From positions 205,408 through 269,407 of the forward strand of contig NZ_JAODIW010000006.1 in assembly GCF_026586625.1 (NCBI RefSeq): 64,000 bases of DNA, given 5' to 3'. The notes under the pieces were generated by a model, which was not told the origin of the DNA, did no database searches, and saw only the letters and a program-made list of their open reading frames with translations. The first letter of the stretch is position 1. Every line of letters begins with the position of its first letter. Positions 1 to 64,000 of the stretch are shown here, in pieces. The position numbers and the translations under genes were made by a program. This stretch comes from Halobium salinum. Lineage in GTDB: Archaea; Halobacteriota; Halobacteria; Halobacteriales; Haloferacaceae.

Positions 1-241
1 GACGCTGGGGGTCGGGGATGGACACCGTGACCGTCGACGCACTCCACGGACCTATTCGTCCGTCTGTGGGCGATACGACGTCTGTCGCGTGACCACCGGT
101 CGTTCGTTCGGCAGTCCGCCGGACGACGCCGCGAGGAACTCGGGGGCGGCGACCGACCGTCGGCGTCCGACGCGGCCTTCTCCCGACCACCGGGACGCCT
201 ACCCAGTAACTACTATCCCGACTCCGGTCGAACCGCCGCCC

Positions 242-1579
242 ATGAACCACGAGCGGTCTCGCGACCTCTACGACCGGGCGCTCTCGGTGTTGCCCGGCGG
301 CGTCAACTCGTCGGTGCGTGCGACACAGCCCTACCCGCCGTTCGTCGCCCGCGGCGACGGCGCCCACGTCGTCGACGCCGACGGCAACCGCTACCTCGAC
401 TACGTGATGGGGTACGGTCCCCTTCTCTACGGCCACGACGCTCCGGAGCCGGTGCAGTCGGCCGTCCAGAAGTTCGCGAGCGAGGGGCCCATGTACGGGA
501 TGCCGACGGAGGTCGAGGTCGAACACGCCGAGTTCGTCGCCCGGCACGTCCCGAGCGTCGAGATGATTCGCTTCGTCAACTCCGGGACGGAGGCCACCGT
601 CTCCGCCGTCCGCCTCGCCCGCGGGTACACCGGTCGGGACAAAATCGTCGTCATGCAGGGGGGCTACCACGGCGCCCAGGAGTCCACGCTCGTCGCCGGC
701 GGCCCCGAGAACCCCCGGCCCTCCACCCCCGGCATCCCGCCGGAGTTCGCGAAACACACCCTCCCGATTCCGTTCAACGACCCCGCCGCCGCGGAGGCCG
801 TCTTCGAGGAGCACGGCGACGACATCGCCGCGGTGCTCGTCGAGCCCATCCTCGCGAACAAGGGTATCGTGATGCCCGTCGACGGCTACCACCAACGGCT
901 CCGCGAACTGTGTGACGACCACGGGTCGCTGCTCGTGTTCGACGAGGTCATCACCGGCTTCCGGGTCGGCGGCCTCGGCTGTGCCCAGTCGACGTTCGGC
1001 GTCACCCCCGACGTGACCACGTTCGGGAAGATTATCGGCGGCGGCTTCCCGGTGGGTGCCATCGGCGGAAAGGCCGAGATTATCGAGCGGTTCACTCCCG
1101 CCGGCGACGTGTTCCAGTCGGGCACCTTCTCGGGACATCCGGTGACGATGGCCGCCGGCCACGAGTACCTCAAGTTCGCGGCCGAGAACGACGTGTACGA
1201 ACACGTGAACCGCCTCGGTCGCCGCCTCCGTGAGGGAGTCGAGGACCTGCTCGAGGACCGCGCCCCCGAGTACACCGTCGTCGGCACCGACTCGATGTTC
1301 AAGACGGTGTTCACCCGCGACGCGCCGGGCAGTTTCGAGGACCACTGCGAGGGCGGCTGTCGCCAGCGCGACTCCTGTCCGCGTTTCGACGCCTGCCCGA
1401 AGACCGGCGCCGACGTGGCCGCCGCCGAGACCGGTCGGTGGGAGCGCATCTTCTGGCAGGAGATGAAAGCACAGGGCGTCCTGCTCACCGCCAACCAGTT
1501 CGAGTCCCAGTTCGTCTCCTACGCCCACACCGACGAGGACATCGAGGAGACGCTGGAGGCGTACAAGACGGCGCTGTAG
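242..1579 (+). CDS. hemL: Glutamate-1-semialdehyde 2,1-aminomutase
   Basis: This 445-aa PLP enzyme converts glutamate-1-semialdehyde to 5-aminolevulinate, the entry step of tetrapyrrole (heme, cobamide) synthesis in the cytoplasm. The N-terminal block ([20 protein letters not shown]) is the family start, which places the initiation codon at 242; the open frame extends upstream but without family similarity. The PLP lysine is K263 in [13 protein letters not shown]. The length is normal for the family except for a Cys-rich insertion near residues 366-390, with Cys at 369, 373, 379 and 385 and two Cys-Pro dipeptides, before the conserved tail [19 protein letters not shown]. It stands alone, with no other heme gene next to it. 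The identification is secure; the role of the cysteines is unknown. Confidence 0.95.
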
Positions 1580-1761
1580 CGGGACCACGCTCCCACTACC
1601 TCCTCTCTCACACACCGACACCCCGTCGTCTCGGGCTTCGCGCCCGTGTTCCGCGACGGCCGACGCGTCGCCGACTGAGAGTCGCTTTTTCCTCGCTCGC
1701 GCCGCGCACTCGACCCCTTTGGACCCCGGAACTTATCGCCGTGGCCGCCGGAACTGGAGCC

Positions 1762-2250
1762 ATGAGCCCTCCATCCCCCGACTCGACGACCGGACCCGGC
1801 GACCCGACGACGACCCGCGAGGGGAACGCCCTCGACGACCTGCTCCCCGAGGCGACCGTCGACTCGAAGTGGTGGTACTGGATCGCCGCCGTCCCGGCGT
1901 ACTTCGTCCTGACGCTGCTGTTCGGCGGGGCCGCCTTCTTCCTGGTTCTCGCCGGCGTCGGAATCGACCTCCTGGGGGGACTGGGCGTCGCCACGTTCGG
2001 TGTGACCGCCCTGCTCGTGGTGTTCGCCTTCCTCGTTGCCCTCCCCGGCCTCCTCCTCGCCGTCCTCTTCCCGGTCGCCATCTACGTCGACGCCCGCGCG
2101 GTCGAACGGGCGGCCCTCGACTGGCGGCCCGACCCGGTCCTGTACGGCCTCGTGGCCGTCGTCGGCGTGGTCGCCACCAACTTCGTCGTGAGCGTCCCGC
2201 TCGCGTGCTACTACCTCTACAAGCGCCACGAGGCCGTCGGGACGCCCTGA
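1762..2250 (+). CDS. Predicted four-helix membrane protein
   Basis: A 162-aa hydrophobic protein that I do not recognise. The first ~35 residues are polar and acidic (SPPSPDSTTG onward). Then come about four membrane segments: near residues 37-65, 67-95, 98-116 and 128-148. A basic/polar loop (DARAVERAALDWRPD) lies before the last helix and a short cytoplasmic-like tail (YLYKRHEAVGTP) follows it. The start at 1762 is chosen because the frame upstream runs through the end of hemL and lacks hydrophobic or conserved character. Function unknown. It lies between hemL and the photolyase on the same strand with gaps of 182 and 70 nt, so it is probably transcribed separately. Confidence 0.7.
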   Translation: MSPPSPDSTTGPGDPTTTREGNALDDLLPEATVDSKWWYWIAAVPAYFVLTLLFGGAAFFLVLAGVGIDLLGGLGVATFGVTALLVVFAFLVALPGLLLAVLFPVAIYVDARAVERAALDWRPDPVLYGLVAVVGVVATNFVVSVPLACYYLYKRHEAVGTP

Positions 2251-2320
2251 GCCGTTCGACGGCGGGCACCGACCACCGACCGGCGTCGGGTTTATTCGCA
2301 CCGAACCCTTGCAACGAGTG

Positions 2321-3910
2321 ATGTCGACCCCATCCTCGGAGCCGTGCGTCCCCTCCATCGAGGCCGTCCCCACGGCGCCGGGGGACGCCTGTGTCCTCTG
2401 GCACCGTCGGGACCTTCGTCTCCCGGACAACCGGGCCGTCGAGTACGCCACGACGACGTACGACGCCGTCTGCCCGCTGTTCGCGTTCGACCCGCGGTTC
2501 TACGGGGCGGACGGACTGGCCTGCGACGCCCGACTCCGGTTTCTCCACGAGTGTCTGACCGACCTCGCCGCCGCCTACGAGGACGTCGGGTCGACGCTCG
2601 TCCTGGGCCACGGCGCCCCGAGCGACGTGCTCGGCACGTTCCTCGACCGCGGCTGGGACGTGGTCGCCAACCGGGAGGTCACGGGACGGTACGGGGAGGA
2701 GCGCGACGAAGCGCTCGAAGGCGCCGGCGTTCGGTTCGTGAGCGACGACGGGATTCGCTACGGCCAGGAGAGCCGAGAGGGGTGGGCGGAGTACGCCGAG
2801 TCGTACTTCGAGGGGGAGGTCAGCCGGCCCCACCCGTCCGGGTTCGGAAGCCACGGGGTCGACACCGACGGCGAGGTCACGGTCGAGGCCGTCGAGCACG
2901 CGTACGACGTCGACCCGTCGAAGCACGAGGTCCCGCAGGGCGGCCGAACGGCCGCACTGGCACGGCTCGACCGGTTTCTGGACGTCATCCACGAGTACCA
3001 GAACCGCATCAGTAGTCCGCTCGGCGCGAAGACCTACGCGAGTCGGCTCTCGGCTCACCTCCGATTCGGCGCGCTCTCGCCCCGCGAGGTGTACCGCGCG
3101 CTCGACGACGCCATCGACTGTGACGGGAAGGAGGCGTTCGTCTCGCGGCTGTACTGGAACCGCCACTACACCCAGAAGCTCGCCGACTGGTCGGGGTGGA
3201 TGGACACCGCCGTCAACCCCGTCTTCGAGGGTTTCTACGCGTCGAACCGCGACGAGGGGCTGATTCGGGCGTGGAAGCGCGGTCGAACCGGGTTCCCGAT
3301 GGTCGACGCCTCGATGCGCTGTCTCCGGCGAACGGGGTGGCTCAACTTCCGGATGCGGGCGATGTGTGCCTCTGTCTTCAGCCTCCTGTTCAAACAGCCG
3401 TGGCAGGTCGGGGCCGACTACATGTACTACCACCTCGTCGACGCGGACCCGGCCATCAACTACACGCAGTGGCAGAGCCAGAGCGGGCTGAAGGGTATCG
3501 GCGCCATCCGCCTCTACAACCCGCGGAAGCAGCTCCGGGACAACGACCCGGAGGGGGAGTTCGTCAAGCGGTGGGTACCGGAACTCGAACCCGTTCCGGT
3601 CGACCACCTCGACCGCCCCGAACGGATGCCGCTGGCGCTCCAGGACGAGGTCGGCGTCGATGTCGGGACGGACTACCCGTACCCCGTCGTCGACTACGAG
3701 CAGGAGCGGCGGGCGGCGCTCGACACCTTCGGCGACCTCCGCGCGGAGGCCGAAGCGGCGTACGCCGACCCGGAGGTGTTCGGGCGGGCCTCGCTGTCCC
3801 CGAAGAGCCGGAAGGTAGTCGAGCGGGCGACCGGAGAGCAGACCGCGGTGACCGACGGGAGTGAGAACGGGCCGACCGGCCAGGCGGGGCTCGACCGCTT
3901 CGCCGAGTGA
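2321..3910 (+). CDS. Cryptochrome/DNA photolyase family flavoprotein
   Basis: A 529-aa photolyase/cryptochrome. The N-terminal Rossmann-like antenna domain starts with VLWHRRDLRLPDNRA (about residues 26-40). The C-terminal half holds the FAD-binding helical domain, with FPMVDASMRCLRRTGWLNFR and RLYNPRKQ blocks followed by DPEGEFVKRWVPEL. The enzyme would use blue light and reduced FAD to split UV-induced pyrimidine dimers, important in sunlit brines. The usual GGWQW-type block near the flavin reads YTQWQSQSG here, so the subclass (CPD photolyase versus cryptochrome-like) cannot be fixed by eye. A TATA-like GTTTATTC at 2290-2297 lies about 27 nt before the ATG, suggesting a leaderless mRNA and supporting the start at 2321. 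Confidence 0.88.
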   Translation: MSTPSSEPCVPSIEAVPTAPGDACVLWHRRDLRLPDNRAVEYATTTYDAVCPLFAFDPRFYGADGLACDARLRFLHECLTDLAAAYEDVGSTLVLGHGAPSDVLGTFLDRGWDVVANREVTGRYGEERDEALEGAGVRFVSDDGIRYGQESREGWAEYAESYFEGEVSRPHPSGFGSHGVDTDGEVTVEAVEHAYDVDPSKHEVPQGGRTAALARLDRFLDVIHEYQNRISSPLGAKTYASRLSAHLRFGALSPREVYRALDDAIDCDGKEAFVSRLYWNRHYTQKLADWSGWMDTAVNPVFEGFYASNRDEGLIRAWKRGRTGFPMVDASMRCLRRTGWLNFRMRAMCASVFSLLFKQPWQVGADYMYYHLVDADPAINYTQWQSQSGLKGIGAIRLYNPRKQLRDNDPEGEFVKRWVPELEPVPVDHLDRPERMPLALQDEVGVDVGTDYPYPVVDYEQERRAALDTFGDLRAEAEAAYADPEVFGRASLSPKSRKVVERATGEQTAVTDGSENGPTGQAGLDRFAE

Positions 3911-3971
3911 CGCCGGTCGTATCCGCTCGCTCCCGGTCGGCTCCAACTCGAACCGGGTCGCCCCTCCTTTC

Positions 3972-4634
3972 TCACCCTCGGAGATACGGCATCAGCGCGG
4001 CGATGAGCTTGTTCTCGGCCCGACGGAGGTGCTCCTCCGCGGTGCGGCGCTCCACCCCGACGGCCGCGGCGACCTTTTCCGTCGTCGTCCGCCGCGGAAT
4101 CTCGTAGTACCCCTGCTCGACAGCCGTCGTGAGCGTCTCGTGCTGACGGCCCGTCAGTCGGGGGAGCACCTCGTCGAGCGTCAGTAGCGGACCGTCCTGC
4201 GCCACGGAGCCGACCTCGCGCTTGGACTCGACGTCCACCGAGAACCCGTCTGTGACGAGGTCGCGGTAGCAGGCGGTGAGCGACGCCGGGTCGAGCGCGA
4301 GCAGTCGACAGACCTTCGCGCCACGGGCGTAGCGAAGCGGCGGGAGCAACAGCGGTCCGTGACGGTCGAGGTACGCCTCCACCGTCCCCGTCTCGTGCTC
4401 GCGGAGGCAGTCGTCGGTGACGACGACCAACTCGTCGCCCCCTCGGAGGCGGTCGCGGACGCCGACGCGCTCGCGAACCGCCGCGAGCACGGCGTCCTCG
4501 GCCGCCTCGTCGCCGCCGGTGACGTGGAGGAGGTCGCAGTGGTCGTTACACCACAGCTCGATGCGGGCGTCGGTGCCGGCGGTCGCAGCCGCGTACGCCC
4601 CGTCGCTCGCGATGCGGAACGTCGCCTCGTACAT
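3972..4634 (-). CDS. HTH-10 (bat-like) transcriptional regulator, divergent to the hut operon
   Basis: A 220-aa haloarchaeal regulator. The C-terminal ~55 residues are a classic HTH-10 domain (LTGRQHETLTTAVEQGYYEI, then a TTTEKVAAAVGV recognition region and LRRAENKL). The N-terminal ~150 residues form an uncharacterised sensor-like module (IELWCNDHCDLLHVTGG); no PAS or GAF motif is obvious. The ATG at 4634 is favoured because a TATA-like element (TTTATG on this strand, around 4658-4663) lies ~27 nt upstream, which would give a leaderless mRNA. It is divergent from hutU with 86 nt between the starts, so a role in controlling the hut operon and itself is likely but inferred from position only. 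Confidence 0.85.
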   Translation of the reverse strand: MYEATFRIASDGAYAAATAGTDARIELWCNDHCDLLHVTGGDEAAEDAVLAAVRERVGVRDRLRGGDELVVVTDDCLREHETGTVEAYLDRHGPLLLPPLRYARGAKVCRLLALDPASLTACYRDLVTDGFSVDVESKREVGSVAQDGPLLTLDEVLPRLTGRQHETLTTAVEQGYYEIPRRTTTEKVAAAVGVERRTAEEHLRRAENKLIAALMPYLRG

Positions 4635-4720
4635 ACGGGCCGTCGGCGACGAGCGTACATAAACGACCCTCCGTATGCGGGGCCGACCCTCATTGACAAT
4701 CGGGTACAACCGTCGTGGTG
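4635..4720. promoter_or_regulatory. Divergent promoter region, HTH-10 regulator / hut operon
   Basis: This is the 86-nt gap between two divergent starts. A TATA-like element for the regulator lies at 4658-4663 (reverse strand). A perfect 7-bp inverted repeat, CATACGG at 4632-4638 (overlapping the regulator ATG) and CCGTATG at 4671-4677, brackets that TATA box and is a candidate operator. No clear TATA box for hutU is visible. Function inferred from position. Confidence 0.5.
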
Positions 4721-6559
4721 ATGAACGACCACCACGTCTCCGAGTCGGCTCCGGAGGAGCGAGCGCAGGAGGGGGAGCGAGAACGGGAGCGGGAGGCTGT
4801 CGACCACCTCGGCGAGCCGAGCGAGCAGTGGCGACGGTACCAGGGGTCGCCGACGGGCACCGACGTCGAGTGTAAGGGGTGGCGACAGGAGGCCGCCCTG
4901 CGGATGCTGAACAACAACCTCGACCCCGAGGTCGCCGAGAAGCCGGAGCGCCTCGTCGTCTACGGCGGCACCGGTCGGGCGGCGCGTTCGTGGGACGCGT
5001 ACGACGCCATCCTCGCCGAGTTGCGGGAGCTCGAAGACGACGAGACCCTGCTCGTCCAGTCCGGCAAACCGGTGGGCCGGTTCACGACACACGAGCGCGC
5101 GCCCCGGGTGCTCATCGCGAACTCCAACCTCGTCGGGAAGTGGGACAACTGGGAGCACTTCCACGAACTCGAAGCCGAGGGGAAAATCATGTACGGCCAG
5201 ATGACGGCCGGCTCGTGGGCGTACATCGGCACGCAGGGCATCATCCAGGGGACGTTCGAGACGCTCGCGGAGCTTGCACGGCAACACTTTCCCAGTTCGG
5301 GGGAGCGCGAAGCCTCGCTCGCCGGTAGAATCGTCGTCACCGGCGGCCTCGGCGGGATGGGCGGCGCCCAACCCCTCGCGGTGACGATGAACGGCGGGGT
5401 GTGCATCGCCGCGGAGGTCGACGAGGCACGCATCGACCGCCGCATCGACACCGGCTACTGCATGGAGAAGACCGCCGACCTCGACGAGGCCATCGAGACG
5501 GCTCGCGAGGCCGCCGAGCGGGGGGAGCCCTACTCCGTCGGCGTCCACGTCAACGCCGCCGACATGCTCGAGGGGATGCTCGAACGCGGCTTCGTCCCGG
5601 ACGTCGTCACCGACCAGACCAGCGCCCACGACGCGCTGGAGGGGTACTACCCATCGGGGTACTCGGTCGCGGAGGCCGACGAGTTGCGCGAGGACGACCC
5701 CGAGACCTACCTCGAAGCGAGCCTCGACACGATGGCCCGGCACGTCCGGGGGATTCTCTCCCTCCAGGACGAGGGCGCCGTCGCCTTCGAGTACGGCAAC
5801 AACATCCGCGGACAGGTCCGCGACGAACGCGGCGTCGACGATGCGTTCGACTTCCCGGGGTTCGTCCCGGCGTACATCCGCCCGCTGTTCTGTCAAGGTC
5901 GCGGCCCGTTCCGCTGGGTCGCCCTCTCCGGCGACCCGGCGGACATCCACCGCACCGACGAGGCCGTCAAAGAACTGTTCCCGGAGAAGGAGTCCCTCCA
6001 CCGCTGGATAGACCTTGCCCACGAGCAGGTCGAGTTCCAGGGGCTTCCATCGCGGGTGTGTTGGCTCGGGTACGCAACCGATTCGGAGGGCGTCACCGAG
6101 CGGGCCCGCTTCGCCCTGCGCATCAACGAACTCGTCCGCGACGGGGAGATATCGGCGCCCGTCGTCGTCACGCGCGACCACCTCGACGCGGGGAGCGTCG
6201 CCAGCCCGCACCGCGAGACCGAGGCCATGAGGGACGGCACCGACGCCGTCGCCGACTGGCCCATCCTGAACGCGCTGCTCAACTGCGCCGCCGGCGCCGA
6301 CATCGTGAGCGTCCACGACGGCGGCGGGGTCGGCATCGGCAACGCGCTCCACACGAACAACCACGTCGTGCTCGACGGGACGGACCTCGCCGCCGAGAAG
6401 GCCCGGCGCGTGTTCACCACCGACCCCGGGATGGGCGTCATCCGCCACGCCGACGCCGGCTACGAGGAGGCGCTCGCGGAGGCCGACCGGTCGAACGTCC
6501 CGATTCCGATGCGCGACCGGACCGATGATGACCCCGGGGCGGGAATCGGGGACGAATGA
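4721..6559 (+). CDS. hutU: Urocanate hydratase
   Basis: A 612-aa cytoplasmic urocanase that converts urocanate to 4-imidazolone-5-propionate, step 2 of histidine degradation, using NAD+ as an electrophilic cofactor. Diagnostic blocks are the glycine-rich [29 protein letters not shown], the active-site region [17 protein letters not shown] and the C-terminal [23 protein letters not shown] 4721 is preceded by in-frame GTG codons at 4715 and 4718, so a start two codons earlier cannot be excluded. First gene of the hutUGIH operon; its stop overlaps the hutG ATG (ATGA at 6556-6559). Confidence 0.96.
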
Positions 6560-7545
6560 CCGAGTTCACCCGCGAGTTCGACTGGCGGAGCCCCTCCGCG
6601 GACCCCAACGACGAGACGTTCGGCGACGTGGTCGACGCGCGCCCGCTGGCCGCCATCGGCGACGGTGACGCGGCCGTCCTCGTCGGCGAACCCTCCGACC
6701 GTGGCGTCATCGGCCGCGAGGGGTCGAAGAAGGGGCCGCGAGCGCTCCGTCGCGCCCTCGCCGGCGTCAAGACCTACCGGTTCGACGAGGGCGCACCCGG
6801 GCGACTCGCAGACGTCGGGGACGTAGCGTCGCTCGCCCGGCTCGACGACCGCGACCGCGCCTCCGTCGGCGGGGTGCAGAACGAGGTGTCGAAGGCGAGC
6901 GCGGCGGTGTACGACGCGGTCGGCGACTCAGGGGACACCCTCCCGATGTTCCTCGGCGGCGACAACTCTCTCACCTACTCCAACGTCGCGCCGCTCCTCG
7001 ACCGAGGGTCGGTCGGCGTCGTCAACCTCGACGCGCACCTCGACGTGCGCGAGGTGCGCGAGGAGGAGGGACCGACGAGCGGTACGCCCTATCGCCAACT
7101 CCTCGACGACGGGCTCGACGGCTACGTCTGTCTCGGCGCCCGGCACTTCGAGACCTCGACGCGCTACGCCGATTACGTCCGCGAACACGACGGCGCCGTC
7201 GTCACCGCCGAAGCCATCGGCGTCGACCTCGACCGGGCGACCGACGACGCCATCGACGCGCTCGGCGACGTGGGCCGGGTGTACGTCAGCGTCGACCTCG
7301 ACGTACTCGACGCGACGGCCGCGCCCGGCGTCTCGGCGCCGACTCCCGGCGGGCTCACCTCCCGCGAACTGTTTCGGGTACTCCGTCGCCTCGCCGCCGA
7401 CCCCCGCGTCGCCGGCTTCGAGGTGGTCGAGTGCGCCCCGCCGCTGGACGAGGCGAACCGGACCGTCGACGCCGGCGCCCGGGCGATTGCCCACTTCCTG
7501 AGCGGGTACGTCGCCGCGCGCTCGGGAGGTGAGGCGAGTGCCTGA
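6556..7545 (+). CDS. hutG: Formimidoylglutamase (arginase/ureohydrolase family)
   Basis: A 329-aa ureohydrolase-fold enzyme expected to hydrolyse N-formimidoyl-glutamate to glutamate and formamide, the last hut step. Manganese motifs are visible: [23 protein letters not shown] and GGDNS at 134-138. In arginases the first motif is GGDHS, so one metal-ligand histidine is Asn137 here; whether this is normal for haloarchaeal HutG I cannot say from one sequence. Assignment over agmatinase or arginase rests on position between hutU and hutI. Translationally coupled to hutU by an ATGA overlap; its end overlaps hutI by 8 nt. Confidence 0.93.
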
Positions 7546-8845
7546 CGCCGACGGCGGCTCCGACTCACCTCATGGCGACCACTCACACGGTGACTCCCCC
7601 CACGGCGACCACCACCTCGCGGTCGTCCACGACGCCGCCGAGGTGGCGGTCGTCGACGAGTCGGGCGCGCTTCGAACCCACGAGGACGCGGCCGTCGCCG
7701 TCGTCGACGGCGCGGTCGCGGCGGTCGGCCCCACAGACGCGGTCACGAGCGAGTACGACCCCGCCGAGGCCGACGTGGCGCTCGACGCCCGCGGGAAGGC
7801 GGTGATTCCGGGGTTCGTCGACAGCCACACCCACGCGCTGTTCGCCGGCGACCGCGCGGACGAGTTCGCCGCGAAGCTCCGCGGGAAGACCTACCAGGAG
7901 ATTCTCGCCGAGGGCGGCGGCATCCTCCGAACCGTCCGGGCCGTTCGTGAGGCCGACCCCGACGCGCTTCTCGCGAACCTGCTCCAACAACTCGACACGA
8001 TGCTCTCGTACGGGACGACGACCGTCGAGGTGAAGTCGGGATACGGTCTCGACACGGAGACCGAGTTGGCGATGTTGGGGGCCGTCCGCAGAGCCGACGA
8101 CCAGCACCCCGTCGACGTGGTGGCGACGTTCATGGGCGCTCACGCCGTGCCCGAGGGCCGCGACGCCGACGACTACGTCGACGAGGTCGTCGAGGAACAG
8201 CTCCCCGCAGTAGCGAAACAGGGCGTCGCCGAGTTCTGCGACGTGTTCTGCGAGGAGGGCGTCTTCTCCGTCGAGGGGTCGCGGCGGGTGCTCGAAGCCG
8301 GGCGCGAACACGGACTCACCCCGAAGGTCCACGCCGAGGAGTTCGTCCACCTCGGCGGGGCACGACTCGCCGCGGAGGTCGGCGCCGCGAGCGCGGACCA
8401 CCTGCTCCACGCGACCGACGAGGACGCGGAGGCGCTCGTCGACGCCGGCGTCGTGCCCGTGCTCCTGCCCGGCACGGCGTTCTCGCTCGGCGCCGACTAC
8501 GCCGACCCCGACCCGTTCCTCGACAGGGGCGCGCCGGTCGCCGTCGCCACCGACCTCAACCCGAACTGCTACTCCCAGAGCATGCCGTTCGCGGTCGCGT
8601 TGGCCTGCGTCGGCATGGGGATGACGCCCGCCGAGGCACTCGTCGGCGCCACGCGGAACGGCGCGCTCGCAATCGACCGCGACGACGGGCGGGGCACCCT
8701 CCGGCAGGGGACGCCTGGCGACCTCTGTGTACTCGACGCGCCCTCGCACGTCCACGTCCCGTACAACTTCGGCGTCAACCCGGTCGAGGCGGTACTCAAG
8801 GACGGACGACTCGTTCACGGCCGCACGGAGGTCGTCCATGGGTGA
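7538..8845 (+). CDS. hutI: Imidazolonepropionase
   Basis: A 435-aa amidohydrolase that opens 4-imidazolone-5-propionate to formimidoylglutamate (step 3 of histidine degradation). Metal and active-site blocks are FVDSHTHALFAGDRADEF, KVHAEEF and VATDLNPNCYSQSMPF. The GTG at 7538 is chosen because a strong ribosome-binding site (GGGAGGTGA, 7524-7532) sits just upstream inside hutG. The first ~26 residues are unusual: a short His-rich stretch SPHGDHSHGDSPHGDHH at residues 10-26, preceding the family's normal beginning (LAVVHDAAEVAVV). It overlaps both hutG and hutH by 8 nt, consistent with tight translational coupling. Confidence 0.95.
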   Translation: MPDADGGSDSPHGDHSHGDSPHGDHHLAVVHDAAEVAVVDESGALRTHEDAAVAVVDGAVAAVGPTDAVTSEYDPAEADVALDARGKAVIPGFVDSHTHALFAGDRADEFAAKLRGKTYQEILAEGGGILRTVRAVREADPDALLANLLQQLDTMLSYGTTTVEVKSGYGLDTETELAMLGAVRRADDQHPVDVVATFMGAHAVPEGRDADDYVDEVVEEQLPAVAKQGVAEFCDVFCEEGVFSVEGSRRVLEAGREHGLTPKVHAEEFVHLGGARLAAEVGAASADHLLHATDEDAEALVDAGVVPVLLPGTAFSLGADYADPDPFLDRGAPVAVATDLNPNCYSQSMPFAVALACVGMGMTPAEALVGATRNGALAIDRDDGRGTLRQGTPGDLCVLDAPSHVHVPYNFGVNPVEAVLKDGRLVHGRTEVVHG

Positions 8846-10490
8846 GCCGGGTTCGGGAGCCGGCGCCCCGACGGACGACGCCGACGTCGAGAGCGACGAC
8901 CCCGTCGTCCTCGACGGCGACAGCCTCACTGTCGAAGCGGTGGTCCGCGTCGCCCGCGAGGACGCCACCGTCGCGGTCGCCGACGCGGCACGCGAGGCGG
9001 TCCGCGACTCCCGCGAGCGAATCGAGGACATCCTCGACAGCGACGAGGCCGTCTACGGCGTCAACACCGGGTTCGGCGAACTCGTCGACGAGTCCATCCC
9101 GAAGGAGCGCGTCGACGAACTCCAGACCAACCTCGTCCGGAGCCACGCTGCCGGCGCCGAGCGCGAACTGGCTCGCGAGGAGGTCCGCGCCCTGCTCGTC
9201 ACTCGTATCAACGCCCTCGTCAAGGGGTACTCCGGAATCAGGGAGGTCGTCGTCGACCACCTCGTGACGATGCTCGACGAGGGGGTCCACCCGGTGGTCC
9301 GCTCCAGGGGCAGCCTCGGGGCGTCCGGGGACCTCGCGCCGCTGGCCCACGCGATGCTCGTCCTGCTGGGTGAGGGCGAGGCGGTCGTCGACTCGGACGC
9401 TGGTTCGGAGCGCCTCCCGGGCGACGAGGCACTCGCCCGCGCCGGCCTCGAACCGCTGACCCTCCGCGCGAAGGAAGGGCTGGCGCTCATCAACGGCACG
9501 CAGTTGACAGTCGGCCTCGCGGCCCTCGCCGTCCACGACGCGGAGCGCGTGCTCCACGCCGTCGACGTCGCCGGCGCGCTCACCACCGAGGTGACCATGG
9601 GGACGACCGCCTCCTGCGACCCGGCGCTGCACGACCTCCGGCCCCACTCGGGCCAGAGACGGGTCGCCGCGCACGTGAAGCGGCTCACGGCCGGCTCCGA
9701 AATCGTCGAGTCCCACCGCAACTGCGACCGCGTCCAGGACGCCTACTCGCTCCGGTGTCTGCCGCAGGTCCACGGCGCCGCGCGCGACGCGGTTTCCCAT
9801 CTACGCGACGCGGTCGAAGTCGAGTTGAACAGCGCCACCGACAACCCGCTCGTGTTTCCCCGCGACGCGGTCGACGACCGCGCCAGCGGCACCGACGCCG
9901 CGGCGGTCATCTCCGGCGGCAACTTCCACGGCGCGCCGCTGGCCCACCGCTTCGACTACGCGGTCGCCGCGCTCACCGACCTCGCGGCCATCTCGGAGCG
10001 GCGCGTCGACCGGCTGACGAACCCCAACCTGCAGGAGGACCACCTCCCGCCCTTCCTCACCCCCGAGAGCGGCGTCCGCTCGGGGTACATGATTCCCCAG
10101 TACACCGCCGCCTCGCTGGTGAACGAGTGCCGGAGCGAGGGCCGCGCGGCGACGGACAACACGCCCGTCTCGGGCGGACAGGAGGACCACGTGAGCATGA
10201 GCGCGACGGCGGCGTACGCGTTCCGGCGGACGGTCCGCCGCGCTCGGAAGGTCGTCGCCGTCGAACTGCTCTGTGGCGCCCAAGCCGCGGAGTTCGTCGA
10301 CGACGACCTCGCCCACGGGCCGGGCACCGGCGCGGCCTACGCGGTGGTTCGGGAGGTCGTCCCGGCGCTCGACGCCGACCGACCGCACGACGCGGACATG
10401 GACGCGGTCGCGTCGCTGGTCGGCGAGGGCGTCGTCGAGAAGCGGGTGCGGGACGCGGTCGGGGACGGGGGCGACGGCGAACCGAACTAG
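8838..10490 (+). CDS. hutH: Histidine ammonia-lyase
   Basis: A 550-aa lyase that deaminates histidine to urocanate and ammonia, the first step of the pathway although the gene is last in the operon. The autocatalytic MIO prosthetic group forms from Ala162-Ser163-Gly164 in GSLGASGDLAPLAH. Other family blocks are YGVNTGFGEL near the N terminus, ATDNPLVF and EDHVSMSA. The start at 8838 overlaps hutI by 8 nt; about 35 poorly conserved residues precede the catalytic core. Its stop codon is embedded in CTAG (10487-10490), which also carries the stop of the convergent small gene. Confidence 0.96.
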   Translation: MGEPGSGAGAPTDDADVESDDPVVLDGDSLTVEAVVRVAREDATVAVADAAREAVRDSRERIEDILDSDEAVYGVNTGFGELVDESIPKERVDELQTNLVRSHAAGAERELAREEVRALLVTRINALVKGYSGIREVVVDHLVTMLDEGVHPVVRSRGSLGASGDLAPLAHAMLVLLGEGEAVVDSDAGSERLPGDEALARAGLEPLTLRAKEGLALINGTQLTVGLAALAVHDAERVLHAVDVAGALTTEVTMGTTASCDPALHDLRPHSGQRRVAAHVKRLTAGSEIVESHRNCDRVQDAYSLRCLPQVHGAARDAVSHLRDAVEVELNSATDNPLVFPRDAVDDRASGTDAAAVISGGNFHGAPLAHRFDYAVAALTDLAAISERRVDRLTNPNLQEDHLPPFLTPESGVRSGYMIPQYTAASLVNECRSEGRAATDNTPVSGGQEDHVSMSATAAYAFRRTVRRARKVVAVELLCGAQAAEFVDDDLAHGPGTGAAYAVVREVVPALDADRPHDADMDAVASLVGEGVVEKRVRDAVGDGGDGEPN

Positions 10491-10732
10491 GTGTCCGTGT
10501 CGTCGCCGGCGTCCGGGTCGGCGTTCGACCCGGCACCTACCCCGCCGCGACCCTCACAGCAGAGGTCGCCGCCCTCGACGCCGGGAATCGCCCCGCAGTC
10601 GGGGCAGGCCTCGGGGACCCGAATCTCGCCGTAGCCGTCTGCGCGGAGGTCGTCTCCGTCGCCCGGGTCGGCGCCCATCGCGTCGTACACCTCGCGCCAG
10701 CCGGCGCTCGGGGAACTGTCCTCAGTCGGCAT
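10487..10732 (-). CDS. Small Cys-containing acidic protein
   Basis: An 81-aa protein of unknown function. A central CPDCG motif (in PEACPDCGAIPG) and a downstream CCEG form a probable single zinc site; the rest is acidic and low-complexity, ending in an Asp/Thr-rich tail. The start at 10732 is preferred because it overlaps the upstream small gene by 11 nt on the same strand, indicating a two-gene operon; the longer frame upstream is read in another gene. It ends tail-to-tail with hutH, sharing CTAG. I do not recognise the family. Confidence 0.65.
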   Translation of the reverse strand: MPTEDSSPSAGWREVYDAMGADPGDGDDLRADGYGEIRVPEACPDCGAIPGVEGGDLCCEGRGGVGAGSNADPDAGDDTDT

Positions 10733-11030
10733 CGGCGCGCCTCCGGTCGCGGGGGTCGGTGTCGGCCGAGTCGCCGTCGGCGGCCGCGTCCGCATCCGCG
10801 TCGTCCGCACACCGAAAACAGCCCCACTGGAGCCGCGGGTCGATGCTCTCGAACCCGCAGGCCGCACAGCGCCAGAAACGGTGGTCGAACTGCCCCTGCT
10901 CGTCGCGGCCGAAGTGGGGACCGGTGACCTCGCCGGGGTCGGAGTCGTTCGTCTCGGACCCGTGGCTCTCGTCGGTCCGCTTGCTCGTCTCGTCGGTACC
11001 TTCTTGTGCGATTACGCGTTCAGCGTTCAT
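10722..11030 (-). CDS. Small zinc-ribbon-like acidic protein
   Basis: A 102-aa acidic protein. The central region FDHRFWRCAACGFESIDPRL followed by WGCFRC supplies two CxxC pairs about 15 residues apart, the pattern of a zinc ribbon. N- and C-terminal arms are Asp/Glu/Ser-rich and low-complexity, typical of haloarchaea. It is followed with an 11-nt overlap by a second Cys-containing small gene, so the two are probably co-translated and may act together. No TATA box is obvious upstream. Family not recognised; function unknown. Confidence 0.7.
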   Translation of the reverse strand: MNAERVIAQEGTDETSKRTDESHGSETNDSDPGEVTGPHFGRDEQGQFDHRFWRCAACGFESIDPRLQWGCFRCADDADADAAADGDSADTDPRDRRRADAD

Positions 11031-11255
11031 TGGGCTTCGTATCTCATCCAGGTACCGCCCCCGCGGTCGGGTGTTCCAGCACCCGGGCGCTTTTCGGCCG
11101 CGTCGGCGGTCAACGCCGGTACGGAGGCGGAACGTACGTTGTTAGCCGCTCGGTTCGACAGCGACGGCTCTCCGACGGTGGTCCCGGCCCGTCACGACGA
11201 CGGGCCGTGGTCGTCGACTGCCGCGAAGGACGACCGTGTCGCCCGCGAGTCCGAC

Positions 11256-11849
11256 TTACGCCTCGGGGGCGAGCTCGTCGGTCTCTTCGAGGCCCTCCAG
11301 CGCGGCGACGGCCGCGCTCTTGTAGCCGTCGACGGGCAGGTCGTAGTGCTCGCGAGCCATGCGGGCGTACTCGTTGCCCTCGTCCTCGAACGCGCCGACG
11401 CGTTCGAGCGTGCGCTCCGCGGTCTCGACGACCCAGCGGTTGCGCGTCGCGGCGTCGACCTGGGTGATGGACTCCGGTCTCACGGAGACGTTCACCTGGC
11501 CGTCGTCCGTCTCGTAGGTGCGGGGCTTCCCGACCACGGCGACGTAGGCCGGCGGCTCCAGTTCGCGGAGCGCGCTGGCGGCCTCGGGCTGGTACTGGCC
11601 GGCGTAGACGAAGAACGTCCCCGTCGGGTCGACGATGCGACCCCGCCAGTACTCGCTGTCCTCGCCCACGTCCTCCTTCTCGGTGAGGGTGCCGACGAGG
11701 AACACGCGGTTCGCACGCTCCCCGGTGGGGAGCAGCGCGTAGACGGGTGCGCGCTCGTCGTCGGACTCCTTGAACGTGTAGCCGGCGTCGTTGAACTCCT
11801 CTGCGAACACGCGTCGTGCGACCTCTCGGGTGGGGACTGACTGACTCAT
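11256..11849 (-). CDS. rpap3: RPA-associated OB-fold protein
   Basis: A 197-aa partner of replication protein A (COG3390-type). It begins with TREVARRVFAEEFNDAGYTF, followed by an OB-fold-like core (YALLPTGERANRVFLVGTLTEKEDV and WRGRIVDPTGTFFVYAGQY) and a helical C terminus (NRWVVETAERTLERVGAF). It starts 1 nt after the end of the rpa gene, so the two are one operon. In Haloferax, Rpa proteins are reported to work with such partners in DNA repair. The symbol follows from the size of the neighbouring RPA and the two-gene operon; rpap1 is the alternative. Confidence 0.82.
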   Translation of the reverse strand: MSQSVPTREVARRVFAEEFNDAGYTFKESDDERAPVYALLPTGERANRVFLVGTLTEKEDVGEDSEYWRGRIVDPTGTFFVYAGQYQPEAASALRELEPPAYVAVVGKPRTYETDDGQVNVSVRPESITQVDAATRNRWVVETAERTLERVGAFEDEGNEYARMAREHYDLPVDGYKSAAVAALEGLEETDELAPEA

Positions 11850-11850
11850 T

Positions 11851-12786
11851 TTAGATCGACCTCGCTTTAATCAGGGCGGACTCGGCGTCTGCGGGTCCGT
11901 CCAGCAGTTCGAACTCGTTGACGAGCACGTACCGGCCGAGCGTCGGCCCGGCGACGCGGTAGTAGCGCCCGAGGACGGACGCCCGCATCTCGTCGGCGAC
12001 GACGGTCGTGTCGAGCGCGTCCATCGCCTGCTGCTTCGCGTCCTCCAGCGTGACGCCGGTGAGCTCCTCGGTCGTCTCTTTGTCGAAGATGACCTCGTGG
12101 ACCTCGCCACCGTCGTCGAGGACGCCCTTGATGCGCAGGTCGAACTCGCCTTCGACGCTGCCGTGCTCCGAACAGCGGCCGTTCTGGAGGACGCGCGTGC
12201 AGTCCTCCTCGGGGCAGCGCTTGATGAGGCCGGAGCCGGACTGGATGTCGACCAGCGCGCCCTCGACCTCGGTCGAGTCGTCGCCGACCTCGATGTCCTC
12301 GTCGAGTTCGGCGATGTCGGTCGTGCGGTTGAGCTTCACCGAGTAGTTCCCCTGGTACTCGTCGGTGACGACGTTCTTCAGGCTGTAGACGGCGCCCTCC
12401 TCGAGCTTCGGGAGCTCGGAGGTCTGGAAGGCGACGAACTTGATGGTGCCGGACTCGTCGCCCAGCAGGCCCACCTGTGCGATGGACTCGTGGCCGGGGT
12501 CCCAGAGGTCGACGACCTTCGCCTTCAGGTCGACCCAGGCCTCGTCCTCGTCGATGGTCGCGACCTCGACGAGGCCGCCGCCGGAGCCGCCCGCGCGGAT
12601 TGCGTCGCGTTCGAGGCCGGCGTCGTCGAGGTAGCTGTTGACGACGCTCCGTCGCGCCTCGTCGACGGGGACGCGGTACTCCTCGACGAGGTTCTCCAGG
12701 CGCTCCTCGACCTCGTCGGGGGTTACGTCCAAGTGGTCCGAGAACTGTTCCGCGATCTCCTCAGCGTGTTGTCGCAGGTCTGTCAT
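11851..12786 (-). CDS. rpa3: Replication protein A, single-stranded DNA-binding (Rpa3-like)
   Basis: A 311-aa ssDNA-binding protein for replication, repair and recombination. The order is an N-terminal helical part (about residues 1-65), one OB fold (about 70-175, with VDLKAKVVDLWDP and IKFVAFQTSELPKLEEGAVY), a zinc finger of the C-x4-C-x8-C-x2-H type (CPEEDC to CSEH, about residues 191-208) and a second OB-like fold. Its length and two-OB layout fit haloarchaeal Rpa3 better than the longer Rpa1. The following gene is its associated protein. No rpe-type phosphoesterase follows, which also fits the rpa3 rather than the rpa1 operon; the paralogue call is from memory. Confidence 0.85.
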   Translation of the reverse strand: MTDLRQHAEEIAEQFSDHLDVTPDEVEERLENLVEEYRVPVDEARRSVVNSYLDDAGLERDAIRAGGSGGGLVEVATIDEDEAWVDLKAKVVDLWDPGHESIAQVGLLGDESGTIKFVAFQTSELPKLEEGAVYSLKNVVTDEYQGNYSVKLNRTTDIAELDEDIEVGDDSTEVEGALVDIQSGSGLIKRCPEEDCTRVLQNGRCSEHGSVEGEFDLRIKGVLDDGGEVHEVIFDKETTEELTGVTLEDAKQQAMDALDTTVVADEMRASVLGRYYRVAGPTLGRYVLVNEFELLDGPADAESALIKARSI

Positions 12787-12839
12787 AGTCGGGCTGCCTC
12801 CGCCTTGTTTTCGATGGGAGGCATACCGTGGTTGGTGCC

Positions 12840-12858
12840 TACCCGTATTTAAAATTCC
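12840..12858 (-). promoter_or_regulatory. TATA region of the rpa operon
   Basis: On the reverse strand this AT-rich patch reads TTTTAAATACGGG and is the only strong TATA-like element before rpa. It lies ~65 nt upstream of the ATG at 12786, so the mRNA would carry a leader of about 35-40 nt rather than being leaderless. Confidence 0.5.
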
Positions 12859-13035
12859 GCCACCGGGGTGAAAGTGAACGTGGGCGTCTCACGGCCCCGA
12901 GACCCGGTACAGGGGGGCGGTCGAAGGCGGGTCACAGCGAACGTTTTCGGCCGATGTAGCGGCCAGGGCTGCCGCTTGTCGCTGGCTCGGGGTCGAGCGA
13001 GTGAAAGTGAATCTCCGAGCGGGGAGAGGGAGGGA

Positions 13036-13848
13036 TTAGTCGAGCGAGACGTCGGCCATGACGGGCATGTGGTCGGACGAGGGTGGCCCCTCCCAGCACT
13101 CGGCGACGACGCCGTGCTGGTGGACGGAGACGCCCTCGGTCGCGAACACGTAGTCGATCTTTCGGTCCGGGTCGCCCTCGAAGCGGTTGAACGTCACGTG
13201 CGGGCCATGGTGGTACTCGCCGGCGGCGCGGAAGGCGTCGTGGAGCTGCCTGCCCGGTCCGTCCCGGTCGGTGAGGACGGCGTACGGCTCCGACCCCTCG
13301 ACGCAGTTCAGGTCGCCGGTGACGAGCGCGGGGGTCCCGTCGGCGACCTCCGCGACCAACTCGCGGACGAGGTGGGCGCTCTCGACGCGGGCGTGCTCGC
13401 TCCGGTGGGAGAAGTGGGTGTTGAAGTGGTAGCACGACCGCCCGCCGGGGCCTCGGAGTTCGACCCACGTGACCAGCCGCGGGTGGGAGGCGTCCCAGGC
13501 CATGCTCCCGGGTTCGCCGGGGGCTTCGGAGAGCCAGTGCGTCCCGCCGTCGGCGACGGCGAACTGGTTCGACCGGGCGGCGATGGGGTTGAACTCCCCC
13601 TCGCGAGCGCCGTCGACCCGGCCGACGCCGTTCCAGTCGAACTCCGGCAGTCGTTCGCGGAGGAAGTCGTACTGGTGTGCGAGGGGTTCCTGCAGGCCGA
13701 CCACGTCCGGTCGGTGAAAGCGTAGGAGACTCGCGACGCGGTCCTTGCGGTGGTCCCACGAACGGTCCCCGTCCGCGGGCGTGTCGTACCGGATGTTGAA
13801 CGTCGCGACCCGGAACGCGTGGTCTGGGAAATCCTGGGTGGGCACCAT
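13036..13848 (-). CDS. Endonuclease/exonuclease/phosphatase (EEP) family hydrolase
   Basis: A 270-aa protein of the EEP superfamily (metal-dependent phosphodiesterases such as exonuclease III, DNase I and inositol phosphatases). Conserved blocks in order are VATFNIRYDT near residue 14, VGLQEPLAHQYDFL, NTHFSHRSEHAR, VTGDLNCVEGSEPY and the C-terminal SDHMPVMADVS. The spacing and the NTHFSHR block resemble secreted or sugar-phosphate-type EEP hydrolases more than DNA repair exonucleases, but there is no signal peptide and the substrate is unknown. The ATG at 13848 is favoured; a TATA-like GGTTAAGTT on this strand lies ~36 nt upstream. Divergent from the next small gene. Confidence 0.85.
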   Translation of the reverse strand: MVPTQDFPDHAFRVATFNIRYDTPADGDRSWDHRKDRVASLLRFHRPDVVGLQEPLAHQYDFLRERLPEFDWNGVGRVDGAREGEFNPIAARSNQFAVADGGTHWLSEAPGEPGSMAWDASHPRLVTWVELRGPGGRSCYHFNTHFSHRSEHARVESAHLVRELVAEVADGTPALVTGDLNCVEGSEPYAVLTDRDGPGRQLHDAFRAAGEYHHGPHVTFNRFEGDPDRKIDYVFATEGVSVHQHGVVAECWEGPPSSDHMPVMADVSLD

Positions 13849-13973
13849 ACAGCTCTGTTCGGGAGGACCTCCGACCGTTCGGAACTTAACCCCGTCGCCT
13901 ATTCTCGCCCGCACACGGGTGGCCCGGCGCCGCGTGCAACGAAGCTATGAGGCGGACGGCCGAACCCCCGAGC

Positions 13974-14264
13974 ATGGACGAGCGGCTGCGACGGTTCGTT
14001 CGCACCACCTTCCGCAACGTCGGGCGCCAGTACGAGGAGTCGAAACGCGCCTACCGGGAGGGTCGAGGCGACGACGCGTCGGCAGTGCCAGCCGACCTGC
14101 CGCGGGACGAAGAGGGCCGGCTCCGGCTCGTCTGTCGGCGCTACGCCGAACGGCGGGCGGCCGCGGTCGACGACGAGGGCCGACCCGCCTGTTTCGAGGC
14201 CGGTCACCCCGACTGCGAGGGGTGTGTCGAGGACGTCCGCGACGGTCTCGTCGAGACGTGGTGA
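13974..14264 (+). CDS. DUF7091-like haloarchaeal protein
   Basis: A 96-aa protein. The N terminus RLRRFVRTTFRNVGRQYEES is basic and helical; the C terminus CFEAGHPDCEGCVEDVRDGL contains three Cys and one His that could bind a metal. I associate this architecture with the haloarchaea-specific DUF7091 family from memory; no function is known. The start at 13974 (MDERLRRF) is used because the upstream in-frame codons overlap the divergent promoter region. It precedes thiL by 78 nt. Confidence 0.75.
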   Translation: MDERLRRFVRTTFRNVGRQYEESKRAYREGRGDDASAVPADLPRDEEGRLRLVCRRYAERRAAAVDDEGRPACFEAGHPDCEGCVEDVRDGLVETW

Positions 14265-14342
14265 CTCGTGGCGTCGCGCCCTTCCGACTTCACCCGCCCG
14301 AATCCCGGTGACTTTACGCACGTCCCGGGGGAACCCCGCGGT

Positions 14343-15230
14343 ATGGACGAACGGGCCGCCCTGCGCCTGCTCGCGGGCGACCTTCCCCACGCCGGCGACG
14401 ACGCCGCGGTCCTCGACGGGACCGTCGTCACGACCGACATGCTCCACGAGACGACGGACTTCCCGGCGGGGACGACCCGATACACGGCCGGCTGGCGGGC
14501 CGTCGGCGCCTCCCTCTCCGACGTGGCCGCGATGGGCGCCGCCGCGACGGCCGCCGTCGCCATCTACGCCGCGCCGAGCTTCGACGAGACCGACCTGGGC
14601 GACTTCCTCCGCGGCGCGCGCGACGTCTGTGCCGCCGTCGACGCCGAGTACGTCGGCGGCGACCTCGACGAACACCGGGAGTTCACCGTCGCCACGACCG
14701 CACTCGGCAGTCTCGGCGACGCCGACCCCGTGCTTCGGTCGGGCGCCGAACCGGGCGACGCGGTCTGTGTCACGGGCACTCTCGGCCGGAGCGCCGCCGC
14801 CCTCCGGCTGTTCGAACGCGGGGAGGCCGACCGCGCGAACGACCTGTTCCGGTTCGAACCCCGCGTCGCCGCCGGCCGGGCGCTCGCCCCGCACGCGACT
14901 GCGATGATGGACTCGAGCGACGGCCTCGCCCGGTCGCTCCACCAGCTCGCCGAGGCGAGCGACTGCGGGTTCCGAGTCGGATGGGAGGCCCTGCCGGTCG
15001 ACCCCAGCGTCGCCGACGCGGCCGGGAACGAGGCCGACCGGCGCGAACTCGCGGCGCACTTCGGCGAGGACTTCGAACTGGTGTTCACGGTCCCCGAAGC
15101 GGCGCTCGAACGGGCGAAGGAGGCGTCGCCGACGCCGATAACGCGGGTCGGGTCGGTGACAGAGTCGAGTGCGGGAGTCGTCGCCGACGGCGAGCCCCTC
15201 CCGGACCGCGGGTTCACGCACTCGGGGTAG
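14343..15230 (+). CDS. thiL: Thiamine-monophosphate kinase
   Basis: A 295-aa AIR-synthase-like ATPase that phosphorylates thiamine phosphate to the active cofactor thiamine diphosphate. Typical blocks are GDDAAVLDGTVVTTDMLHE (metal/nucleotide binding), VGASLSDVAAMGA, YVGGDL, AVCVTGTLGRSAAAL and MMDSSDGLARSLHQLAEAS. The start at 14343 matches the short haloarchaeal N terminus (DERAALRLLAGDLPHAGDD). The gene converges with the downstream site-2 protease with a 33-nt gap. No other thiamine genes lie nearby. Confidence 0.94.
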   Translation: MDERAALRLLAGDLPHAGDDAAVLDGTVVTTDMLHETTDFPAGTTRYTAGWRAVGASLSDVAAMGAAATAAVAIYAAPSFDETDLGDFLRGARDVCAAVDAEYVGGDLDEHREFTVATTALGSLGDADPVLRSGAEPGDAVCVTGTLGRSAAALRLFERGEADRANDLFRFEPRVAAGRALAPHATAMMDSSDGLARSLHQLAEASDCGFRVGWEALPVDPSVADAAGNEADRRELAAHFGEDFELVFTVPEAALERAKEASPTPITRVGSVTESSAGVVADGEPLPDRGFTHSG

Positions 15231-15263
15231 GAAGCGGGGGACGAAGGGGACGCCGGGGACGGC

Positions 15264-16397
15264 TCAGGTGCCGACCGAGATGGGGACGAGCATGAAACAC
15301 ATGAGCCCCAACCCGAAGGTGAGCAGGCCGACCGCCATCCGGCGCGCGTCGAGCGGGCTCTCGTCGACGGGGTGGGCGGGGCCGTTGAAGGCGATGAACG
15401 TGGAGAACAGCCCCCAGAACGCCCAGAGGCCGACCGACTCGTTGAGGCCGAGGTCGCGGACGTAGTAGAGGTAGCCGGAGAGGGCGAACAGGACGACGGG
15501 GACGGCGACGGCCACCGACTCCTGGCGTTCGCCGAGCATCGCTCGCACCATGTGGCCGCCGTCGAGTTGGCCGACGGGGAGCAGGTTGAGCACGGTGAAG
15601 AACATCCCGACCCAGCCGCCGATGATGACGGGGTGGACGGTGAGGTTCCCCGGATACTCGGTCGGCTGGCCGAGGAGCCACGCCAGCAGGTCCAGCAGCG
15701 GCGGGTTGTGGAAGACGATTACCTCGCCGGTGCCGGCCGTGACCCACTCCGGGACGCGCATGGGGTCGAGCAGGAGGCCGACGACGGTGACGACGACCGT
15801 CGCGGCGAGCCCCGCCAGCGGGCCGGCGACCCCGATGTCGAACAGCGCTCGGCGGTCGGGCATCCGCCCCCGCATTCGGATGATGGCGCCCATCGTCCCG
15901 AACGGGAGGATGAACGGGATGACGTAGGGGAGGGACACGTCGACCCCGTGGTAGCGGGCCATCGCGTAGTGGCCGAGTTCGTGAGTGAGGAGCACGCCCA
16001 GAACCGAGACGGTGAACGGCCAGGCTTCGAGCGCCGCCAGCGGGTTGGACGTGATGGTGTCGATGGGGATGTAGTACCAGGCGGTCGCGCCGACGAACAG
16101 CGTCGAGGCGACCGTCAGTAGGAACAGGACGACGTTCTTCCAGGGGACCCCGTCGAGTTCGTTGTCGACCGGCTTCGCGACGAGCACGTCGATGCCGCCC
16201 TGTGACCGAGCGAGACGAATCTCGTAGCCGGCGTTCCGGAACGTCGACCACACCTCGCGGACGAGCGCCTTCTCGGGGACGAGCGCCTCGCCGTAGTAGA
16301 GCACGCGGTCGCCGTCGCGTCGAACGTCCCGGAGGTGAAAGACCGAGGAGAGCGCCTCGACCGGGGGACGTTCGGTCGACGCGTCGCGGGAATCCAT
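15264..16397 (-). CDS. Site-2 protease family zinc metalloprotease (M50)
   Basis: A 377-aa intramembrane protease candidate. A soluble N-terminal domain (~85 residues) is followed by about six membrane segments. The zinc motif HELGH (H139, E140, H143) lies in VLLTHELGHYAMARYHGVD, and the second metal site LLPVGQLDGGHMVRAML lies further along. The N-terminal VFHLRDVRRDGDRVLYYG and PFGTMGAIIRMRGRMPDRRA resemble the plastid EGY/cyanobacterial group of site-2 proteases. The likely role is cleavage of membrane-anchored regulators; the substrate is unknown. A TATA-like CTTATAC (reverse strand, about 16424-16430) ~28 nt from the ATG suggests leaderless transcription. Confidence 0.9.
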   Translation of the reverse strand: MDSRDASTERPPVEALSSVFHLRDVRRDGDRVLYYGEALVPEKALVREVWSTFRNAGYEIRLARSQGGIDVLVAKPVDNELDGVPWKNVVLFLLTVASTLFVGATAWYYIPIDTITSNPLAALEAWPFTVSVLGVLLTHELGHYAMARYHGVDVSLPYVIPFILPFGTMGAIIRMRGRMPDRRALFDIGVAGPLAGLAATVVVTVVGLLLDPMRVPEWVTAGTGEVIVFHNPPLLDLLAWLLGQPTEYPGNLTVHPVIIGGWVGMFFTVLNLLPVGQLDGGHMVRAMLGERQESVAVAVPVVLFALSGYLYYVRDLGLNESVGLWAFWGLFSTFIAFNGPAHPVDESPLDARRMAVGLLTFGLGLMCFMLVPISVGT

Positions 16398-16715
16398 CGG
16401 CCCGGGCTACGGGTCGGGTCCGTATAAGTCCGGTGACGGCGCCGCGTACCGCCGGAATCGCGCGGTGTGGGCGGTCGGGGGAAGCCGCCGTCGAACACAC
16501 GGCGCAGTCGCTCACGGAATCGAACGCGGTGGGGGAGGAGGATGGCACGCGAGCCGGGCCGCACAGAGGGTGCATGGCCTGCGACGACGAGTCGCGGCGG
16601 CCCGGCCGGCGAGTGTCATGGGGCACCACCGGATGAGCGCGAGGCGCGGGGACCGGTGGGCGTGTGGGGGTTGTGTTCGCGTGTGGGTTGTGTTTTCGCG
16701 GTCGTCGAGGCTCGA
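16398..16715. other. 318-nt intergenic region, no gene seen
   Basis: It holds the promoter of the site-2 protease gene at its left end (TATA-like element about 16424-16430, reverse strand). Near its right end is an imperfect direct repeat: GCGTGTGGGGGTTGTGTTCG at 16660-16679, repeated as GCGTGTGGGTTGTGTTTTCG at 16679-16698. The middle is GC-rich with no conserved coding frame, tRNA-like fold or other element I can support. Confidence 0.5.
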
Positions 16716-16988
16716 CTACGCTGTCGCGTCGGCGGACTCGATCCGCCACGTGGTCGCACTCGTGTACGACCACTTTTCGATGGTCAGCTCCGTGGCCGAG
16801 TCCCGGAGCTTCACCATCAGGGCGCCGATCTCCTTCGCGGAGAGGCCGACCTCGTCGGCGATGAACTTGCTCTTGAAGTACATCTCTCCGTCCTGTGCCT
16901 TCGCGAGCAGGAACTGCTTGAGACGGTCTTCCTTTGTGAGCTCGTCCGTGGAGAGGCTGTCAGCGGCGGGTTGTGCGGTTGCGCTCAT
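16716..16988 (-). CDS. DUF7123-like small winged-helix protein
   Basis: A 90-aa protein. The core EDRLKQFLLAKAQDGEMYFK, then SKFIADEVGLSAKEIGALMV, then a beta-wing-like ELTIEKWSYTSATTWRIE has the shape of a winged helix-turn-helix, so it may bind DNA. I associate it with the haloarchaea-specific DUF7123 family from memory. The start at 16988 is supported by a ribosome-binding site (GAGGTGA on this strand) 7-8 nt upstream and a TATA box around 17021-17030. It is preceded by an unusually AT-rich 286-nt region, suggesting strong or complex regulation. Confidence 0.8.
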   Translation of the reverse strand: MSATAQPAADSLSTDELTKEDRLKQFLLAKAQDGEMYFKSKFIADEVGLSAKEIGALMVKLRDSATELTIEKWSYTSATTWRIESADATA

Positions 16989-17274
16989 TGCGTGTCACCT
17001 CGATTCCGTCCATGGCAGATAGGAGTATATAAACGGAGGAAGGTTAGGTGGAGTTCGTCTTCGTTTAGCCTAAATCGACGAAAATCGTACCTTTCACGAG
17101 GCTCTCAGGAGGCCGAAGACGTTTTACGGCGGTTTTTCAGAATTTTATTCGAAACTATAAGCCCCGAATATATACCGCCCTATTTCCGGCGACCCTAGCC
17201 GGTTTGGCAACGATTTACCGGCAGTATCAACCCCTACACTTCGACGTTCGCGACCGGTTGTCCGTCGCCCGCGC
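16989..17274. promoter_or_regulatory. AT-rich regulatory region upstream of the DUF7123-like gene
   Basis: This 286-nt gap is clearly richer in A+T than the rest of the window. On the reverse strand TTTATATACTCC (17020-17031) is a clear TATA box for the small gene ending at 16716. Further out are a TTTAGCCTAAA palindrome (17064-17074), T-runs on the + strand (about 17131-17155), a second TATATA element (17168-17174) and a CCGGC/GCCGG hairpin (17186-17202). No coding frame is convincing. It could hold extra operators or a small RNA. Confidence 0.5.
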
Positions 17275-18105
17275 TCACCCGTCCCGGTCGTGAACCCAGA
17301 ACTCGTCTTCGACCGTCGTCTCCTTCTTGAAGATGGGCACCTCGTCCTTGAGACGGTTGATGCCGTCCTCCACGGCCCGGAACGCCTCCCCGCGGTGGCC
17401 GGCGAGGACGACGACGAAGACGATATCCTCCCCGTCGGGGACGACCCCGGTCCGGTGGTGGAGGAGGACTTCCTCGACGCCCGCCCGGTCGGTCAACTCC
17501 GTCCGGATGGTCTCCATCCGGTCGTCGGCGACGCCCTCGTACGTCTCGAACGCCAGCGCGGTGGTCCGGGGGTCGCCGTCGTCGTCCTTCGCCCGAACGC
17601 GCCCGGTGAACGTCGCGATGGCACCCGCTCGTTCGGCCCGCGGCGACGCCTTCACTCGGCGGACGAGCGACTCGAGCGTAACGTGGGGTTCCGTCGCGTC
17701 GAGGCGCTCTGTGAGGTCGCCGAGGTCGGCACCACCCGCGTCGGGGACCCGTCCGAGGACCTCGCCGGTCGGGGAGTCGTCACCCTCGTCGCCACCCACG
17801 ACGACCGCCGGTACGTCGGCCTCGGGGAAGCCGACGAGCAGGGCGTAGTCGTACTCGGGTGCCAGTGTGTCCAGGGTGTCGGCGAGCGAGCGGTCCTCGC
17901 CGGCGCCGACCCACGAGCCGTCCGGGCCGACGCCGAAGGCGCCCGCCGCCGCCGACCCGGGAGCGAGCCCCGGTGCGGCCGGTCTGCTCGCGTCCTCCCC
18001 GCGGTCGGGGAGCGGTTCGACCGTCGCGACGCGACCGTCGAGTCGAGGGACGAGCCGTTCGGCGAGGGCGGCGGCGTCGGGTCCGACGAGTCCCAGCGTC
18101 TGCAT
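17275..18105 (-). CDS. moaE: MobB-like/MoaE fusion, molybdopterin synthase large subunit
   Basis: A 276-aa two-part protein. Residues ~150-276 are MoaE, the catalytic subunit that with MoaD inserts sulfur into cyclic pyranopterin to make molybdopterin: GAIATFTGRVRAKDDDGD, TALAFETYEGVADD, LLHHRTGVVPDGEDIVFVVV and the catalytic lysine block VPIFKKETT (K260/K261). Residues 1-~140 resemble MobB, the GTP-binding molybdenum cofactor adaptor, but the usual P-loop is replaced by LVGPDAAALAERL, lacking GKT, so nucleotide binding is doubtful. The start at 18105 fits the MobB-like domain start (QTLGLVG). Fusion of the two domains occurs in haloarchaea; loss of the P-loop is the odd part. Confidence 0.88.
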   Translation of the reverse strand: MQTLGLVGPDAAALAERLVPRLDGRVATVEPLPDRGEDASRPAAPGLAPGSAAAGAFGVGPDGSWVGAGEDRSLADTLDTLAPEYDYALLVGFPEADVPAVVVGGDEGDDSPTGEVLGRVPDAGGADLGDLTERLDATEPHVTLESLVRRVKASPRAERAGAIATFTGRVRAKDDDGDPRTTALAFETYEGVADDRMETIRTELTDRAGVEEVLLHHRTGVVPDGEDIVFVVVLAGHRGEAFRAVEDGINRLKDEVPIFKKETTVEDEFWVHDRDG

Positions 18106-18248
18106 GCTTCGACTCCGGGGGCGGTCCGGTTTAGCCTTGTCGGGGTTCCGGTCCCGGCCCGCTGGGTGTTCGCCGACGGACACGTGCTCGTGGGCCCGCG
18201 TCCGCGACTTGGCAACCCTTATGAACGGCCTGCGGCAAACCCTGAGCA

Positions 18249-18965
18249 ATGAGAGTCGTCGTTTCTATCGGTGGCAGCGTGCTCGCGCCGGACCTCGACT
18301 CCACGCGAGTGGAGGGACACGCCGCGGTCGTCGAGTCGCTCGCCCGCGAGGGGTGTGACATCGGCGCGGTCGTCGGCGGCGGGGGCGTCGCCCGGAAGTA
18401 CATCGGCGCGGCCCGCGACCTCGGTGCCAACGAGGTCCAACTCGACGAAATCGGCATCGACGTCACGCGCATCAACGCCCGCCTGCTCATCGCGGCCATC
18501 TCGAGCGGCGTGGACCCGACGCCGGCACACACGTACAACGAGGCCGGCAACGCCATCCGCCGGGGGGACATCTCCGTGATGGGCGGCGTGATGGCCGGTC
18601 AGACGACGGACGCGGTCGCGGCTGCACTCGCCGAGTACGTCAACGCCGACCTCCTCGTCTACGCGACGAGCGTCGACGGCGTGTTCAGCGCCGACCCCAA
18701 CAGCGACGACGACGCGGAGAAGTTCGAGGGGATGACGCCGTCCGAACTGGTGGACGTGGTCGCCCCGATGAGCCGCGACGCCGGCTCCTCGGCGCCGGTC
18801 GACATCCTCGCGGCGAAGCTCATCGAGCGCGCCGGGATGCGGACGGTCGTGCTCGACGGTACCGACCCCGAGCGAATCGAGTCCGCCGTCCTGCGCGGCG
18901 AGCACTCCGGCACCGACATCGTCCCCGAGGCCGGCGAGGAGCCGAGCTACTGGGCACAGCGGTGA
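18249..18965 (+). CDS. pyrH: UMP kinase (archaeal type)
   Basis: A 238-aa amino-acid-kinase-fold enzyme that phosphorylates UMP to UDP for pyrimidine nucleotide synthesis. Blocks: VVSIGGSVLAPDLD at the N terminus, AVVGGGGVARKYIGAA, GIDVTRINARLLIAAI, GNAIRRGDISVMGGVMAGQT and TSVDGVFSADPN. The size fits archaeal UMP kinases. TATA-like CCCTTATGA (18217-18225) sits ~28 nt upstream of the ATG, indicating a leaderless transcript. lysS follows 4 nt after the stop, so the pair is an operon. Confidence 0.95.
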   Translation: MRVVVSIGGSVLAPDLDSTRVEGHAAVVESLAREGCDIGAVVGGGGVARKYIGAARDLGANEVQLDEIGIDVTRINARLLIAAISSGVDPTPAHTYNEAGNAIRRGDISVMGGVMAGQTTDAVAAALAEYVNADLLVYATSVDGVFSADPNSDDDAEKFEGMTPSELVDVVAPMSRDAGSSAPVDILAAKLIERAGMRTVVLDGTDPERIESAVLRGEHSGTDIVPEAGEEPSYWAQR

Positions 18966-18969
18966 ATCG

Positions 18970-20724
18970 ATGAGCGCCGACGACACCCCACCAGAGACCG
19001 ACGCCGACACCAACGCGGACGCCGATACCACCACCGACGCCGGCGCGGACACGCCCGCCGGGGCCGACCCCCACACCCTCAGCACGGGCGACGACGAAGC
19101 CGAGGGTGACGACGCCGGCGAAACCCGTCACGCCTTCTGGGCGGACCGCATCGCCGACGAGGTAGAGGCGCGCGACCCCGAGGACCCCATCGTCATCAAA
19201 GGGGGCGTCTCGCCCTCCGGGATTCCGCATCTCGGCCACTTCAACGAGATAATCCGCGGCTACTTCGTCGCCGAGGTGCTCAGAGAGCGCGGCCACGAAG
19301 TCCGGCAGGTGTTCACCAGCGACGACAAGGACGCGCTCCGGAAGGTGCCCCGAAGCCTCGCCGACGCCGACTGGAACATCGTCGGGTTGGGCGAGGTGAA
19401 CGCCGGCGCGCTCGGACGAAACCTCGGGAAGCCGTACACTACCATCCCGGACCCCTTCGGCGACCACGACTCCTACGGGGAGCATTTCACGGACCTCCTC
19501 CAGCAGAGTGCCGAGATGATAGGCGTCCCCGTCGAGATGGAGTCGAACACCGAACTCTACGCCGAGGGCGTCTTCGACGACGCCGTGAGGCACGTGTTCG
19601 AACACCTCGACCGCGCCCGTGAGGTCCTCGCGAAGTACCAGGACAAGGTCGACGAGGACTACGTCCCCTTCCAGGTACAGTGTGCGAACTGCGGCGTCCT
19701 CACGACGAACATCACCGGCTACGACGTCGAGGCCGAGACGGTCGACTACACCTGTGCCGGCCTCGAAGCCGGCGGCCAGCACATCGAGGGCTGCGGCCAC
19801 GAGGACACCGCCACGTTCCGCGACGGGAAGCTGATGTGGCGCTTCGAGTGGCCGGCCCAGTGGATGACTCTCGGCGTCGACTTCGAACCCTTCGGCAAGG
19901 ATCACGCGGAGGGGTCGTGGCCCTCCGGCGTCGACATCGCCGAGAACGTCTTCGGCATCGAGCCGCCCGTCCCGATGGTGTACGAGTGGTTCACGCTCAA
20001 CGGCGAGCCGCTCTCCTCTTCTTCGGGCAACGTCGTCACCGTGAAGGAGGTGCTCGACCTGCTCGAACCCGAGGTGCTGCGGTACTTCTTCGTGCGCAAC
20101 CCCAAGCGCGCGAAGGACTTCGACGTCTCGACGCTGGACCAGTTGGTCGACGAGTTCGACCGCTTCGAGCGGGTGTACTTCGGCGAGGAGGAGGAAGACG
20201 AGAACCTCGCCGCGCTCGCCGAGCGGGCGTACCCGATGCTCGTCGACGAGGTGCGCGAGGAGCGCGTGCGCTTTCCCTACACGTTCGCGGCCGTCCTCGG
20301 CATGGTCGACGACCCCGACCTGCGCCGTCGCATGGCCAGGAACGAGGGGCACATCGGCGACGACACGCCCGAGTGGGCGGTCGAAGACGCGATGAAGCGC
20401 GTCGAGCGCGCCCGGCGCTGGGCCGAGCGGATGGACAACGAGTACAACTACCGGCTCCAGCTCGACCTCCCCGAGACCGACTTCGACGAGGAGACCGTCG
20501 CCGCCCTCGACGAGCTCGCGGAGTTCGTCGAAGCCGGCCACGACGGCGAGGAGATTCAGGGCGAGATATACGAGACGGCGAAGCGCCGCGACGTGGAGAC
20601 CGGCGACCTGTTCGGCGCCGGCTACCGGCTCTTCTTCGACCAGCCGCAGGGGCCCCGACTGGGGACGTTCCTCGGCGAACTCGACACGGAGTTCGTCGTG
20701 AAGCGGCTCCGGCGCGAGGCGTAG
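18970..20724 (+). CDS. lysS: Lysyl-tRNA synthetase, class I
   Basis: A 584-aa class I LysRS charging tRNA-Lys. The first ~55 residues are an acidic, low-complexity haloarchaeal extension (Asp/Thr/Ala-rich). The catalytic core starts with HAFWADRIADEVEARDPEDP. The HIGH motif is HLGH in GIPHLGHFNEI. A CxxC pair (CANCGVLTTN) and a later Cys lie in the zinc insert. The KMSKS equivalent is PLSSSSGN (residues 347-354), so both lysines of the classical motif are absent. The C-terminal helical anticodon-binding domain is complete. Co-transcribed with pyrH. Confidence 0.95.
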   Translation: MSADDTPPETDADTNADADTTTDAGADTPAGADPHTLSTGDDEAEGDDAGETRHAFWADRIADEVEARDPEDPIVIKGGVSPSGIPHLGHFNEIIRGYFVAEVLRERGHEVRQVFTSDDKDALRKVPRSLADADWNIVGLGEVNAGALGRNLGKPYTTIPDPFGDHDSYGEHFTDLLQQSAEMIGVPVEMESNTELYAEGVFDDAVRHVFEHLDRAREVLAKYQDKVDEDYVPFQVQCANCGVLTTNITGYDVEAETVDYTCAGLEAGGQHIEGCGHEDTATFRDGKLMWRFEWPAQWMTLGVDFEPFGKDHAEGSWPSGVDIAENVFGIEPPVPMVYEWFTLNGEPLSSSSGNVVTVKEVLDLLEPEVLRYFFVRNPKRAKDFDVSTLDQLVDEFDRFERVYFGEEEEDENLAALAERAYPMLVDEVREERVRFPYTFAAVLGMVDDPDLRRRMARNEGHIGDDTPEWAVEDAMKRVERARRWAERMDNEYNYRLQLDLPETDFDEETVAALDELAEFVEAGHDGEEIQGEIYETAKRRDVETGDLFGAGYRLFFDQPQGPRLGTFLGELDTEFVVKRLRREA

Positions 20725-20773
20725 CTCGGTCGGTCGGACCCCTTTCACCTCGACTCCGTCGACCCGGATTTTC

Positions 20774-21175
20774 CTACGAATCACTCAGCCTCGGCTTCGT
20801 CCGGGCTATCCACGCCCCTCTGACGACGTGGTGGAGCGTGACGAGTGCTGCGAGTCCGAGCACCAGCGTCGACCCACGTCCGGTCGCAACCGAGCCGAGT
20901 CCGAAGCCGAGACCGACGACTGCGGTGCCGACGCCGACGAGCGCGTGCGGGCCGACGGGGGTGTTGACCCGGTCGTCGGCGTCGGCCCACGCGAGCAGCA
21001 GGGCGGTCGCCCCGGCGAGCAGCGCGACGGCGGCGACGACGCCGCCCGTCTCGTTCTCCATCCACAGGGCGAACAGCAGCAGTCCGCCGCCGAACAGCGA
21101 GAGGAGTCCCAGCAGGAAGACACCCCGTTTCGTCGGCGGTGAGCCGAACAGGACGCGACGGCGGGTTTGGTTCAC
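20774..21175 (-). CDS. Small predicted membrane protein
   Basis: A 133-aa hydrophobic protein with about four membrane segments: GVFLLGLLSLFGGGLLLFAL, then AAVALLAGATALLLAWA, then ALVGVGTAVVGLGFGLGSV, then TLVLGLAALVTLHHVV. The N terminus is basic (NQTRRRVLF) and the C-terminal tail polar (ARTKPRLSDS), suggesting cytoplasmic ends. Family and function not recognised. It converges with lysS with a 49-nt gap. Confidence 0.65.
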   Translation of the reverse strand: MNQTRRRVLFGSPPTKRGVFLLGLLSLFGGGLLLFALWMENETGGVVAAVALLAGATALLLAWADADDRVNTPVGPHALVGVGTAVVGLGFGLGSVATGRGSTLVLGLAALVTLHHVVRGAWIARTKPRLSDS

Positions 21176-21248
21176 GTCCGTAGCTGTCCGTCTCCCGTGT
21201 CATAACTCTGTGTGGTGACGTGAGTCGGCCGCCACCGATTCGTTCGGC

Positions 21249-21569
21249 TCAGAACGCGCGCTGCCCGCCAGCGCTCTCGACTTTCTCGACGACGGACTTG
21301 AACACGCTCTCGTAGAACGTCCCCATCGACTCGGGGGCGCCGTCGTGGCCGACGGTCTCCTGTAACGCCCGGGCGTACCCCCGGAACACGTCCCGGAACA
21401 GCTCCTCCTCGCCGGGCTGGACGCGGACGACGCCCTCCTCCTCGGCGGATTCGAGGTGGCCCTCCAGTCGCTCGAGATGCTCCTCGCCGGCGAGGTTCTC
21501 GACGTAGTAGGCGAGCGCGTCCGTCAGGACGGAGCGTTCCTTTCGCGTGAGTTCGACGGCGGTCTTCAT
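21249..21569 (-). CDS. Small acidic helical protein, function unknown
   Basis: A 106-aa soluble protein, mostly helical and acidic (KTAVELTRKERSVLTDALAY, EEHLERLEGHLESAEEEGVV and a C-terminal FYESVFKSVVEKVESAGG). The start at 21569 is chosen because the frame upstream enters a terminator-like intergenic repeat and has basic, non-protein-like composition. No domain is recognised. It might be a haloarchaea-specific regulatory partner but nothing in the sequence shows it. Confidence 0.7.
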   Translation of the reverse strand: MKTAVELTRKERSVLTDALAYYVENLAGEEHLERLEGHLESAEEEGVVRVQPGEEELFRDVFRGYARALQETVGHDGAPESMGTFYESVFKSVVEKVESAGGQRAF

Positions 21570-21671
21570 CCGCTCGGTGGTCGGGGACGGGAGTATGTAA
21601 GGACCACGAGTCGGGGTGGTGCGGTTGCTGTGGTGGTGCGGGGCGGTGCGGAGTCGCCAGCGTCTCACACC

Positions 21672-21762
21672 GTGAGCGACCGGAGGGAGCGAGCGGCCGT
21701 TTTTGGTCGAGCTTTTTTGGCCGAGCGGTGGCCGCTTCGCGGCCACCCGAGGCCGAAAAAAG
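21672..21762. terminator. Bidirectional terminator-like intergenic repeat element
   Basis: On the + strand GTGAGCGACCGGAGGGAGCG (from 21672) is followed by two T-runs (GTTTTTGG and CTTTTTTGG). Next comes a perfect hairpin GTGGCCG-CTTCG-CGGCCAC (21727-21745), then AAAAAA, which is a T-run for reverse-strand transcripts. The reverse-strand LURP-one gene ends just before it (stop at 21768), so one use is to terminate that transcript. The GAGCGACCGGAGGGAGCGAG type of sequence is, from memory, repeated in many haloarchaeal intergenic regions. Confidence 0.6.
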
Positions 21763-21767
21763 GTCGG

Positions 21768-22313
21768 TTAGTTTCCTTCTATCGCGTCCACGACCACGGT
21801 CCCGATGACCGCGAGCCGGGGGTCGATGTCGTCGCCGTAGAGGTCGATGGTGTACTTGTCGCGGACGGAGAACTGCTCGCTCACGTCGCCGAGTTTCTCG
21901 CCGTTCGGCGAGACGATGTCGTAGTTGAATGGGACGAGCGTCGTCACCTTCCGGCGGAGGAGTGCCATCAGGTGGTTGTCTTCGGTCATCGTCGCGACGA
22001 CGTTCCCGTCGGGGTCGAGCAACTGGTACTCGTGTTTGAAAAAGGACATCAGGCTCCGCTTGACGGCGCCGACCGGCTCGCCGGTCCGCGAGTCCTCGAT
22101 GTCGTAGGCGGCGTTGATGTCGAGTATCTTCCCGGTCGTGACACGGAACGCCTCCTCGCCGGTGTCGGCGTCGGTGAACCGGAAGTCCTCCTTCAGACGG
22201 AAGCTCTTCTGTTTGGACTGGAGGATGGGGTCGTCCTTTCCCTCTTCGTACACGTTGTACCGGGTTCGAATCCCGAGTTTCTGGCGGACCTCGTAGCGGC
22301 GGGCGTCGAACAT
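21768..22313 (-). CDS. LURP-one-related/scramblase-like protein
   Basis: A 181-aa protein with the tubby-like beta-barrel pattern of the LURP-one-related (DUF567) family: RYEVRQKLGIRTRYNVYEEG, then SFRLKEDFRFTDADTGEEAF, VTTGKILDINAAYDIEDSRT, LMSFFKHEYQLLDPDGNVVA and the final IDPRLAVIGTVVVDAIEGN. No signal peptide. Function in archaea is unknown; lipid interaction is possible by analogy to scramblases. Its mRNA probably ends at the T-run/hairpin just downstream. Divergent from the PDZ-containing protease. Confidence 0.85.
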   Translation of the reverse strand: MFDARRYEVRQKLGIRTRYNVYEEGKDDPILQSKQKSFRLKEDFRFTDADTGEEAFRVTTGKILDINAAYDIEDSRTGEPVGAVKRSLMSFFKHEYQLLDPDGNVVATMTEDNHLMALLRRKVTTLVPFNYDIVSPNGEKLGDVSEQFSVRDKYTIDLYGDDIDPRLAVIGTVVVDAIEGN

Positions 22314-22471
22314 CTGGGTGGTGTTGGTCGAGACGACTGTTCAACGTTCCGGCGACAACGTCGGTGGGGCCCGGAACGGCGTGGGAGCCGCCGACACGGC
22401 CGAACTCCCGGCACGCGGGGACTCTCGGGAACCCGAACGCCTTTCACCGGGCCGGCCCCTCTATCGGAGCG

Positions 22472-24295
22472 ATGACCCTGCTGCAGAGCGTCCCCTCGCT
22501 CAGTCCGCTCACACTGGTGTTGGGGGCGGTGCTCGTCTTCATGCTGCTCGCCCTCTTTCTCGACTCTCGGGGGCTGATTCCCGACGCGGTCCGGATTCAG
22601 GGACCGCTCGTGACGGTCCACACGAAGCGTGGCCGGGCGCTGTTGAACTGGCTCGCTACGCCCCGCCGGTTCTGGCGGGCGTGGAGCAACGTCGGCGTCG
22701 GTATCGCCCTCGTGGTGATGTTCGGGACGTTCCTCCTGTTGGTCTGGCGCGGCCTCACCATCCTGCAGGACCCGCCCGCTCCCACCGCGGTGAACCAGCC
22801 CCGGAACTTCCTCGTCATCCCCGGCGTCAACGACTTCCTCCCGCTGTCGGTGGCGCCCGAAATCGTCCTCGGCCTCCTCATCGGCCTCGTCGTCCACGAG
22901 GGCGGCCACGGCTTGCTCTGTCGCGTCGAGCGCATCGACATCGAGTCGATGGGGCTCGTTCTACTCACCGTGCTCCCCATCGGCGCGTTCGTCGAACCCG
23001 ACGAGGAGAGCCAGCGGAACGCCTCCCGTGGCGCCCGGACGAGGATGTTCGCCGCGGGCGTGACGAACAACTTCGCGCTGGCGTTCGTCGCCTTCGCGCT
23101 CCTCTTCGGCCCCGTCGTTGGCGCGGTCTCCGTCGCTCCCGGTGTCGCGGTGTACGGCACCTACGACGGGAGTCCGGCCGCGGACGCCGGTATCGGCGCC
23201 GGCGACCGCATCGTCGGCGTCGGCGGAACCCCCGTCGGCAACAACACCGAACTCCAGACCGCGCTCGCCGACGCCCAGTCGCAGTCGGTGTCGGTACAGG
23301 TCGACCGCGCCGACGGCGGGAACGAGACCGTCGCGGTGAACCGCTCGCTCGTCGTGCTCGGGTCGATTCAGGGGAACCCGGCGAACCTCTCGGTCGACCC
23401 CGCGGAGGGGCCGATTCGCGTCCTCGGGGTGAACGGGACGAGCGTCCGGACGATGTCTGAGTTCCGTGACGCGGTGGCCGACCGGCCGGTCGCCGAGATT
23501 CGGACCTCTCGCGGTGACACCACCATCCCGGTCGGCGCCTACGTCACGAGCGTCGCGGACGATAGCCCCCTGCACGAGGCCGGCGCCCCCAACGACACCG
23601 CCTTCGTCGTCACGGACGTCGGCGGCGAGCGGGTCGTCTCCGAGAGCGACCTCGGCCGGGCGCTCCGCGGACTGGAGGGCGGCGAGCAGGTGACCCTCAC
23701 CGCCTACGTCGACGGCGAACGGCGGACCTGGGAGGTGCAGGCGAACGAGAACGGCGCGGTCGGCGTCGCGGGCACCTTCGACGGGACGAGCGGCCTCGTC
23801 GTCGACGACTTCGGCATCAACGAGTACCCCGCCGGCGCCTACCTCGCGCTCCTCGGTGGGGACGGCGGACCCGGAGCGCCGCTCGTCGGCGGCTCCGGCG
23901 GCGGATTCCTCCAGCTCGTCGTCATCTCGCTGCTCCTGCCGCTCGCGAGCGTCACCATCGGCCTGCCGTACAACTTCCCCGGGTTCACCGGCGAGGTGAC
24001 GAACTTCTACACCGTCGCGGGGCCGCTCGGAGCGTTCGACGGGACGCCGCTGTTCCTCCTCGCGAACGTGCTGTTCTGGACGGCCTGGATCAACCTCCAA
24101 CTCGGCCTGTTCAACTGCATCCCCGGCTACCCGCTCGACGGCGGACGCATCCTCCGGATGGTCGCGGAGGGTGTGGTGTCGCGGTTGCCCGTCTCGGACC
24201 GTTACGCGCTGGTCCGGACGATTACCACGTCTATCGGGCTGACGATGCTGGTGTCGTTGCTGCTGTTGCTGTTCGGGCCGCAGTTGCTGGGGTAG
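22472..24295 (+). CDS. Site-2 protease with PDZ domains (M50/RseP-like)
   Basis: A 607-aa polytopic membrane protease. An N-terminal helix (about residues 10-30) and another at 74-95 precede the zinc motif HEGGH (H142, E143, H146) in IGLVVHEGGHGLLCRVERI. A large extracytoplasmic region (~225-430) contains at least two PDZ-like repeats (DGSPAADAGIGAGDRIVGVG and DDSPLHEAGAPNDTAFVVTD). The C-terminal membrane part carries the third metal ligand motif GYPLDGGRILRM. The domain order matches RseP/SpoIVFB-like proteases that cut membrane-anchored regulators. This is the second site-2 protease within 10 kb and differs from the first by having PDZ domains. The start at 22472 gives the hydrophobic N terminus. 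Confidence 0.9.
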   Translation: MTLLQSVPSLSPLTLVLGAVLVFMLLALFLDSRGLIPDAVRIQGPLVTVHTKRGRALLNWLATPRRFWRAWSNVGVGIALVVMFGTFLLLVWRGLTILQDPPAPTAVNQPRNFLVIPGVNDFLPLSVAPEIVLGLLIGLVVHEGGHGLLCRVERIDIESMGLVLLTVLPIGAFVEPDEESQRNASRGARTRMFAAGVTNNFALAFVAFALLFGPVVGAVSVAPGVAVYGTYDGSPAADAGIGAGDRIVGVGGTPVGNNTELQTALADAQSQSVSVQVDRADGGNETVAVNRSLVVLGSIQGNPANLSVDPAEGPIRVLGVNGTSVRTMSEFRDAVADRPVAEIRTSRGDTTIPVGAYVTSVADDSPLHEAGAPNDTAFVVTDVGGERVVSESDLGRALRGLEGGEQVTLTAYVDGERRTWEVQANENGAVGVAGTFDGTSGLVVDDFGINEYPAGAYLALLGGDGGPGAPLVGGSGGGFLQLVVISLLLPLASVTIGLPYNFPGFTGEVTNFYTVAGPLGAFDGTPLFLLANVLFWTAWINLQLGLFNCIPGYPLDGGRILRMVAEGVVSRLPVSDRYALVRTITTSIGLTMLVSLLLLLFGPQLLG

Positions 24296-24541
24296 GCTCG
24301 TTTGGTTCGCTCGCCTTTCGAGCCTCACACGACGTCGAACGCGACAAACCGCGACTCGGCGCGCGCCGACAGCCGTTCAGCGGACTCCCGAGACGTGCGA
24401 GGGTCCTGGCGTTCCCGGGTCGCGGCCGCGGCTCCGCAGCAGCGTCACTCGCCGTCCGTTCGACCCCGCCGACATCACAGACCGTCACGTTAATCCGCGC
24501 CCGACCGAAACCACCGCGCCAGCACACCAGGAGTCCCCGAC

Positions 24542-25813
24542 ATGCGTATTTCACAGCGACACGCCCGCTACCCGTTCTTCGAGGTCGCCCGCGACGCCGT
24601 CGAGGCCGCCGAGCTCTCGCTCCCGTCGCTCGTGGCCGAGGAGGCGCCGGCCGTCGAACGCGGTCGCGAGCGTGTCGAGCGCGCCCTGCTCGCCGGAACC
24701 GTCGAGTCCGAGACCCCCCGCGAGTGGTCGGCGCAGGACGAACTCCTCTCCTACCCCATCGCCCGTATCCTCGTCTCGCTGCTCGACTCCGAGGCCGCGG
24801 TCCGGAAGTACGCCGCCGCCGAGGCCGAGACCGCCGCCGAACGCATCCGCGCGGACGTGGAGACCGGCGACGACGGCCTTCGTTCCACCGGAAACGACGG
24901 CGTCTCCCTCGACGAGGTGCTCGCCGAGTTCGACCTCGCGGAGACGGTCGTCGCCGAGGGGTCGGCCCGAGCCGGCGACACGCCGCAGTGGTTCCGTGTC
25001 GGCGTCGGCGCATACCTCGACCTCCAGGACCCCAACTGGGGCGACGACTGGCGGCTGGTGAACCGGGAACTCGCCGAGGGTCGGGTCCGCGTCGAACGCG
25101 AGGAGCTGTACCGACTGCTCCGCGAGGCGGTCGCCCGTCGGGTCGCGGAGGGACTCCCCTTCCAGGTCCGGGGCACCGACGCGGGCGACGACCTCGCGGA
25201 CGCGCTCGAAGAGGGGTTGGACTCCCTCCGGGGACTGCTGGCCGACCGGGGCCGTATCGGCTCCATCGACGTGGTCGTCCCCGACCTGTTCCCGCCCTGT
25301 ATGACGAACCTCGTCCATCGCGCCCGCGAGGAGGTAAGACTCGCCCCGCACGAGGGGTTCGCCCTGATGGCCTTCCTCACCGGTATCGGGATGGACACGG
25401 ACGAGATTCTCGCGTTCTGTGACGCCTCCTCGCTCGACCGCGAGGGCATCCGCTACCAGATTCGGTACCTGCGGGACGAACGGGGCACCCAGTACCCGCC
25501 GCCGTCCTGTGAGACCCTCGCGGCCTACGGGCTCTGTCACAACGAGGACGAACACTGGAAGATCGCCTCCCACCCGCTGGTATACTACAAGAAGCGCCTC
25601 GCCGCCGCCGACGAGGACTCCTACACCGACTGGCGGGACGCACGGCAGGCGAAGACGGACGAAGCCGGCGAGGGCGTCGCCGCCGACGACGCGACCGACG
25701 AGGACGCCCTCGGCGACGACGGCAGCGATGCGGACGGCGACGGCGACCGCGACGCGGCCGCGGAGGCGGAGGCGGTCGCCGGTGCGGACCCGAAGCAGGA
25801 CGAGCAGTCGTAA
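24542..25813 (+). CDS. priL: DNA primase large subunit PriL
   Basis: A 423-aa non-catalytic primase subunit that partners PriS to start Okazaki fragments. The C-terminal domain carries the four cysteines of the [4Fe-4S] cluster: C253 (PPCMTN), C293 (FCDASS), C323 (SCETLA) and C332 (LCHNEDEHW), followed by HPLVYYKKR. The last ~55 residues are acidic low-complexity sequence. The N terminus (RISQRHARYPFFEVARDAV) is family-typical, and an AGGAG ribosome-binding site precedes the ATG by about 10 nt. priS is not adjacent in this window. Confidence 0.95.
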   Translation: MRISQRHARYPFFEVARDAVEAAELSLPSLVAEEAPAVERGRERVERALLAGTVESETPREWSAQDELLSYPIARILVSLLDSEAAVRKYAAAEAETAAERIRADVETGDDGLRSTGNDGVSLDEVLAEFDLAETVVAEGSARAGDTPQWFRVGVGAYLDLQDPNWGDDWRLVNRELAEGRVRVEREELYRLLREAVARRVAEGLPFQVRGTDAGDDLADALEEGLDSLRGLLADRGRIGSIDVVVPDLFPPCMTNLVHRAREEVRLAPHEGFALMAFLTGIGMDTDEILAFCDASSLDREGIRYQIRYLRDERGTQYPPPSCETLAAYGLCHNEDEHWKIASHPLVYYKKRLAAADEDSYTDWRDARQAKTDEAGEGVAADDATDEDALGDDGSDADGDGDRDAAAEAEAVAGADPKQDEQS

Positions 25814-25876
25814 TCTCCGGCGGAGAGCGAGCTACACGGCCATAGCGTGACGAACGGCGACGAGTGTCGGAGCCGA

Positions 25877-26071
25877 CTATCGCGAGAGGAAGAGGCCGAC
25901 GCCGGCCATCAGCAGGATGAAGAAGACGATCGCTCCGACGAGCGCCAGCCCTCCGACCCCGGTGAGCGGGTTCCCGTACGTCATGCCGATGGCGAGGATG
26001 ACCGCAATGAAGACCAGCACGGCGAGCAGCGAGACGAGTATCTCCCGGAGCGTCTCCCCTTCGATGTTCAT
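25877..26071 (-). CDS. Small two-helix membrane protein (DUF7472-like)
   Basis: A 64-aa protein. A short polar head (NIEGETLREILV) precedes two membrane helices (SLLAVLVFIAVILAIGMTYG and GLALVGAIVFFILLMAGVGL). I associate it from memory with the haloarchaeal DUF7472 family. The start at 26071 is chosen because the upstream frame is basic and GC-biased. Function unknown. It converges with priL, 63 nt apart. Confidence 0.75.
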   Translation of the reverse strand: MNIEGETLREILVSLLAVLVFIAVILAIGMTYGNPLTGVGGLALVGAIVFFILLMAGVGLFLSR

Positions 26072-26154
26072 GGCCGGCGCTTTCCGCGGACGTACTAAAA
26101 GGACTTCGAAACCCCGAGGCTCGTCCGTCGTCGCCGCCGACCGAGGGGCTCCCC

Positions 26155-26295
26155 TCACCCTTCGACTACGGAGATTTCCAGCCGGTCGACCGGGACGCGA
26201 CCGTCCCATCGGCTCCCCCGCTGTCGGGTCGCGTTTCCGGTAGGGACCTCCGCCACGAGTCTCCGCACGAGCGCCCCGAACGCGTCGGTTTCCAT
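26155..26295 (-). CDS. Possible 46-aa small protein
   Basis: A short frame (start ETDAFGALVRRLVAEVPTGN) of 46 aa, with a helical beginning and a basic middle (RQRGSRWDGRVPVDRLEI). I do not recognise it. Support comes from position: it is divergent from the SWIM-domain gene, and a 14-bp palindrome sits midway between the two starts. A longer in-frame extension to 26415 would overlap that gene and is not preferred. Low certainty. Confidence 0.35.
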   Translation of the reverse strand: METDAFGALVRRLVAEVPTGNATRQRGSRWDGRVPVDRLEISVVEG

Positions 26296-26322
26296 ACGAA
26301 ACGAGGGTTTAGGTAGCTGTGG

Positions 26323-26336
26323 AACGTATCTACGTT
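26323..26336. promoter_or_regulatory. Palindromic operator candidate between divergent genes
   Basis: AACGTA-TC-TACGTT is a perfect interrupted palindrome. Its centre is about 34 nt from each of the two divergent starts (26295 and 26363), i.e. in the core promoter zone of both. That makes it a good candidate binding site for a dimeric regulator; the regulator is unknown. Confidence 0.5.
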
Positions 26337-26362
26337 GCTTGGGTGAAAGCCCAGTGAACACT

Positions 26363-27052
26363 ATGACGCACACCAGAAACACACCCGCGTCACGACCCCC
26401 CCGCAGCAAGACCACCCTCCCGGCGGACGGGCACGCCGGCCGGTCGCTCAGAGCCCGCGTCGAGCCGATGCTCGTGCGGCCGCTCCGCGACGACCGCTAC
26501 GTCGTCGAGACCGAACACGGCACCTACGTCGTCGACCTCGACGAGCGCGACTGCACCTGCCCGGACCACGCCATCCGCGGCGCCTCCTGTAAGCACCTCC
26601 GTCGCGTCGCCATCGAGGTGAACGCCGGGCGCGTCCCGGCGCCGGGCAAGCGCGCGAGCGTCTGTGCGGTCTGCGGCCGCCGCATCCACGTCCCCACCGA
26701 GGCGGTCGGCCCCCAGCTGTGCGAGCGCCACGCCGTCGCGCCGGGCGACCTCGTCCGCGACCGCGAGGGCGGGAGCCTGCTCGTCGTCGCCAGCGTGACG
26801 ACCGACCGGGCGGACGAACACGAGACGGAGACCGGCGTGACGGTCGCCGACTACGACACCAACGCCAACTACGGCGGCCACGAACCCGTCGTCGAGGCGG
26901 TGTACCTCGGCTCGATGCGCCCCTCGGCGGACGGCGGCGTCGACGCCGCCGGCGCGAAGCGCTACGCCTTCCCGGCCTCCCGCCTCCGCCGGGTCGAGGA
27001 CGACCGCTCGCAGGCCCGCCTCGACACCTTCGCCGAGACCGCGACGGCCTGA
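26363..27052 (+). CDS. SWIM zinc-finger protein with second zinc ribbon
   Basis: A 229-aa protein. After a basic N terminus comes a SWIM zinc finger with the CxC...CxH pattern (DCTCPDHAIRGASCKHLRR, about residues 69-87). It is followed by a second Cys/His site (CAVCGRRIHV to CERH) and a C-terminal beta-rich domain (GDLVRDREGGSLLVVASV, YDTNANYGGHEPVVEAVYLG). SWIM fingers mediate DNA or protein contacts; many haloarchaeal examples are uncharacterised. ATG 26363 follows the palindrome at 26323-26336. The gene stands alone on its strand. Confidence 0.83.
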   Translation: MTHTRNTPASRPPRSKTTLPADGHAGRSLRARVEPMLVRPLRDDRYVVETEHGTYVVDLDERDCTCPDHAIRGASCKHLRRVAIEVNAGRVPAPGKRASVCAVCGRRIHVPTEAVGPQLCERHAVAPGDLVRDREGGSLLVVASVTTDRADEHETETGVTVADYDTNANYGGHEPVVEAVYLGSMRPSADGGVDAAGAKRYAFPASRLRRVEDDRSQARLDTFAETATA

Positions 27053-27175
27053 GCCGTCGCTCTCGACGAGCGACACGACGAGTCGCCCATCTTCTCGGCG
27101 GAATCGGCGTCTACGGAGCTACTGAACGCTGAATTCTCCACGGTAATGGCTACCGAGCGACTGCGTTGGCACTCC

Positions 27176-27212
27176 ATAGCATATATGACGTTGTCCCTCA
27201 CACGTACGGGAC
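27176..27212 (+). promoter_or_regulatory. Promoter and operator-like repeat of the peptide ABC operon
   Basis: A TATA-like CATATATG (27180-27187) lies ~30 nt before the ATG at 27213, predicting a leaderless or near-leaderless mRNA. Between them GTCCC (27193-27197) and GGGAC (27208-27212) form an inverted repeat overlapping the expected transcription start, the usual place for a repressor site. Confidence 0.55.
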
Positions 27213-28886
27213 ATGGCAGACGACGAGCCAACCACCAGTCGACGGACGTTCCTGAAGTTCGCCGGCGGCACGACGGCCGCCGCGGCGGTCGCCGGCTGTG
27301 CCGGCGGCGACCAAGGCGGCGCACAGGAGACGACGACCGGCGCCGAGACGACGACCGGCGCCGAGACGACGACCGCCGGCAACGAGACCACGGGCTCCGA
27401 GGAGACGACCAGCGGCGGCGAGGCCTCCCGCGAGGCCCTCCTCCAGCAGGCGAACCAGCTGCTGCACGACCAGGCGCCGTGGGTGTTCCTCAACCGTCAG
27501 TACAGCGTCTACGGGGTGAGTTCGAACGTCGAGTGGACCGGCCGGCGGGACGAGCGCATCGACGGCTACGCCATCCAGCCGCAGGGTGACTCCTCGGAGG
27601 TGACCATCACGCAGAGCCAGATGGACTCCGGGCTCGACCCGCACGACCACCGGGAGACGCCGACCGACAACATCGTGCTCCAGGCGTACGAGGGCGTGCT
27701 CGCCCGCGACGCGGAGGGGAAGGTCATCAATCAACTCGCCACCGACTACCAGCGCGTCGAGGACGGCGTGGTGGAGTTCACGCTCCAGGACGGCGTCACG
27801 TTCCACGAGGGCGGGGACCTGACCGCGGAGGACGTCGCGTTCAGCATCAACCGCATCGTGCAGGAGGACGTCGGGGGGCTCGCGAGCCCGCAGAGCGACC
27901 AGTTGGCGGGGGTCACGGGCGCGGAAGCGCCCGATGACTCGACGGTCCGGGTGATGTCCGACGGCATCAACCCCACCGTCTTCGCGGTGTTCGCGACCTA
28001 CTGCGACGTGATGAAGCGGTCGTGGGTCGAGGAGAACGACGGCGCGTACATCAACACCCACATGAACGGCACCGGCCCGTTCAGACTGGCGAACTACCAG
28101 GAGGGCGTGGAGGTCGTCTACGAACGCAACGAGGAGTACTGGGGCGACCCGGCGCCGGCACAGGGGCTGACCATCAAGTCCGCCAGCGAGTCGAGCACGC
28201 GCGTCAACCAGCTGTTGAGCGGCGAGACCGACATCGCGGTCAACGTCCCGCCACAGGACGTCAACCGCGTCCGTAACGCGGACAACGCGTCGCTCACCGC
28301 GGTGCCGAGCACGCGCGTCCTGTTCAACGCGATGCGTTACGACGTGGAGCCGTTCTCCAGCCAGCAGTTCCGCCAGGCGATGAACCTCGCCATCGACCTG
28401 GACAGCATCATCGAGAACGTCCTCCAGGGGTTCGCGGCGCCGACCGGCCAGCCCACCCTGGAAGGGTTCGTCGGCTACAACCCGGACGTGAACCCGTACC
28501 CGCAGGACGTCGAACGCGCCCAACAGCTCGTCGAGGAGAGCGGCCACGCCGGCGTCTCCATCACCCTCCAGACGCCGGTCGGGCGCTACCTGAAGGACGT
28601 CGAAATCGCCCAGGCGGTCGCGAACCAGATAAACCAGCTGTCGAACGTCAACTGCGAACTCGAACAGCGCGAGTTCCAGGCGCTGGTCGGCGAGATAACG
28701 ACCGGCAACATCGAGGACAAGCCGCCGTTCTACCTCATCGGCTGGGGGAACGCCACCTTCGACGCCTCACAGACCATCATCCCGCTGGTGACCACCGGCG
28801 GCGCGCTGACCACCTTCGAGAACGAGCAGGTGGACCAGCTCATGGAGCGGGCCCAGAGCATGGGCGGCGAGCCGAACGGTAACTAG
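27213..28886 (+). CDS. Dipeptide/oligopeptide ABC transporter solute-binding lipoprotein, circularly permuted
   Basis: A 557-aa family-5 extracytoplasmic binding protein. A twin-arginine signal (RRTFLK, residues 10-15) and lipobox Cys29 anchor it outside the membrane. A Thr/Glu/Gly-rich linker runs to about residue 70. Residues ~72-123 (REALLQQANQLLHDQAPWVF then a VYG...RRDERIDGYAI stretch) match the normal C-terminal end of DppA/OppA-type proteins. Only from ~128 (SEVTITQSQMDSGLDPHD) does the normal N-terminal lobe begin, and the protein ends at NEQVDQLMERAQSM, exactly where the C-terminal segment should follow. All segments are present once, so this is a circular permutation rather than a truncation. 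First gene of the operon; the substrate is inferred from the permeases. Confidence 0.88.
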   Translation: MADDEPTTSRRTFLKFAGGTTAAAAVAGCAGGDQGGAQETTTGAETTTGAETTTAGNETTGSEETTSGGEASREALLQQANQLLHDQAPWVFLNRQYSVYGVSSNVEWTGRRDERIDGYAIQPQGDSSEVTITQSQMDSGLDPHDHRETPTDNIVLQAYEGVLARDAEGKVINQLATDYQRVEDGVVEFTLQDGVTFHEGGDLTAEDVAFSINRIVQEDVGGLASPQSDQLAGVTGAEAPDDSTVRVMSDGINPTVFAVFATYCDVMKRSWVEENDGAYINTHMNGTGPFRLANYQEGVEVVYERNEEYWGDPAPAQGLTIKSASESSTRVNQLLSGETDIAVNVPPQDVNRVRNADNASLTAVPSTRVLFNAMRYDVEPFSSQQFRQAMNLAIDLDSIIENVLQGFAAPTGQPTLEGFVGYNPDVNPYPQDVERAQQLVEESGHAGVSITLQTPVGRYLKDVEIAQAVANQINQLSNVNCELEQREFQALVGEITTGNIEDKPPFYLIGWGNATFDASQTIIPLVTTGGALTTFENEQVDQLMERAQSMGGEPNGN

Positions 28887-28891
28887 CGCGG

Positions 28892-29878
28892 ATGTCGCTG
28901 GCTCGTTTCCTCCTCAAACGGGGGCTCCAGGGGGTGTTCGTCGTCTGGGGGGTCGTCACCGTGGTGTTCCTGCTGCGGTTCATCACGCCCGGTGACCCCA
29001 TCAGTGTCATCGCTCCCCTGGACGCCAGCCCGGCCACCCGGCAGGCCATCGCCGCGGAACTCGGGCTGAACCGGCCGCTGTACGTCCAGTACCTGGACTA
29101 CCTCGTCGGGCTGTTGCAGGGTGACATGGGGTACTCCTACATCTCGAACACGTCGGCGAGCGCGCGGGTGTTCGCCCGGCTCCCGGCGACGCTCGAACTC
29201 GCCGTCGCGGCGACCCTCGTCGCGGTCGTCCTCTCCATCCCGCTCGGGGTGCTCAGCGCGACCAACCGCAACGAGCCGGTGGACTACGGTGCGACCACCT
29301 TCTCGCTGGTCGGTATCAGCACGCCCAACTTCTGGCTGGGCATCATGCTCGTGCTCCTCTTTGCCGTCGAGTTCGGCGTGTTCAAGACGAGCGGCCGCGG
29401 AATCACCTCGGCGCGGGCGCTCTCTGCCCTCGCGACGGGGAACCTCGACGTGTTCGTCTCCTGGCTGACCTACATCACGCTCCCGGCGATAACGCTGGGG
29501 ACGTACTTCACGGCGCTCATCACGCGGCTCACGCGCAGCGGGATGCTCGATGAACTCGGCTCGGCGTACGTCCGCGCGACGCGGGCGAAGGGACTGCCCG
29601 AGACGCTCGTGCGTTACCGCCACGCGCTCCGCAACACGCTCATCCCCGTCGTCACCGTCCTCGGCCTCCAGTTGGGGACGCTCATCGGCGGCGCGGTCAT
29701 CACGGAGGCGGTGTTCGCGTGGCCCGGGCTCGGGACGCTGGTCATCAACAGCATCACCGGCCGCGACTGGGTCGTGTTGCAGGGGAGCCTCATCGTCATC
29801 GGCGTCGGCTTCGTGCTCATCAACCTCGTCGTCGACGCGCTGTACGCGTACCTCGACCCGCGGGTGGTGAGTGACTGA
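28892..29878 (+). CDS. dppB: Peptide ABC transporter permease (DppB type)
   Basis: A 328-aa inner-membrane permease. The N-terminal helix (FLLKRGLQGVFVVWGVVTVV) is followed by the typical FITPGDPI loop and five more helices. The cytoplasmic EAA-loop region reads YVRATRAKGLPETLVRYRHA, the coupling site for the ATPases. Six helices and length are normal. It starts 6 nt after the binding-protein gene and its stop overlaps the ATG of the next permease. Confidence 0.94.
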   Translation: MSLARFLLKRGLQGVFVVWGVVTVVFLLRFITPGDPISVIAPLDASPATRQAIAAELGLNRPLYVQYLDYLVGLLQGDMGYSYISNTSASARVFARLPATLELAVAATLVAVVLSIPLGVLSATNRNEPVDYGATTFSLVGISTPNFWLGIMLVLLFAVEFGVFKTSGRGITSARALSALATGNLDVFVSWLTYITLPAITLGTYFTALITRLTRSGMLDELGSAYVRATRAKGLPETLVRYRHALRNTLIPVVTVLGLQLGTLIGGAVITEAVFAWPGLGTLVINSITGRDWVVLQGSLIVIGVGFVLINLVVDALYAYLDPRVVSD

Positions 29879-30894
29879 TGCTGTCGCCACGCAGCCTGCG
29901 GAACCTCAAGCGCGAACTCTCCCGGAGCGCGTTGGCGAAGACGGGCATCGCGCTCGTCGTGCTCGTCGTCGGCGTCGCCGCCCTCGCGCCGCTCGTCGCG
30001 CCGCACGACCCGACCGCACAGAACCTCGACGACGCACAGCTCCCGCCGCTCGGGTTCAGCGAGACCGAGAACTCGACGACGACGGAGGTGGTCGACGGGG
30101 AGGTCCAAATCGTCAACGAGACGACGACCATCAACGCGACCGCCGAGCACCCGCTCGGAACGGACTCGCTCGGCCGCGACATGCTTTCGCGGGTCGTCTA
30201 CGGCGCCCGCACCTCCCTGCTCGTCGGCGTGCTCGGGACGTTCATCGCCGGCGGCATCGGCGTCACCGTCGGGCTTGTCGCCGGCTACTACCGCGGCCGC
30301 GTCGACGACGCGCTGATGCGAAGCGCCGACGTGATGCTCGCGTTCCCGTCGCTCGTGCTCGCCATCGCCCTCGTCGGGCTCTGGGGTCGGGCGGCGTACC
30401 GGATACCCGACCCGTTCGTCCTCCTCGGTATCACCCCGGACATGCCCGCCTCGTTCGTGTTGCCCGGCACCGTCGTCGTCGTCGTCGGCCTCGTCAACTG
30501 GGTGTGGTTCGCTCGCGTCGCCCGCGGCGAGGCGCTGTCCATCCGCGAACAGGAGTACGTGAAGGCCGCCCGCGCCGTCGGTGCGAGCGACGCCCGCATC
30601 ATCGCCCGGCACGTGCTCCCGAACGCGTTGACGCCCATCCTCGTGCTCGGGACGATTCAGATAGCCGCCATCGTGCTCTTAGAGAGCGCGCTCTCCTTCC
30701 TCGGCTTCTCGGGGACGACGCTCTCTTGGGGGTTCGACATCGCACAGGGGCGTGACTACCTCGCCTCCGCGTGGTGGATATCGACGATTCCGGGCGTCGC
30801 CATCGTGCTGGCCGTCATCGGCATCAACCTCGTCGGTGACTGGTTACGGGACGCGCTCGACCCCGACATCGAGGGCGAAGGAGGTGGCGTATGA
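29878..30894 (+). CDS. dppC: Peptide ABC transporter permease (DppC type)
   Basis: A 338-aa permease. N-terminal helix ALAKTGIALVVLVVGVAALA, then APHDPTAQNL and the family block HPLGTDSLGRDMLSRVVYGA. The outer loop between these is about 35 residues longer than in bacterial DppC and carries several Asn-X-Ser/Thr sequons (NST, NET, NAT), possible glycosylation sites. EAA loop: YVKAARAVGASDARIIARHV. It overlaps dppB by 1 nt and dppD by 4 nt, so the permeases and ATPases are translationally coupled. Confidence 0.94.
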   Translation: MLSPRSLRNLKRELSRSALAKTGIALVVLVVGVAALAPLVAPHDPTAQNLDDAQLPPLGFSETENSTTTEVVDGEVQIVNETTTINATAEHPLGTDSLGRDMLSRVVYGARTSLLVGVLGTFIAGGIGVTVGLVAGYYRGRVDDALMRSADVMLAFPSLVLAIALVGLWGRAAYRIPDPFVLLGITPDMPASFVLPGTVVVVVGLVNWVWFARVARGEALSIREQEYVKAARAVGASDARIIARHVLPNALTPILVLGTIQIAAIVLLESALSFLGFSGTTLSWGFDIAQGRDYLASAWWISTIPGVAIVLAVIGINLVGDWLRDALDPDIEGEGGGV

Positions 30895-32156
30895 GCGACT
30901 CACAGCGCGACGTGTTGCGAGTCCGCGACCTCTCCACCCGCTTCTTCACCGAGGAGGGGCAGGTGAACGCCGTCGAGGGCGTGAGCTTCGACGTCCGCGA
31001 CGGCGAGGTGTACGGCATCGTCGGCGAGTCCGGCTCCGGGAAGTCGGTGACGGCGCTGTCGGTCATCGACCTCGTCGCCTCGCCGGGGAAGATAACGTCC
31101 GGCGAGGTGTGGTACCGGAACCCGGACCTCGCCGAGGAGTTCAGAGCGGAGCGTCCGGACGCCGTCAGAGACGAGTTCGTCGACCTCCGGCGGCTCCCGA
31201 AGGGGGTCCGGCGCTCGCTTCGCGGCCCCGGCTTCAGCACCGTGTTCCAGGACCCGATGTCGAGTCTGAACCCCTCGCTCACCGTCGGCGAGCAGATAGC
31301 CGAGGCCGTCGAGGTCCAGCGCCGCGCCCGGGCGAACCCCCGGAGCACCCGCTCGCGAACGCAGGGGTACGGGCTCGGGAAGTTCCTCGTCGACAGCCTC
31401 GTACCCGGCCGTGACTACACCGGCGAAGAGAGCCACGAGCGAGCCATCGAACTGTTGGACCAGGTCGGCATTCCCGACCCGGCCCAGCGCGCCCAGGAGT
31501 ACCCTCACCAGTTCTCCGGCGGGATGCTCCAGCGGGCGATGATCGCCCAGGCGCTCGCCGGGGAGCCGGACGTACTCATCGCCGACGAGCCGACGACGGC
31601 GCTCGACGTGACCATCCAGGCACAGATTCTCAACCTCCTGCGGGACCTCCAGCAGGAGGAGGACATGAGCGTCGTGCTCATCACCCACGACCTCGGGGTC
31701 ATCGCCCGGATGTGCTCGCGCGTCGGCGTGATGTACGCCGGCCAGATGGTCGAGCGCGGGTCGCTCTCGGACGTGTTCGACGACCCCGTCCACCCCTACA
31801 CCCAGGGGCTGCTCGGTTCGATTCCCGACCTGGAGAACCCGGCACCGCGCCTCCAACCCATCGAAGGGAACGTCCCCAGCCTGCTCGACAGCGAGATGGG
31901 CGGGCGCTGTTACTTCGCCGACCGCTGTCCGAAAGCCATGGAATCCTGTCTCCACCCCATCGAGATGCATGACGCGGACGCCGGCAGCGACGAACACGAG
32001 GCACGCTGTGTCCTCACCGAGACCGACTACCGGCCGGAGGAGGCCCTGCCCGAGGGGTACTTCGACGGCGGCGACGGTGACGGCGGTGGCGGCGGGCGGG
32101 AGACCGACGGAAGCGACCCCGAGGCTCGTGAAGAGGAGGTGCGCGCCGATGACTGA
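30891..32156 (+). CDS. dppD: Peptide ABC transporter ATPase (DppD type)
   Basis: A 421-aa ATPase: Walker [10 protein letters not shown]-loop [17 protein letters not shown], signature [15 protein letters not shown], Walker [13 protein letters not shown] and switch His in LITHDLGV. The C-terminal oligopeptide-transporter tail has the normal cysteine pattern ([15 protein letters not shown] ... RC) thought to hold an Fe-S cluster. A helical insertion ([20 protein letters not shown]) lies before the signature. The last ~45 residues are Gly/Asp-rich. It overlaps the second ATPase gene by 8 nt. Confidence 0.94.
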
Positions 32157-33537
32157 CGATTCGGGTCGACGCGCCGGAAACGGCGCGAGCGACGCCCCGT
32201 TGCTCGCGGTCGACGACTTGGAGAAGTACTACTACGAGCGGGACACGCTCGTCGACACCCTCCTCCGCCGCGAGAGGCAGAGCGTGAAGGCGGTCGACGG
32301 CGTCTCCTTCGACATCGAACGCGGGGAAACGCTCGGACTGGTCGGCGAGTCCGGCTGTGGGAAGTCGACGACCGGCGAGACCCTGCTCCGACTTCGCGAG
32401 GCCACGGGTGGCTCCGTCGCGTTCGACGGGGAGGACCTGCTCGCGATGGACGACGACGCGATGACCCGGTTCCGTCGACGCGCCCAAATCGTGTTCCAGG
32501 ACCCGTTCTCCAGTCTCAACCCGCGGATGACGGTCGGACAGATACTCACGGAGCCGATGGCCGTCCACGGGCTCCCGGAGAACCCTGAGGGCGGGTCGAA
32601 GGCCGACGCTCGCGAGGCGCGGGCGAAGGAGCTACTCGAGCGTGTCGGTCTCTCGGCCGACCAGTACGAACGCTACCCGCACGAGTTCTCCGGGGGGCAG
32701 CGCCAGCGCGTCGGTATCGCCCGCGCGCTGATGCTCGAACCGGAGTTCGTCGTGCTCGACGAACCCGTCTCGGCGCTCGACGTCTCGGTGCAGGCACAGG
32801 TGTTGAACCTGCTCGACGACCTGCAGGAGGAGTTCGGGTTGACGTACCTCTTCATCGCCCACGACCTCTCCGTGGTGCGACACATCTGCGACCGGGTCGC
32901 CGTGATGTATCTCGGCGACGTGGTCGAACTCGGACCGACGGACGAGATATTCGACGACCCGAAACACCCCTACACGGAGGCGCTGTTGGAGAGCGTCCCG
33001 CGGGCGAGCACCGCGGAGCAGGGTCGGCGCGTCGAGGCGCTCTCCGGGGACGTGCCGTCGCCGCGGAACCCGCCGTCGGGCTGTCGGTTCCGCACCCGCT
33101 GTCCGCAGGTCATCCCGCCCGACGGCGTCGACCTCAACCAGCGCACGTACCGCGAGGTGATGGACCTCCGGGACCGTCTCGAACGCGGCGAACTCGACCT
33201 CGACCGGATCTGGGAGGTCGCCGGCGACGAGGGGCAGGCGGACAAGCCGGCGTTCAAGCGGCAGGTCCGTGCGGAGCTGTTCGAGACGGAGCTGTCGGGA
33301 CGCGACGAGGACGTCGTCGAACGCGCGCTCGACCAACTCGCCGAGGGCGACCGGGAGGCGGCCATCGAAACACTCCACGACCGGTACGAGAGCGTCTGCG
33401 AGCGGGTCAGACCGGTGTTGCAGTCGGCGCACCACCCGGCGGCCTGCCATCTGTACGACCAGCCCGACGCCCGGTCGGGGGTCGGCGCCGGCGAGATGAC
33501 GGCGACCGACGGCGACGGGACGGCCGACTCGGACTGA
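32149..33537 (+). CDS. dppF: Peptide ABC transporter ATPase (DppF type) with long C-terminal insertion
   Basis: A 462-aa ATPase: Walker A GESGCGKS, signature [15 protein letters not shown], Walker [13 protein letters not shown], switch His in [10 protein letters not shown]. In DppF relatives the four tail cysteines are closely spaced. Here C312 and C318 (CRFRTRC) are separated from C417 and C433 (AACHLY) by about 98 residues of mostly helical, charged sequence ([20 protein letters not shown] and [20 protein letters not shown]). The catalytic domain is intact. Start 32149 overlaps dppD by 8 nt. Last gene of the operon. Confidence 0.93.
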
Positions 33538-33633
33538 GCGGCCGACCTCGCGACCACGTCGGCCCCGCAGACCACCGGGTCCGCTCGCCGTCTCTCCCGA
33601 CGATTGGGTCCGCTCGTCGTCCCCTCCCGACGC

Positions 33634-33855
33634 TCACCGGACGGACTCGACCGACACGTACGACGCTTCGCCGGCCACTATCCAGCCACCGTCCTCCATC
33701 CCGGAGACCGGCCGGTACACGACGAGGTCGTTCCGGGCGAACGCCTCGTACACGTCGCTCCCGTACTCGTACTTGAGGCCGAACTCCGGCCACGCTTCGG
33801 TCGCGTCGGCCGGGTCGACGACGCCTTCCCTGCCACTCCCTCTCACGGTGCGCAT
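33634..33855 (-). CDS. Small acidic protein, function unknown
   Basis: A 73-aa acidic soluble protein (VDPADATEAWPEFGLKYEYG, DVYEAFARNDLVVYRPVSGM, GWIVAGEASYVSVESVR). The C-terminal half looks like a small beta domain. The codon pattern and acidity are protein-like, and it lies convergent to the ABC operon with a 96-nt gap. No family is recognised with confidence. Confidence 0.6.
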   Translation of the reverse strand: MRTVRGSGREGVVDPADATEAWPEFGLKYEYGSDVYEAFARNDLVVYRPVSGMEDGGWIVAGEASYVSVESVR

Positions 33856-34116
33856 CGGTCGAGACTCGCCGAGCGGCTACTTAGGGTTCCGCGAACCAGC
33901 CGGTAACTCGCCGGAATCACTCCCGGGTAGCCGCCGGGGGCCGTGTTGTCGATGGGAAACGAACCCGCCGGGAGCCGCGTCGCCGAACGAGGGGCGGACC
34001 CGTCGGGGAACCGGAGAGGCGAGCGAGGTGGGGTCGCGTCGGTTTGAGTCGGAGTACGTCGGCGTTCGGGTCCAACCGAGCCGAGCCCACGTCGGGCGGG
34101 CGGGACCCCCCGAGAT

Positions 34117-34545
34117 TCAGTCGCTCAGTTCGTCGAGCGTGGTCTTCGTCGACCGGCCGGTGAGCTCGTCGAGGTCGACGCCGTCGGCGAGTGCCGTCTC
34201 CTTTTTCACGCGGTAGTTGCCGCCGTCGGTCACGTAGAGGTCGCCCGGGTGGAAGAAGTACCAGTCCTCGCGGTCGAAGCGGACGGCGATGCGGGCCTTC
34301 GCCCCGAAGTTGCGCGCGAAGTAGATGAGCGCCTCCACCTCCTCGCCGGTGAGGTAGATGGGGTTCCCGCTGCTCGACTTCGCCTCGATGGCGTAGAAGC
34401 GGTCCCCGTCGCCGGCCAGCACGTCCGGGAGTTCCCGGTCGGTGGCGCTCCCGCTGGCGGGTGCCCGCATGACGGCGAACCCCGCCTCGTCGAGCAGGTT
34501 CACCAGCTCCCGCTCCCTTCTGTCCCCCTTGCGGTTCGCGGACAT
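34117..34545 (-). CDS. hjc: Holliday junction resolvase Hjc
   Basis: A 142-aa archaeal resolvase that cuts four-way DNA junctions in recombination. Catalytic residues are visible: Glu in [17 protein letters not shown] (residues 11/13), Asp41 (ELPDVLA), Glu54 and Lys56 (YAIEAKSSS). The size matches the family. The start at 34545 ([12 protein letters not shown]) is the canonical N terminus; upstream codons in frame are unrelated. The gene is isolated, with 261 nt downstream free of genes. Confidence 0.94.
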
Positions 34546-34768
34546 GCACAACCCTCTCGTCGCTCGCGTCTTAAACCGGCCGGATGCGCGGTGAAAGTAG
34601 TCGGGGTCCGGCGGTGGACGGAGACGTGGGCGCACGGTGGGGAACACTCGGCAACCGGCGACTGCCGGGCGCCGAATATCACACTTGACAACTCGAGAGC
34701 AAGTACTATAGACGGTCGCTCCGCACCTCGCGCCACCGAACCATGTATCGGGCCGAGAGGACCGGCGG

Positions 34769-36757
34769 GTGACCGCCCGACTGGCGTTGGCGGCGGCGCT
34801 GTTCGCGTCGGTAGTGACGTCGCTGGCCGTGGCGACGATTGCGCTCCGCAACCGGTCCCGTGCGGGAGCGACGCCGCTGGCGGCGGCGCAGGCCGCCGCG
34901 GCGTGGTGGGCGCTGGGACGACTCTCGAGTCTGTACGCCCCGGCGGTCGCCGACCAACTGTTCTGGGTGAAGCTCCTGTACGTCGGCACCGTCGCCGCCC
35001 CCGTCGCGTGGGTCACGTTCGCCCTCGCGTACACCAATCGGGGGTACCTCGTCGGCCGCCGGAGCGTCGCCCTGCTCTCGGTCGTCCCGGCCGTCTCGCT
35101 CGCGCTCCTCTGGACGACGCCCGTCCACGACCTCTTCTACCGGTCGGCCGACGTCGTCCTCGTTCTCGGGTCGGTGCCGACGCTTCGGACCGTCCGCGGT
35201 CCCGGCTACTGGGTGATGCTCGGCTACTCCTTTCTCCTCATGGGGGTCGGCACCGCCCTCCTGCTGGAGCGTGCGCTCCGGACGACCTCCATCTACCGTC
35301 GGCAGGCGGCCGCGCTCGTGGCCATCGCGTTGGTCCCCTGGGCTTCGAGCCTCCTCTACATCGCGCGGCTCGTCCCGGTCCTCCTGACGCCGATGATGCT
35401 CGCCGTCAGCGGCGTCATCGCCCTCTGGGCCATCTCGCGGTACGGACTGCTCGATATCGTCCCCGTCGCCCGGGCAACGGTGCTGGACGTGATGGAGGAC
35501 GGAGTCGTCGTGCTCGACGGCGCGGACCGCGTCGTCGACTGCAACCCCGCGGCGGCGCCGGCGCTCGCCGGGCCGCGCTCGGCCGTGCTCTCCCGACACG
35601 CCGCCGACGCGTTGGCCGACCCCCGACTCGCGGCGGCCGTCGTCGACGGCGGCCCGCAGACGGTGGAGCTCTCGGCCGACGCCGGGGCGGGGACCCGCCA
35701 GTTCGAGGCCCGCGTCTCCACCGTCGACGCCCACCGCCGAGCCGACGACGAGGCGCCCGGCCGGCTGGTTCTCCTCCGGGACGTGACCGAGAGCCGGCGC
35801 TACCGTCGGGAACTGGAGGCGAAGAACCGCCGGCTCGACCGGTTCGCGAGCGTCGTCTCACACGACCTCCGGAACCCGCTCAACGTCGCTCACGGGTACG
35901 CGACCCTGCTCGCCGGGGACGCCGGGCGAGCCACGGGAGCGAGCGACGCCGGCGGAGCCGACCGAAGCGACGCCGGCGGAACCGACGCCACCTCGACCGA
36001 GGCCGACCACGCCCGGACGGTGGTCGACGCCCTCGACCGGATGGACGCGATTATCGACGACGTGCTGGAGCTGTCCCGCAGCGACGACTCGCTGGACTCG
36101 CGGCCGGGCGTCCCGATCGAGGTGGTCGCGAAGCGAGCCTGGAGCGCCGTCGACACCGGTCGGGCGACCCTCCGCTGTGACCCGGTCGGTGAGGTGACGG
36201 CCGACGCCTCACAGCTCCAGCGGGCGTTCGAGAACCTCTTTCGCAACAGTGTGGAACACGGTACCACGAGCGGCCGGACGGCGTCCGGCGATGCCGCCGA
36301 ACACGGGTCCGCGGACGGAGAGTGCGGAGTCGACGACGCCGCCACCGACACCGGCGACACCACCGACACCGACGCCGGCGACACCGACGCCGCCACCGAC
36401 ACCACCGGCATCGACGCCGTCGCAGGGGCCGACTCCGCCGGCGACGCCGACCCGTCGGTGACGGTTCGCGTCGGCCCGCTCCCGGAGGGGGACGGCTTCG
36501 CCGTCGGCGACGACGGGCCCGGCATCCCCGAGGCCGACCGCGGGAGCGTCTTCGAACCCGGTCACACCACCCGCTCGGGGAACACCGGGTTCGGGCTGGC
36601 GGTCGTCAAGCGGGTCTTCGACGCGCACGGCTGGCAGGTCGCGGTCACCGACGGTCCGACCGGCGGTGCGCGCTTCGAGGTGGTCGGTGTCGACGTCGCG
36701 GACGGAACCCGGTCCGACGCCGGAGCGACGACGCCCCACCCGTCGGCCGGTCCGTGA
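34769..36757 (+). CDS. Membrane sensor histidine kinase (7TM-PAS-HisKA-HATPase)
   Basis: A 662-aa sensor. About seven helices in residues 1-220 resemble the histidine-kinase 7TM N-terminal domain. A PAS-like domain follows (~230-345, [20 protein letters not shown]). The phosphoacceptor is His365 ([11 protein letters not shown]). The ATPase has N box [10 protein letters not shown]1 [10 protein letters not shown] and G2 [13 protein letters not shown]. Between N and G1 boxes lies a ~67-residue Asp/Thr/Ala-rich low-complexity insertion; another sits within the HisKA region. The start is GTG 34769; a nearby ATG at 34743 runs into a stop after nine codons. No response regulator is adjacent, so the partner is unknown. 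Confidence 0.88.
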
Positions 36758-36846
36758 CCGAATCCGGTCGGCTCGTCTGACTCTCCTATGTGTGGGTCTG
36801 TACCACGCTTATCCCCGCTCGTGGCCTACTCACTCGGAGAGGTACC

Positions 36847-38295
36847 ATGCCCCCCGAACTCGACGCGCCGGACGCGACTCGACCGACCCGCCGGCTCTCC
36901 GACCTCGACCTCGTGGCGCTCCGCGAGCGATTCCGCGGCGACGTGCTCACGCCCGAGGACCCCGACTACCACGACGCCCGGGCGCTCTGGAACGGGCTGA
37001 TAGACCGCTACCCGACGGCCGTCGTCCGCCCGACCGGCACCGCGGACGTCGTCGCGGCGGTCCGGTTCGCCCGCGAGCGCGACCTCCCCATCGCCGTCCG
37101 CGGCGGCGGCCACAACGTCGCCGGCAGCGCCCTCGTCGACGACGGGCTCTGTCTCGACCTCTCGGCGATGAACGCCGTCTCCGTCGACCCGGACGCCCGC
37201 CGCGCGCTCGTCGGCGGCGGCGCCACCATCGGCGACGTGGACCACGAGACACAGCTCCACGGCCTCGCCGCACCCCTCGGGGTCGTCTCCGCGACCGGCG
37301 TGGCCGGGCTGACCCTCAACGGCGGGCTCGGTCACGTCCGCCGCCGGTACGGCCTCTCGCTCGACAACGTCCGCTCGTTCGAGGTCGTCACCGCCGACGG
37401 CGAGGTGCTGACCGCGAGCAACGACGACCACGAGGAGCTGTTCTGGGCGCTCCGCGGCGGCGGCGGCAACTTCGGCGTCGTCACCCGCTTCGAGTACGAC
37501 CTCCACGCGGTCGGCCCCGAGGTGTTCGGGCTGTTCGTCTGGTACCACGCCGACGACGCGCGGACGGTTCTGCGCGGCGTCGACGACTGGGCCCCCGAGG
37601 CGACCCGCGACGCGAGCGTCCTCCCGTTTCTCGCGACCGTCCCGGAACTCGGGGAGTTCCCGGAGTCGACGTGGGGCCAGCCGGCCGTCGCCGTGCTCGG
37701 CTGTCACGTCGGCGGGACGGCGGCGGCCGAGGCGGAGTTCGAGCGCCTGCGCGACCTCGCCGAGCCGGTCGTCGACCTCAGCGGGCCGCTCCCCTACGTC
37801 GAACTCCAGTCCATGCTGGACGCCGACTACCCGGACGGTCTGCGGTACTACTGGAAGGCGCTGTACGTCGACGAACTCACGGCGGAGGTCGTCGACCTCC
37901 TCGTCCGGTACGGCCGGTCGCGCCCCTCCGCGCTCTCGACGGTCGACCTCTGGCACCTCGGCGGCGCAATCGACGACACACCCCCGGACGGGACGGCGTT
38001 CCGCCACCGCGGCCACCCCTACCTCGTCACCTTCGAGGCGAACTGGGAGGAGTCGACCGACGACGACGCGAACGTCGCGTGGGCGCGCGAAGGAATCGAG
38101 GAGCTCCGGAGCCTGCCGGCCGTCTCCGGTGCGTACGGTAACTTCCCGGGGTTCGGCGAGGACCCGGTGCGGTCGCTGTTCGGCCGGAACTACGACCGCC
38201 TCGCTCGGGTGAAAGCCGAGTACGACCCGGAGAACGTCTTCCGGTCGAACCTGAACGTCGAACCGGCCGCGGACGACGCGACCCCCGCTCCCTGA
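36847..38295 (+). CDS. FAD-linked oxidoreductase (berberine-bridge type)
   Basis: A 482-aa PCMH-fold FAD oxidoreductase. VVRPTGTADVVAAVRFARER begins the FAD domain; His89 in the RGGGHNVAG block is the usual 8-alpha-histidyl FAD attachment site. The second covalent site, a Cys, is replaced (SATGVAGLTLNGGLGHVRRR has no Cys), so attachment is probably single. The substrate domain and the C-terminal BBE segment (FGRNYDRLARVKAEYDPENV) are complete. These enzymes oxidise sugars or alcohols; the substrate is unknown. No signal peptide. Confidence 0.88.
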   Translation: MPPELDAPDATRPTRRLSDLDLVALRERFRGDVLTPEDPDYHDARALWNGLIDRYPTAVVRPTGTADVVAAVRFARERDLPIAVRGGGHNVAGSALVDDGLCLDLSAMNAVSVDPDARRALVGGGATIGDVDHETQLHGLAAPLGVVSATGVAGLTLNGGLGHVRRRYGLSLDNVRSFEVVTADGEVLTASNDDHEELFWALRGGGGNFGVVTRFEYDLHAVGPEVFGLFVWYHADDARTVLRGVDDWAPEATRDASVLPFLATVPELGEFPESTWGQPAVAVLGCHVGGTAAAEAEFERLRDLAEPVVDLSGPLPYVELQSMLDADYPDGLRYYWKALYVDELTAEVVDLLVRYGRSRPSALSTVDLWHLGGAIDDTPPDGTAFRHRGHPYLVTFEANWEESTDDDANVAWAREGIEELRSLPAVSGAYGNFPGFGEDPVRSLFGRNYDRLARVKAEYDPENVFRSNLNVEPAADDATPAP

Positions 38296-38477
38296 CTCGA
38301 CGACCCGATAGTTCGGCGCCACGGCGACGGTCCGGCCGGGTCTCCTCGGGATAGGGTCGGCTTACCGCACGGCACAGACACCCCGGCCGCCGTGTGCGGT
38401 GTCATTAGCTATCCCGCGGCGAGCCACAGACGACCTGTACACGGGGGCCGGGAGTCGCTCCCGTCGAGGTGAGAGAG

Positions 38478-38744
38478 ATGCCGACCGACTCGAGTGCGAG
38501 CACGCTCGTGCTCGACGCGCTGGCGAACCACGACGGCTTCAGCTTCGGCGCCGGGCGGGAGACCGTGTACGAGTACGTCGACCTCGAAGCCCTCGACAAG
38601 TTGTTCGAGCGCACTCGCTCGCCGACGATGTCCCTCCAGTTCGACGTTCGGGGGGCGACCGTCACCGTGTGGAAGTCGGGCGACGAATTCGCCGTGTACG
38701 TCACGGACCGCGTCGGCGACTCGACGACGCCTCACGAGGAGTAG
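38478..38744 (+). CDS. HalOD1 output-domain protein
   Basis: An 88-aa stand-alone HalOD1-like domain: STLVLDALANHDGFSFGAG, VDLEALDKLFERTRS, then two strands LQFDVRGATVTVWKSGDEFA. In haloarchaea this domain is common after response-regulator or alone and is thought to be a signalling output of unknown action. The start at 38478 is preceded by AGGTGAG about 6-11 nt upstream, a good ribosome-binding site. It lies ~180 nt after the FAD oxidoreductase on the same strand. Confidence 0.83.
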   Translation: MPTDSSASTLVLDALANHDGFSFGAGRETVYEYVDLEALDKLFERTRSPTMSLQFDVRGATVTVWKSGDEFAVYVTDRVGDSTTPHEE

Positions 38745-38804
38745 CGGCGCTACCGTCGGCACGACCGCGCGGCGGGCGGCCCGACCCTCTGCGAATCAGC
38801 ACCT

Positions 38805-38858
38805 GTGCGACCGTGCGACCGATGGTGCGACCGTGCGACCGATGGCGCGACCGTCCGG
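38805..38858. repeat. 20-bp tandem repeat between convergent genes
   Basis: A 20-bp unit (GTGCGACCGTGCGACCGATG) occurs twice perfectly at 38805-38824 and 38825-38844 and a third time partially. The unit is itself built from GTGCGACC doublets. It lies between the HalOD1 stop and the ahcY stop and looks like slippage-generated DNA; no function is apparent. Confidence 0.8.
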
Positions 38859-38876
38859 AAGGTAGCGACGCTCGAC

Positions 38877-40169
38877 CTACGTCCCGTGCTGCCAGGAGCC
38901 CATGTACTCCTCCTGCTCGGCGGTGAGGTCGTCGAACTCGACGCCCTCGGCCTCGAGCTTGATTTCGGCGACCTCCGTATCCAGTTCGTCGGGCACGTCG
39001 TGGACGCCGGCGTCGTAGCTCTCCCCGTTCTCGACGAGTTCCCGGACCGCGACGGCCTGCACGCCGAAGGACTGGTCCATCACCTCGACGGGGTGGCCGA
39101 GCGCGATGGGCGCCGCGAGGTTGACGAGCCGTCCCTCCGCGATGACGTTGAGGCGGCGGCCGTCGTCCATCTCGTAGGCCTCGACGCCGTCGCGGGCCTC
39201 GTAGCGGTCGACCGCGAGGTCCGACAGCGCGTCGAGGTCGACCTCGATGTCGAAGTGTCCCGCATTGGAGAGCAGGACGCCGTCCTGCATCCGCTCGAAG
39301 TGCTCCTCGGTGATGACATCGCGGTTGCCCGTCGTGGTGACGAACACGTCGCCGACTTCGGCGGCCTCCGACATGGGCATCACGTCGTACCCCTCCATGT
39401 GCGCTTCGAGGGCGCGACGGGGTTCGACCTCCGTGACGACCACGTCGGCGTTCTGGCCGGCGGCCTTCTTCGCGACGCCCTTCCCGCAGTAGCCGTAGCC
39501 GGCGACGACGACGGTCTTGCCGGCCCACGAGAGGTTCGTCGTCATCGCGATGGTCGCGAGCGAGGACTCGCCCGTGCCGTGGACGTTGTCGAACAGGCGC
39601 TTCATCGGCGTGTCGTTGACGGCGAAGACGGGGTAGTTCAGGGCGCCGTCCTCGTCCATCGCGCGTAGGCGGTGGACGCCGGTCGTCGTCTCCTCACAGC
39701 CGCCGACGATGGAGTCGATGAGCTCGGGGTGGTCCTCGTGGATGGCGGCGACCATGTCCATCCCGTCGTCGACCGTGACCGTCGGGTCGTGGTCGATGAC
39801 GGCTTCGATGGCGGCATAGTAGTCGTCGTCCTCGACGCCGCGCTTCGCGTAGGAGGTGATGTTGTCGTGAGCGTCGAGCGCGGCGGACACGTCGTCGTGG
39901 GTCGACAGCGGGTTGCAGCCGGTGATGGCCACCTCGGCGCCCCCGGCGGCGAGTACCTCGACGAGGTTCGCCGTCTTCGCCTCGACGTGCATCGCCATCC
40001 CGATTCGCTGGCCCTCGAAGGGCTTCTCCGCCTCGAACTCCTCGCGGAGTGCGGTGAGAATCGGCATGTGCTGGAACGCCCAGTCCATCTTCCGGCGACC
40101 CTCCTCTCGAGCGCCCTCGACGTCGTCGAGTTGCGCCGAAATCGGCGGGTAGGTCTCGCTGTCGGTCAT
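38877..40169 (-). CDS. ahcY: Adenosylhomocysteinase / S-inosylhomocysteine hydrolase
   Basis: A 430-aa NAD+-dependent hydrolase that removes S-adenosylhomocysteine (or its deaminated form), relieving product inhibition of methyltransferases. Blocks: MAMHVEAKTANLVEVLAAGG, ITGCNPLSTHDDVSAAL, FAVNDTPMKRLFDNVHGTGE and the NAD Rossmann motif VVVAGYGYCGKGVAKKA. The N and C termini are complete. An SAH/MTA deaminase gene lies 1.7 kb away on the same strand, which makes S-inosylhomocysteine a plausible real substrate, as shown for Methanocaldococcus. Confidence 0.95.
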   Translation of the reverse strand: MTDSETYPPISAQLDDVEGAREEGRRKMDWAFQHMPILTALREEFEAEKPFEGQRIGMAMHVEAKTANLVEVLAAGGAEVAITGCNPLSTHDDVSAALDAHDNITSYAKRGVEDDDYYAAIEAVIDHDPTVTVDDGMDMVAAIHEDHPELIDSIVGGCEETTTGVHRLRAMDEDGALNYPVFAVNDTPMKRLFDNVHGTGESSLATIAMTTNLSWAGKTVVVAGYGYCGKGVAKKAAGQNADVVVTEVEPRRALEAHMEGYDVMPMSEAAEVGDVFVTTTGNRDVITEEHFERMQDGVLLSNAGHFDIEVDLDALSDLAVDRYEARDGVEAYEMDDGRRLNVIAEGRLVNLAAPIALGHPVEVMDQSFGVQAVAVRELVENGESYDAGVHDVPDELDTEVAEIKLEAEGVEFDDLTAEQEEYMGSWQHGT

Positions 40170-40283
40170 GGCCGCCGGTTCGGTGAGCCGGCGGAAAACG
40201 GTTCCGAAGCCGGCGGGTAGCCGGGCCGACGGCTCGCCGGGTCGGTCGCCGTCCGTCGCAAAAACGAGGCCGCGTTCCGACGC

Positions 40284-41597
40284 TCAGGCCGCGACGAGCG
40301 ACCCGAGGTCGACGGCACCGAAGCCGTGTCTCTGCTTCCCGTTGCCGTTCTTCCTCTCGCCCCCGCTCTTCCCGTTCTTCCCGTCCGTCTCGTCGTCTTC
40401 GTCGGCACCGCTGGCACCGTCGGCACCGCCGTTCCCATCCTTCGTCGCGCCCGGTCCCGTCCCGGGGTGGTCGGGACCCTTCTCGGCGCCCTGACCGTTC
40501 CCGTTCCCGCTCTTCCCCTGGTTCCCTTCGGCCCCCTTCGCGTGTTCGGGCGGGCCGCCGGCGCCGTTCTTGCTGTGGCCCTTTGCCTTCGCGTTCCCGG
40601 GGTTGTTCTCGTGCACCCAGGTGGACACCTGCTGGCCGATGCCGCCGGCCGGGTCGTCGTCGAGCAGTCCGTGGACGAACGAGGACACCTGCATGCCGAA
40701 GGACATGCGCTCGTCCGTCGTCGACTCGACCGTCACCGTCGTCGTGGCGGTCTCGTTGTCCGCCGCGGCGACCACGGTCACCGACAGGGTCTCCGCCGGC
40801 GTCGGTAGCGAGACGGTTCCGTCCGCCCCCGTCTCGTACGCGCCCGTGCCGCTGTAGTTCCCGGCGGCTTCGACCGTCACGTCGGCACCGCCCACCGCGG
40901 TACCGTTCCGTGACACTCGCACCGTCGGCTCCCCCGCCGTGGCACCGTCGACGGCGACGTCGAGGTCACCGTCGTACAGCGTGGCACTCGTCTCCCCCGT
41001 CAGGTTGCCCGCGCTCGCGGACAGCGTGACGGCGGTCGTCTCGTTCGGTGCGGGGAGGGTCACGTTCCCGTTCGCGCCGGTCGTGTACTCCCCCGCTCCC
41101 GCGTACGTCCCGTCGGCGGCGACCGTCAGGGTCGCGTTCTCGACGGGGGCACCGTCCGCGGTGACGGTCGCCGTAGCGGCGCCGTCTGCGTGTCGGCCCA
41201 GCTCGACCACGAGCTCTCCCTCGGCCGGCACCAGGTCGACGGTCTCGGTGACCGTCTCCCCACCGTGGGTGACCGTCACGTCGACGGTCACCGTCTCGTT
41301 CGGCGACGGGAGGGCGACCGTTCCGTTCTCGTCGGTCGCGTACGCTCCCGCACCCGAATAGGCACTCTCGTTCCCGCTCCCGTTCCCGGTCGAGTCGACG
41401 ACGGAGACGGCCACGGTCGCGTTCGCGACCGCCGACCCGTCCGTCGTCACCGTGAGCAGCGTGGCACCTGTCTCACCGTCCTCGACCGCGACACCGAGCG
41501 ACGTCTCGTCGTCGGCGGCGCCGACCACCGTCGGCCCGCCGGCTACAGTCAGCATCATCGTGACGACCGCCGCCACGACGACGTGTCTCGCGTTCAT
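40284..41597 (-). CDS. Secreted repeat protein with Ala/Gly/Lys-rich tail
   Basis: A 437-aa predicted exported protein. A Sec-type signal (NARHVVVAAVVTMMLTVAGG, cleavage near residue 27) leads to three Ig-like beta repeats (about residues 47-110, 141-198, 224-280). Each contains the core Y-x-G-x-G-x-Y-x-T-D/G-x-N/D-G-x-V-x-LP-x-P-x-ET. Many Asn-X-Ser/Thr sequons suggest glycosylation. A segment MSFGMQVSSFVHGLLDDDPA precedes a Gly/Lys/Asn-rich unstructured tail (GNAKAKGHSKNG, EHAKGAEGNQGKSG). No sortase, archaeosortase or membrane anchor is seen. An alternative ATG at 41612 adds five residues. Probably a cell-surface or matrix protein. Confidence 0.75.
   Translation of the reverse strand: MNARHVVVAAVVTMMLTVAGGPTVVGAADDETSLGVAVEDGETGATLLTVTTDGSAVANATVAVSVVDSTGNGSGNESAYSGAGAYATDENGTVALPSPNETVTVDVTVTHGGETVTETVDLVPAEGELVVELGRHADGAATATVTADGAPVENATLTVAADGTYAGAGEYTTGANGNVTLPAPNETTAVTLSASAGNLTGETSATLYDGDLDVAVDGATAGEPTVRVSRNGTAVGGADVTVEAAGNYSGTGAYETGADGTVSLPTPAETLSVTVVAAADNETATTTVTVESTTDERMSFGMQVSSFVHGLLDDDPAGGIGQQVSTWVHENNPGNAKAKGHSKNGAGGPPEHAKGAEGNQGKSGNGNGQGAEKGPDHPGTGPGATKDGNGGADGASGADEDDETDGKNGKSGGERKNGNGKQRHGFGAVDLGSLVAA
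40758..41459 (-). repeat. Three Ig-like protein repeats in the secreted protein
   Basis: Three repeat units at residues 47-110, 141-198 and 224-280 share a 24-residue core (at 79-102, 164-187 and 247-270) of the pattern YxGxGxYxTxxxGxVxLPxPxET. Spacing of the cores is 85 and 83 residues, so they arose by internal duplication. Confidence 0.7.
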
Positions 41598-41689
41598 CGG
41601 CGACCCAAGCATTCAGCGTAACTAACATAAAGGGAGTCAGCCGTTCACCCAGTTCGCCGACCGGAGCGAGCGCTTCTCAACGTTCAATA

Positions 41690-41713
41690 GTGTTTACAAT
41701 AGATTCTAAACAC
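41690..41713. promoter_or_regulatory. Inverted repeat upstream of the secreted protein gene
   Basis: GTGTTTA (41690-41696) and TAAACAC (41707-41713) form a perfect 7-bp inverted repeat with a 10-nt spacer, inside a locally AT-rich patch about 78-100 nt upstream of the secreted protein start. The helical-turn spacing suits a dimeric regulator. Role inferred. Confidence 0.45.
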
Positions 41714-41848
41714 GCCAATTTCGCTGAAACCTCCACGTTCGAAACGGCCGGAAAACAGTCCGACCGCGGGAGTGTCGCGGCGCGTTCTGCCGTGCGTACA
41801 CTCCGGTCGGCCGAACGGAGTCGGCGTCACGTCAGACGCCCGTCGGAC

Positions 41849-43150
41849 TCACTCCCCGCCGGCGCGGTCGGCCACGGCGCGGGCGCGGTCGCGAGCGCGG
41901 GCGAGTACCTTCGACTCGTCCATCGTCAGCACCTGGCGGTCGCGCATCAGCACTCGCCCGTCACAAACGGTGTGTCGAACGTCGGAGCCAGTAACCGCGT
42001 ACGCGAGGTGGCTCACCGGGTCGTGGGCGGGCGTGAGGTGGGGCTCGTCGAAGTCGACGACGACGAGGTCGGCGAGGGCGCCCGCCTCGACGCGACCCGC
42101 CGGAATCCCGAGCGCGTCGGCGCCGCCCTCGGTCGCCATGCGCACCGCCGCCTCGGCGGGGACCGCGCTCGCGTCGTCGGCCGCGAGTTTCCCGAGCATG
42201 GCGGCGTCGCGCAGTTCGTCGAACGCGTCGAGGTCGTTGTTCGAGGCCGCCCCGTCGGTGCCGAGTGCGACCGTGACACCCGCGTCGAGCATCGCTTGCA
42301 CCGGCGCCATCCCACTCGCGAGTTTCATGTTCGACGCCGGGCAGTGGACGACGGCCGTGTCGCGCTCCGCGAGCAGTTCTATCTCGGCGTCGTCGACGTG
42401 GACGCCGTGGGCACAGAAGTCGGTCTCGCCGAGCATCCCCACGTCGTCGGCGTACGCGAGCGGGCGCTCGTCGCGCTCGGAGACGATGGGGTCGACCTCG
42501 TCGAGGGTCTCGTTGGCGTGGAAGTGGACGGGGATGCCCTCTTCGCGGGCCGTCTCGACGGCCTCGCGCAGGAGCGCCTCGTCGACGGTCGTCAGCGAGT
42601 GGGGCATGAGCGCCGTGGACACCCGGCCGTCGGCGGCACCCTGAAACTCCCGGGCCACGTCGAGGCTCTCCTCGACGTCGGCGCGGGCGCCCTCGTCGTC
42701 CTTCCCGACCGTGACCGCGCCGTGGCCGACGCGGGCACGGACGCCCGACTCCCGGACGGCGTCGACGACCTCCGGAACGTGGAAGTACATGTCCGCGAAC
42801 GCGGTCGTTCCGGTCTTCACCATCTCCAGAATCCCGAGGTCGGCGCCGGCGCGCACGTCCCGCGGGCCGAACTCGGCCTCGGCCGGCCAGATGTCCTCCT
42901 GGAGCCACGCGTCGAGGGGTTTGTCGTCGGCGTACCCCCGCAGGAGGGTCATCGCGACGTGCGTGTGGGCGTTCACGAGGCCGGGCATCACGAGGCCGCC
43001 GGAGGCGTCGAGGTCGTCGTCGCCGGCGACCTCCCTGCTCTCGTCGACGTCGAGAACCTCTCCCGCGTCGGCGTCGACGAGGACGTCGGCCTCGACGACG
43101 CGCAGGTCGGGCAGGAGGACGCGGCCACCGGTGATTGCGAGCGTACTCAT
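41849..43150 (-). CDS. 5-methylthioadenosine/S-adenosylhomocysteine deaminase (amidohydrolase)
   Basis: A 433-aa metal-dependent amidohydrolase of the MTA/SAH (5'-deoxyadenosine, DadD-type) deaminase group. Metal and active-site blocks: GLVNAHTHVAMTLLRGYADD, LQEDIWPAE, VHFHANET, CAHGVHVDDAE, HCPASNMKLASG and LGTDGAASNNDLD. It would deaminate SAH, MTA or 5'-deoxyadenosine to inosine derivatives. The start at 43150 gives the family N terminus STLAITGGRVLLPD. It neighbours ahcY across one gene, consistent with a joint SAH-recycling role. Confidence 0.88.
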   Translation of the reverse strand: MSTLAITGGRVLLPDLRVVEADVLVDADAGEVLDVDESREVAGDDDLDASGGLVMPGLVNAHTHVAMTLLRGYADDKPLDAWLQEDIWPAEAEFGPRDVRAGADLGILEMVKTGTTAFADMYFHVPEVVDAVRESGVRARVGHGAVTVGKDDEGARADVEESLDVAREFQGAADGRVSTALMPHSLTTVDEALLREAVETAREEGIPVHFHANETLDEVDPIVSERDERPLAYADDVGMLGETDFCAHGVHVDDAEIELLAERDTAVVHCPASNMKLASGMAPVQAMLDAGVTVALGTDGAASNNDLDAFDELRDAAMLGKLAADDASAVPAEAAVRMATEGGADALGIPAGRVEAGALADLVVVDFDEPHLTPAHDPVSHLAYAVTGSDVRHTVCDGRVLMRDRQVLTMDESKVLARARDRARAVADRAGGE

Positions 43151-43443
43151 GTCCTGAACTGCTCGCGGCTCGGGTGTGAATCCTGCGTTCCGCGTCGGCC
43201 GTCGCGAGGGTTTATCACCGATACCGGGACCACGGCCGGCGTGACCTGACCGTCGTCGCGGGGGAGCCGAGGCGGGTGTGTGGCACACTCCTCCGTGACT
43301 TCGACGCCGCGTGCCGCCTGTTCGCCACGAACGCTCCCAGTACCACGAACGCTCCGACCGCCGCGACCGCCGCGACCGTGGTGTGTCGCAACCGGCGTCT
43401 ACCACCCCACTCGCTTTTGCTCCGTCGACCCGTCCCCTCGCCC

Positions 43444-44298
43444 ATGCGAATCGCCGTGCCCAACAAAGGGCGCCTGCACGAGCCGACCATCGACCTGCTC
43501 GAACGCGCCGGGCTTCACACCGAGGAGACCGCCGACCGTCAACTGTACGCCGACACCGTGGACCCGGACGTGACGGTGCTGTTCGCCCGCGCGGCCGACA
43601 TCCCAGAGTACGTCCACGACGGCGCCGCCGACCTGGGCATCACGGGGCTCGACCAGGTCCGCGAGTCGGGTCGCGAGCTGGAGGAGCTTCTCGACCTCGG
43701 CTTCGGCAACTGCCGGCTCGTCCTCGCGGCTCCGGAGGACGGCGACATCGACTCCCCGGAGGACGTGGCCGACGGCACGGTCGCCACCGAGTTCCCGACC
43801 ATCACCGAGAACTACTTCGACGAGCTCGGGCTGGCCCCGAGCATCACTCGCGTCACGGGCGCCACGGAACTCACCCCGCACGTCGACATGGCCGACGCCA
43901 TCGTCGACATCACGTCGACGGGGACGACACTCGCCGTCAACCGGCTCGCGGTCGTCGACGAGGTGCTCGCCAGCTCCGTCCGGCTGTTCGCTCGGCCGGA
44001 CGTGGTCGACGACGGGGACGGCGGGAAAGTCGAACAGCTCCGGACCGCGTTCGACTCGGTGCTCGCCGCGGAGGGGAAGCGCTACCTGATGATGAACGCG
44101 CCGCGCTCGGCGCTCGAGGACGTCCGCGACGTGATTCCGGGGATGGGCGGCCCGACCGTGATGGACGTGGCCGGCGACGACTCGGTGGCCGTCCACGTCG
44201 TCGTCGACGAGTCCGAGGTGTTCGAGACCATCAGCCGCCTGCGCGAGGTGGGTGCGACGGACATCCTCGTCACCGAAATCGAACGCATCGTCGAGTAG
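43444..44298 (+). CDS. hisG: ATP phosphoribosyltransferase
   Basis: A 284-aa enzyme for the first committed step of histidine synthesis (ATP + PRPP to phosphoribosyl-ATP). N-terminal [20 protein letters not shown], the PRPP loop [16 protein letters not shown] and a C-terminal regulatory domain ([33 protein letters not shown]) identify the long, HisZ-independent form that is feedback-inhibited by histidine. A weak TATA (GCTTTTGC, about 43413-43420) lies ~28 nt before the ATG. The window thus holds both histidine synthesis and degradation genes, 33 kb apart. Confidence 0.95.
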
Positions 44299-44311
44299 CT
44301 CGCTTCGCGAA

Positions 44312-45391
44312 TCAGTCGGCCGTCTCTTCGGGTTCGACCCGTCGTGTGTCGTCGCTCGCGTCGCCTGCGTCGCCTGCGTCGTCCGCATCGTTCGCGCTCC
44401 CTCCGCCGTCCTCGTCGCCTGCCCCTCGCCACCGGAGGTCGGGCGTCGTCAGGCCCGGATGCACCGAGCGTCGGCCGTATCTCCTGTCGCACCACCAGAC
44501 GATGGCGGCGCTCCCCAGCGCCATCGCGCCGACGCCGAGCAGGCCCGCCTCGGGGCCGAACGAGCCGCCGGTGAGGAGCGCCGGTCCGCCCTGCTCGACG
44601 ACGAGCACCTTCGCGAACCCGCCGGTGCCCGACACCGGGAACCCGTAGACGACGCCCTGGAAGAAGTTCCAGGTGATGTGGAGGCCGACGGGGATGGCTA
44701 TCTCGTCGGTGAGCACGTAGCCGAGCGCGAGCATCACGCCCGCGAGGCCGACGTTGAACGTGCTCAGGAGCGTCGCGTTCGGGTTGCCGAAGTGTGCGAG
44801 GCCGAACAGCGCCGAGGAGACGAGGACGGCGACGGCGGTCGCGCCGTTCGTCCCGACGTAGCCGGCCAGCCCCTCCGCGACGTTGGTGAGCAGGTAGCCG
44901 CGGGCGACCAACTCCTCGTAGAAGCCGACGAAGAGGAAGACGACGAGAATCCCGACGAAGCCGACGAGGAAGCCGGTGGTGCCGCCGTCGAACGTCCCGG
45001 TCACCCGTACCCAGCCCGCCGCGAGTTCGAGGAGGAAGACGACCGTCATCAGGCCGGCACCGAGCGCCAACCCGAAGCCGAGGTCGACCCACCAGTCGCG
45101 GTCGAGTCCGAGTCCGAAGTCGGCGACGCGCCGCCGGTCGAGCAGGAGGGCGGCGACGGCGACGGCGACGACCGTGGCGAGCGCGGAGACCGTCGTGTTG
45201 AGCAGCAGTCCGACCGAACCTGCGCCGAAGCCCACCCCGACGAGGACGCTCCGGACGACTCCTGCGAGGAAGACGGCGCCGACGAGGAGGGCGGCGAGTA
45301 CCGTGAGAGCGACGAAGCCGAACAGCCGCCAGAACGCGCGGAGCCGACGCTCGCGCCGGTTCCAGAACAGCCCGAGGACCGTATCCAGCAT
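44312..45391 (-). CDS. CPBP (CAAX/Abi-type) intramembrane metalloprotease
   Basis: A 359-aa polytopic membrane protein with about eight helices. The family motifs are present: EE in FVGFYEELVARGYLL, FxxxH in SALFGLAHFGN and HxxxN-like in GLHITWNFFQG. Members cleave membrane substrates or serve in bacteriocin immunity; in archaea the role is unknown. The C-terminal ~40 residues are acidic low complexity, encoded by a 9-bp DNA repeat (about 44355-44390). It converges with hisG. Confidence 0.88.
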   Translation of the reverse strand: MLDTVLGLFWNRRERRLRAFWRLFGFVALTVLAALLVGAVFLAGVVRSVLVGVGFGAGSVGLLLNTTVSALATVVAVAVAALLLDRRRVADFGLGLDRDWWVDLGFGLALGAGLMTVVFLLELAAGWVRVTGTFDGGTTGFLVGFVGILVVFLFVGFYEELVARGYLLTNVAEGLAGYVGTNGATAVAVLVSSALFGLAHFGNPNATLLSTFNVGLAGVMLALGYVLTDEIAIPVGLHITWNFFQGVVYGFPVSGTGGFAKVLVVEQGGPALLTGGSFGPEAGLLGVGAMALGSAAIVWWCDRRYGRRSVHPGLTTPDLRWRGAGDEDGGGSANDADDAGDAGDASDDTRRVEPEETAD

Positions 45392-45467
45392 GTCCCTCCC
45401 TGCGGTCGGCGACCCCTTGAGTGCTCTCCCGCCTCCGGTCTCCGGCCCCGGGTCCGTCTCTGTCTCC

Positions 45468-45833
45468 TCACCCTGGCGCGCTCGCGAACAGCGCTAAGAG
45501 TGCGAACAGCATCGCCCCGAGGATGACGGTGACCACGACGTGGATGAACGTCACGTAGGCCGTCAGCCGCGGCGACCGGCCGTACACGTAGCGAATGGCG
45601 AGCGCGTCGAGGGCGAGGGCGAGGGCGACGCCCAGTACGGCCGGGAGGGAGAACGTGGCGGTGACGACGGCCACGACGGCCGGGAGGGGTCCGACGAGTA
45701 GCGCCTTACGGACGGCCACGTCGCCGAGGACGTTTCGGGCGGCGAGATGCGCGGTGAGCGAGAGGAACAGTGCGAACAGCGCGACCGTACCGACGACCGC
45801 GAGCGGTGCGGCGCCCGCCTGCAAGACGACCAT
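45468..45833 (-). CDS. Small four-helix membrane protein
   Basis: A 121-aa hydrophobic protein: helices around APLAVVGTVALFALFLSLTA, ALLVGPLPAVVAVVTATF, LGVALALALDALAIRYVYG and YVTFIHVVVTVILGAMLFAL. The loop YGRSPRLTAY before the last helix is conserved in similar haloarchaeal proteins I remember (DUF7473-like, unsure). ATG 45833 is used rather than an upstream alternative. Function unknown. It lies between the CPBP protease and tbp on the same strand. Confidence 0.7.
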   Translation of the reverse strand: MVVLQAGAAPLAVVGTVALFALFLSLTAHLAARNVLGDVAVRKALLVGPLPAVVAVVTATFSLPAVLGVALALALDALAIRYVYGRSPRLTAYVTFIHVVVTVILGAMLFALLALFASAPG

Positions 45834-45927
45834 GTGCGGGGTTCGGTCCGCCACCCCTTATCGGCCCCGACTCGTCGGCGAGGTGTCGGTTCCGCTTCGT
45901 CGGGTCACCCCGACCGGCTCCGCCGCG

Positions 45928-46488
45928 TCACTCGAGCAGTCCGAGCTCTTCGAGGCGCGTCGTAATCTCCTCGACGGCCTCGCGTGCGTCGTCGGGTTTC
46001 TTTCCGCCCGTGATGACGAGCTTCCCCGAGCCGAAGAGGAGTGCGACGACTTTCGGCTCGTCGAGGCGGTAGACGAGTCCGGGGAACTGCTCGGGCTCGT
46101 ACTCGATGTTCTCCAGACCGAGGCCGATGGCGATGGCGTTGAGGTTGAGGTTCCGCCCCAGGTCGGCGCTGGTGACGATGTTCTGGACGGTTATCTCGGG
46201 GTCGTCGTCCACCTGAATCTTCAGCTCGCGGAGCTTGTCGAAGACGATGTTGAGACTCTCGTGGACGTCGTCGGTCGACTTCGCCCCGGTGCAGACGATC
46301 TTCCCCGACCGGAAGATGAGAGCCGCGGACTTCGGGTTCTGCGTCCGGTAGACGAGCCCGGGGAACTGCTCGGGGTCGTAGTCGGCACCCTCGAGGTCCA
46401 TGGCGACGCTCTGCAGGTCCAGCTCCTGTCCGATCCCCGTCGACGCGACCACGTTCTCGATGTTGATTGTGTCCTTCGGGTCGGTCAT
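45928..46488 (-). CDS. tbp: TATA-box-binding protein
   Basis: A 186-aa general transcription factor that binds the archaeal TATA box and recruits TFB and RNA polymerase. Two direct repeats of the saddle fold are clear: first repeat with FRSGKIVCTGAKSTDDVHES, second with FGSGKLVITGGKKPDDAREA. The acidic C terminus (RLEELGLLE) is haloarchaeal. The ATG at 46488 is followed upstream by a TATA-rich promoter giving an apparently near-leaderless mRNA. Haloarchaea carry several tbp copies; which paralogue this is cannot be told here. Confidence 0.97.
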   Translation of the reverse strand: MTDPKDTINIENVVASTGIGQELDLQSVAMDLEGADYDPEQFPGLVYRTQNPKSAALIFRSGKIVCTGAKSTDDVHESLNIVFDKLRELKIQVDDDPEITVQNIVTSADLGRNLNLNAIAIGLGLENIEYEPEQFPGLVYRLDEPKVVALLFGSGKLVITGGKKPDDAREAVEEITTRLEELGLLE

Positions 46489-46525
46489 GCAACGATTTAA
46501 GTGTCGTATTTAAGGTTTAAAAAGG
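46489..46525 (-). promoter_or_regulatory. tbp promoter
   Basis: On the reverse strand CTTTTTAAACCTTAAATACG lies about 20-37 nt before the tbp ATG, with further AT-rich sequence (CTTAAATCG) next to the start. No ribosome-binding site is present, so the mRNA is probably leaderless. Overlapping TATA-like boxes allow for more than one start. Confidence 0.6.
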
Positions 46526-46570
46526 TTGGTGCATCTCCTGGCGGCCACGACCGGCCGTGATTGGTCGGTG

Positions 46571-48160
46571 TCACCGCTCCCGACCCGTCTTCCGGACGGC
46601 GGGCCCGACGTCGCAGGACCGTCGCGCCAGTTCGACGCGCCGGGTCGGCTCCTGCCCGGAGAGTCGCGTGGGCTGGTCGACGTGGACGATGCGAACCGAC
46701 GTGAGCTCGGTCTCGTGGTCGGCGTTCCAGCGCCGACAGACGTACTCCGCGAAGGGGCCGGCGAGCCGGTTCTCGTCCCAGCGGACGGAGCCGAGATACT
46801 TCCCCCAGCGGGCGGTCGGGTAGGTGTCGGAGACGTCCGGCGGGCGGTCCCAGCGGACGGACCCACCGTGAAAGGCGTCGACGCGGCCGCCGGACGCCAG
46901 CTCGCCGGGGACGACGTACCAGCCGTCGACCCCCAGCGGGTTCGGGGCGAACATGCTCCACTGGTACTCCTCGGGGTCCTCCACGTCGGTGACGGCCGCG
47001 GGGAGGGTGACGAGGCCGACGGCGGCGGCGTTCCAGACGAGGACGAGGGCGAGGAGACAGGCGACGGCCGGCGGGCCGACCACCCGGCGCCACCGACCGA
47101 CCGCCTCGGCGACCGAGCGGGGGACGACTCGGGAAGCCGGTCGGGGGTCGAACCGGAGGAGCGCCCGCCGGAGACGGCCTCCGAGGCGTCCGACCGCGAC
47201 GCGGCCGAGGAGTGCCCCCGCGACGCGGGTCTCCACGGCGTCCCAGACGACCGCCGGGAAGAACGGAAGCAGTGCGACTATCGAAATCAGCGGGAAGAGT
47301 CCGATCATGAGTGTCGCCGTCATCCCGGCGTGCATGACGACGAAGAGGCCGGCCAACAGCGCGCGCCCCCGCCCGGTCAGCAGTACCAGGAGGGGGGAGG
47401 CGACGAGCATGGCGAACCAGAGGTGGCCGAGCGGGCCGAACACCCACGGGCTCCCGGCGAACAGGTCGCTGAGGAGGACGGTGAACCGCCGCAGGCTCAG
47501 CACGTAGTAGATGGCCTCGCCGTTCGTCCAGAGCGTGCCGCGTGATTTCAGGAGGGCGTTCGAGGCGTAGACCAGGACGACCTGCAGGAGGAGGCCGGCG
47601 CTCGCCGGACTCACGACACGGTCGCGTGGGCGCCACTCTCGCCGCGACCCGGCGGCCGACTCGGTCGCCGACCGCACCCCTCGCCGGAGGGCGTCGACCG
47701 ACACTCGCTCGCCGAGCGGGAGGAAGACGCTCCACAGGAGGAGCCACCGGAGCAGGGCGTCGCCGCTGTTCTGGACGTAGGGATTGCGAAACTGGAGCGA
47801 GAGGAGGAGGACGAGGGAGAGTACCGTCGCGAGCCGGGTCCGATAGCCGACGACCAGCGCGACCGCCACGACGCCCGCGACGAGAAAGAGGAGTGCCTGC
47901 GCCCACGCCGCCCCCGAGAGGGTGTGAATCGAGAGCGCGTGGTGCATCGGCGCGAGCTCCGCGAGCGCCGAGCGCGGCAGGACGCCCCGGTCGGTGTAGA
48001 AGGCGACGAGGCTCCGCGAACGCAACAGGAGGTCGACGAGCAGGAGCAGACCGAGAGCGACCCGGAACGCCACCAGCGCCCGCCAGTCGATTCCGAAGCG
48101 CCGGGCGACGGCGCTGGCGAGTCGGGGGCGGACCCGCGCGAGACGCCGTCGTGTGTCCAT
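46571..48160 (-). CDS. HTTM-domain membrane protein (gamma-carboxylase-like)
   Basis: A 529-aa protein whose first ~300 residues match the HTTM (horizontally transferred transmembrane) domain: WRALVAFRVALGLLLLVDLL, YTDRGVLPRS, then SGDALLRWLLLWSVFLPLGE and NGEAIYYVLSLRRFTVLLSD. The C-terminal part is soluble, with QWSMFAPNPL and DGWYVVPGEL typical of HTTM proteins. The domain is shared with vitamin K gamma-carboxylase, but the activity of the archaeal forms is unknown. About eight or nine helices. The start at 48160 lies head-to-head with the trmG10 region. Confidence 0.87.
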   Translation of the reverse strand: MDTRRRLARVRPRLASAVARRFGIDWRALVAFRVALGLLLLVDLLLRSRSLVAFYTDRGVLPRSALAELAPMHHALSIHTLSGAAWAQALLFLVAGVVAVALVVGYRTRLATVLSLVLLLSLQFRNPYVQNSGDALLRWLLLWSVFLPLGERVSVDALRRGVRSATESAAGSRREWRPRDRVVSPASAGLLLQVVLVYASNALLKSRGTLWTNGEAIYYVLSLRRFTVLLSDLFAGSPWVFGPLGHLWFAMLVASPLLVLLTGRGRALLAGLFVVMHAGMTATLMIGLFPLISIVALLPFFPAVVWDAVETRVAGALLGRVAVGRLGGRLRRALLRFDPRPASRVVPRSVAEAVGRWRRVVGPPAVACLLALVLVWNAAAVGLVTLPAAVTDVEDPEEYQWSMFAPNPLGVDGWYVVPGELASGGRVDAFHGGSVRWDRPPDVSDTYPTARWGKYLGSVRWDENRLAGPFAEYVCRRWNADHETELTSVRIVHVDQPTRLSGQEPTRRVELARRSCDVGPAVRKTGRER

Positions 48161-48195
48161 CGGTGTCGGTTCGGTGCTCGGGCGGGACGGGCAAA

Positions 48196-48260
48196 AGCGC
48201 GCCGGAGCGGGCGGACGAAAGCGCGCCGGAGCGGGCGGACGAAAGCGCGCCGGAGCGGGC
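48196..48260. repeat. 24-bp tandem repeat upstream of trmG10
   Basis: The 24-bp unit AGCGCGCCGGAGCGGGCGGA + CGAA occurs at 48196-48219 and 48220-48243, with 17 bp of a third copy from 48244. If read in the frame of the downstream gene it encodes repeats of KRAGAGGR. It sits between two divergent genes, so it may be promoter DNA or an optional N-terminal extension. Confidence 0.8.
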
Positions 48261-48305
48261 CGGGCGTTTCGACACGCTTTCGTCGCCGGCTCCGAACCTC
48301 GGGAC

Positions 48306-49355
48306 GTGTACTGTCTGGAACTCGCCGGCGAGGACGACGCCTTCGCGGCCTGTGAGGCCCGGAGCGCCGCGAGCGGGGTCGAGGTCGTCGCCCCCGGCGT
48401 CGCCGTCGCGAAGGGGGTCGTCCCCGAACGGGTCCGGACGCTCGCTTACACGCACCGCGCGAGCGAACTCGTCGGACGAACCGACGCCGACGTGGGGAGC
48501 GCCCGGGCGCTCCTCGAAGCCGCGCGGTTCGACGCGAGCCGAGAGGGATCGGTGGCGGTCCGCGCCCACGACGTGCGCGGCTCGACGGGCGTGAGCACCG
48601 GCACGGCCGAGCGCGAACTCGGCCAGGTGCTCGTCGACCGCGGGTTCAGTGTCGACCTCGACGACCCCGACCACGTCCTCCGGGCCGTGTTCTCTCGGGG
48701 GCCGGTCGACGCCGACGACGCCCTCTCGCGACCCGCCGACGGCCCCTCCGACCTCGACGAGGCCGACGTCTGTACCCTGGGCTGGCTCGCGGTCGAGTCC
48801 GTCCGGGACTACGGCTCCCGAAAGCCGACCGACCGGCCGTTCTTCCAGCCGGGGAGCATGGCGCCCCTCGACGCTCGGGCGTTCGTCAACGTCGCCGGCG
48901 CCCGCCCCGGCGCCACGGTGTTGGACCCCATGTGTGGCACCGGCGGGACGCTCATCGAGGCGAGCCTCGTCGGCGCCGACGTGCTCGGCAGCGACGCCCA
49001 GTGGAAGATGACGAACGGCGCCCGCGAGAACCTCCGCGAGTACGCCCCCGAGGGCGCCGCCTTCGAGCTTCTGCGGGGTGACGCCTCCCGACTTCCGCTC
49101 CGGGACGACGCGGTCGACGGTGTCGTGTTCGACGCACCTTACGGTCGGCAGTCGAAAATCGAACGCCACTCGCTCGAGGAGCTCGTCTCGGGGGCCCTCT
49201 CGGAGGCCCGCCGGGTCGCCCCGCGAGCCGTGGTAATCGCCGACCGCTCCTGGCGCGAGGCGGCGCTGTCGGCCGGCTGGGAGCTCGAGGCGCTGTTCGA
49301 ACGCCGAGTCCACCGGTCGCTGACGCGGTACGTCCACGTCCTGGACGCTCTCTGA
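48306..49355 (+). CDS. trmG10: tRNA (guanine(10)-N2)-dimethyltransferase TrmG10
   Basis: A 349-aa tRNA methyltransferase (THUMP plus Rossmann methylase) that modifies G10 of tRNAs. The N-terminal THUMP-containing part starts YCLELAGEDDAFAACEA. SAM-binding motif I is VLDPMCGTGGTLIEASLVGA and the catalytic motif IV is FDAPYGRQS. The start is GTG 48306, where family similarity begins; the frame stays open to an ATG at 48153, which would add 51 residues including KRAGAGGR repeats and overlap the divergent gene. No adjacent tRNA-processing genes. Confidence 0.9.
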   Translation: MYCLELAGEDDAFAACEARSAASGVEVVAPGVAVAKGVVPERVRTLAYTHRASELVGRTDADVGSARALLEAARFDASREGSVAVRAHDVRGSTGVSTGTAERELGQVLVDRGFSVDLDDPDHVLRAVFSRGPVDADDALSRPADGPSDLDEADVCTLGWLAVESVRDYGSRKPTDRPFFQPGSMAPLDARAFVNVAGARPGATVLDPMCGTGGTLIEASLVGADVLGSDAQWKMTNGARENLREYAPEGAAFELLRGDASRLPLRDDAVDGVVFDAPYGRQSKIERHSLEELVSGALSEARRVAPRAVVIADRSWREAALSAGWELEALFERRVHRSLTRYVHVLDAL

Positions 49356-49472
49356 CCGACACACAGGTCTAGCCTGTATTTACTGGCATTCCGTACTTCC
49401 CCGGGCCGCGCGAGGTTCTGCACGAATTCTCATGATACACCGAGACAGCGAGGGCGGACGGAGCCGAGGCGC

Positions 49473-50948
49473 GTGGTAGACCTGACAGACCCGCTCCTGC
49501 TGGTGATGGTGGCCTACTTCGCCGCCACCGTCGGCATCGCGTTGTGGTCCGGTCGCGGCGCCGGGTCGAACTACGTGGAGTTCGCACTGGCGGGGAAGGA
49601 CCTGAGCCTCCCCGTCTACATGATGACGTACTTCGCCACCTTCGCGGGCGGCGGGTTGACGATGGGCATCGCCCAGACCGCGTTCGTCGACGGCGTCAGC
49701 GCCCAATGGTACGCGATGACACAGGGGCTCGCCTGGATGACTATCACACTCATCGTCGGCTTTCTCTACTCCTTCGAGGTGGTGAGCGTCCCCGAACTGC
49801 TCGGGCGGGTGTTCGGCGACCGGACGAAGTACTTCGCCGCCGCGTTCACCGTTCTCGGGCAGGTAGCGCTCACGACCGGTCAGACCATCGGGATGGCCTC
49901 CATCATCGCCACCGTCACGGGGATTCCGCTGAACGTCGCCTTCTGGTCGAGCGTCGCGGTGTTCATCGGTATCACCGTCTACGGCGGGATGAACTCCGTC
50001 GCGTGGGCCGACACGCTCCACGGCGTGCTCGTCATCGTCGGGATGGTCGTCGCCATCCCGCTCGCCGTCGTGAACGCCGGCGGCGTCGGTGCGGTCACCG
50101 CCACGCTCCCGCAGGGACACACCAACTGGTTCGCGGTCGGGTTCATCCAGATCGGCTCCTGGTATCTGATGTACCTCACCGTCGCCGGCGCCCAACAGCA
50201 GATGCTCCAGCGGACGTGGTCGGCGCGGAACGCGCGCGTCGCAAAGGTCGGGACGTTCCTCGCGGGCGTGGTCATCACGGGCTACGGCGTCCTCTCGGCC
50301 ACCGCCGGACTCATCGCACAGGCACAGGGCGCCGAAATCGAGTCCTCGATGGCGTTCGCCTGGACGCTGACGAACACCCTCCCGCCGGTGCTCGCGGGAC
50401 TCCTCCTCGCCGCCGCCGTCGGCGCGGTGATGAGCGGGGCCGACTCGTTTCTGCTGGCGGGCGCGACGACGTTCGTCAACGACCTCTACGTCCCGCTCCG
50501 GGGCGGAAAGGAGGGGCTCTCGGAGCGCCACCTCGTGAGCGTCACCCGGCTCACCATCCTCGTCTTCGGCGTCGCCGCGGCGGTCGTCGCGCTCAGCGGC
50601 ATCGAGATAATCGCCATCAACACGCTCGGGATGGGTATCATGTCGGTGCTGTTCGCCGGCATCGCGGCGATGCTGTGGGACGGCACGCGACGCGAGGCCG
50701 GCCTCCCCGGCTTCGTCGTCGGCGGCGTCGTCTTCGTCGTCTGGGCGTTCGGCCTCGGCGAACCGGCGCTGTTCGGTCAGGGACCGCTCGAATCGGCGGT
50801 TCCGGCGACGCTCGCGGCGCTCGTCACCATCCTCGGACTGAGCTATCTCGGCTACGGGGAGAAGATAACCGTCGGCCGCGTCCGGTCGGAAGCCCGCGAC
50901 GACATGCGTGCGTCGCGGGAACGCGGTGTGGGGAGCAGCGACGACTGA
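49473..50948 (+). CDS. Sodium:solute symporter family protein
   Basis: A 491-aa SSS/LeuT-fold transporter with about 13 helices. It begins DPLLLVMVAYFAATVGIALW and keeps the family features: GRGAGSNYVEFALAGKDLSL, the sodium-site region TYFATFAGGGLTMGIAQTAF and AGLLLAAAVGAVMSGADSFL near helix 8-9. It uses the high external Na+ of the habitat to import a solute; the substrate (proline, panthothenate, acetate or other) cannot be told. The start is GTG 49473. The C-terminal tail is short and charged. Confidence 0.92.
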   Translation: MVDLTDPLLLVMVAYFAATVGIALWSGRGAGSNYVEFALAGKDLSLPVYMMTYFATFAGGGLTMGIAQTAFVDGVSAQWYAMTQGLAWMTITLIVGFLYSFEVVSVPELLGRVFGDRTKYFAAAFTVLGQVALTTGQTIGMASIIATVTGIPLNVAFWSSVAVFIGITVYGGMNSVAWADTLHGVLVIVGMVVAIPLAVVNAGGVGAVTATLPQGHTNWFAVGFIQIGSWYLMYLTVAGAQQQMLQRTWSARNARVAKVGTFLAGVVITGYGVLSATAGLIAQAQGAEIESSMAFAWTLTNTLPPVLAGLLLAAAVGAVMSGADSFLLAGATTFVNDLYVPLRGGKEGLSERHLVSVTRLTILVFGVAAAVVALSGIEIIAINTLGMGIMSVLFAGIAAMLWDGTRREAGLPGFVVGGVVFVVWAFGLGEPALFGQGPLESAVPATLAALVTILGLSYLGYGEKITVGRVRSEARDDMRASRERGVGSSDD

Positions 50949-51039
50949 GCGCCACGGCGCCGAGCCGGGTCGTCGGCTCGACGCTCGCGGATTCGGACGA
51001 CGGAGACCGTCGAGCGCGACCGGCGCAGGCCGCCGTCGA

Positions 51040-51666
51040 CTACTCGTCGGCGATCGCCACGACCGTCTCGCCCGCCCGCACCTTGTCGCCCTCGGCGACG
51101 ACCACGTCCTCGACGCCGACCTCGGGGGGGAGGAGGACGTCCGCGCGACTGCCGAAGGAGATGTGTCCGACCTTCTCCCCGCGCTCCAGTTCGTCTCCCG
51201 CCTCCACGTACGGGTGGATGCGGCGGGCGAACCAGCCCGCGATGAGCGACACCTCGTAGTCGCCGCAGTCGACGTCGACGCGCTCGTTGCGGTCGGAGTC
51301 CTTCGAGAACGCCGGCTTGTTGGCGCCCTCCCGGTGGGTGACCGACTCGACCGTCCCCGGCGCCGGCGCGCGGTTCACGTGCACGTCGGTGACGTTCATG
51401 AACACGCCGACGCGGACGCGGCCGTCGCGGTCGTCCTCCTCGCGAATCACGGAGACCTTCCCGTCGGCGGGGGCGACGAAACCGGCCGAGGGGGCGTGTC
51501 GCGGCGGGTCGCGGAAGAACGCCAGCGCGGCGACGGCGGCGAGCAGGAGGACGACCCCGACCGGCGGCGAGAGCATGGCCAGCGGGACGCCGAACAGGAG
51601 CGGGAGCGCGGCGTAGCGCCACCCGTCGTCGACGATGCGGGTGTCGCGGATGTCCGAGAAGCGCAT
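51040..51666 (-). CDS. Archaetidylserine/phosphatidylserine decarboxylase (proenzyme)
   Basis: A 208-aa membrane-associated decarboxylase making the ethanolamine headgroup of archaeal lipids. Two N-terminal helices (YAALPLLFGVPLAMLSPP, VLLLAAVAALAFF) precede FVAPADGKVSVIREED, the block VGVFMNVTDVHVNRAPAPG and the autocleavage site Gly-Ser in ISFGSRADVLLP, which yields the pyruvoyl group. The short length fits archaeal Psd type II. It begins 3 nt after rfcC, so the two are co-transcribed though unrelated in function. Confidence 0.92.
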   Translation of the reverse strand: MRFSDIRDTRIVDDGWRYAALPLLFGVPLAMLSPPVGVVLLLAAVAALAFFRDPPRHAPSAGFVAPADGKVSVIREEDDRDGRVRVGVFMNVTDVHVNRAPAPGTVESVTHREGANKPAFSKDSDRNERVDVDCGDYEVSLIAGWFARRIHPYVEAGDELERGEKVGHISFGSRADVLLPPEVGVEDVVVAEGDKVRAGETVVAIADE

Positions 51667-51669
51667 CGG

Positions 51670-52713
51670 TCAGATCCCCACCGAGAGCCGTTCGATGCCT
51701 CCGTCCGCGTCGTCGCCGTAGGCCCAGACGGCGAGCAGGTGACAGAGGTGGAGTCGGTCGTCGCTCCCGGTCGCGAGGTCGAGGTCGGTCGCCCCGGCGA
51801 GGCGGTGGAGTCGAGCGAGCTCGGCGCCGCTGTAGTCGGCGCGGGCGACCCGGAGCAGTTCGCGGAGGAGCTCGTCCCCGCCGTACCCCTCGTCGTCCAG
51901 CAGGCTCCCGAGGGTCTTGCGCGCGCTCCGGAACTCGCCGTCCTCCACGTCGTCGAACACCGCCCGGAGGTCGTCGTCGGTGCTCACCTCGCCCAGCGCC
52001 TCGTAGGCGGCGTTCATCGTAATCTCGCCGGCCGTTGAGGCCGTCGTCTGGGCGGAGAGCACTGCCCGCCGGAGGTCGCCGTCGGCGTAGCCGGCGACGT
52101 ACTCCAGCCCGTCGTCGTCGTACTCGACGCCCTCCGCTTCGACGATGTGGCGGAGAACGTCCGCGGTCTCGTCGGTCGTCGGGGCTCTGAACGGAACGGG
52201 GAAGCAGCGCGAACGGATGGGCGGAATCAGTTTGGTGGGTTGACGCGTCGCGATGACGAACTGCGTGTTGCGGTGGTACTGCTCCATCACCCGGCGCAGC
52301 GCCTGCTGGAAGTCCTCGCGGATGCCCTCCGCGTTGTCCAGCAGGACGGTCTTGAAGTCGCCGGACATCGGCGCGTAGGCGGCGGACTCCTTCAGCACGC
52401 GGTTTATCATGTCGCGTTTCGCCATCCGGCTCCGGCCCGCGAGAAACTGCTCGAAGCGCGGGTCCTCGCGAATCTCCTTCTTCGTCCGGTCGAAGAAGTC
52501 GGCGACGTTGATCTCCACGAGGTCGTTGTCGGGGTCGTCGTGGGTCTCGCGGGCGAGCGCCCGGACCGCGGCGGTCTTGCCGACGCCCGACGGGCCCTGG
52601 AGGACGAGGTTCATCGGTTCGTCGACGGCCCGCCCGAGGCGGTCGCACACCTCCTCCTGTGGGAGGTCGGCGAGCGCGGGGGCGTGCGCGTCGGTCCACA
52701 GCGGCGCGTCCAT
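51670..52713 (-). CDS. rfcC: Replication factor C small-subunit paralogue RfcC
   Basis: A 347-aa AAA+ clamp-loader subunit that helps load PCNA. Walker A is GPSGVGKT (residues 40-47). The Walker B region is TVLLDNAEGI rather than the classical DEAD-type, as in the haloarchaeal third subunit RfcC. The arginine-finger SRC motif is present (PPIRSRCFPVPF). The C-terminal helical collar is complete. ATG 52713 gives the family start DAPLWTDAHAPAL. First gene of the rfcC-psd pair. Confidence 0.92.
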   Translation of the reverse strand: MDAPLWTDAHAPALADLPQEEVCDRLGRAVDEPMNLVLQGPSGVGKTAAVRALARETHDDPDNDLVEINVADFFDRTKKEIREDPRFEQFLAGRSRMAKRDMINRVLKESAAYAPMSGDFKTVLLDNAEGIREDFQQALRRVMEQYHRNTQFVIATRQPTKLIPPIRSRCFPVPFRAPTTDETADVLRHIVEAEGVEYDDDGLEYVAGYADGDLRRAVLSAQTTASTAGEITMNAAYEALGEVSTDDDLRAVFDDVEDGEFRSARKTLGSLLDDEGYGGDELLRELLRVARADYSGAELARLHRLAGATDLDLATGSDDRLHLCHLLAVWAYGDDADGGIERLSVGI

Positions 52714-52814
52714 TACCCCGTGGTTGTCGAGGGAGGGGGAAGAATAATCCGGTCCGCTCCGGGAGGGGCCGCCGCACCCAGCCCTACTTCGCCCCACCTG
52801 CCGCGGCGCCGGTG

Positions 52815-54068
52815 TCAGTCTCCGCCGTTTCCGCTCCCCCCGCCGACGCCAGCGACCGTCTTCGTCGCCGTCGCCGTCTCGCCGTCCTGTTCGACGGTCA
52901 CGGTGAGTTCGCCGGCCCCGACGGGGACCGGCACCGACGCGCGGCCGTCGGCGTCGGTCCGGGCGACGGCGTCGCCGCCGGTCAGTACGGCCGCGCCCTC
53001 GACGGGGTCGCCGCCGCGGGTCACGACCAGCGTCGCGTCGGTTCCGGCCCGGACGCTCCCCTCGAATCGGGCGTCGAGCGCGCCGTTGCCCCCGGCCGTG
53101 TCGTTCGGCGTCGCGGTCGCCGTCGTGACGACCGGTCCGGTCGTCGGTGTCGCGTTGGCGTCGCCGTCCGGCGCGTTCTCGTCCGCGTCGGCGCTCACGT
53201 CCTCGATGTCGACCTGGTCGCCCGTTCCCGACTCGCCGACGACCGGCTTGAGGACGTACTTCCCGCTGTTGCCGGCCTCGAACACCGTGATGTCGAAGAC
53301 GAAGTCGACCGCGCTCCCGGCGCCGACCGCGAACTCGCGCTTCACGTGGAGCTTCCCGCTCGGGAGCTTCACGCGGACCGTCTCGCCGGTCGTCAGTGTC
53401 CCCTCGACCTCGCTGACGTAGACGAAGACCCTGTCGTACTGGCCGCTCTCGGCCGCGAACGACCCGAGCCGACTCGCCTTCGCGCCCTGTAACTCGGTGA
53501 GGTCGACGGTGGCGTTCCCGACCTCGTGTTCGACCCAGCCACCCTTCGACTCCTCGTCGTCGGCGGATTCGGCGCCGGCGCCGGCCCCGCCCTCCGCGGT
53601 CGCCGACGCGTTCGCGTCGGCCGAGACGTTCGCCTTTACGGTGGCGTTCGCGGCGGCGCTCGCGTTCACGCCGCTCCCGTTCGCGTCGGCCGCGACGGTG
53701 GCGTCGGCGGAGGCGTTCGTCTCGGCTCCGGCCTCGGCGTCGGCTTCGCCCTCCGGGCCGTCCCCGCGCTCCGAGCCGGCCCGGTGGAGCCCCACCTTCG
53801 ATATCGTCACGTTGAGGCTCGCGAAGTCGCCGATGGCGTTGCGCTCGTCGCTGACGAAGAAGTTCACCGTGCCGTCCCCCGACGCGGTCGCGTCGGCGTC
53901 CGACTCGTCACCGTCGCCGGCGTCATCCGGCGCGTTCGTCGTTCCGTTCGTCGTCGCGCTCTCGTCGACGGATGCCGACCCGCCCGCGTCGACGCCGACC
54001 CCGCCGGTACAGCCGGCGAGGACGACGAGGACAGCGGTCAGCACCGCAAGCGGCAGTTTCGTCTCCAT
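52815..54068 (-). CDS. DUF4382 lipoprotein with sequon-rich loop
   Basis: A 417-aa exported lipoprotein (lipobox LAGC, Cys20). DUF4382 starts at VNFFVSDERNAIGDFASLNV and continues as AVDLTEL-type strands (WVEHEVGNATVDLTELQGAK, VEGTLTTGETVRVKLPSGKL, KREFAVGAGSAVDFVFDITV). It is interrupted by an Ala/Ser/Asn-rich insertion (residues ~105-175) containing six Asn-X-Ser/Thr sequons between 118 and 155. A C-terminal carboxypeptidase-regulatory-like beta domain (VVTRGGDPVEGAAVLTGGDA) follows. Function unknown; probably a surface binding protein. Confidence 0.85.
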   Translation of the reverse strand: METKLPLAVLTAVLVVLAGCTGGVGVDAGGSASVDESATTNGTTNAPDDAGDGDESDADATASGDGTVNFFVSDERNAIGDFASLNVTISKVGLHRAGSERGDGPEGEADAEAGAETNASADATVAADANGSGVNASAAANATVKANVSADANASATAEGGAGAGAESADDEESKGGWVEHEVGNATVDLTELQGAKASRLGSFAAESGQYDRVFVYVSEVEGTLTTGETVRVKLPSGKLHVKREFAVGAGSAVDFVFDITVFEAGNSGKYVLKPVVGESGTGDQVDIEDVSADADENAPDGDANATPTTGPVVTTATATPNDTAGGNGALDARFEGSVRAGTDATLVVTRGGDPVEGAAVLTGGDAVARTDADGRASVPVPVGAGELTVTVEQDGETATATKTVAGVGGGSGNGGD

Positions 54069-54167
54069 AGACTCCCGTTCGGACTCGACACCTTATATCG
54101 GCCCGAACGTTCAACAAATATGAACAGTTAAACAGTCGTGAACGGTCGGGCGCGGAGTCGTCGCGGC

Positions 54168-54590
54168 TCACTCGGCCTCGACTTCGGCGCCGACGGCCGG
54201 TTCCGTCCGGTCGCGAGCGACGCGGTCCCGCGCCCCGTCGTAGGTTTGGGTCTCAAGCAGCGCCTCCAACTTCCGCTCGAACGCCTCGTCGCCGAGTTCG
54301 CCGCGCGCGTAGCGGTCCCGGAGGCGGTCGAGCGGGTCGGTCGTATCGGTCGACTCGGCGGCGTCGGAGGCGTCGGCAGCGGTGGGGGTCTCCCGGTCGT
54401 CGTCCGACCCCTCGTGCGCCCCGTTGAGCATGCCGGCGATGGGGAGGAGGACGACGAAGCCGACGACCCACACCATCCCGGTGTCGATACCGAGTTCCCC
54501 TCCGAGGATGCCCAGTCCGATGGTGAGGAATATCACGATGCCCGGGAGCTTGTTCGAAACACGCTTCTGGAGGGACATACTGAAAGACAT
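54168..54590 (-). CDS. SHOCT-domain membrane protein
   Basis: A 140-aa protein: two membrane helices near residues 15-60 (PGIVIFLTIGLGILGG, MVWVVGFVVLLPIAGML), an acidic linker and a SHOCT domain at ~86-115 (DPLDRLRDRYARGELGDEAF then ERKLEALLET). SHOCT motifs mediate oligomerisation. Two starts are possible, 54590 and 54578 (four residues shorter). Single gene; convergent to none, with rnz divergent beyond 100 nt. Function unknown. Confidence 0.83.
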   Translation of the reverse strand: MSFSMSLQKRVSNKLPGIVIFLTIGLGILGGELGIDTGMVWVVGFVVLLPIAGMLNGAHEGSDDDRETPTAADASDAAESTDTTDPLDRLRDRYARGELGDEAFERKLEALLETQTYDGARDRVARDRTEPAVGAEVEAE

Positions 54591-54690
54591 TCGACCCCTG
54601 TCAATAAATCCCACGTCGGCACCGACGACCCGACCCGCACTGTCAGAACGCTTCGACACGCGTTTACCGGGGGGCTGACTACTCGCTCCC

Positions 54691-55632
54691 ATGTCTATGC
54701 GCGTTACCTTCCTCGGCACCAGCGGCGCGGTGCCGACCACGGAGCGGGCGCCGAGTGCCGTCTTCCTCTCGCTCTCGCCGCACAACGAGGAGGCCATCGA
54801 TATGCTGTTCGACGCCGGCGAGGGGACCCAGCGCCAGATGATGCGCTTCGAGACGGGGTTCGGCGTCTCACACATCTTCGTCTCACACCTCCACGGAGAC
54901 CACGTGCTCGGCATCCCCGGACTGGTCCAGTCGTGGGAGTTCTCCGACCGCGAGGACCCCCTTGCCATCCACGTGCCGCCGGGTTGTCGTGAGCAAGTCG
55001 AGGGACTGGTTCACGCCGCCGGCTTCCAGCCCTCCTACCCGGTTCGGGTCCACGAGGTGGCACCCGGCTCCGTCGCGCTCGACGGCGCCGGCTTCGAGGT
55101 GCGCGCCTTCGAGACCAACCACCGGACCGTCTCGCAGGGGTACGTCGTCGTCGAGGACGACAGGCCCGGCAGGTTCGACCGCGAGGGTGCCGAGGAACTG
55201 GGCGTTCCCGTCGGCCCGGCGTTCGGGAAGCTCCACGCGGGCGAGCCGGTGGAACTCGAGGACGGCACCGTCGTCCGGCCGGAGCAGGTCGTCGGCGACC
55301 CCCGACCCGGCCGCCGACTGGTCTACACCGGCGACACCCGGCCCGTGCAGGCGACCGTCGACGCCGCGGCCGACGCCGACCTGCTCATCCACGACGCGAC
55401 GTTCACCAACGAGGCGGCGGGTCGCGCCCGACAGACCCACCACTCGACGGCCCGGGAGGCCGCCGACGTGGCGGCCCGCGCCGGGGCGAAGCGACTCGCG
55501 CTGACGCACGTCTCCTCGCGGTACGCCGGCGACGCCTCCGAACTGGAGCGCGAGGCCCGGCGCCGCTTCGACGGGGAGTGTTTCGTCGCCCACGACGGAC
55601 AGACCGTCGAGGTGCCGTACCCGGACTCCTGA
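54691..55632 (+). CDS. rnz: Ribonuclease Z
   Basis: A 313-aa metallo-beta-lactamase-fold endonuclease that removes 3' trailers from pre-tRNA. The zinc motif HLHGDH (H66-H71) is preceded by LFDAGEGTQRQMMRFETGFG; further blocks are FETNHRTVSQGYVV, LVYTGDTRP and the C-terminal LALTHVSSRY. Length is typical of the short form. TATA-like CGTTTACC (54661-54668) lies ~26 nt upstream of the ATG, so a leaderless mRNA is likely. Confidence 0.95.
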   Translation: MSMRVTFLGTSGAVPTTERAPSAVFLSLSPHNEEAIDMLFDAGEGTQRQMMRFETGFGVSHIFVSHLHGDHVLGIPGLVQSWEFSDREDPLAIHVPPGCREQVEGLVHAAGFQPSYPVRVHEVAPGSVALDGAGFEVRAFETNHRTVSQGYVVVEDDRPGRFDREGAEELGVPVGPAFGKLHAGEPVELEDGTVVRPEQVVGDPRPGRRLVYTGDTRPVQATVDAAADADLLIHDATFTNEAAGRARQTHHSTAREAADVAARAGAKRLALTHVSSRYAGDASELEREARRRFDGECFVAHDGQTVEVPYPDS

Positions 55633-56231
55633 GCTGTCCGGGATACTACTAACACCTATTGAATTTTGACGTGGTGTAAACAAGTCCTTTAAGCCAACAG
55701 GCTTATCACGCCGGCGGTCACACGTCGTGGTACGGTTCGGCACCGCATCCTGGGTCGGGTGGCGCGTCGAGCCGTAATCCATCGGGCCGACGGTTTCGCA
55801 TCGCGCGACCGTTTTCCCCTCCTCCCTCCCAGAGGCACCCTTCCTGTACACCCAGTGGCGTCCGCAGCGGTGCGGCTCGCCCGGTACCCACCGTCGACCG
55901 ACCGGTGACCGTTCGGCGTCGAATCCAGTCGGCTCCGAGACGACGCTACAGTTATGATATGTACACACATACCACGGATGCCGGAACGCCAGTGACCGGG
56001 TCGTGCATCGAGTGTGTCACCGTCGTGAACGCTCCGCTCTCGGGGCCGTCGGGCCGCCGCCCTAGCATCGGCGGGTCGTCGGATGCGTGACCCATCCCTT
56101 CATCGCGGTCCGGCTCCATCCCCTGCTCCGGTTCTCCGCCGAGTGACGGGTCCGGCGCACTCCCGACGTCTCGGCGCCCCGACACCGCTCGCGGCGTGGC
56201 CTATTTACCCTCCGCGTCCCTACGCGCGGCC
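55633..56231. other. 599-nt intergenic region
   Basis: The left part is AT-rich (about 55648-55705, with CTTTAAGCC and GGCTTATCACGCC-like stretches) and may hold promoter or terminator signals. A TATA-like CTATTTAC at 56201-56208 serves the DUF460 gene. A 43-codon frame from 55959 has one CxxC pair but no other support. No RNA gene, transposon or clear repeat was seen. Confidence 0.5.
56201..56208 (+). promoter_or_regulatory. TATA box of the DUF460 gene
   Basis: CTATTTAC centred 27 nt before the GTG at 56232. The spacing matches leaderless archaeal transcripts and is the main reason to choose that GTG over the more upstream ATG at 56196, which lies on top of this box. Confidence 0.55.
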
Positions 56232-58211
56232 GTGAACGACCGGACGAGCGCGCTCGACTCCGTCGTTTTCGGTGTCGACGTGCAGAGCGGTGACGTCCGC
56301 GGCGACTCGCCATCCTACGCGCTCGTCGCCTTCGACGGCGAGCACGTGGACCGCGACGTGGTCTCCCTCCGAAAACTGAGACGGCTCATCGACCGCGAGG
56401 AGCCCGCCATCGTCGCGACGGACAACATGTACGAGCTGGCGCCCGACAAGGACGCCCTCGTCCACTTCCTGCGCTCGCTTCCCGCCGGGACGAAGCTGGT
56501 GCAGGTGACCGGTGCCAACCGACCCGAACCCCTCTCCCGCGTGGCCTCCCGCCACGGCGTGCCCTACGGGAAGAAGCCGATGAAGGAGGCCGAGGCGGCC
56601 GCCCGTCTCGCCGCCGTCAACGTCGGCCAGGAGGTGTCGGCCTTCACGAACACCACGACCGTGAAGGTCTCTCGGGGGCGTTCGACCGGGAAGGGCGGTT
56701 GGAGCGCCGACCGATACACCCGGCGCATCCACGGGAACGTAAAGACCACGGCGCGGGACGTGGAGTCCGAGCTGAAGTCGGCCGGCCTCGACTTCGAGGT
56801 CGACGTGACCGAGAAGTACGGCGGCTACTCCAATGCGATATTCACCGTCGAGGGGCGCCCGCAGGACATCCCGGTCTCGGCGCGCCGGGCGGGCGACGTG
56901 CGAATCGAGGTCGAGCGCGAGCGTCGCGACGGCATCGAGTTCGAGCCGCTCGCCAAACGACGGGACCACGTCGTCGTCGGCATCGACCCCGGGACGACGA
57001 CCGCCGCGGCGGTCGTCTCCCTCGACGGGAAGCCCCTCGACGTCCACTCCACCCGGACCGCCGACACCGCGGACGTCATCGAGTGGCTCATCGAGCGCGG
57101 GCGTCCGGTCATCGTCGCCGCCGACGTGACCCCCATGCCGGAGACCGTCGAGAAGTTCCGGCGCTCCTTCGACGCCGCCGGCTGGGCGCCCGAACGGGAC
57201 CTGCCGGTCGACGAGAAGCTCCACCGGACCCGCGAGCACGACTACGACAACGACCACGAGCGCGACGCCCTCGCCGCCGCCCTCTTCGCGGTCGACGCCC
57301 ACGAGAGCCAGTTCGAGCGGGTCTCCCGGAAGGTGCCCGCCGGTCTCGACCGCGACGAGGTCATCGCCCGCGTCGTCGGCGGCGACGAGTCCGTCGAGGC
57401 CGTCCTCCGCGAACTCACGGACGACGGGGAGGGCACGGAGGAGGAGGAACAGACCGAACCCCAGCGCGAACTCACCGCCGAGGAGAAGCGCATCCGCGAC
57501 CTCGAATCGCAGGTCGACCGCCTCGAATCTCACGTCGAGGACCTCCGCGGTCGTCTCGACTCGAAGGACGACACCATCGCCGAGTACAAACGCGAGCTCT
57601 CCGACGCCCGCAAGCAGGAGCGCCGGGAGGCCCGCGAGCGTCGCGAGGTGAAGCGCCTCCAGCGCGAGAAGGGGCGGCTGGAGCGCGAGCGCGACGACGC
57701 GACCGAGCGGGCCGACGAACTCGAATCGAAGCTCGACCGGCTGAAGACGCTGTGGAAACTCGACCACTCGAACTTCGCGGACGTCTCGGAGGGCAGGGAC
57801 CTCGTGTCGGTGAAGTGCGTCGAGCAGTTCACCCGCGACGCGCTGGAGGCCGCCGACGAGCAGTACGGGCTGGCCGCCGGCGACGTGGTGTACCTCCGCG
57901 ACGCCTCCGGGGCCGGCCGCTCGACCGCCGAACGCCTCGCCGACGTCGACCCCAGAGTCGTGCTCCGGACGGGTCGACTCTCCGACGTGGCCGACGAGGT
58001 GCTGTTCGAGGCCGGCATCCCGGTGGGCCCGGCCGAAGACGTGCAGATGCAGGAGGTGGACGAACTCGCCGTCGCCCGCGAGAGCGACGTGGAAGCGGCC
58101 ATCGCGGACTGGGAGCGCCGTGCCGAGGACCGCCGGAAGGACCGGAAAGCCGAGATGGTCGACCGCCTCATCAGCGAACACCGGGCCGAGAGTCGGAGCG
58201 GTGGGGATTAG
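56232..58211 (+). CDS. DUF460 protein with RNase H-like fold and coiled coil
   Basis: A 659-aa archaeal protein of unknown function. Residues ~10-105 form one DUF460 part (VVFGVDVQSGDVRGDSPSYA, KLVQVTGANRP). At ~250-350 a RuvC/YqgF-like RNase H fold appears, with VVVGIDPGTTTAAAVVSLDG and a later acidic block ([20 protein letters not shown]) that could supply catalytic Asp/Glu. Residues ~420-520 are a long coiled coil (heptad Leu/Arg/Glu; RLQREKGRLERERDDATERA). The architecture suggests a nuclease or Holliday-junction-like enzyme, not proven. Start is GTG 56232, placed by the TATA box. Confidence 0.85.
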   Translation: MNDRTSALDSVVFGVDVQSGDVRGDSPSYALVAFDGEHVDRDVVSLRKLRRLIDREEPAIVATDNMYELAPDKDALVHFLRSLPAGTKLVQVTGANRPEPLSRVASRHGVPYGKKPMKEAEAAARLAAVNVGQEVSAFTNTTTVKVSRGRSTGKGGWSADRYTRRIHGNVKTTARDVESELKSAGLDFEVDVTEKYGGYSNAIFTVEGRPQDIPVSARRAGDVRIEVERERRDGIEFEPLAKRRDHVVVGIDPGTTTAAAVVSLDGKPLDVHSTRTADTADVIEWLIERGRPVIVAADVTPMPETVEKFRRSFDAAGWAPERDLPVDEKLHRTREHDYDNDHERDALAAALFAVDAHESQFERVSRKVPAGLDRDEVIARVVGGDESVEAVLRELTDDGEGTEEEEQTEPQRELTAEEKRIRDLESQVDRLESHVEDLRGRLDSKDDTIAEYKRELSDARKQERREARERREVKRLQREKGRLERERDDATERADELESKLDRLKTLWKLDHSNFADVSEGRDLVSVKCVEQFTRDALEAADEQYGLAAGDVVYLRDASGAGRSTAERLADVDPRVVLRTGRLSDVADEVLFEAGIPVGPAEDVQMQEVDELAVARESDVEAAIADWERRAEDRRKDRKAEMVDRLISEHRAESRSGGD

Positions 58212-58733
58212 CCGGTCAGGGGTTCCGGCCGCGGACGGGTCGCCGTCGACCCGACCCCTCGAACGGACCCCTCCGTGCCCCTCGAAGCGGGAAATCTCAC
58301 ACTGAACCGATACGGCGGCCCGGTGTCGGCTCCGGAGAGGGCGTCCCCGACGGGGCGTCGTTCCAGCGAGGAGTCGGTGTCGGCGGGCGTGCGAGTACGA
58401 CGGCCGACCGCCCGGCGACCGACTGTAATAAATCCTCTCGGTGGCGAAGCTGAGCGAATTAGTACTCCGTAACGCAATACGTAGTTGCCCGGTCCGCGGC
58501 CCGTTCCCGTTTCGTAGGGAGGGAGGGAACGTCCGATTGTGGCCGGGTTCGGAGCCCCACTGAACCCGCTCGACGCGTCACCTCGAAGGCCTCGCAGGTT
58601 CGCCCCGTCGGCGGTTCCCGCGTTCGGCGGGCCTCCATCCGGTGCCGACGCCGACGCCCGTCCGCGCGGACCGCCGCGCCGGCGGCCCGAATCCGAAACC
58701 GTTTCTCGCACGAACGAACAACCACCGGACGAA
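58212..58733. other. 522-nt intergenic region
   Basis: This stretch is mostly GC-rich and without a convincing frame on either strand. An AT-rich patch at 58424-58486 (TAATAAATCC and TAACGCAATACG) resembles promoter DNA in both directions, but no gene follows it within 250 nt on either side except pdaD at 58734. A long untranslated leader for pdaD or an unannotated small RNA is possible; I see no direct evidence. Confidence 0.45.
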
Positions 58734-59204
58734 ATGGGTATCATCCGGGTCGTCACCGGCGCCGCGGGCGCGCCGACGAAGATGGCCTCGTACGACGCGG
58801 CGCTGGCCGACGCCGGCATCCACAACTACAACCTCGTGACGGTCTCCTCGGTCGTCCCGACCGACGCGACCGTCGAGTTCGTCGGCACGGCGCCGGACCT
58901 CGGCCCGGCGGGGGAGCGCCTCACCGTGGTCGAGGCGCGAGCGACGATATCGGAGGTGGGCCGCGCCGCCGCCGGACTCGGGTGGGCAACCGGTCCCGGA
59001 CCGGGGCTGTTCTACGAGGCGACCGGCACCGACGCCGACTCGGTCCGGAGTCGGGTCGAGGCCGGCCTCGACGCCGGCGCCGACCTCCGGGAGTGGACCC
59101 TCGACGAGCGCCGCGTGGAGGTCACCACGGCCGACCACGACGGCGAGGGGTTCGCGACGGCGCTCACGGTCGCCGTCTACGGGGAGAGCGACCCCATCCT
59201 GTAG
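58734..59204 (+). CDS. pdaD: Pyruvoyl-dependent arginine decarboxylase
   Basis: A 156-aa proenzyme that decarboxylates arginine to agmatine, which archaea need for polyamines or for agmatidine in tRNA-Ile2. Autocleavage occurs at adjacent serines S38-S39 in YNLVTVSSVVP, generating the pyruvoyl group. Other blocks: GIIRVVTGAAGAPTKMASYD at the N terminus, VVEARATIS and WATGPGPGLFYEATG. Length is normal. Start 58734 is the family start. Confidence 0.93.
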   Translation: MGIIRVVTGAAGAPTKMASYDAALADAGIHNYNLVTVSSVVPTDATVEFVGTAPDLGPAGERLTVVEARATISEVGRAAAGLGWATGPGPGLFYEATGTDADSVRSRVEAGLDAGADLREWTLDERRVEVTTADHDGEGFATALTVAVYGESDPIL

Positions 59205-59316
59205 GCGGTCGAAGAAGCGACGGTCCGGACCCCGCTCCCGTCCGACAGACGGCAGAGATTCGCCGCTCCGCTGGGTTTATACGCCCGCTACCCCTACAAC
59301 GCCCGACCAGCCTCTT

Positions 59317-59700
59317 ATGAACGGAAACAATCCGTACGCAGGTGCCCCCGGCGTGGTTGACGCCGGGCGGCCGGCTCAGGACGTGGAGCTGTCGCGCGAC
59401 CAGAAGCTCGCGTTGCGGCGGGCGGTCGCCGGCATCGTCGCCGAGACCGAGTCGTACCTCCCCGAGGGGTACGCGGTCGGCTCGGAGCTCTCCTACGGTG
59501 TGAACGGCCCGACGGCGACCGTCGCCGTGCAGCCGCCAGCGGGCCATCCCGTCAGCGCCGGCTTCTCGCCGGACCCCGACGACCTCGACGCCGGCCTCGA
59601 CGCCGAGGACCGCACCGAAGTCGCCCGTGGCCTCGCCGCCAGCGCCGCGCTCCAGGTGATGAACGTCGTCGGCGACAGCGTCACGCCGACCGCACGGTAG
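59317..59700 (+). CDS. DUF5811-like haloarchaeal protein
   Basis: A 127-aa protein (NGNNPYAGAPGVVDAGRPAQ at the start; LSRDQKLALRRAVAGIVAET, YAVGSELSYGVNGPTATVAV, RGLAASAALQVMNVV). I associate it with haloarchaea-specific DUF5811 from memory. The mix of two helices and a beta segment gives no function. TATA-like GTTTATAC (59275-59282) lies ~38 nt upstream, giving a leader of about 10 nt. Confidence 0.8.
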   Translation: MNGNNPYAGAPGVVDAGRPAQDVELSRDQKLALRRAVAGIVAETESYLPEGYAVGSELSYGVNGPTATVAVQPPAGHPVSAGFSPDPDDLDAGLDAEDRTEVARGLAASAALQVMNVVGDSVTPTAR

Positions 59701-59715
59701 TCGCCGGCAACGCGA

Positions 59716-59966
59716 CTACGTCCCGCTCCCGACTCCGGGCCGCCCGTCGGCCCTGGCCGGCGTTCTGACGAACAGCGCGTACCCGAGCAGCAGCGCCGAC
59801 GGAACCCCACCGAGGGTCGCGCCGACGGCGGTCGGCACCGACAGCGTCCAGGCGCCGCCGAGGCCGAGCAGGAGCGGAACGGAAGGAGCGCGAGCAACAG
59901 GTCGTACTCCGACACGCCGAGACGGTCGTTGCCCGTGGACGGCTCTCGGTAGCTCGTCGAAGACAC
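59716..59966 (-). pseudogene. Frameshifted small membrane protein gene
   Basis: From GTG 59966 the frame reads STSYREPSTGNDRLGVSEYD then LLLALLP and then turns into Arg/Cys-rich nonsense. If one base is supplied near 59880 the reading continues as VPLLLGLGGAWTLSVPTAVG, ATLGGVPSALLLGYALFV and a TAG at 59716-59718, a proper two-helix membrane protein of about 83 residues. The 251-nt length is one short of a multiple of three. Such small proteins (SEYDLLL... two helices) are, from memory, common in haloarchaea. Real inactivation and a sequencing error cannot be told apart here. Confidence 0.7.
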
Positions 59967-60163
59967 CTCCGTCGGGTGATTATGTCCGCATCCAACGTAT
60001 CGATTCTCCCCATACCCACAGGGTACTCACGAGGAACGTCACGTCGAACGTATCCGTAACTCACGGGGACGTGCTGGACGAGAAACAGGGGGGTCGGTGA
60101 GCCGGACGCGGACGGGGTCTGGGGTGGATGAACGCTCTCGACCGGCCGCTCGGTGAGTCCCGT

Positions 60164-61984
60164 CTACTTCCCCCAGAAGGGGTCGCGCTTGCGGTGCTTG
60201 TCGAGGTAGCCCTGCAGGGCCTCCAGTTCGTCGGCGGGAATGTCGTCGGAGAGCTCCTGTTCGAGCACCTTCGCGTGCTTCTCGGGGAGCTCTATCCACA
60301 GCTCGTCGCCCTCCTCTATCTGCCGGCCGACGGTGGGGCCGTCGATGGCGACGCTGACGCGGTTGCCCGCGCGGGACTCCGAGACGTCCTCACCCTGGTC
60401 CTGGATGCCGGAGAGCTCGCCGACGCGCTTGGGCTTCCCGTCCTCCCACTTCACGACGCGCTGGTTGTTCTTCAGCGTCCCCGACAGTACCTCGACGCCG
60501 ACGACCGCGGGGTCGTTCTGGCGGAAGGTGTGGTCGGGGAGAATCTGGAACCGGCACGGGCGGACGATTTTGTCGAGCACCGTCTCCTGCTGGGCGCGCT
60601 TCTGTTCCTCGACGTACTCGTCGTACTCCTCGACGAGTTGGTAGATGACGTCGTCACGGAACAGCTTCACGCCGGTCTCGTCGAGTTCGCGCTCGGCGCG
60701 GTCGAGCACGTCGACGTTGAAGCCGAGGATGACCCTGTGGACGTCCTCGCCCGCCGTCGAGGCGACCGCCACGTCGCGCGGGGCGATGTCGCCCACCTCG
60801 GCGCGGAGGATGGGAATCTCGGCCTCCTTCAGCGCGTTCGCCATCGCCTCCAGCGAGCCGAGGGTGTCGGCCTTGACGACGACGCCCTCCTCCTCGGTGT
60901 CGACCTCGATTTGGGCCAGCTCCTTCCGGACTTCCTCGACGACGGCGTCTCGCTCGCGGCCGCGGACGACCCGGACGGGCGCGCCGGCCATCGCCTCGTC
61001 GAGGTCCGGGGCGGCGATCTTCACACCTGCCGCCGCGGCGACGGAGTCGACCTTGTCGAACCGTTTTTCCGTTCGAATCTCCGCGTTCGGCCGCGGCTGG
61101 AGCAGCGCGCGGACCTCCGTGACGATGGGCTCGTTCGTCCCGCCGACGACGACGGTGTCGCCCTCGCGGACCGTGCCGTCGTACAGCACCACGTCGAGGG
61201 TCGCGCCGAACCCCTTCTCCTCCTTGACTTCGAGCACGGTCCCCTTCCCCGGGCCGCTGATGTCGACGGCCATCTCCTCTTTCATGTACCGCTGGGAGAG
61301 CCCCATCAGGACGGCGAGGAGGTCCGGGATGCCCTCGCCCGTGATGGCCGAGAGCGGGACGACCCCGATGTTCTTCTGGAAGTTCTGGACGCGCCAGTAG
61401 AGGTCCGCCGAGAACCCCTCGTCGGAGAGGTTGCCGATGACCTCGTAGAGGTTCTCGTCGAGCATCGAGCGCGCGCGGTCGCTCTGGGCCTCGTACGTCT
61501 GTTTGATGGGCGACCCCTCCTGCGCGTTCCAGCCGGGGGTGGTGTCGACCTTGTTGGCGGCGACGATGAACGGCGTGCCCGTCCGCCGGAGGATGTCGAT
61601 GGCCTCGACGGTCTGGGGCTGGAACCCGTCGTTCACGTCGACGACGAGCACGGCGATGTCGGCGAGCGCCCCGCCGCGTGCGCGCAGGGTCGAGAACGAG
61701 TGGTGGCCGGGCGTGTCGATGAACAGCAGACCCGGCAGGTCGAAGTCGGTGGGGTCGACCAGGCTCCCCGCCATGTTCGACACCGTCTCCAGCGGCACCG
61801 CGGTGGCGCCGATGTGCTGGGTGATGGCCCCCGCCTCGCCCTCGCTGACGGCCGACCCCCGAATCTTGTCGAGCAGCGTGGTCTTCCCGTGGTCGACGTG
61901 CCCGAGGACGGCGACGATGGGGGTGCGGAGCGATTCGCCTGTAGCGCCTGCGTCCGTGTCTGGGTCTGTGTCCGTGTCCGACAT
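60164..61984 (-). CDS. infB: Translation initiation factor aIF5B/IF-2
   Basis: A 606-aa GTPase that assists subunit joining and initiator tRNA placement. G1 GHVDHGKTTL (residues 28-37), G3 IDTPGHHSF and G4 ANKVDT are intact; domains II-IV follow (VLEVKEEKGFGATLDVVLYD, ILGFNVDVLDRAERELDETG, VVGVEVLSGTLKNNQRVVKW). No intein is present, although archaeal infB is a known intein host. The short acidic N terminus is haloarchaeal. It is divergent from the PRC-barrel gene. Confidence 0.96.
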   Translation of the reverse strand: MSDTDTDPDTDAGATGESLRTPIVAVLGHVDHGKTTLLDKIRGSAVSEGEAGAITQHIGATAVPLETVSNMAGSLVDPTDFDLPGLLFIDTPGHHSFSTLRARGGALADIAVLVVDVNDGFQPQTVEAIDILRRTGTPFIVAANKVDTTPGWNAQEGSPIKQTYEAQSDRARSMLDENLYEVIGNLSDEGFSADLYWRVQNFQKNIGVVPLSAITGEGIPDLLAVLMGLSQRYMKEEMAVDISGPGKGTVLEVKEEKGFGATLDVVLYDGTVREGDTVVVGGTNEPIVTEVRALLQPRPNAEIRTEKRFDKVDSVAAAAGVKIAAPDLDEAMAGAPVRVVRGRERDAVVEEVRKELAQIEVDTEEEGVVVKADTLGSLEAMANALKEAEIPILRAEVGDIAPRDVAVASTAGEDVHRVILGFNVDVLDRAERELDETGVKLFRDDVIYQLVEEYDEYVEEQKRAQQETVLDKIVRPCRFQILPDHTFRQNDPAVVGVEVLSGTLKNNQRVVKWEDGKPKRVGELSGIQDQGEDVSESRAGNRVSVAIDGPTVGRQIEEGDELWIELPEKHAKVLEQELSDDIPADELEALQGYLDKHRKRDPFWGK

Positions 61985-62177
61985 GAGAAATCTCCCCGGA
62001 GAAGTTCGGTTACCGTGATTTGGCGCTGGCGGGAAGATAAGTCTTTCAACTTCACGGGGCTCCGGAGAGCGCGTTCTCCGTGGTTGCTGTTCGGTGACGG
62101 ACTGGTCGAGTCGACGGTCCCCGGTCGGCGGTCGACTCCCGCCATCCGTCCGCTCCCCGTCAGACGCGCCCCGTGGC

Positions 62178-62185
62178 GTTTATAC
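62178..62185 (+). promoter_or_regulatory. TATA box of the PRC-barrel gene
   Basis: GTTTATAC centred ~27 nt before the ATG at 62208, indicating a leaderless transcript, which would also include nob1 if the two are co-transcribed. Confidence 0.55.
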
Positions 62186-62207
62186 CCCTCCGTTCGTATT
62201 CGGCGAT

Positions 62208-62450
62208 ATGGCCGAGATACTCGCCGAGAACCTCTCCGGCAAGGCCGTCATGGGGTCCGACGGGACGGAGCTGGGGATGCTGTACAACATCACGATGAAC
62301 CTGAAGACGGGGGCGCTCGGCGACCTCGTCATCGAACCGCACGAGGCCGTCGCAGAACAGCTCTCCTTCGAGCGCACCGAGGAGGGCCACTTCCGCGTGC
62401 CCGTCGACCACGTCCAGGCCGTGAAGGACTACATCGTCGTCCGCCGCTGA
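62208..62450 (+). CDS. PRC-barrel domain protein
   Basis: An 80-aa protein that is a single PRC barrel: EILAENLSGKAVMGSDGTEL, LGMLYNITMNLKTGALGDLV, then FRVPVDHVQAVKDYIVVRR. Stand-alone archaeal PRC-barrel proteins are often linked to RNA processing or cell division; CdpB-type proteins of haloarchaea share the fold, but assignment to one of them is not possible by eye. It lies between infB and nob1, a neighbourhood I remember as conserved in haloarchaea. Confidence 0.87.
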   Translation: MAEILAENLSGKAVMGSDGTELGMLYNITMNLKTGALGDLVIEPHEAVAEQLSFERTEEGHFRVPVDHVQAVKDYIVVRR

Positions 62451-62493
62451 CTCCCGACACCAGACGCAGATTTACACTCAGACTCAGACTCAG

Positions 62494-62952
62494 ATGCAGA
62501 TTCTCGACACGTCCGCGTTCATCCACGAGTACACCACCGACGAGCAGACCGCCTCCATCCCCATGGTGCAGGAGGAGCTGGAGGGCGAACACGCGTTCCG
62601 CTTCGACGCCATGGAAGGGGCGGGGATGCACATTCACGTCCCCGCCGAGGGGGCCGTCGACACCGTCCGCCGGGCCGCGACCGAGACCGGCGACGCCGGG
62701 GAGCTCTCGGACACCGACGTCCGGCTCATCGCCGCCGCCTTCGAACTCGACGCGACGCTCGTCACCGACGACTACGCGATGCAGAACGTCGCCGAACATC
62801 TCGACGTCGCCGTCGAGGTCATCGCCCAGGACGGCATCAGCGAGCAGCGCGAGTGGCGCTTCCAGTGTGCCGGCTGCGGTCGGGTGTTCGACGACGAGCA
62901 CGACCGCTGTCCCATCTGCGGGAGCGACCTCTCCCGGAAGAACCCCGCTTGA
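62494..62952 (+). CDS. nob1: Endonuclease Nob1, 16S rRNA maturation
   Basis: A 152-aa PIN-domain nuclease that cuts the 3' end of pre-16S rRNA in late small-subunit assembly. Acidic catalytic positions: Asp5 in the start QILDTSAFIHEY, Glu in VQEELEG, and the pair in SDTDVRLIAAAFELDATLVT then DDY. The C-terminal zinc ribbon is CAGCGRVFDD ... CPICG. Upstream, ACTCAG occurs three times in tandem (62476-62493) right against the ATG; no ribosome-binding site is seen. It follows the PRC-barrel gene by 43 nt. Confidence 0.94.
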   Translation: MQILDTSAFIHEYTTDEQTASIPMVQEELEGEHAFRFDAMEGAGMHIHVPAEGAVDTVRRAATETGDAGELSDTDVRLIAAAFELDATLVTDDYAMQNVAEHLDVAVEVIAQDGISEQREWRFQCAGCGRVFDDEHDRCPICGSDLSRKNPA

Positions 62953-63062
62953 GGCCGGTCGCCCCCGGCGCGTCGAGCCCGCCGAGGCGTCCGAGTATCA
63001 CGGTTTTCGGGTCGAGAATCCTTCGGAACGGCTTTGAGGTTGGGCGCCGGAACGACGACTGA

Positions 63063-64000
63063 ATGAAGCTATTCGGGTCGAGTGGCACGCGCGGGGTGGC
63101 GGGCGAGCAGCTCACCCCCGAGTTCGTGCTCCGCGTCGCGAAGGCCGCCGGCACCGTCTGGGGTGTCGAGCGCGCGGCCGTCGCTCGGGACACGCGGACC
63201 ACCGGGCAGATGTTCACGAACGCCGCCGCATCCGGGCTCGCCAGCGTCGGCGTCGACGTCGACCGTCTCGGCGTCGTCCCCACGCCGGGCGTCGTCCGGT
63301 ACTGCGACGCCGAAGAGGTACCGGCCATCGTCATCACGGCCTCGCACAACCCACCCGAGTACAACGGGGTCAAACTCGTCGGCAGCGACGGGGTCGAACT
63401 CCCGGTCGACCGCCTCGAAGCCGTCGAACGTCACATCCTCGACGAGGAGTTCGCGGTCGCCGACTGGCGGACGGTCGGCGAGACCCGACACGTCGACTCG
63501 GCCAACCGCGACTACGTCGACGACATGCTGGCTCGGGTCGACCGCGAGGTTATCGCAGACGGAAACCTCACGGTCGCCCTCGACCCGGGGCACGGTGCGG
63601 GTGCGCTCACGTCCCCCGACTTCTACCGCGAACTGGGCTGTGAGGTCGTCACGGTCAACGGACAGCCCGACGGTCACTTCCCCGGCCGCGACCCCGAACC
63701 CGTCCAGAAACACCTCGGCGACCTCGGCCGGCTCATCCGGGCCTCGGACGCCGACGTGGGAATCGCCCACGACGGCGACGCCGACCGTGCCATCTTCTTC
63801 GACGAGCACGGCGAGTACGTCGAGGGCGACACGTCGCTCGCGGCGCTCGCGGCGGCCCAACTCGAGGCCGGCGACACCACCGTCGCCGCCGTCAACGTCT
63901 CGCAGCGACTCGTCGACGTCTGCGACGAGGTCGGCGCCGACCTCGAACTGACGCCCATCGGCGCGACGAACATCATCACGCGTATCCGCGAACTACAGGC
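63063..64000 (+). CDS. Phosphohexomutase (phosphoglucosamine/phosphomannomutase family), 3' end beyond window
   Basis: The first ~312 residues of an alpha-D-phosphohexomutase. KLFGSSGTRGVAGEQLTPEF is the family start. The active-site phosphoserine lies in VITASHNPPEYNGVKL, the metal loop is AHDGDADRAIFF and a sugar-binding region begins before the window edge. Interconverts sugar-1- and sugar-6-phosphates for glycan or surface-sugar precursors; GlmM and phosphomannomutase cannot be separated from this part. The frame is open to the last base. Confidence 0.93.
   Translation, partial: MKLFGSSGTRGVAGEQLTPEFVLRVAKAAGTVWGVERAAVARDTRTTGQMFTNAAASGLASVGVDVDRLGVVPTPGVVRYCDAEEVPAIVITASHNPPEYNGVKLVGSDGVELPVDRLEAVERHILDEEFAVADWRTVGETRHVDSANRDYVDDMLARVDREVIADGNLTVALDPGHGAGALTSPDFYRELGCEVVTVNGQPDGHFPGRDPEPVQKHLGDLGRLIRASDADVGIAHDGDADRAIFFDEHGEYVEGDTSLAALAAAQLEAGDTTVAAVNVSQRLVDVCDEVGADLELTPIGATNIITRIRELQ

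Follow-up and report, generated by a model that had tools for sequence, protein, structure and literature searches.

A 64,000-nucleotide stretch of Halobium salinum DNA (the window) carries a dppABCDF operon, the first gene of which encodes a 557-residue protein whose segments appear to stand in an unusual order, raising the question of whether this substrate-binding lipoprotein is a natural circular permutant. Export signal, lipoprotein anchor and adjacent ABC partner genes were all found to be present (Table 1). The Tat signal model PF10518 matched residues 8–27 above its own cut-off (TIGR01409 matched as well), and the PF00496 middle domain was recognized at residues 170–530 (E-value of 2.4e-72, 244.6 bits, above cut-off), although none of the NCBIfam equivalog cut-offs was reached. 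Standard domain annotation is blind to the order of the blocks, because the PF00496 model is limited to the central part of the family. The protein putatively captures peptide-like substrates for the adjacent DppBCDF pump.

Canonical members of the family begin with a characteristic start strand (VTIT...) and end with a terminal helix and strand, but the window protein does not follow this order. The original prediction had recognized the pattern that ends DppA/OppA-type proteins at residues ~72–123, and residues 72–122 (block B) indeed match the C-terminal segment of relatives. Furthermore, the canonical beginning, expected at ~128, was placed at about 126–128 (the start of block A), and the chain stops 8 residues past the VDQLMERAQS helix, i.e., at the point where the terminal segment would normally follow. 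The block measures 51–55 residues, in agreement with the ~55 residues thought to have moved. Blocks A and B are thus each present once, in rotated order, and with the old termini joined by a short bridge. As a whole, these and the following data are very likely best explained by a natural circular permutation of a family 5 (DppA/OppA/NikA-type, cluster C) substrate-binding lipoprotein.

Table 1. Features of the predicted binding-protein gene and of the genes downstream of it (positions in the window).
Feature	Position	Strand	Basis
dppA-type substrate-binding lipoprotein of family 5 with permuted blocks, 557 aa	27213..28886	+	ORF with ATG; PF00496; block order
Tat signal (SRRTFLKF) and lipobox ending at Cys29	27213..27299	+	PF10518, TIGR01409; VAGC lipobox by eye
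Thr/Glu/Gly-rich, low-complexity tether linker, residues 30–71	27300..27425	+	Read from sequence
Block B, residues 72–122, helix and strands that are usually C-terminal, here N-terminal	27426..27578	+	Homology; secondary structure
Bridge, residues 123–127, linking the old C terminus to the old N terminus	27579..27593	+	Junction comparison
Block A, residues 128–549, from the canonical N-terminal start to the VDQLMERAQS helix	27594..28859	+	Homology
Tail that forms the new C terminus (MGGEPNGN), with the stop codon, located at the turn that precedes B in canonical relatives	28860..28886	+	Junction comparison
dppB-type permease	28892..29878	+	ORF; operon comparison
dppC-type permease	29878..30894	+	ORF; operon comparison
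dppD-type ATPase	30891..32156	+	ORF; operon comparison
dppF-type ATPase	32149..33537	+	ORF from 31969; ATG at 32149 is the likely start, judged from the dppD overlap

The identity of block B was examined against the other binding proteins of the same genome. The one close paralogue (G000:C11:834674-836113, minus strand; L002, L242) has 607 residues, and gave a match to block A (query residues 124–554, 47% identity) followed by a match to block B (query residues 75–120, 65%). In this paralogue, A occupies residues 129–549 and B residues 559–599, with B reaching 73% identity over 41 residues (E-value of 5e-18), so that by sequence comparison the B match is well above chance. Eight PF00496 proteins are encoded in the genome, and in the four in which a B profile could locate the block, it precedes A in the window protein only and is C-terminal in the others. 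Moreover, re-setting the segments of the window protein to the canonical order improved the scores against full-length family 5 models. For GsiB (NF011942) the score went from 110.7 to 123.7 bits, the profile being covered over 485 instead of 430 of 512 positions, and for the chain 1uqw (E. coli YliB) it increased from 105.4 to 117.7 bits, with both alignments then reaching the C-terminal region. Searching PDB sequences with the B profile retrieved the family 5 C termini weakly (E-values of 0.5–0.8), below two chance-like dehalogenase matches, B being a short block. By homology, then, the window protein is a permuted variant of family 5 and not a canonical member.

An assembly error or a pseudogene is hardly credible as the source of this order, given that the frame is open, that 57 sequences spread over numerous genera (complete chromosomes included) preserve it, that the operon is tight, and that the order recurs in many independently assembled genomes. 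Alternatively, residues 72–122 could form an extra N-terminal domain or an inserted copy instead of a displaced C terminus, a difference to which annotation with the PF00496 "middle" model would be blind. This reading is very improbable, however, since the segment is 65–73% identical to the block that ends the paralogue, and the lack of C-terminal copies of the block contradicts it. None of the permuted relatives carries such a copy, and all of them stop at the same helix. More generally, block B was found at both ends in 0 of the 176 ORFs collected (via BLAST, and via HMM at a loose threshold), which answers the call in the original prediction for a check on relatives that keep a second, C-terminal copy. 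Since the dppB gene starts within a few bases of the stop codon of the binding protein, there is also no room for a residual block B downstream in the window.

Structure prediction points in the same direction. AlphaFold2 (AF2) models were obtained for the window protein (at moderate confidence, with a pLDDT of 79 and pTM of 0.71, and a pLDDT of about 60–70 over part of block B) and for the canonical orthologue L027 (pLDDT of 72 and pTM of 0.58). In both models block B is predicted to consist of a helix, a gap of 3, a 13-residue strand, a gap of 2, a 2-residue strand, a gap of 10, a 3-residue helix, a gap of 1 and a final 2-residue strand, with identical spacings. Since strands as assigned by DSSP require partners, B would be paired into a sheet in either model. 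In the L027 model, helix 417–428 and the B helix (431–448) are two residues apart, and their counterparts in the permuted model are the last (479–490) and the first (14–28) helix, respectively. A model with residues 72–123 as a separate domain would have spoken against the original prediction, but is not borne out, as the B pattern is that of the canonical C-terminal block and B does not look like a separate domain in the model. Foldseek matched both models to family 5 binding proteins, with E-values down to 2.8e-31 and TM-scores of about 0.55–0.71 for the permuted model against family 5 PDB entries. For the same top matches, the permuted model covered fewer columns and generally gave lower TM-scores than the canonical model, which is expected because a sequential aligner must drop 50 residues. 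The overall fold would thus be the normal two-lobed fold of family 5.

Relatives were gathered by searching genome contigs and then family, order and phylum samples, after which block order was assigned by script. From 176 ORFs with a strong A match, both blocks were located in 171, of which 57 were permuted and 114 canonical (counts that contain some sequences twice, from different collections). The five ORFs without a B match at first pass comprised two that were canonical by HMM (L145 and L148), two with a shortened frame (L036 and L186) and one on a partly masked stretch (L039). The search for orthologues with the same order, proposed in the original prediction, hence located 57 permuted relatives, including Halobaculum and Halosimplex (with complete genomes among them) and many other genera, which together span six or more families of the order. 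The canonical type was seen in Halorussus, Halogranum, Salinigranum, Halorubrum and numerous further genera, and in the genus g21 both types are present, in different species. The window's genome was the only one found to hold both forms, its canonical copy being the divergent paralogue. Across the sample of the phylum, every full-length match of the permuted type came from the order to which the window belongs. The suggestion that the trait might be family-wide in haloarchaea and formally undescribed is therefore upheld in part: with a canonical majority (114 vs. 57) it is not family-wide, while an earlier report was not found in open-licence papers.

Permuted and canonical types are closely related, with an identity in block A of up to 73%. 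Orthologues of dppB, dppC, dppD and dppF lie downstream of both types and are mostly 60–80% identical to those of the window, and this identical downstream order indicates that the permuted dppA sits at the orthologous position. By contrast, no dppB/dppC-like genes were found beside the canonical paralogue of the same genome, which stands on a long branch as an orphan binding protein. Likewise, some canonical dppA-type genes in the genomes G061, G235 and G289 (L138, L139, L193 and L189), which hold several dppA-type copies, had no dppB/dppC-like genes downstream in the stretch read.

Comparison of the junctions located the cut. Canonical relatives have a turn of 4–5 residues between the helix that ends A and block B, and the permuted forms are opened inside this turn, with B starting after the tether linker. 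The tail left after A measures 4–10 residues in most permuted relatives and 20–30 in four; in L088–L091 such 20–30-residue tails past the new C terminus are rich in Gly, Ser and Asn. The bridges that join the old termini are short and variable in sequence in all permuted relatives, and the linker from the lipobox Cys to the first block has a median length of 39 residues in the permuted vs. 35 in the canonical forms. Leftover B or A was absent from the DNA flanking permuted genes, except for one A-like fragment downstream of L156 (in G051), a permuted dppA that is apparently broken near its end; the fragment most likely reflects a broken frame in that copy. In another genome (G011), the permuted dppA L058 (minus strand, frame 1402-4146) reads without a stop into dppB, yielding 915 residues (SESNQAVMGYGRFLLK...). 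This fused frame would be topologically odd for an exported lipoprotein, and is explained either by loss of the stop codon or by an error in the sequence.

The close mixture of both forms bears on how often the permutation arose. In a block A tree of 62 representatives, the permuted forms fell in two places, i.e., a main group interspersed, at weakly supported nodes, with two canonical clades, and L160–L163 (100/100), which adjoined the canonical L196. A single clade of all permuted forms was rejected (AU test, p-value of 0.00016), while the main group alone as a clade was not (p-value of 0.32). Without long branches, the single clade was again rejected (p-value of 0.0001) and the grouping of L160–L163 with L196 was supported at 100/98. 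A tree of DppB and DppC, as independent data, also placed L160–L163 with L196 and rejected a single permuted clade (AU p-value of 0.00014). In this tree the main permuted group was itself split (p-value of 0.002), which may reflect further origins or exchange of dppA between operons. Block B by itself did not reject a single origin (AU p-value of 0.43), but is too short to be decisive. A scenario in which recombination supplied L160–L163 with the 5′ part of a main-clade gene was not supported, since L196 is a closer match than the main-group permutants both to their block B and to the stretches at either end of their block A. Since the permuted forms stand apart in both trees, and a single clade is rejected by each, it is likely, though not proven, that the same 4–5-residue turn was opened two or more times independently within haloarchaea.

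A single permutation, spread by descent and transfer, could nevertheless account for the identical cut site and the alike short tails and linkers of both clades, for the tolerance of block B to one origin, and for the genus g55 having permutants of both clades (in different genomes), provided that L160–L163 seem apart merely through fast evolution or recombination. This scenario is unlikely, because block A and DppB+DppC both pair L160–L163 with a canonical relative at p-values of about 0.0001, and because this same relative is the closest one for their block B and the ends of their block A.

With repeated permutation as the preferred reading, each event would have started from a local canonical dppA. 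By sequence, the last about 51 residues (one helix and the strands that follow) now stand behind the tether linker and ahead of the normal fold start, a short bridge connects the old termini, and the new ones lie in the tight turn between two helices. Circular permutation is classically explained by tandem duplication, fusion and trimming, and the route taken here was probably of this kind, with the end of the first copy fused to the start of the second. No duplication intermediate (tandem or double copy) was encountered among the 176 ORFs. As a consequence of the rearrangement, the lipid tether would have shifted from the first strand to a helix-turn-helix of the same lobe. By analogy with the family, the mature protein would be held by lipid at its N-terminal Cys, and its lobes would close on a peptide-like substrate that is then passed to DppBCDF.

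Whether this shift of the tether matters to the cell is a separate issue. The chances are about even that the permutation is selectively neutral, with tether position being irrelevant and the order a frozen accident, and this would be compatible with the protein being a circular permutant. Both forms occur in related genera, at up to 73% identity and in the same operon, and have linkers of similar length, as neutrality would allow; the probable recurrence at the same turn and the long retention, on the other hand, weigh against it. Recurrence and retention may, however, equally reflect a scarcity of sites that tolerate a cut. We therefore only tentatively consider, as the somewhat less probable option, that the permutation recurred at least twice at one turn through selection for relocation of the tether or for exposed termini at the helix pair. 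If true, such selected recurrence would constitute a natural replicate experiment on the fixation of permutations.

A known parallel is TpMglB-2 (Tp0684), a tethered lipoprotein of "Cluster Bc" that binds glucose in Treponema pallidum and is circularly permuted. Where the two align, it is about 26% identical to E. coli MglB, and tethering was proposed as a possible reason for its permutation (PMC4990184). Both TpMglB-2 and the window protein are natural permutants of tethered substrate-binding lipoproteins, but TpMglB-2 is a bacterial Type I (cluster B) protein in which N-terminal strands moved toward the C terminus, i.e., in the opposite direction. The window protein falls outside Cluster Bc, its homology being to family 5 of cluster C and not to the cluster B sugar binders. 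Glycine-betaine-binding and molybdate-binding proteins have also been related by circular permutation via CPSARST (PMC2395249), but share under 24% identity, bind different ligands and lack a close canonical counterpart in the same operon. The E. coli proteins DppA, OppA and GsiB/YliB (1dpe, 1b05 and 1uqw) represent the family and fold of the window protein, as judged from sequence and Foldseek, but carry their segments in canonical order. No report of a natural permutation in family 5 or in haloarchaea was found in the open-licence papers searched.

Natural circular permutations have mostly been inferred between distant proteins. The haloarchaeal dppA genes provide close permuted and canonical orthologues at the same operon position, which would enable direct tests of how a permutation arises, of the effect of tether position, and of the predictability of permutation sites, and they illustrate that domain models built on the middle of a family can miss permutations. 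The canonical orthologues L027 (from Halorussus litoreus), L173 and L165 are PF00496 lipoproteins that share the dppABCDF operon and a similar linker length with the window protein, but have block B at the C terminus, after the 4–5-residue turn, whereas the window protein has it at the N terminus. Compared with the known permuted binding proteins, it is this closeness of permuted and canonical orthologues, together with the probable recurrence of the permutation, that is unusual.
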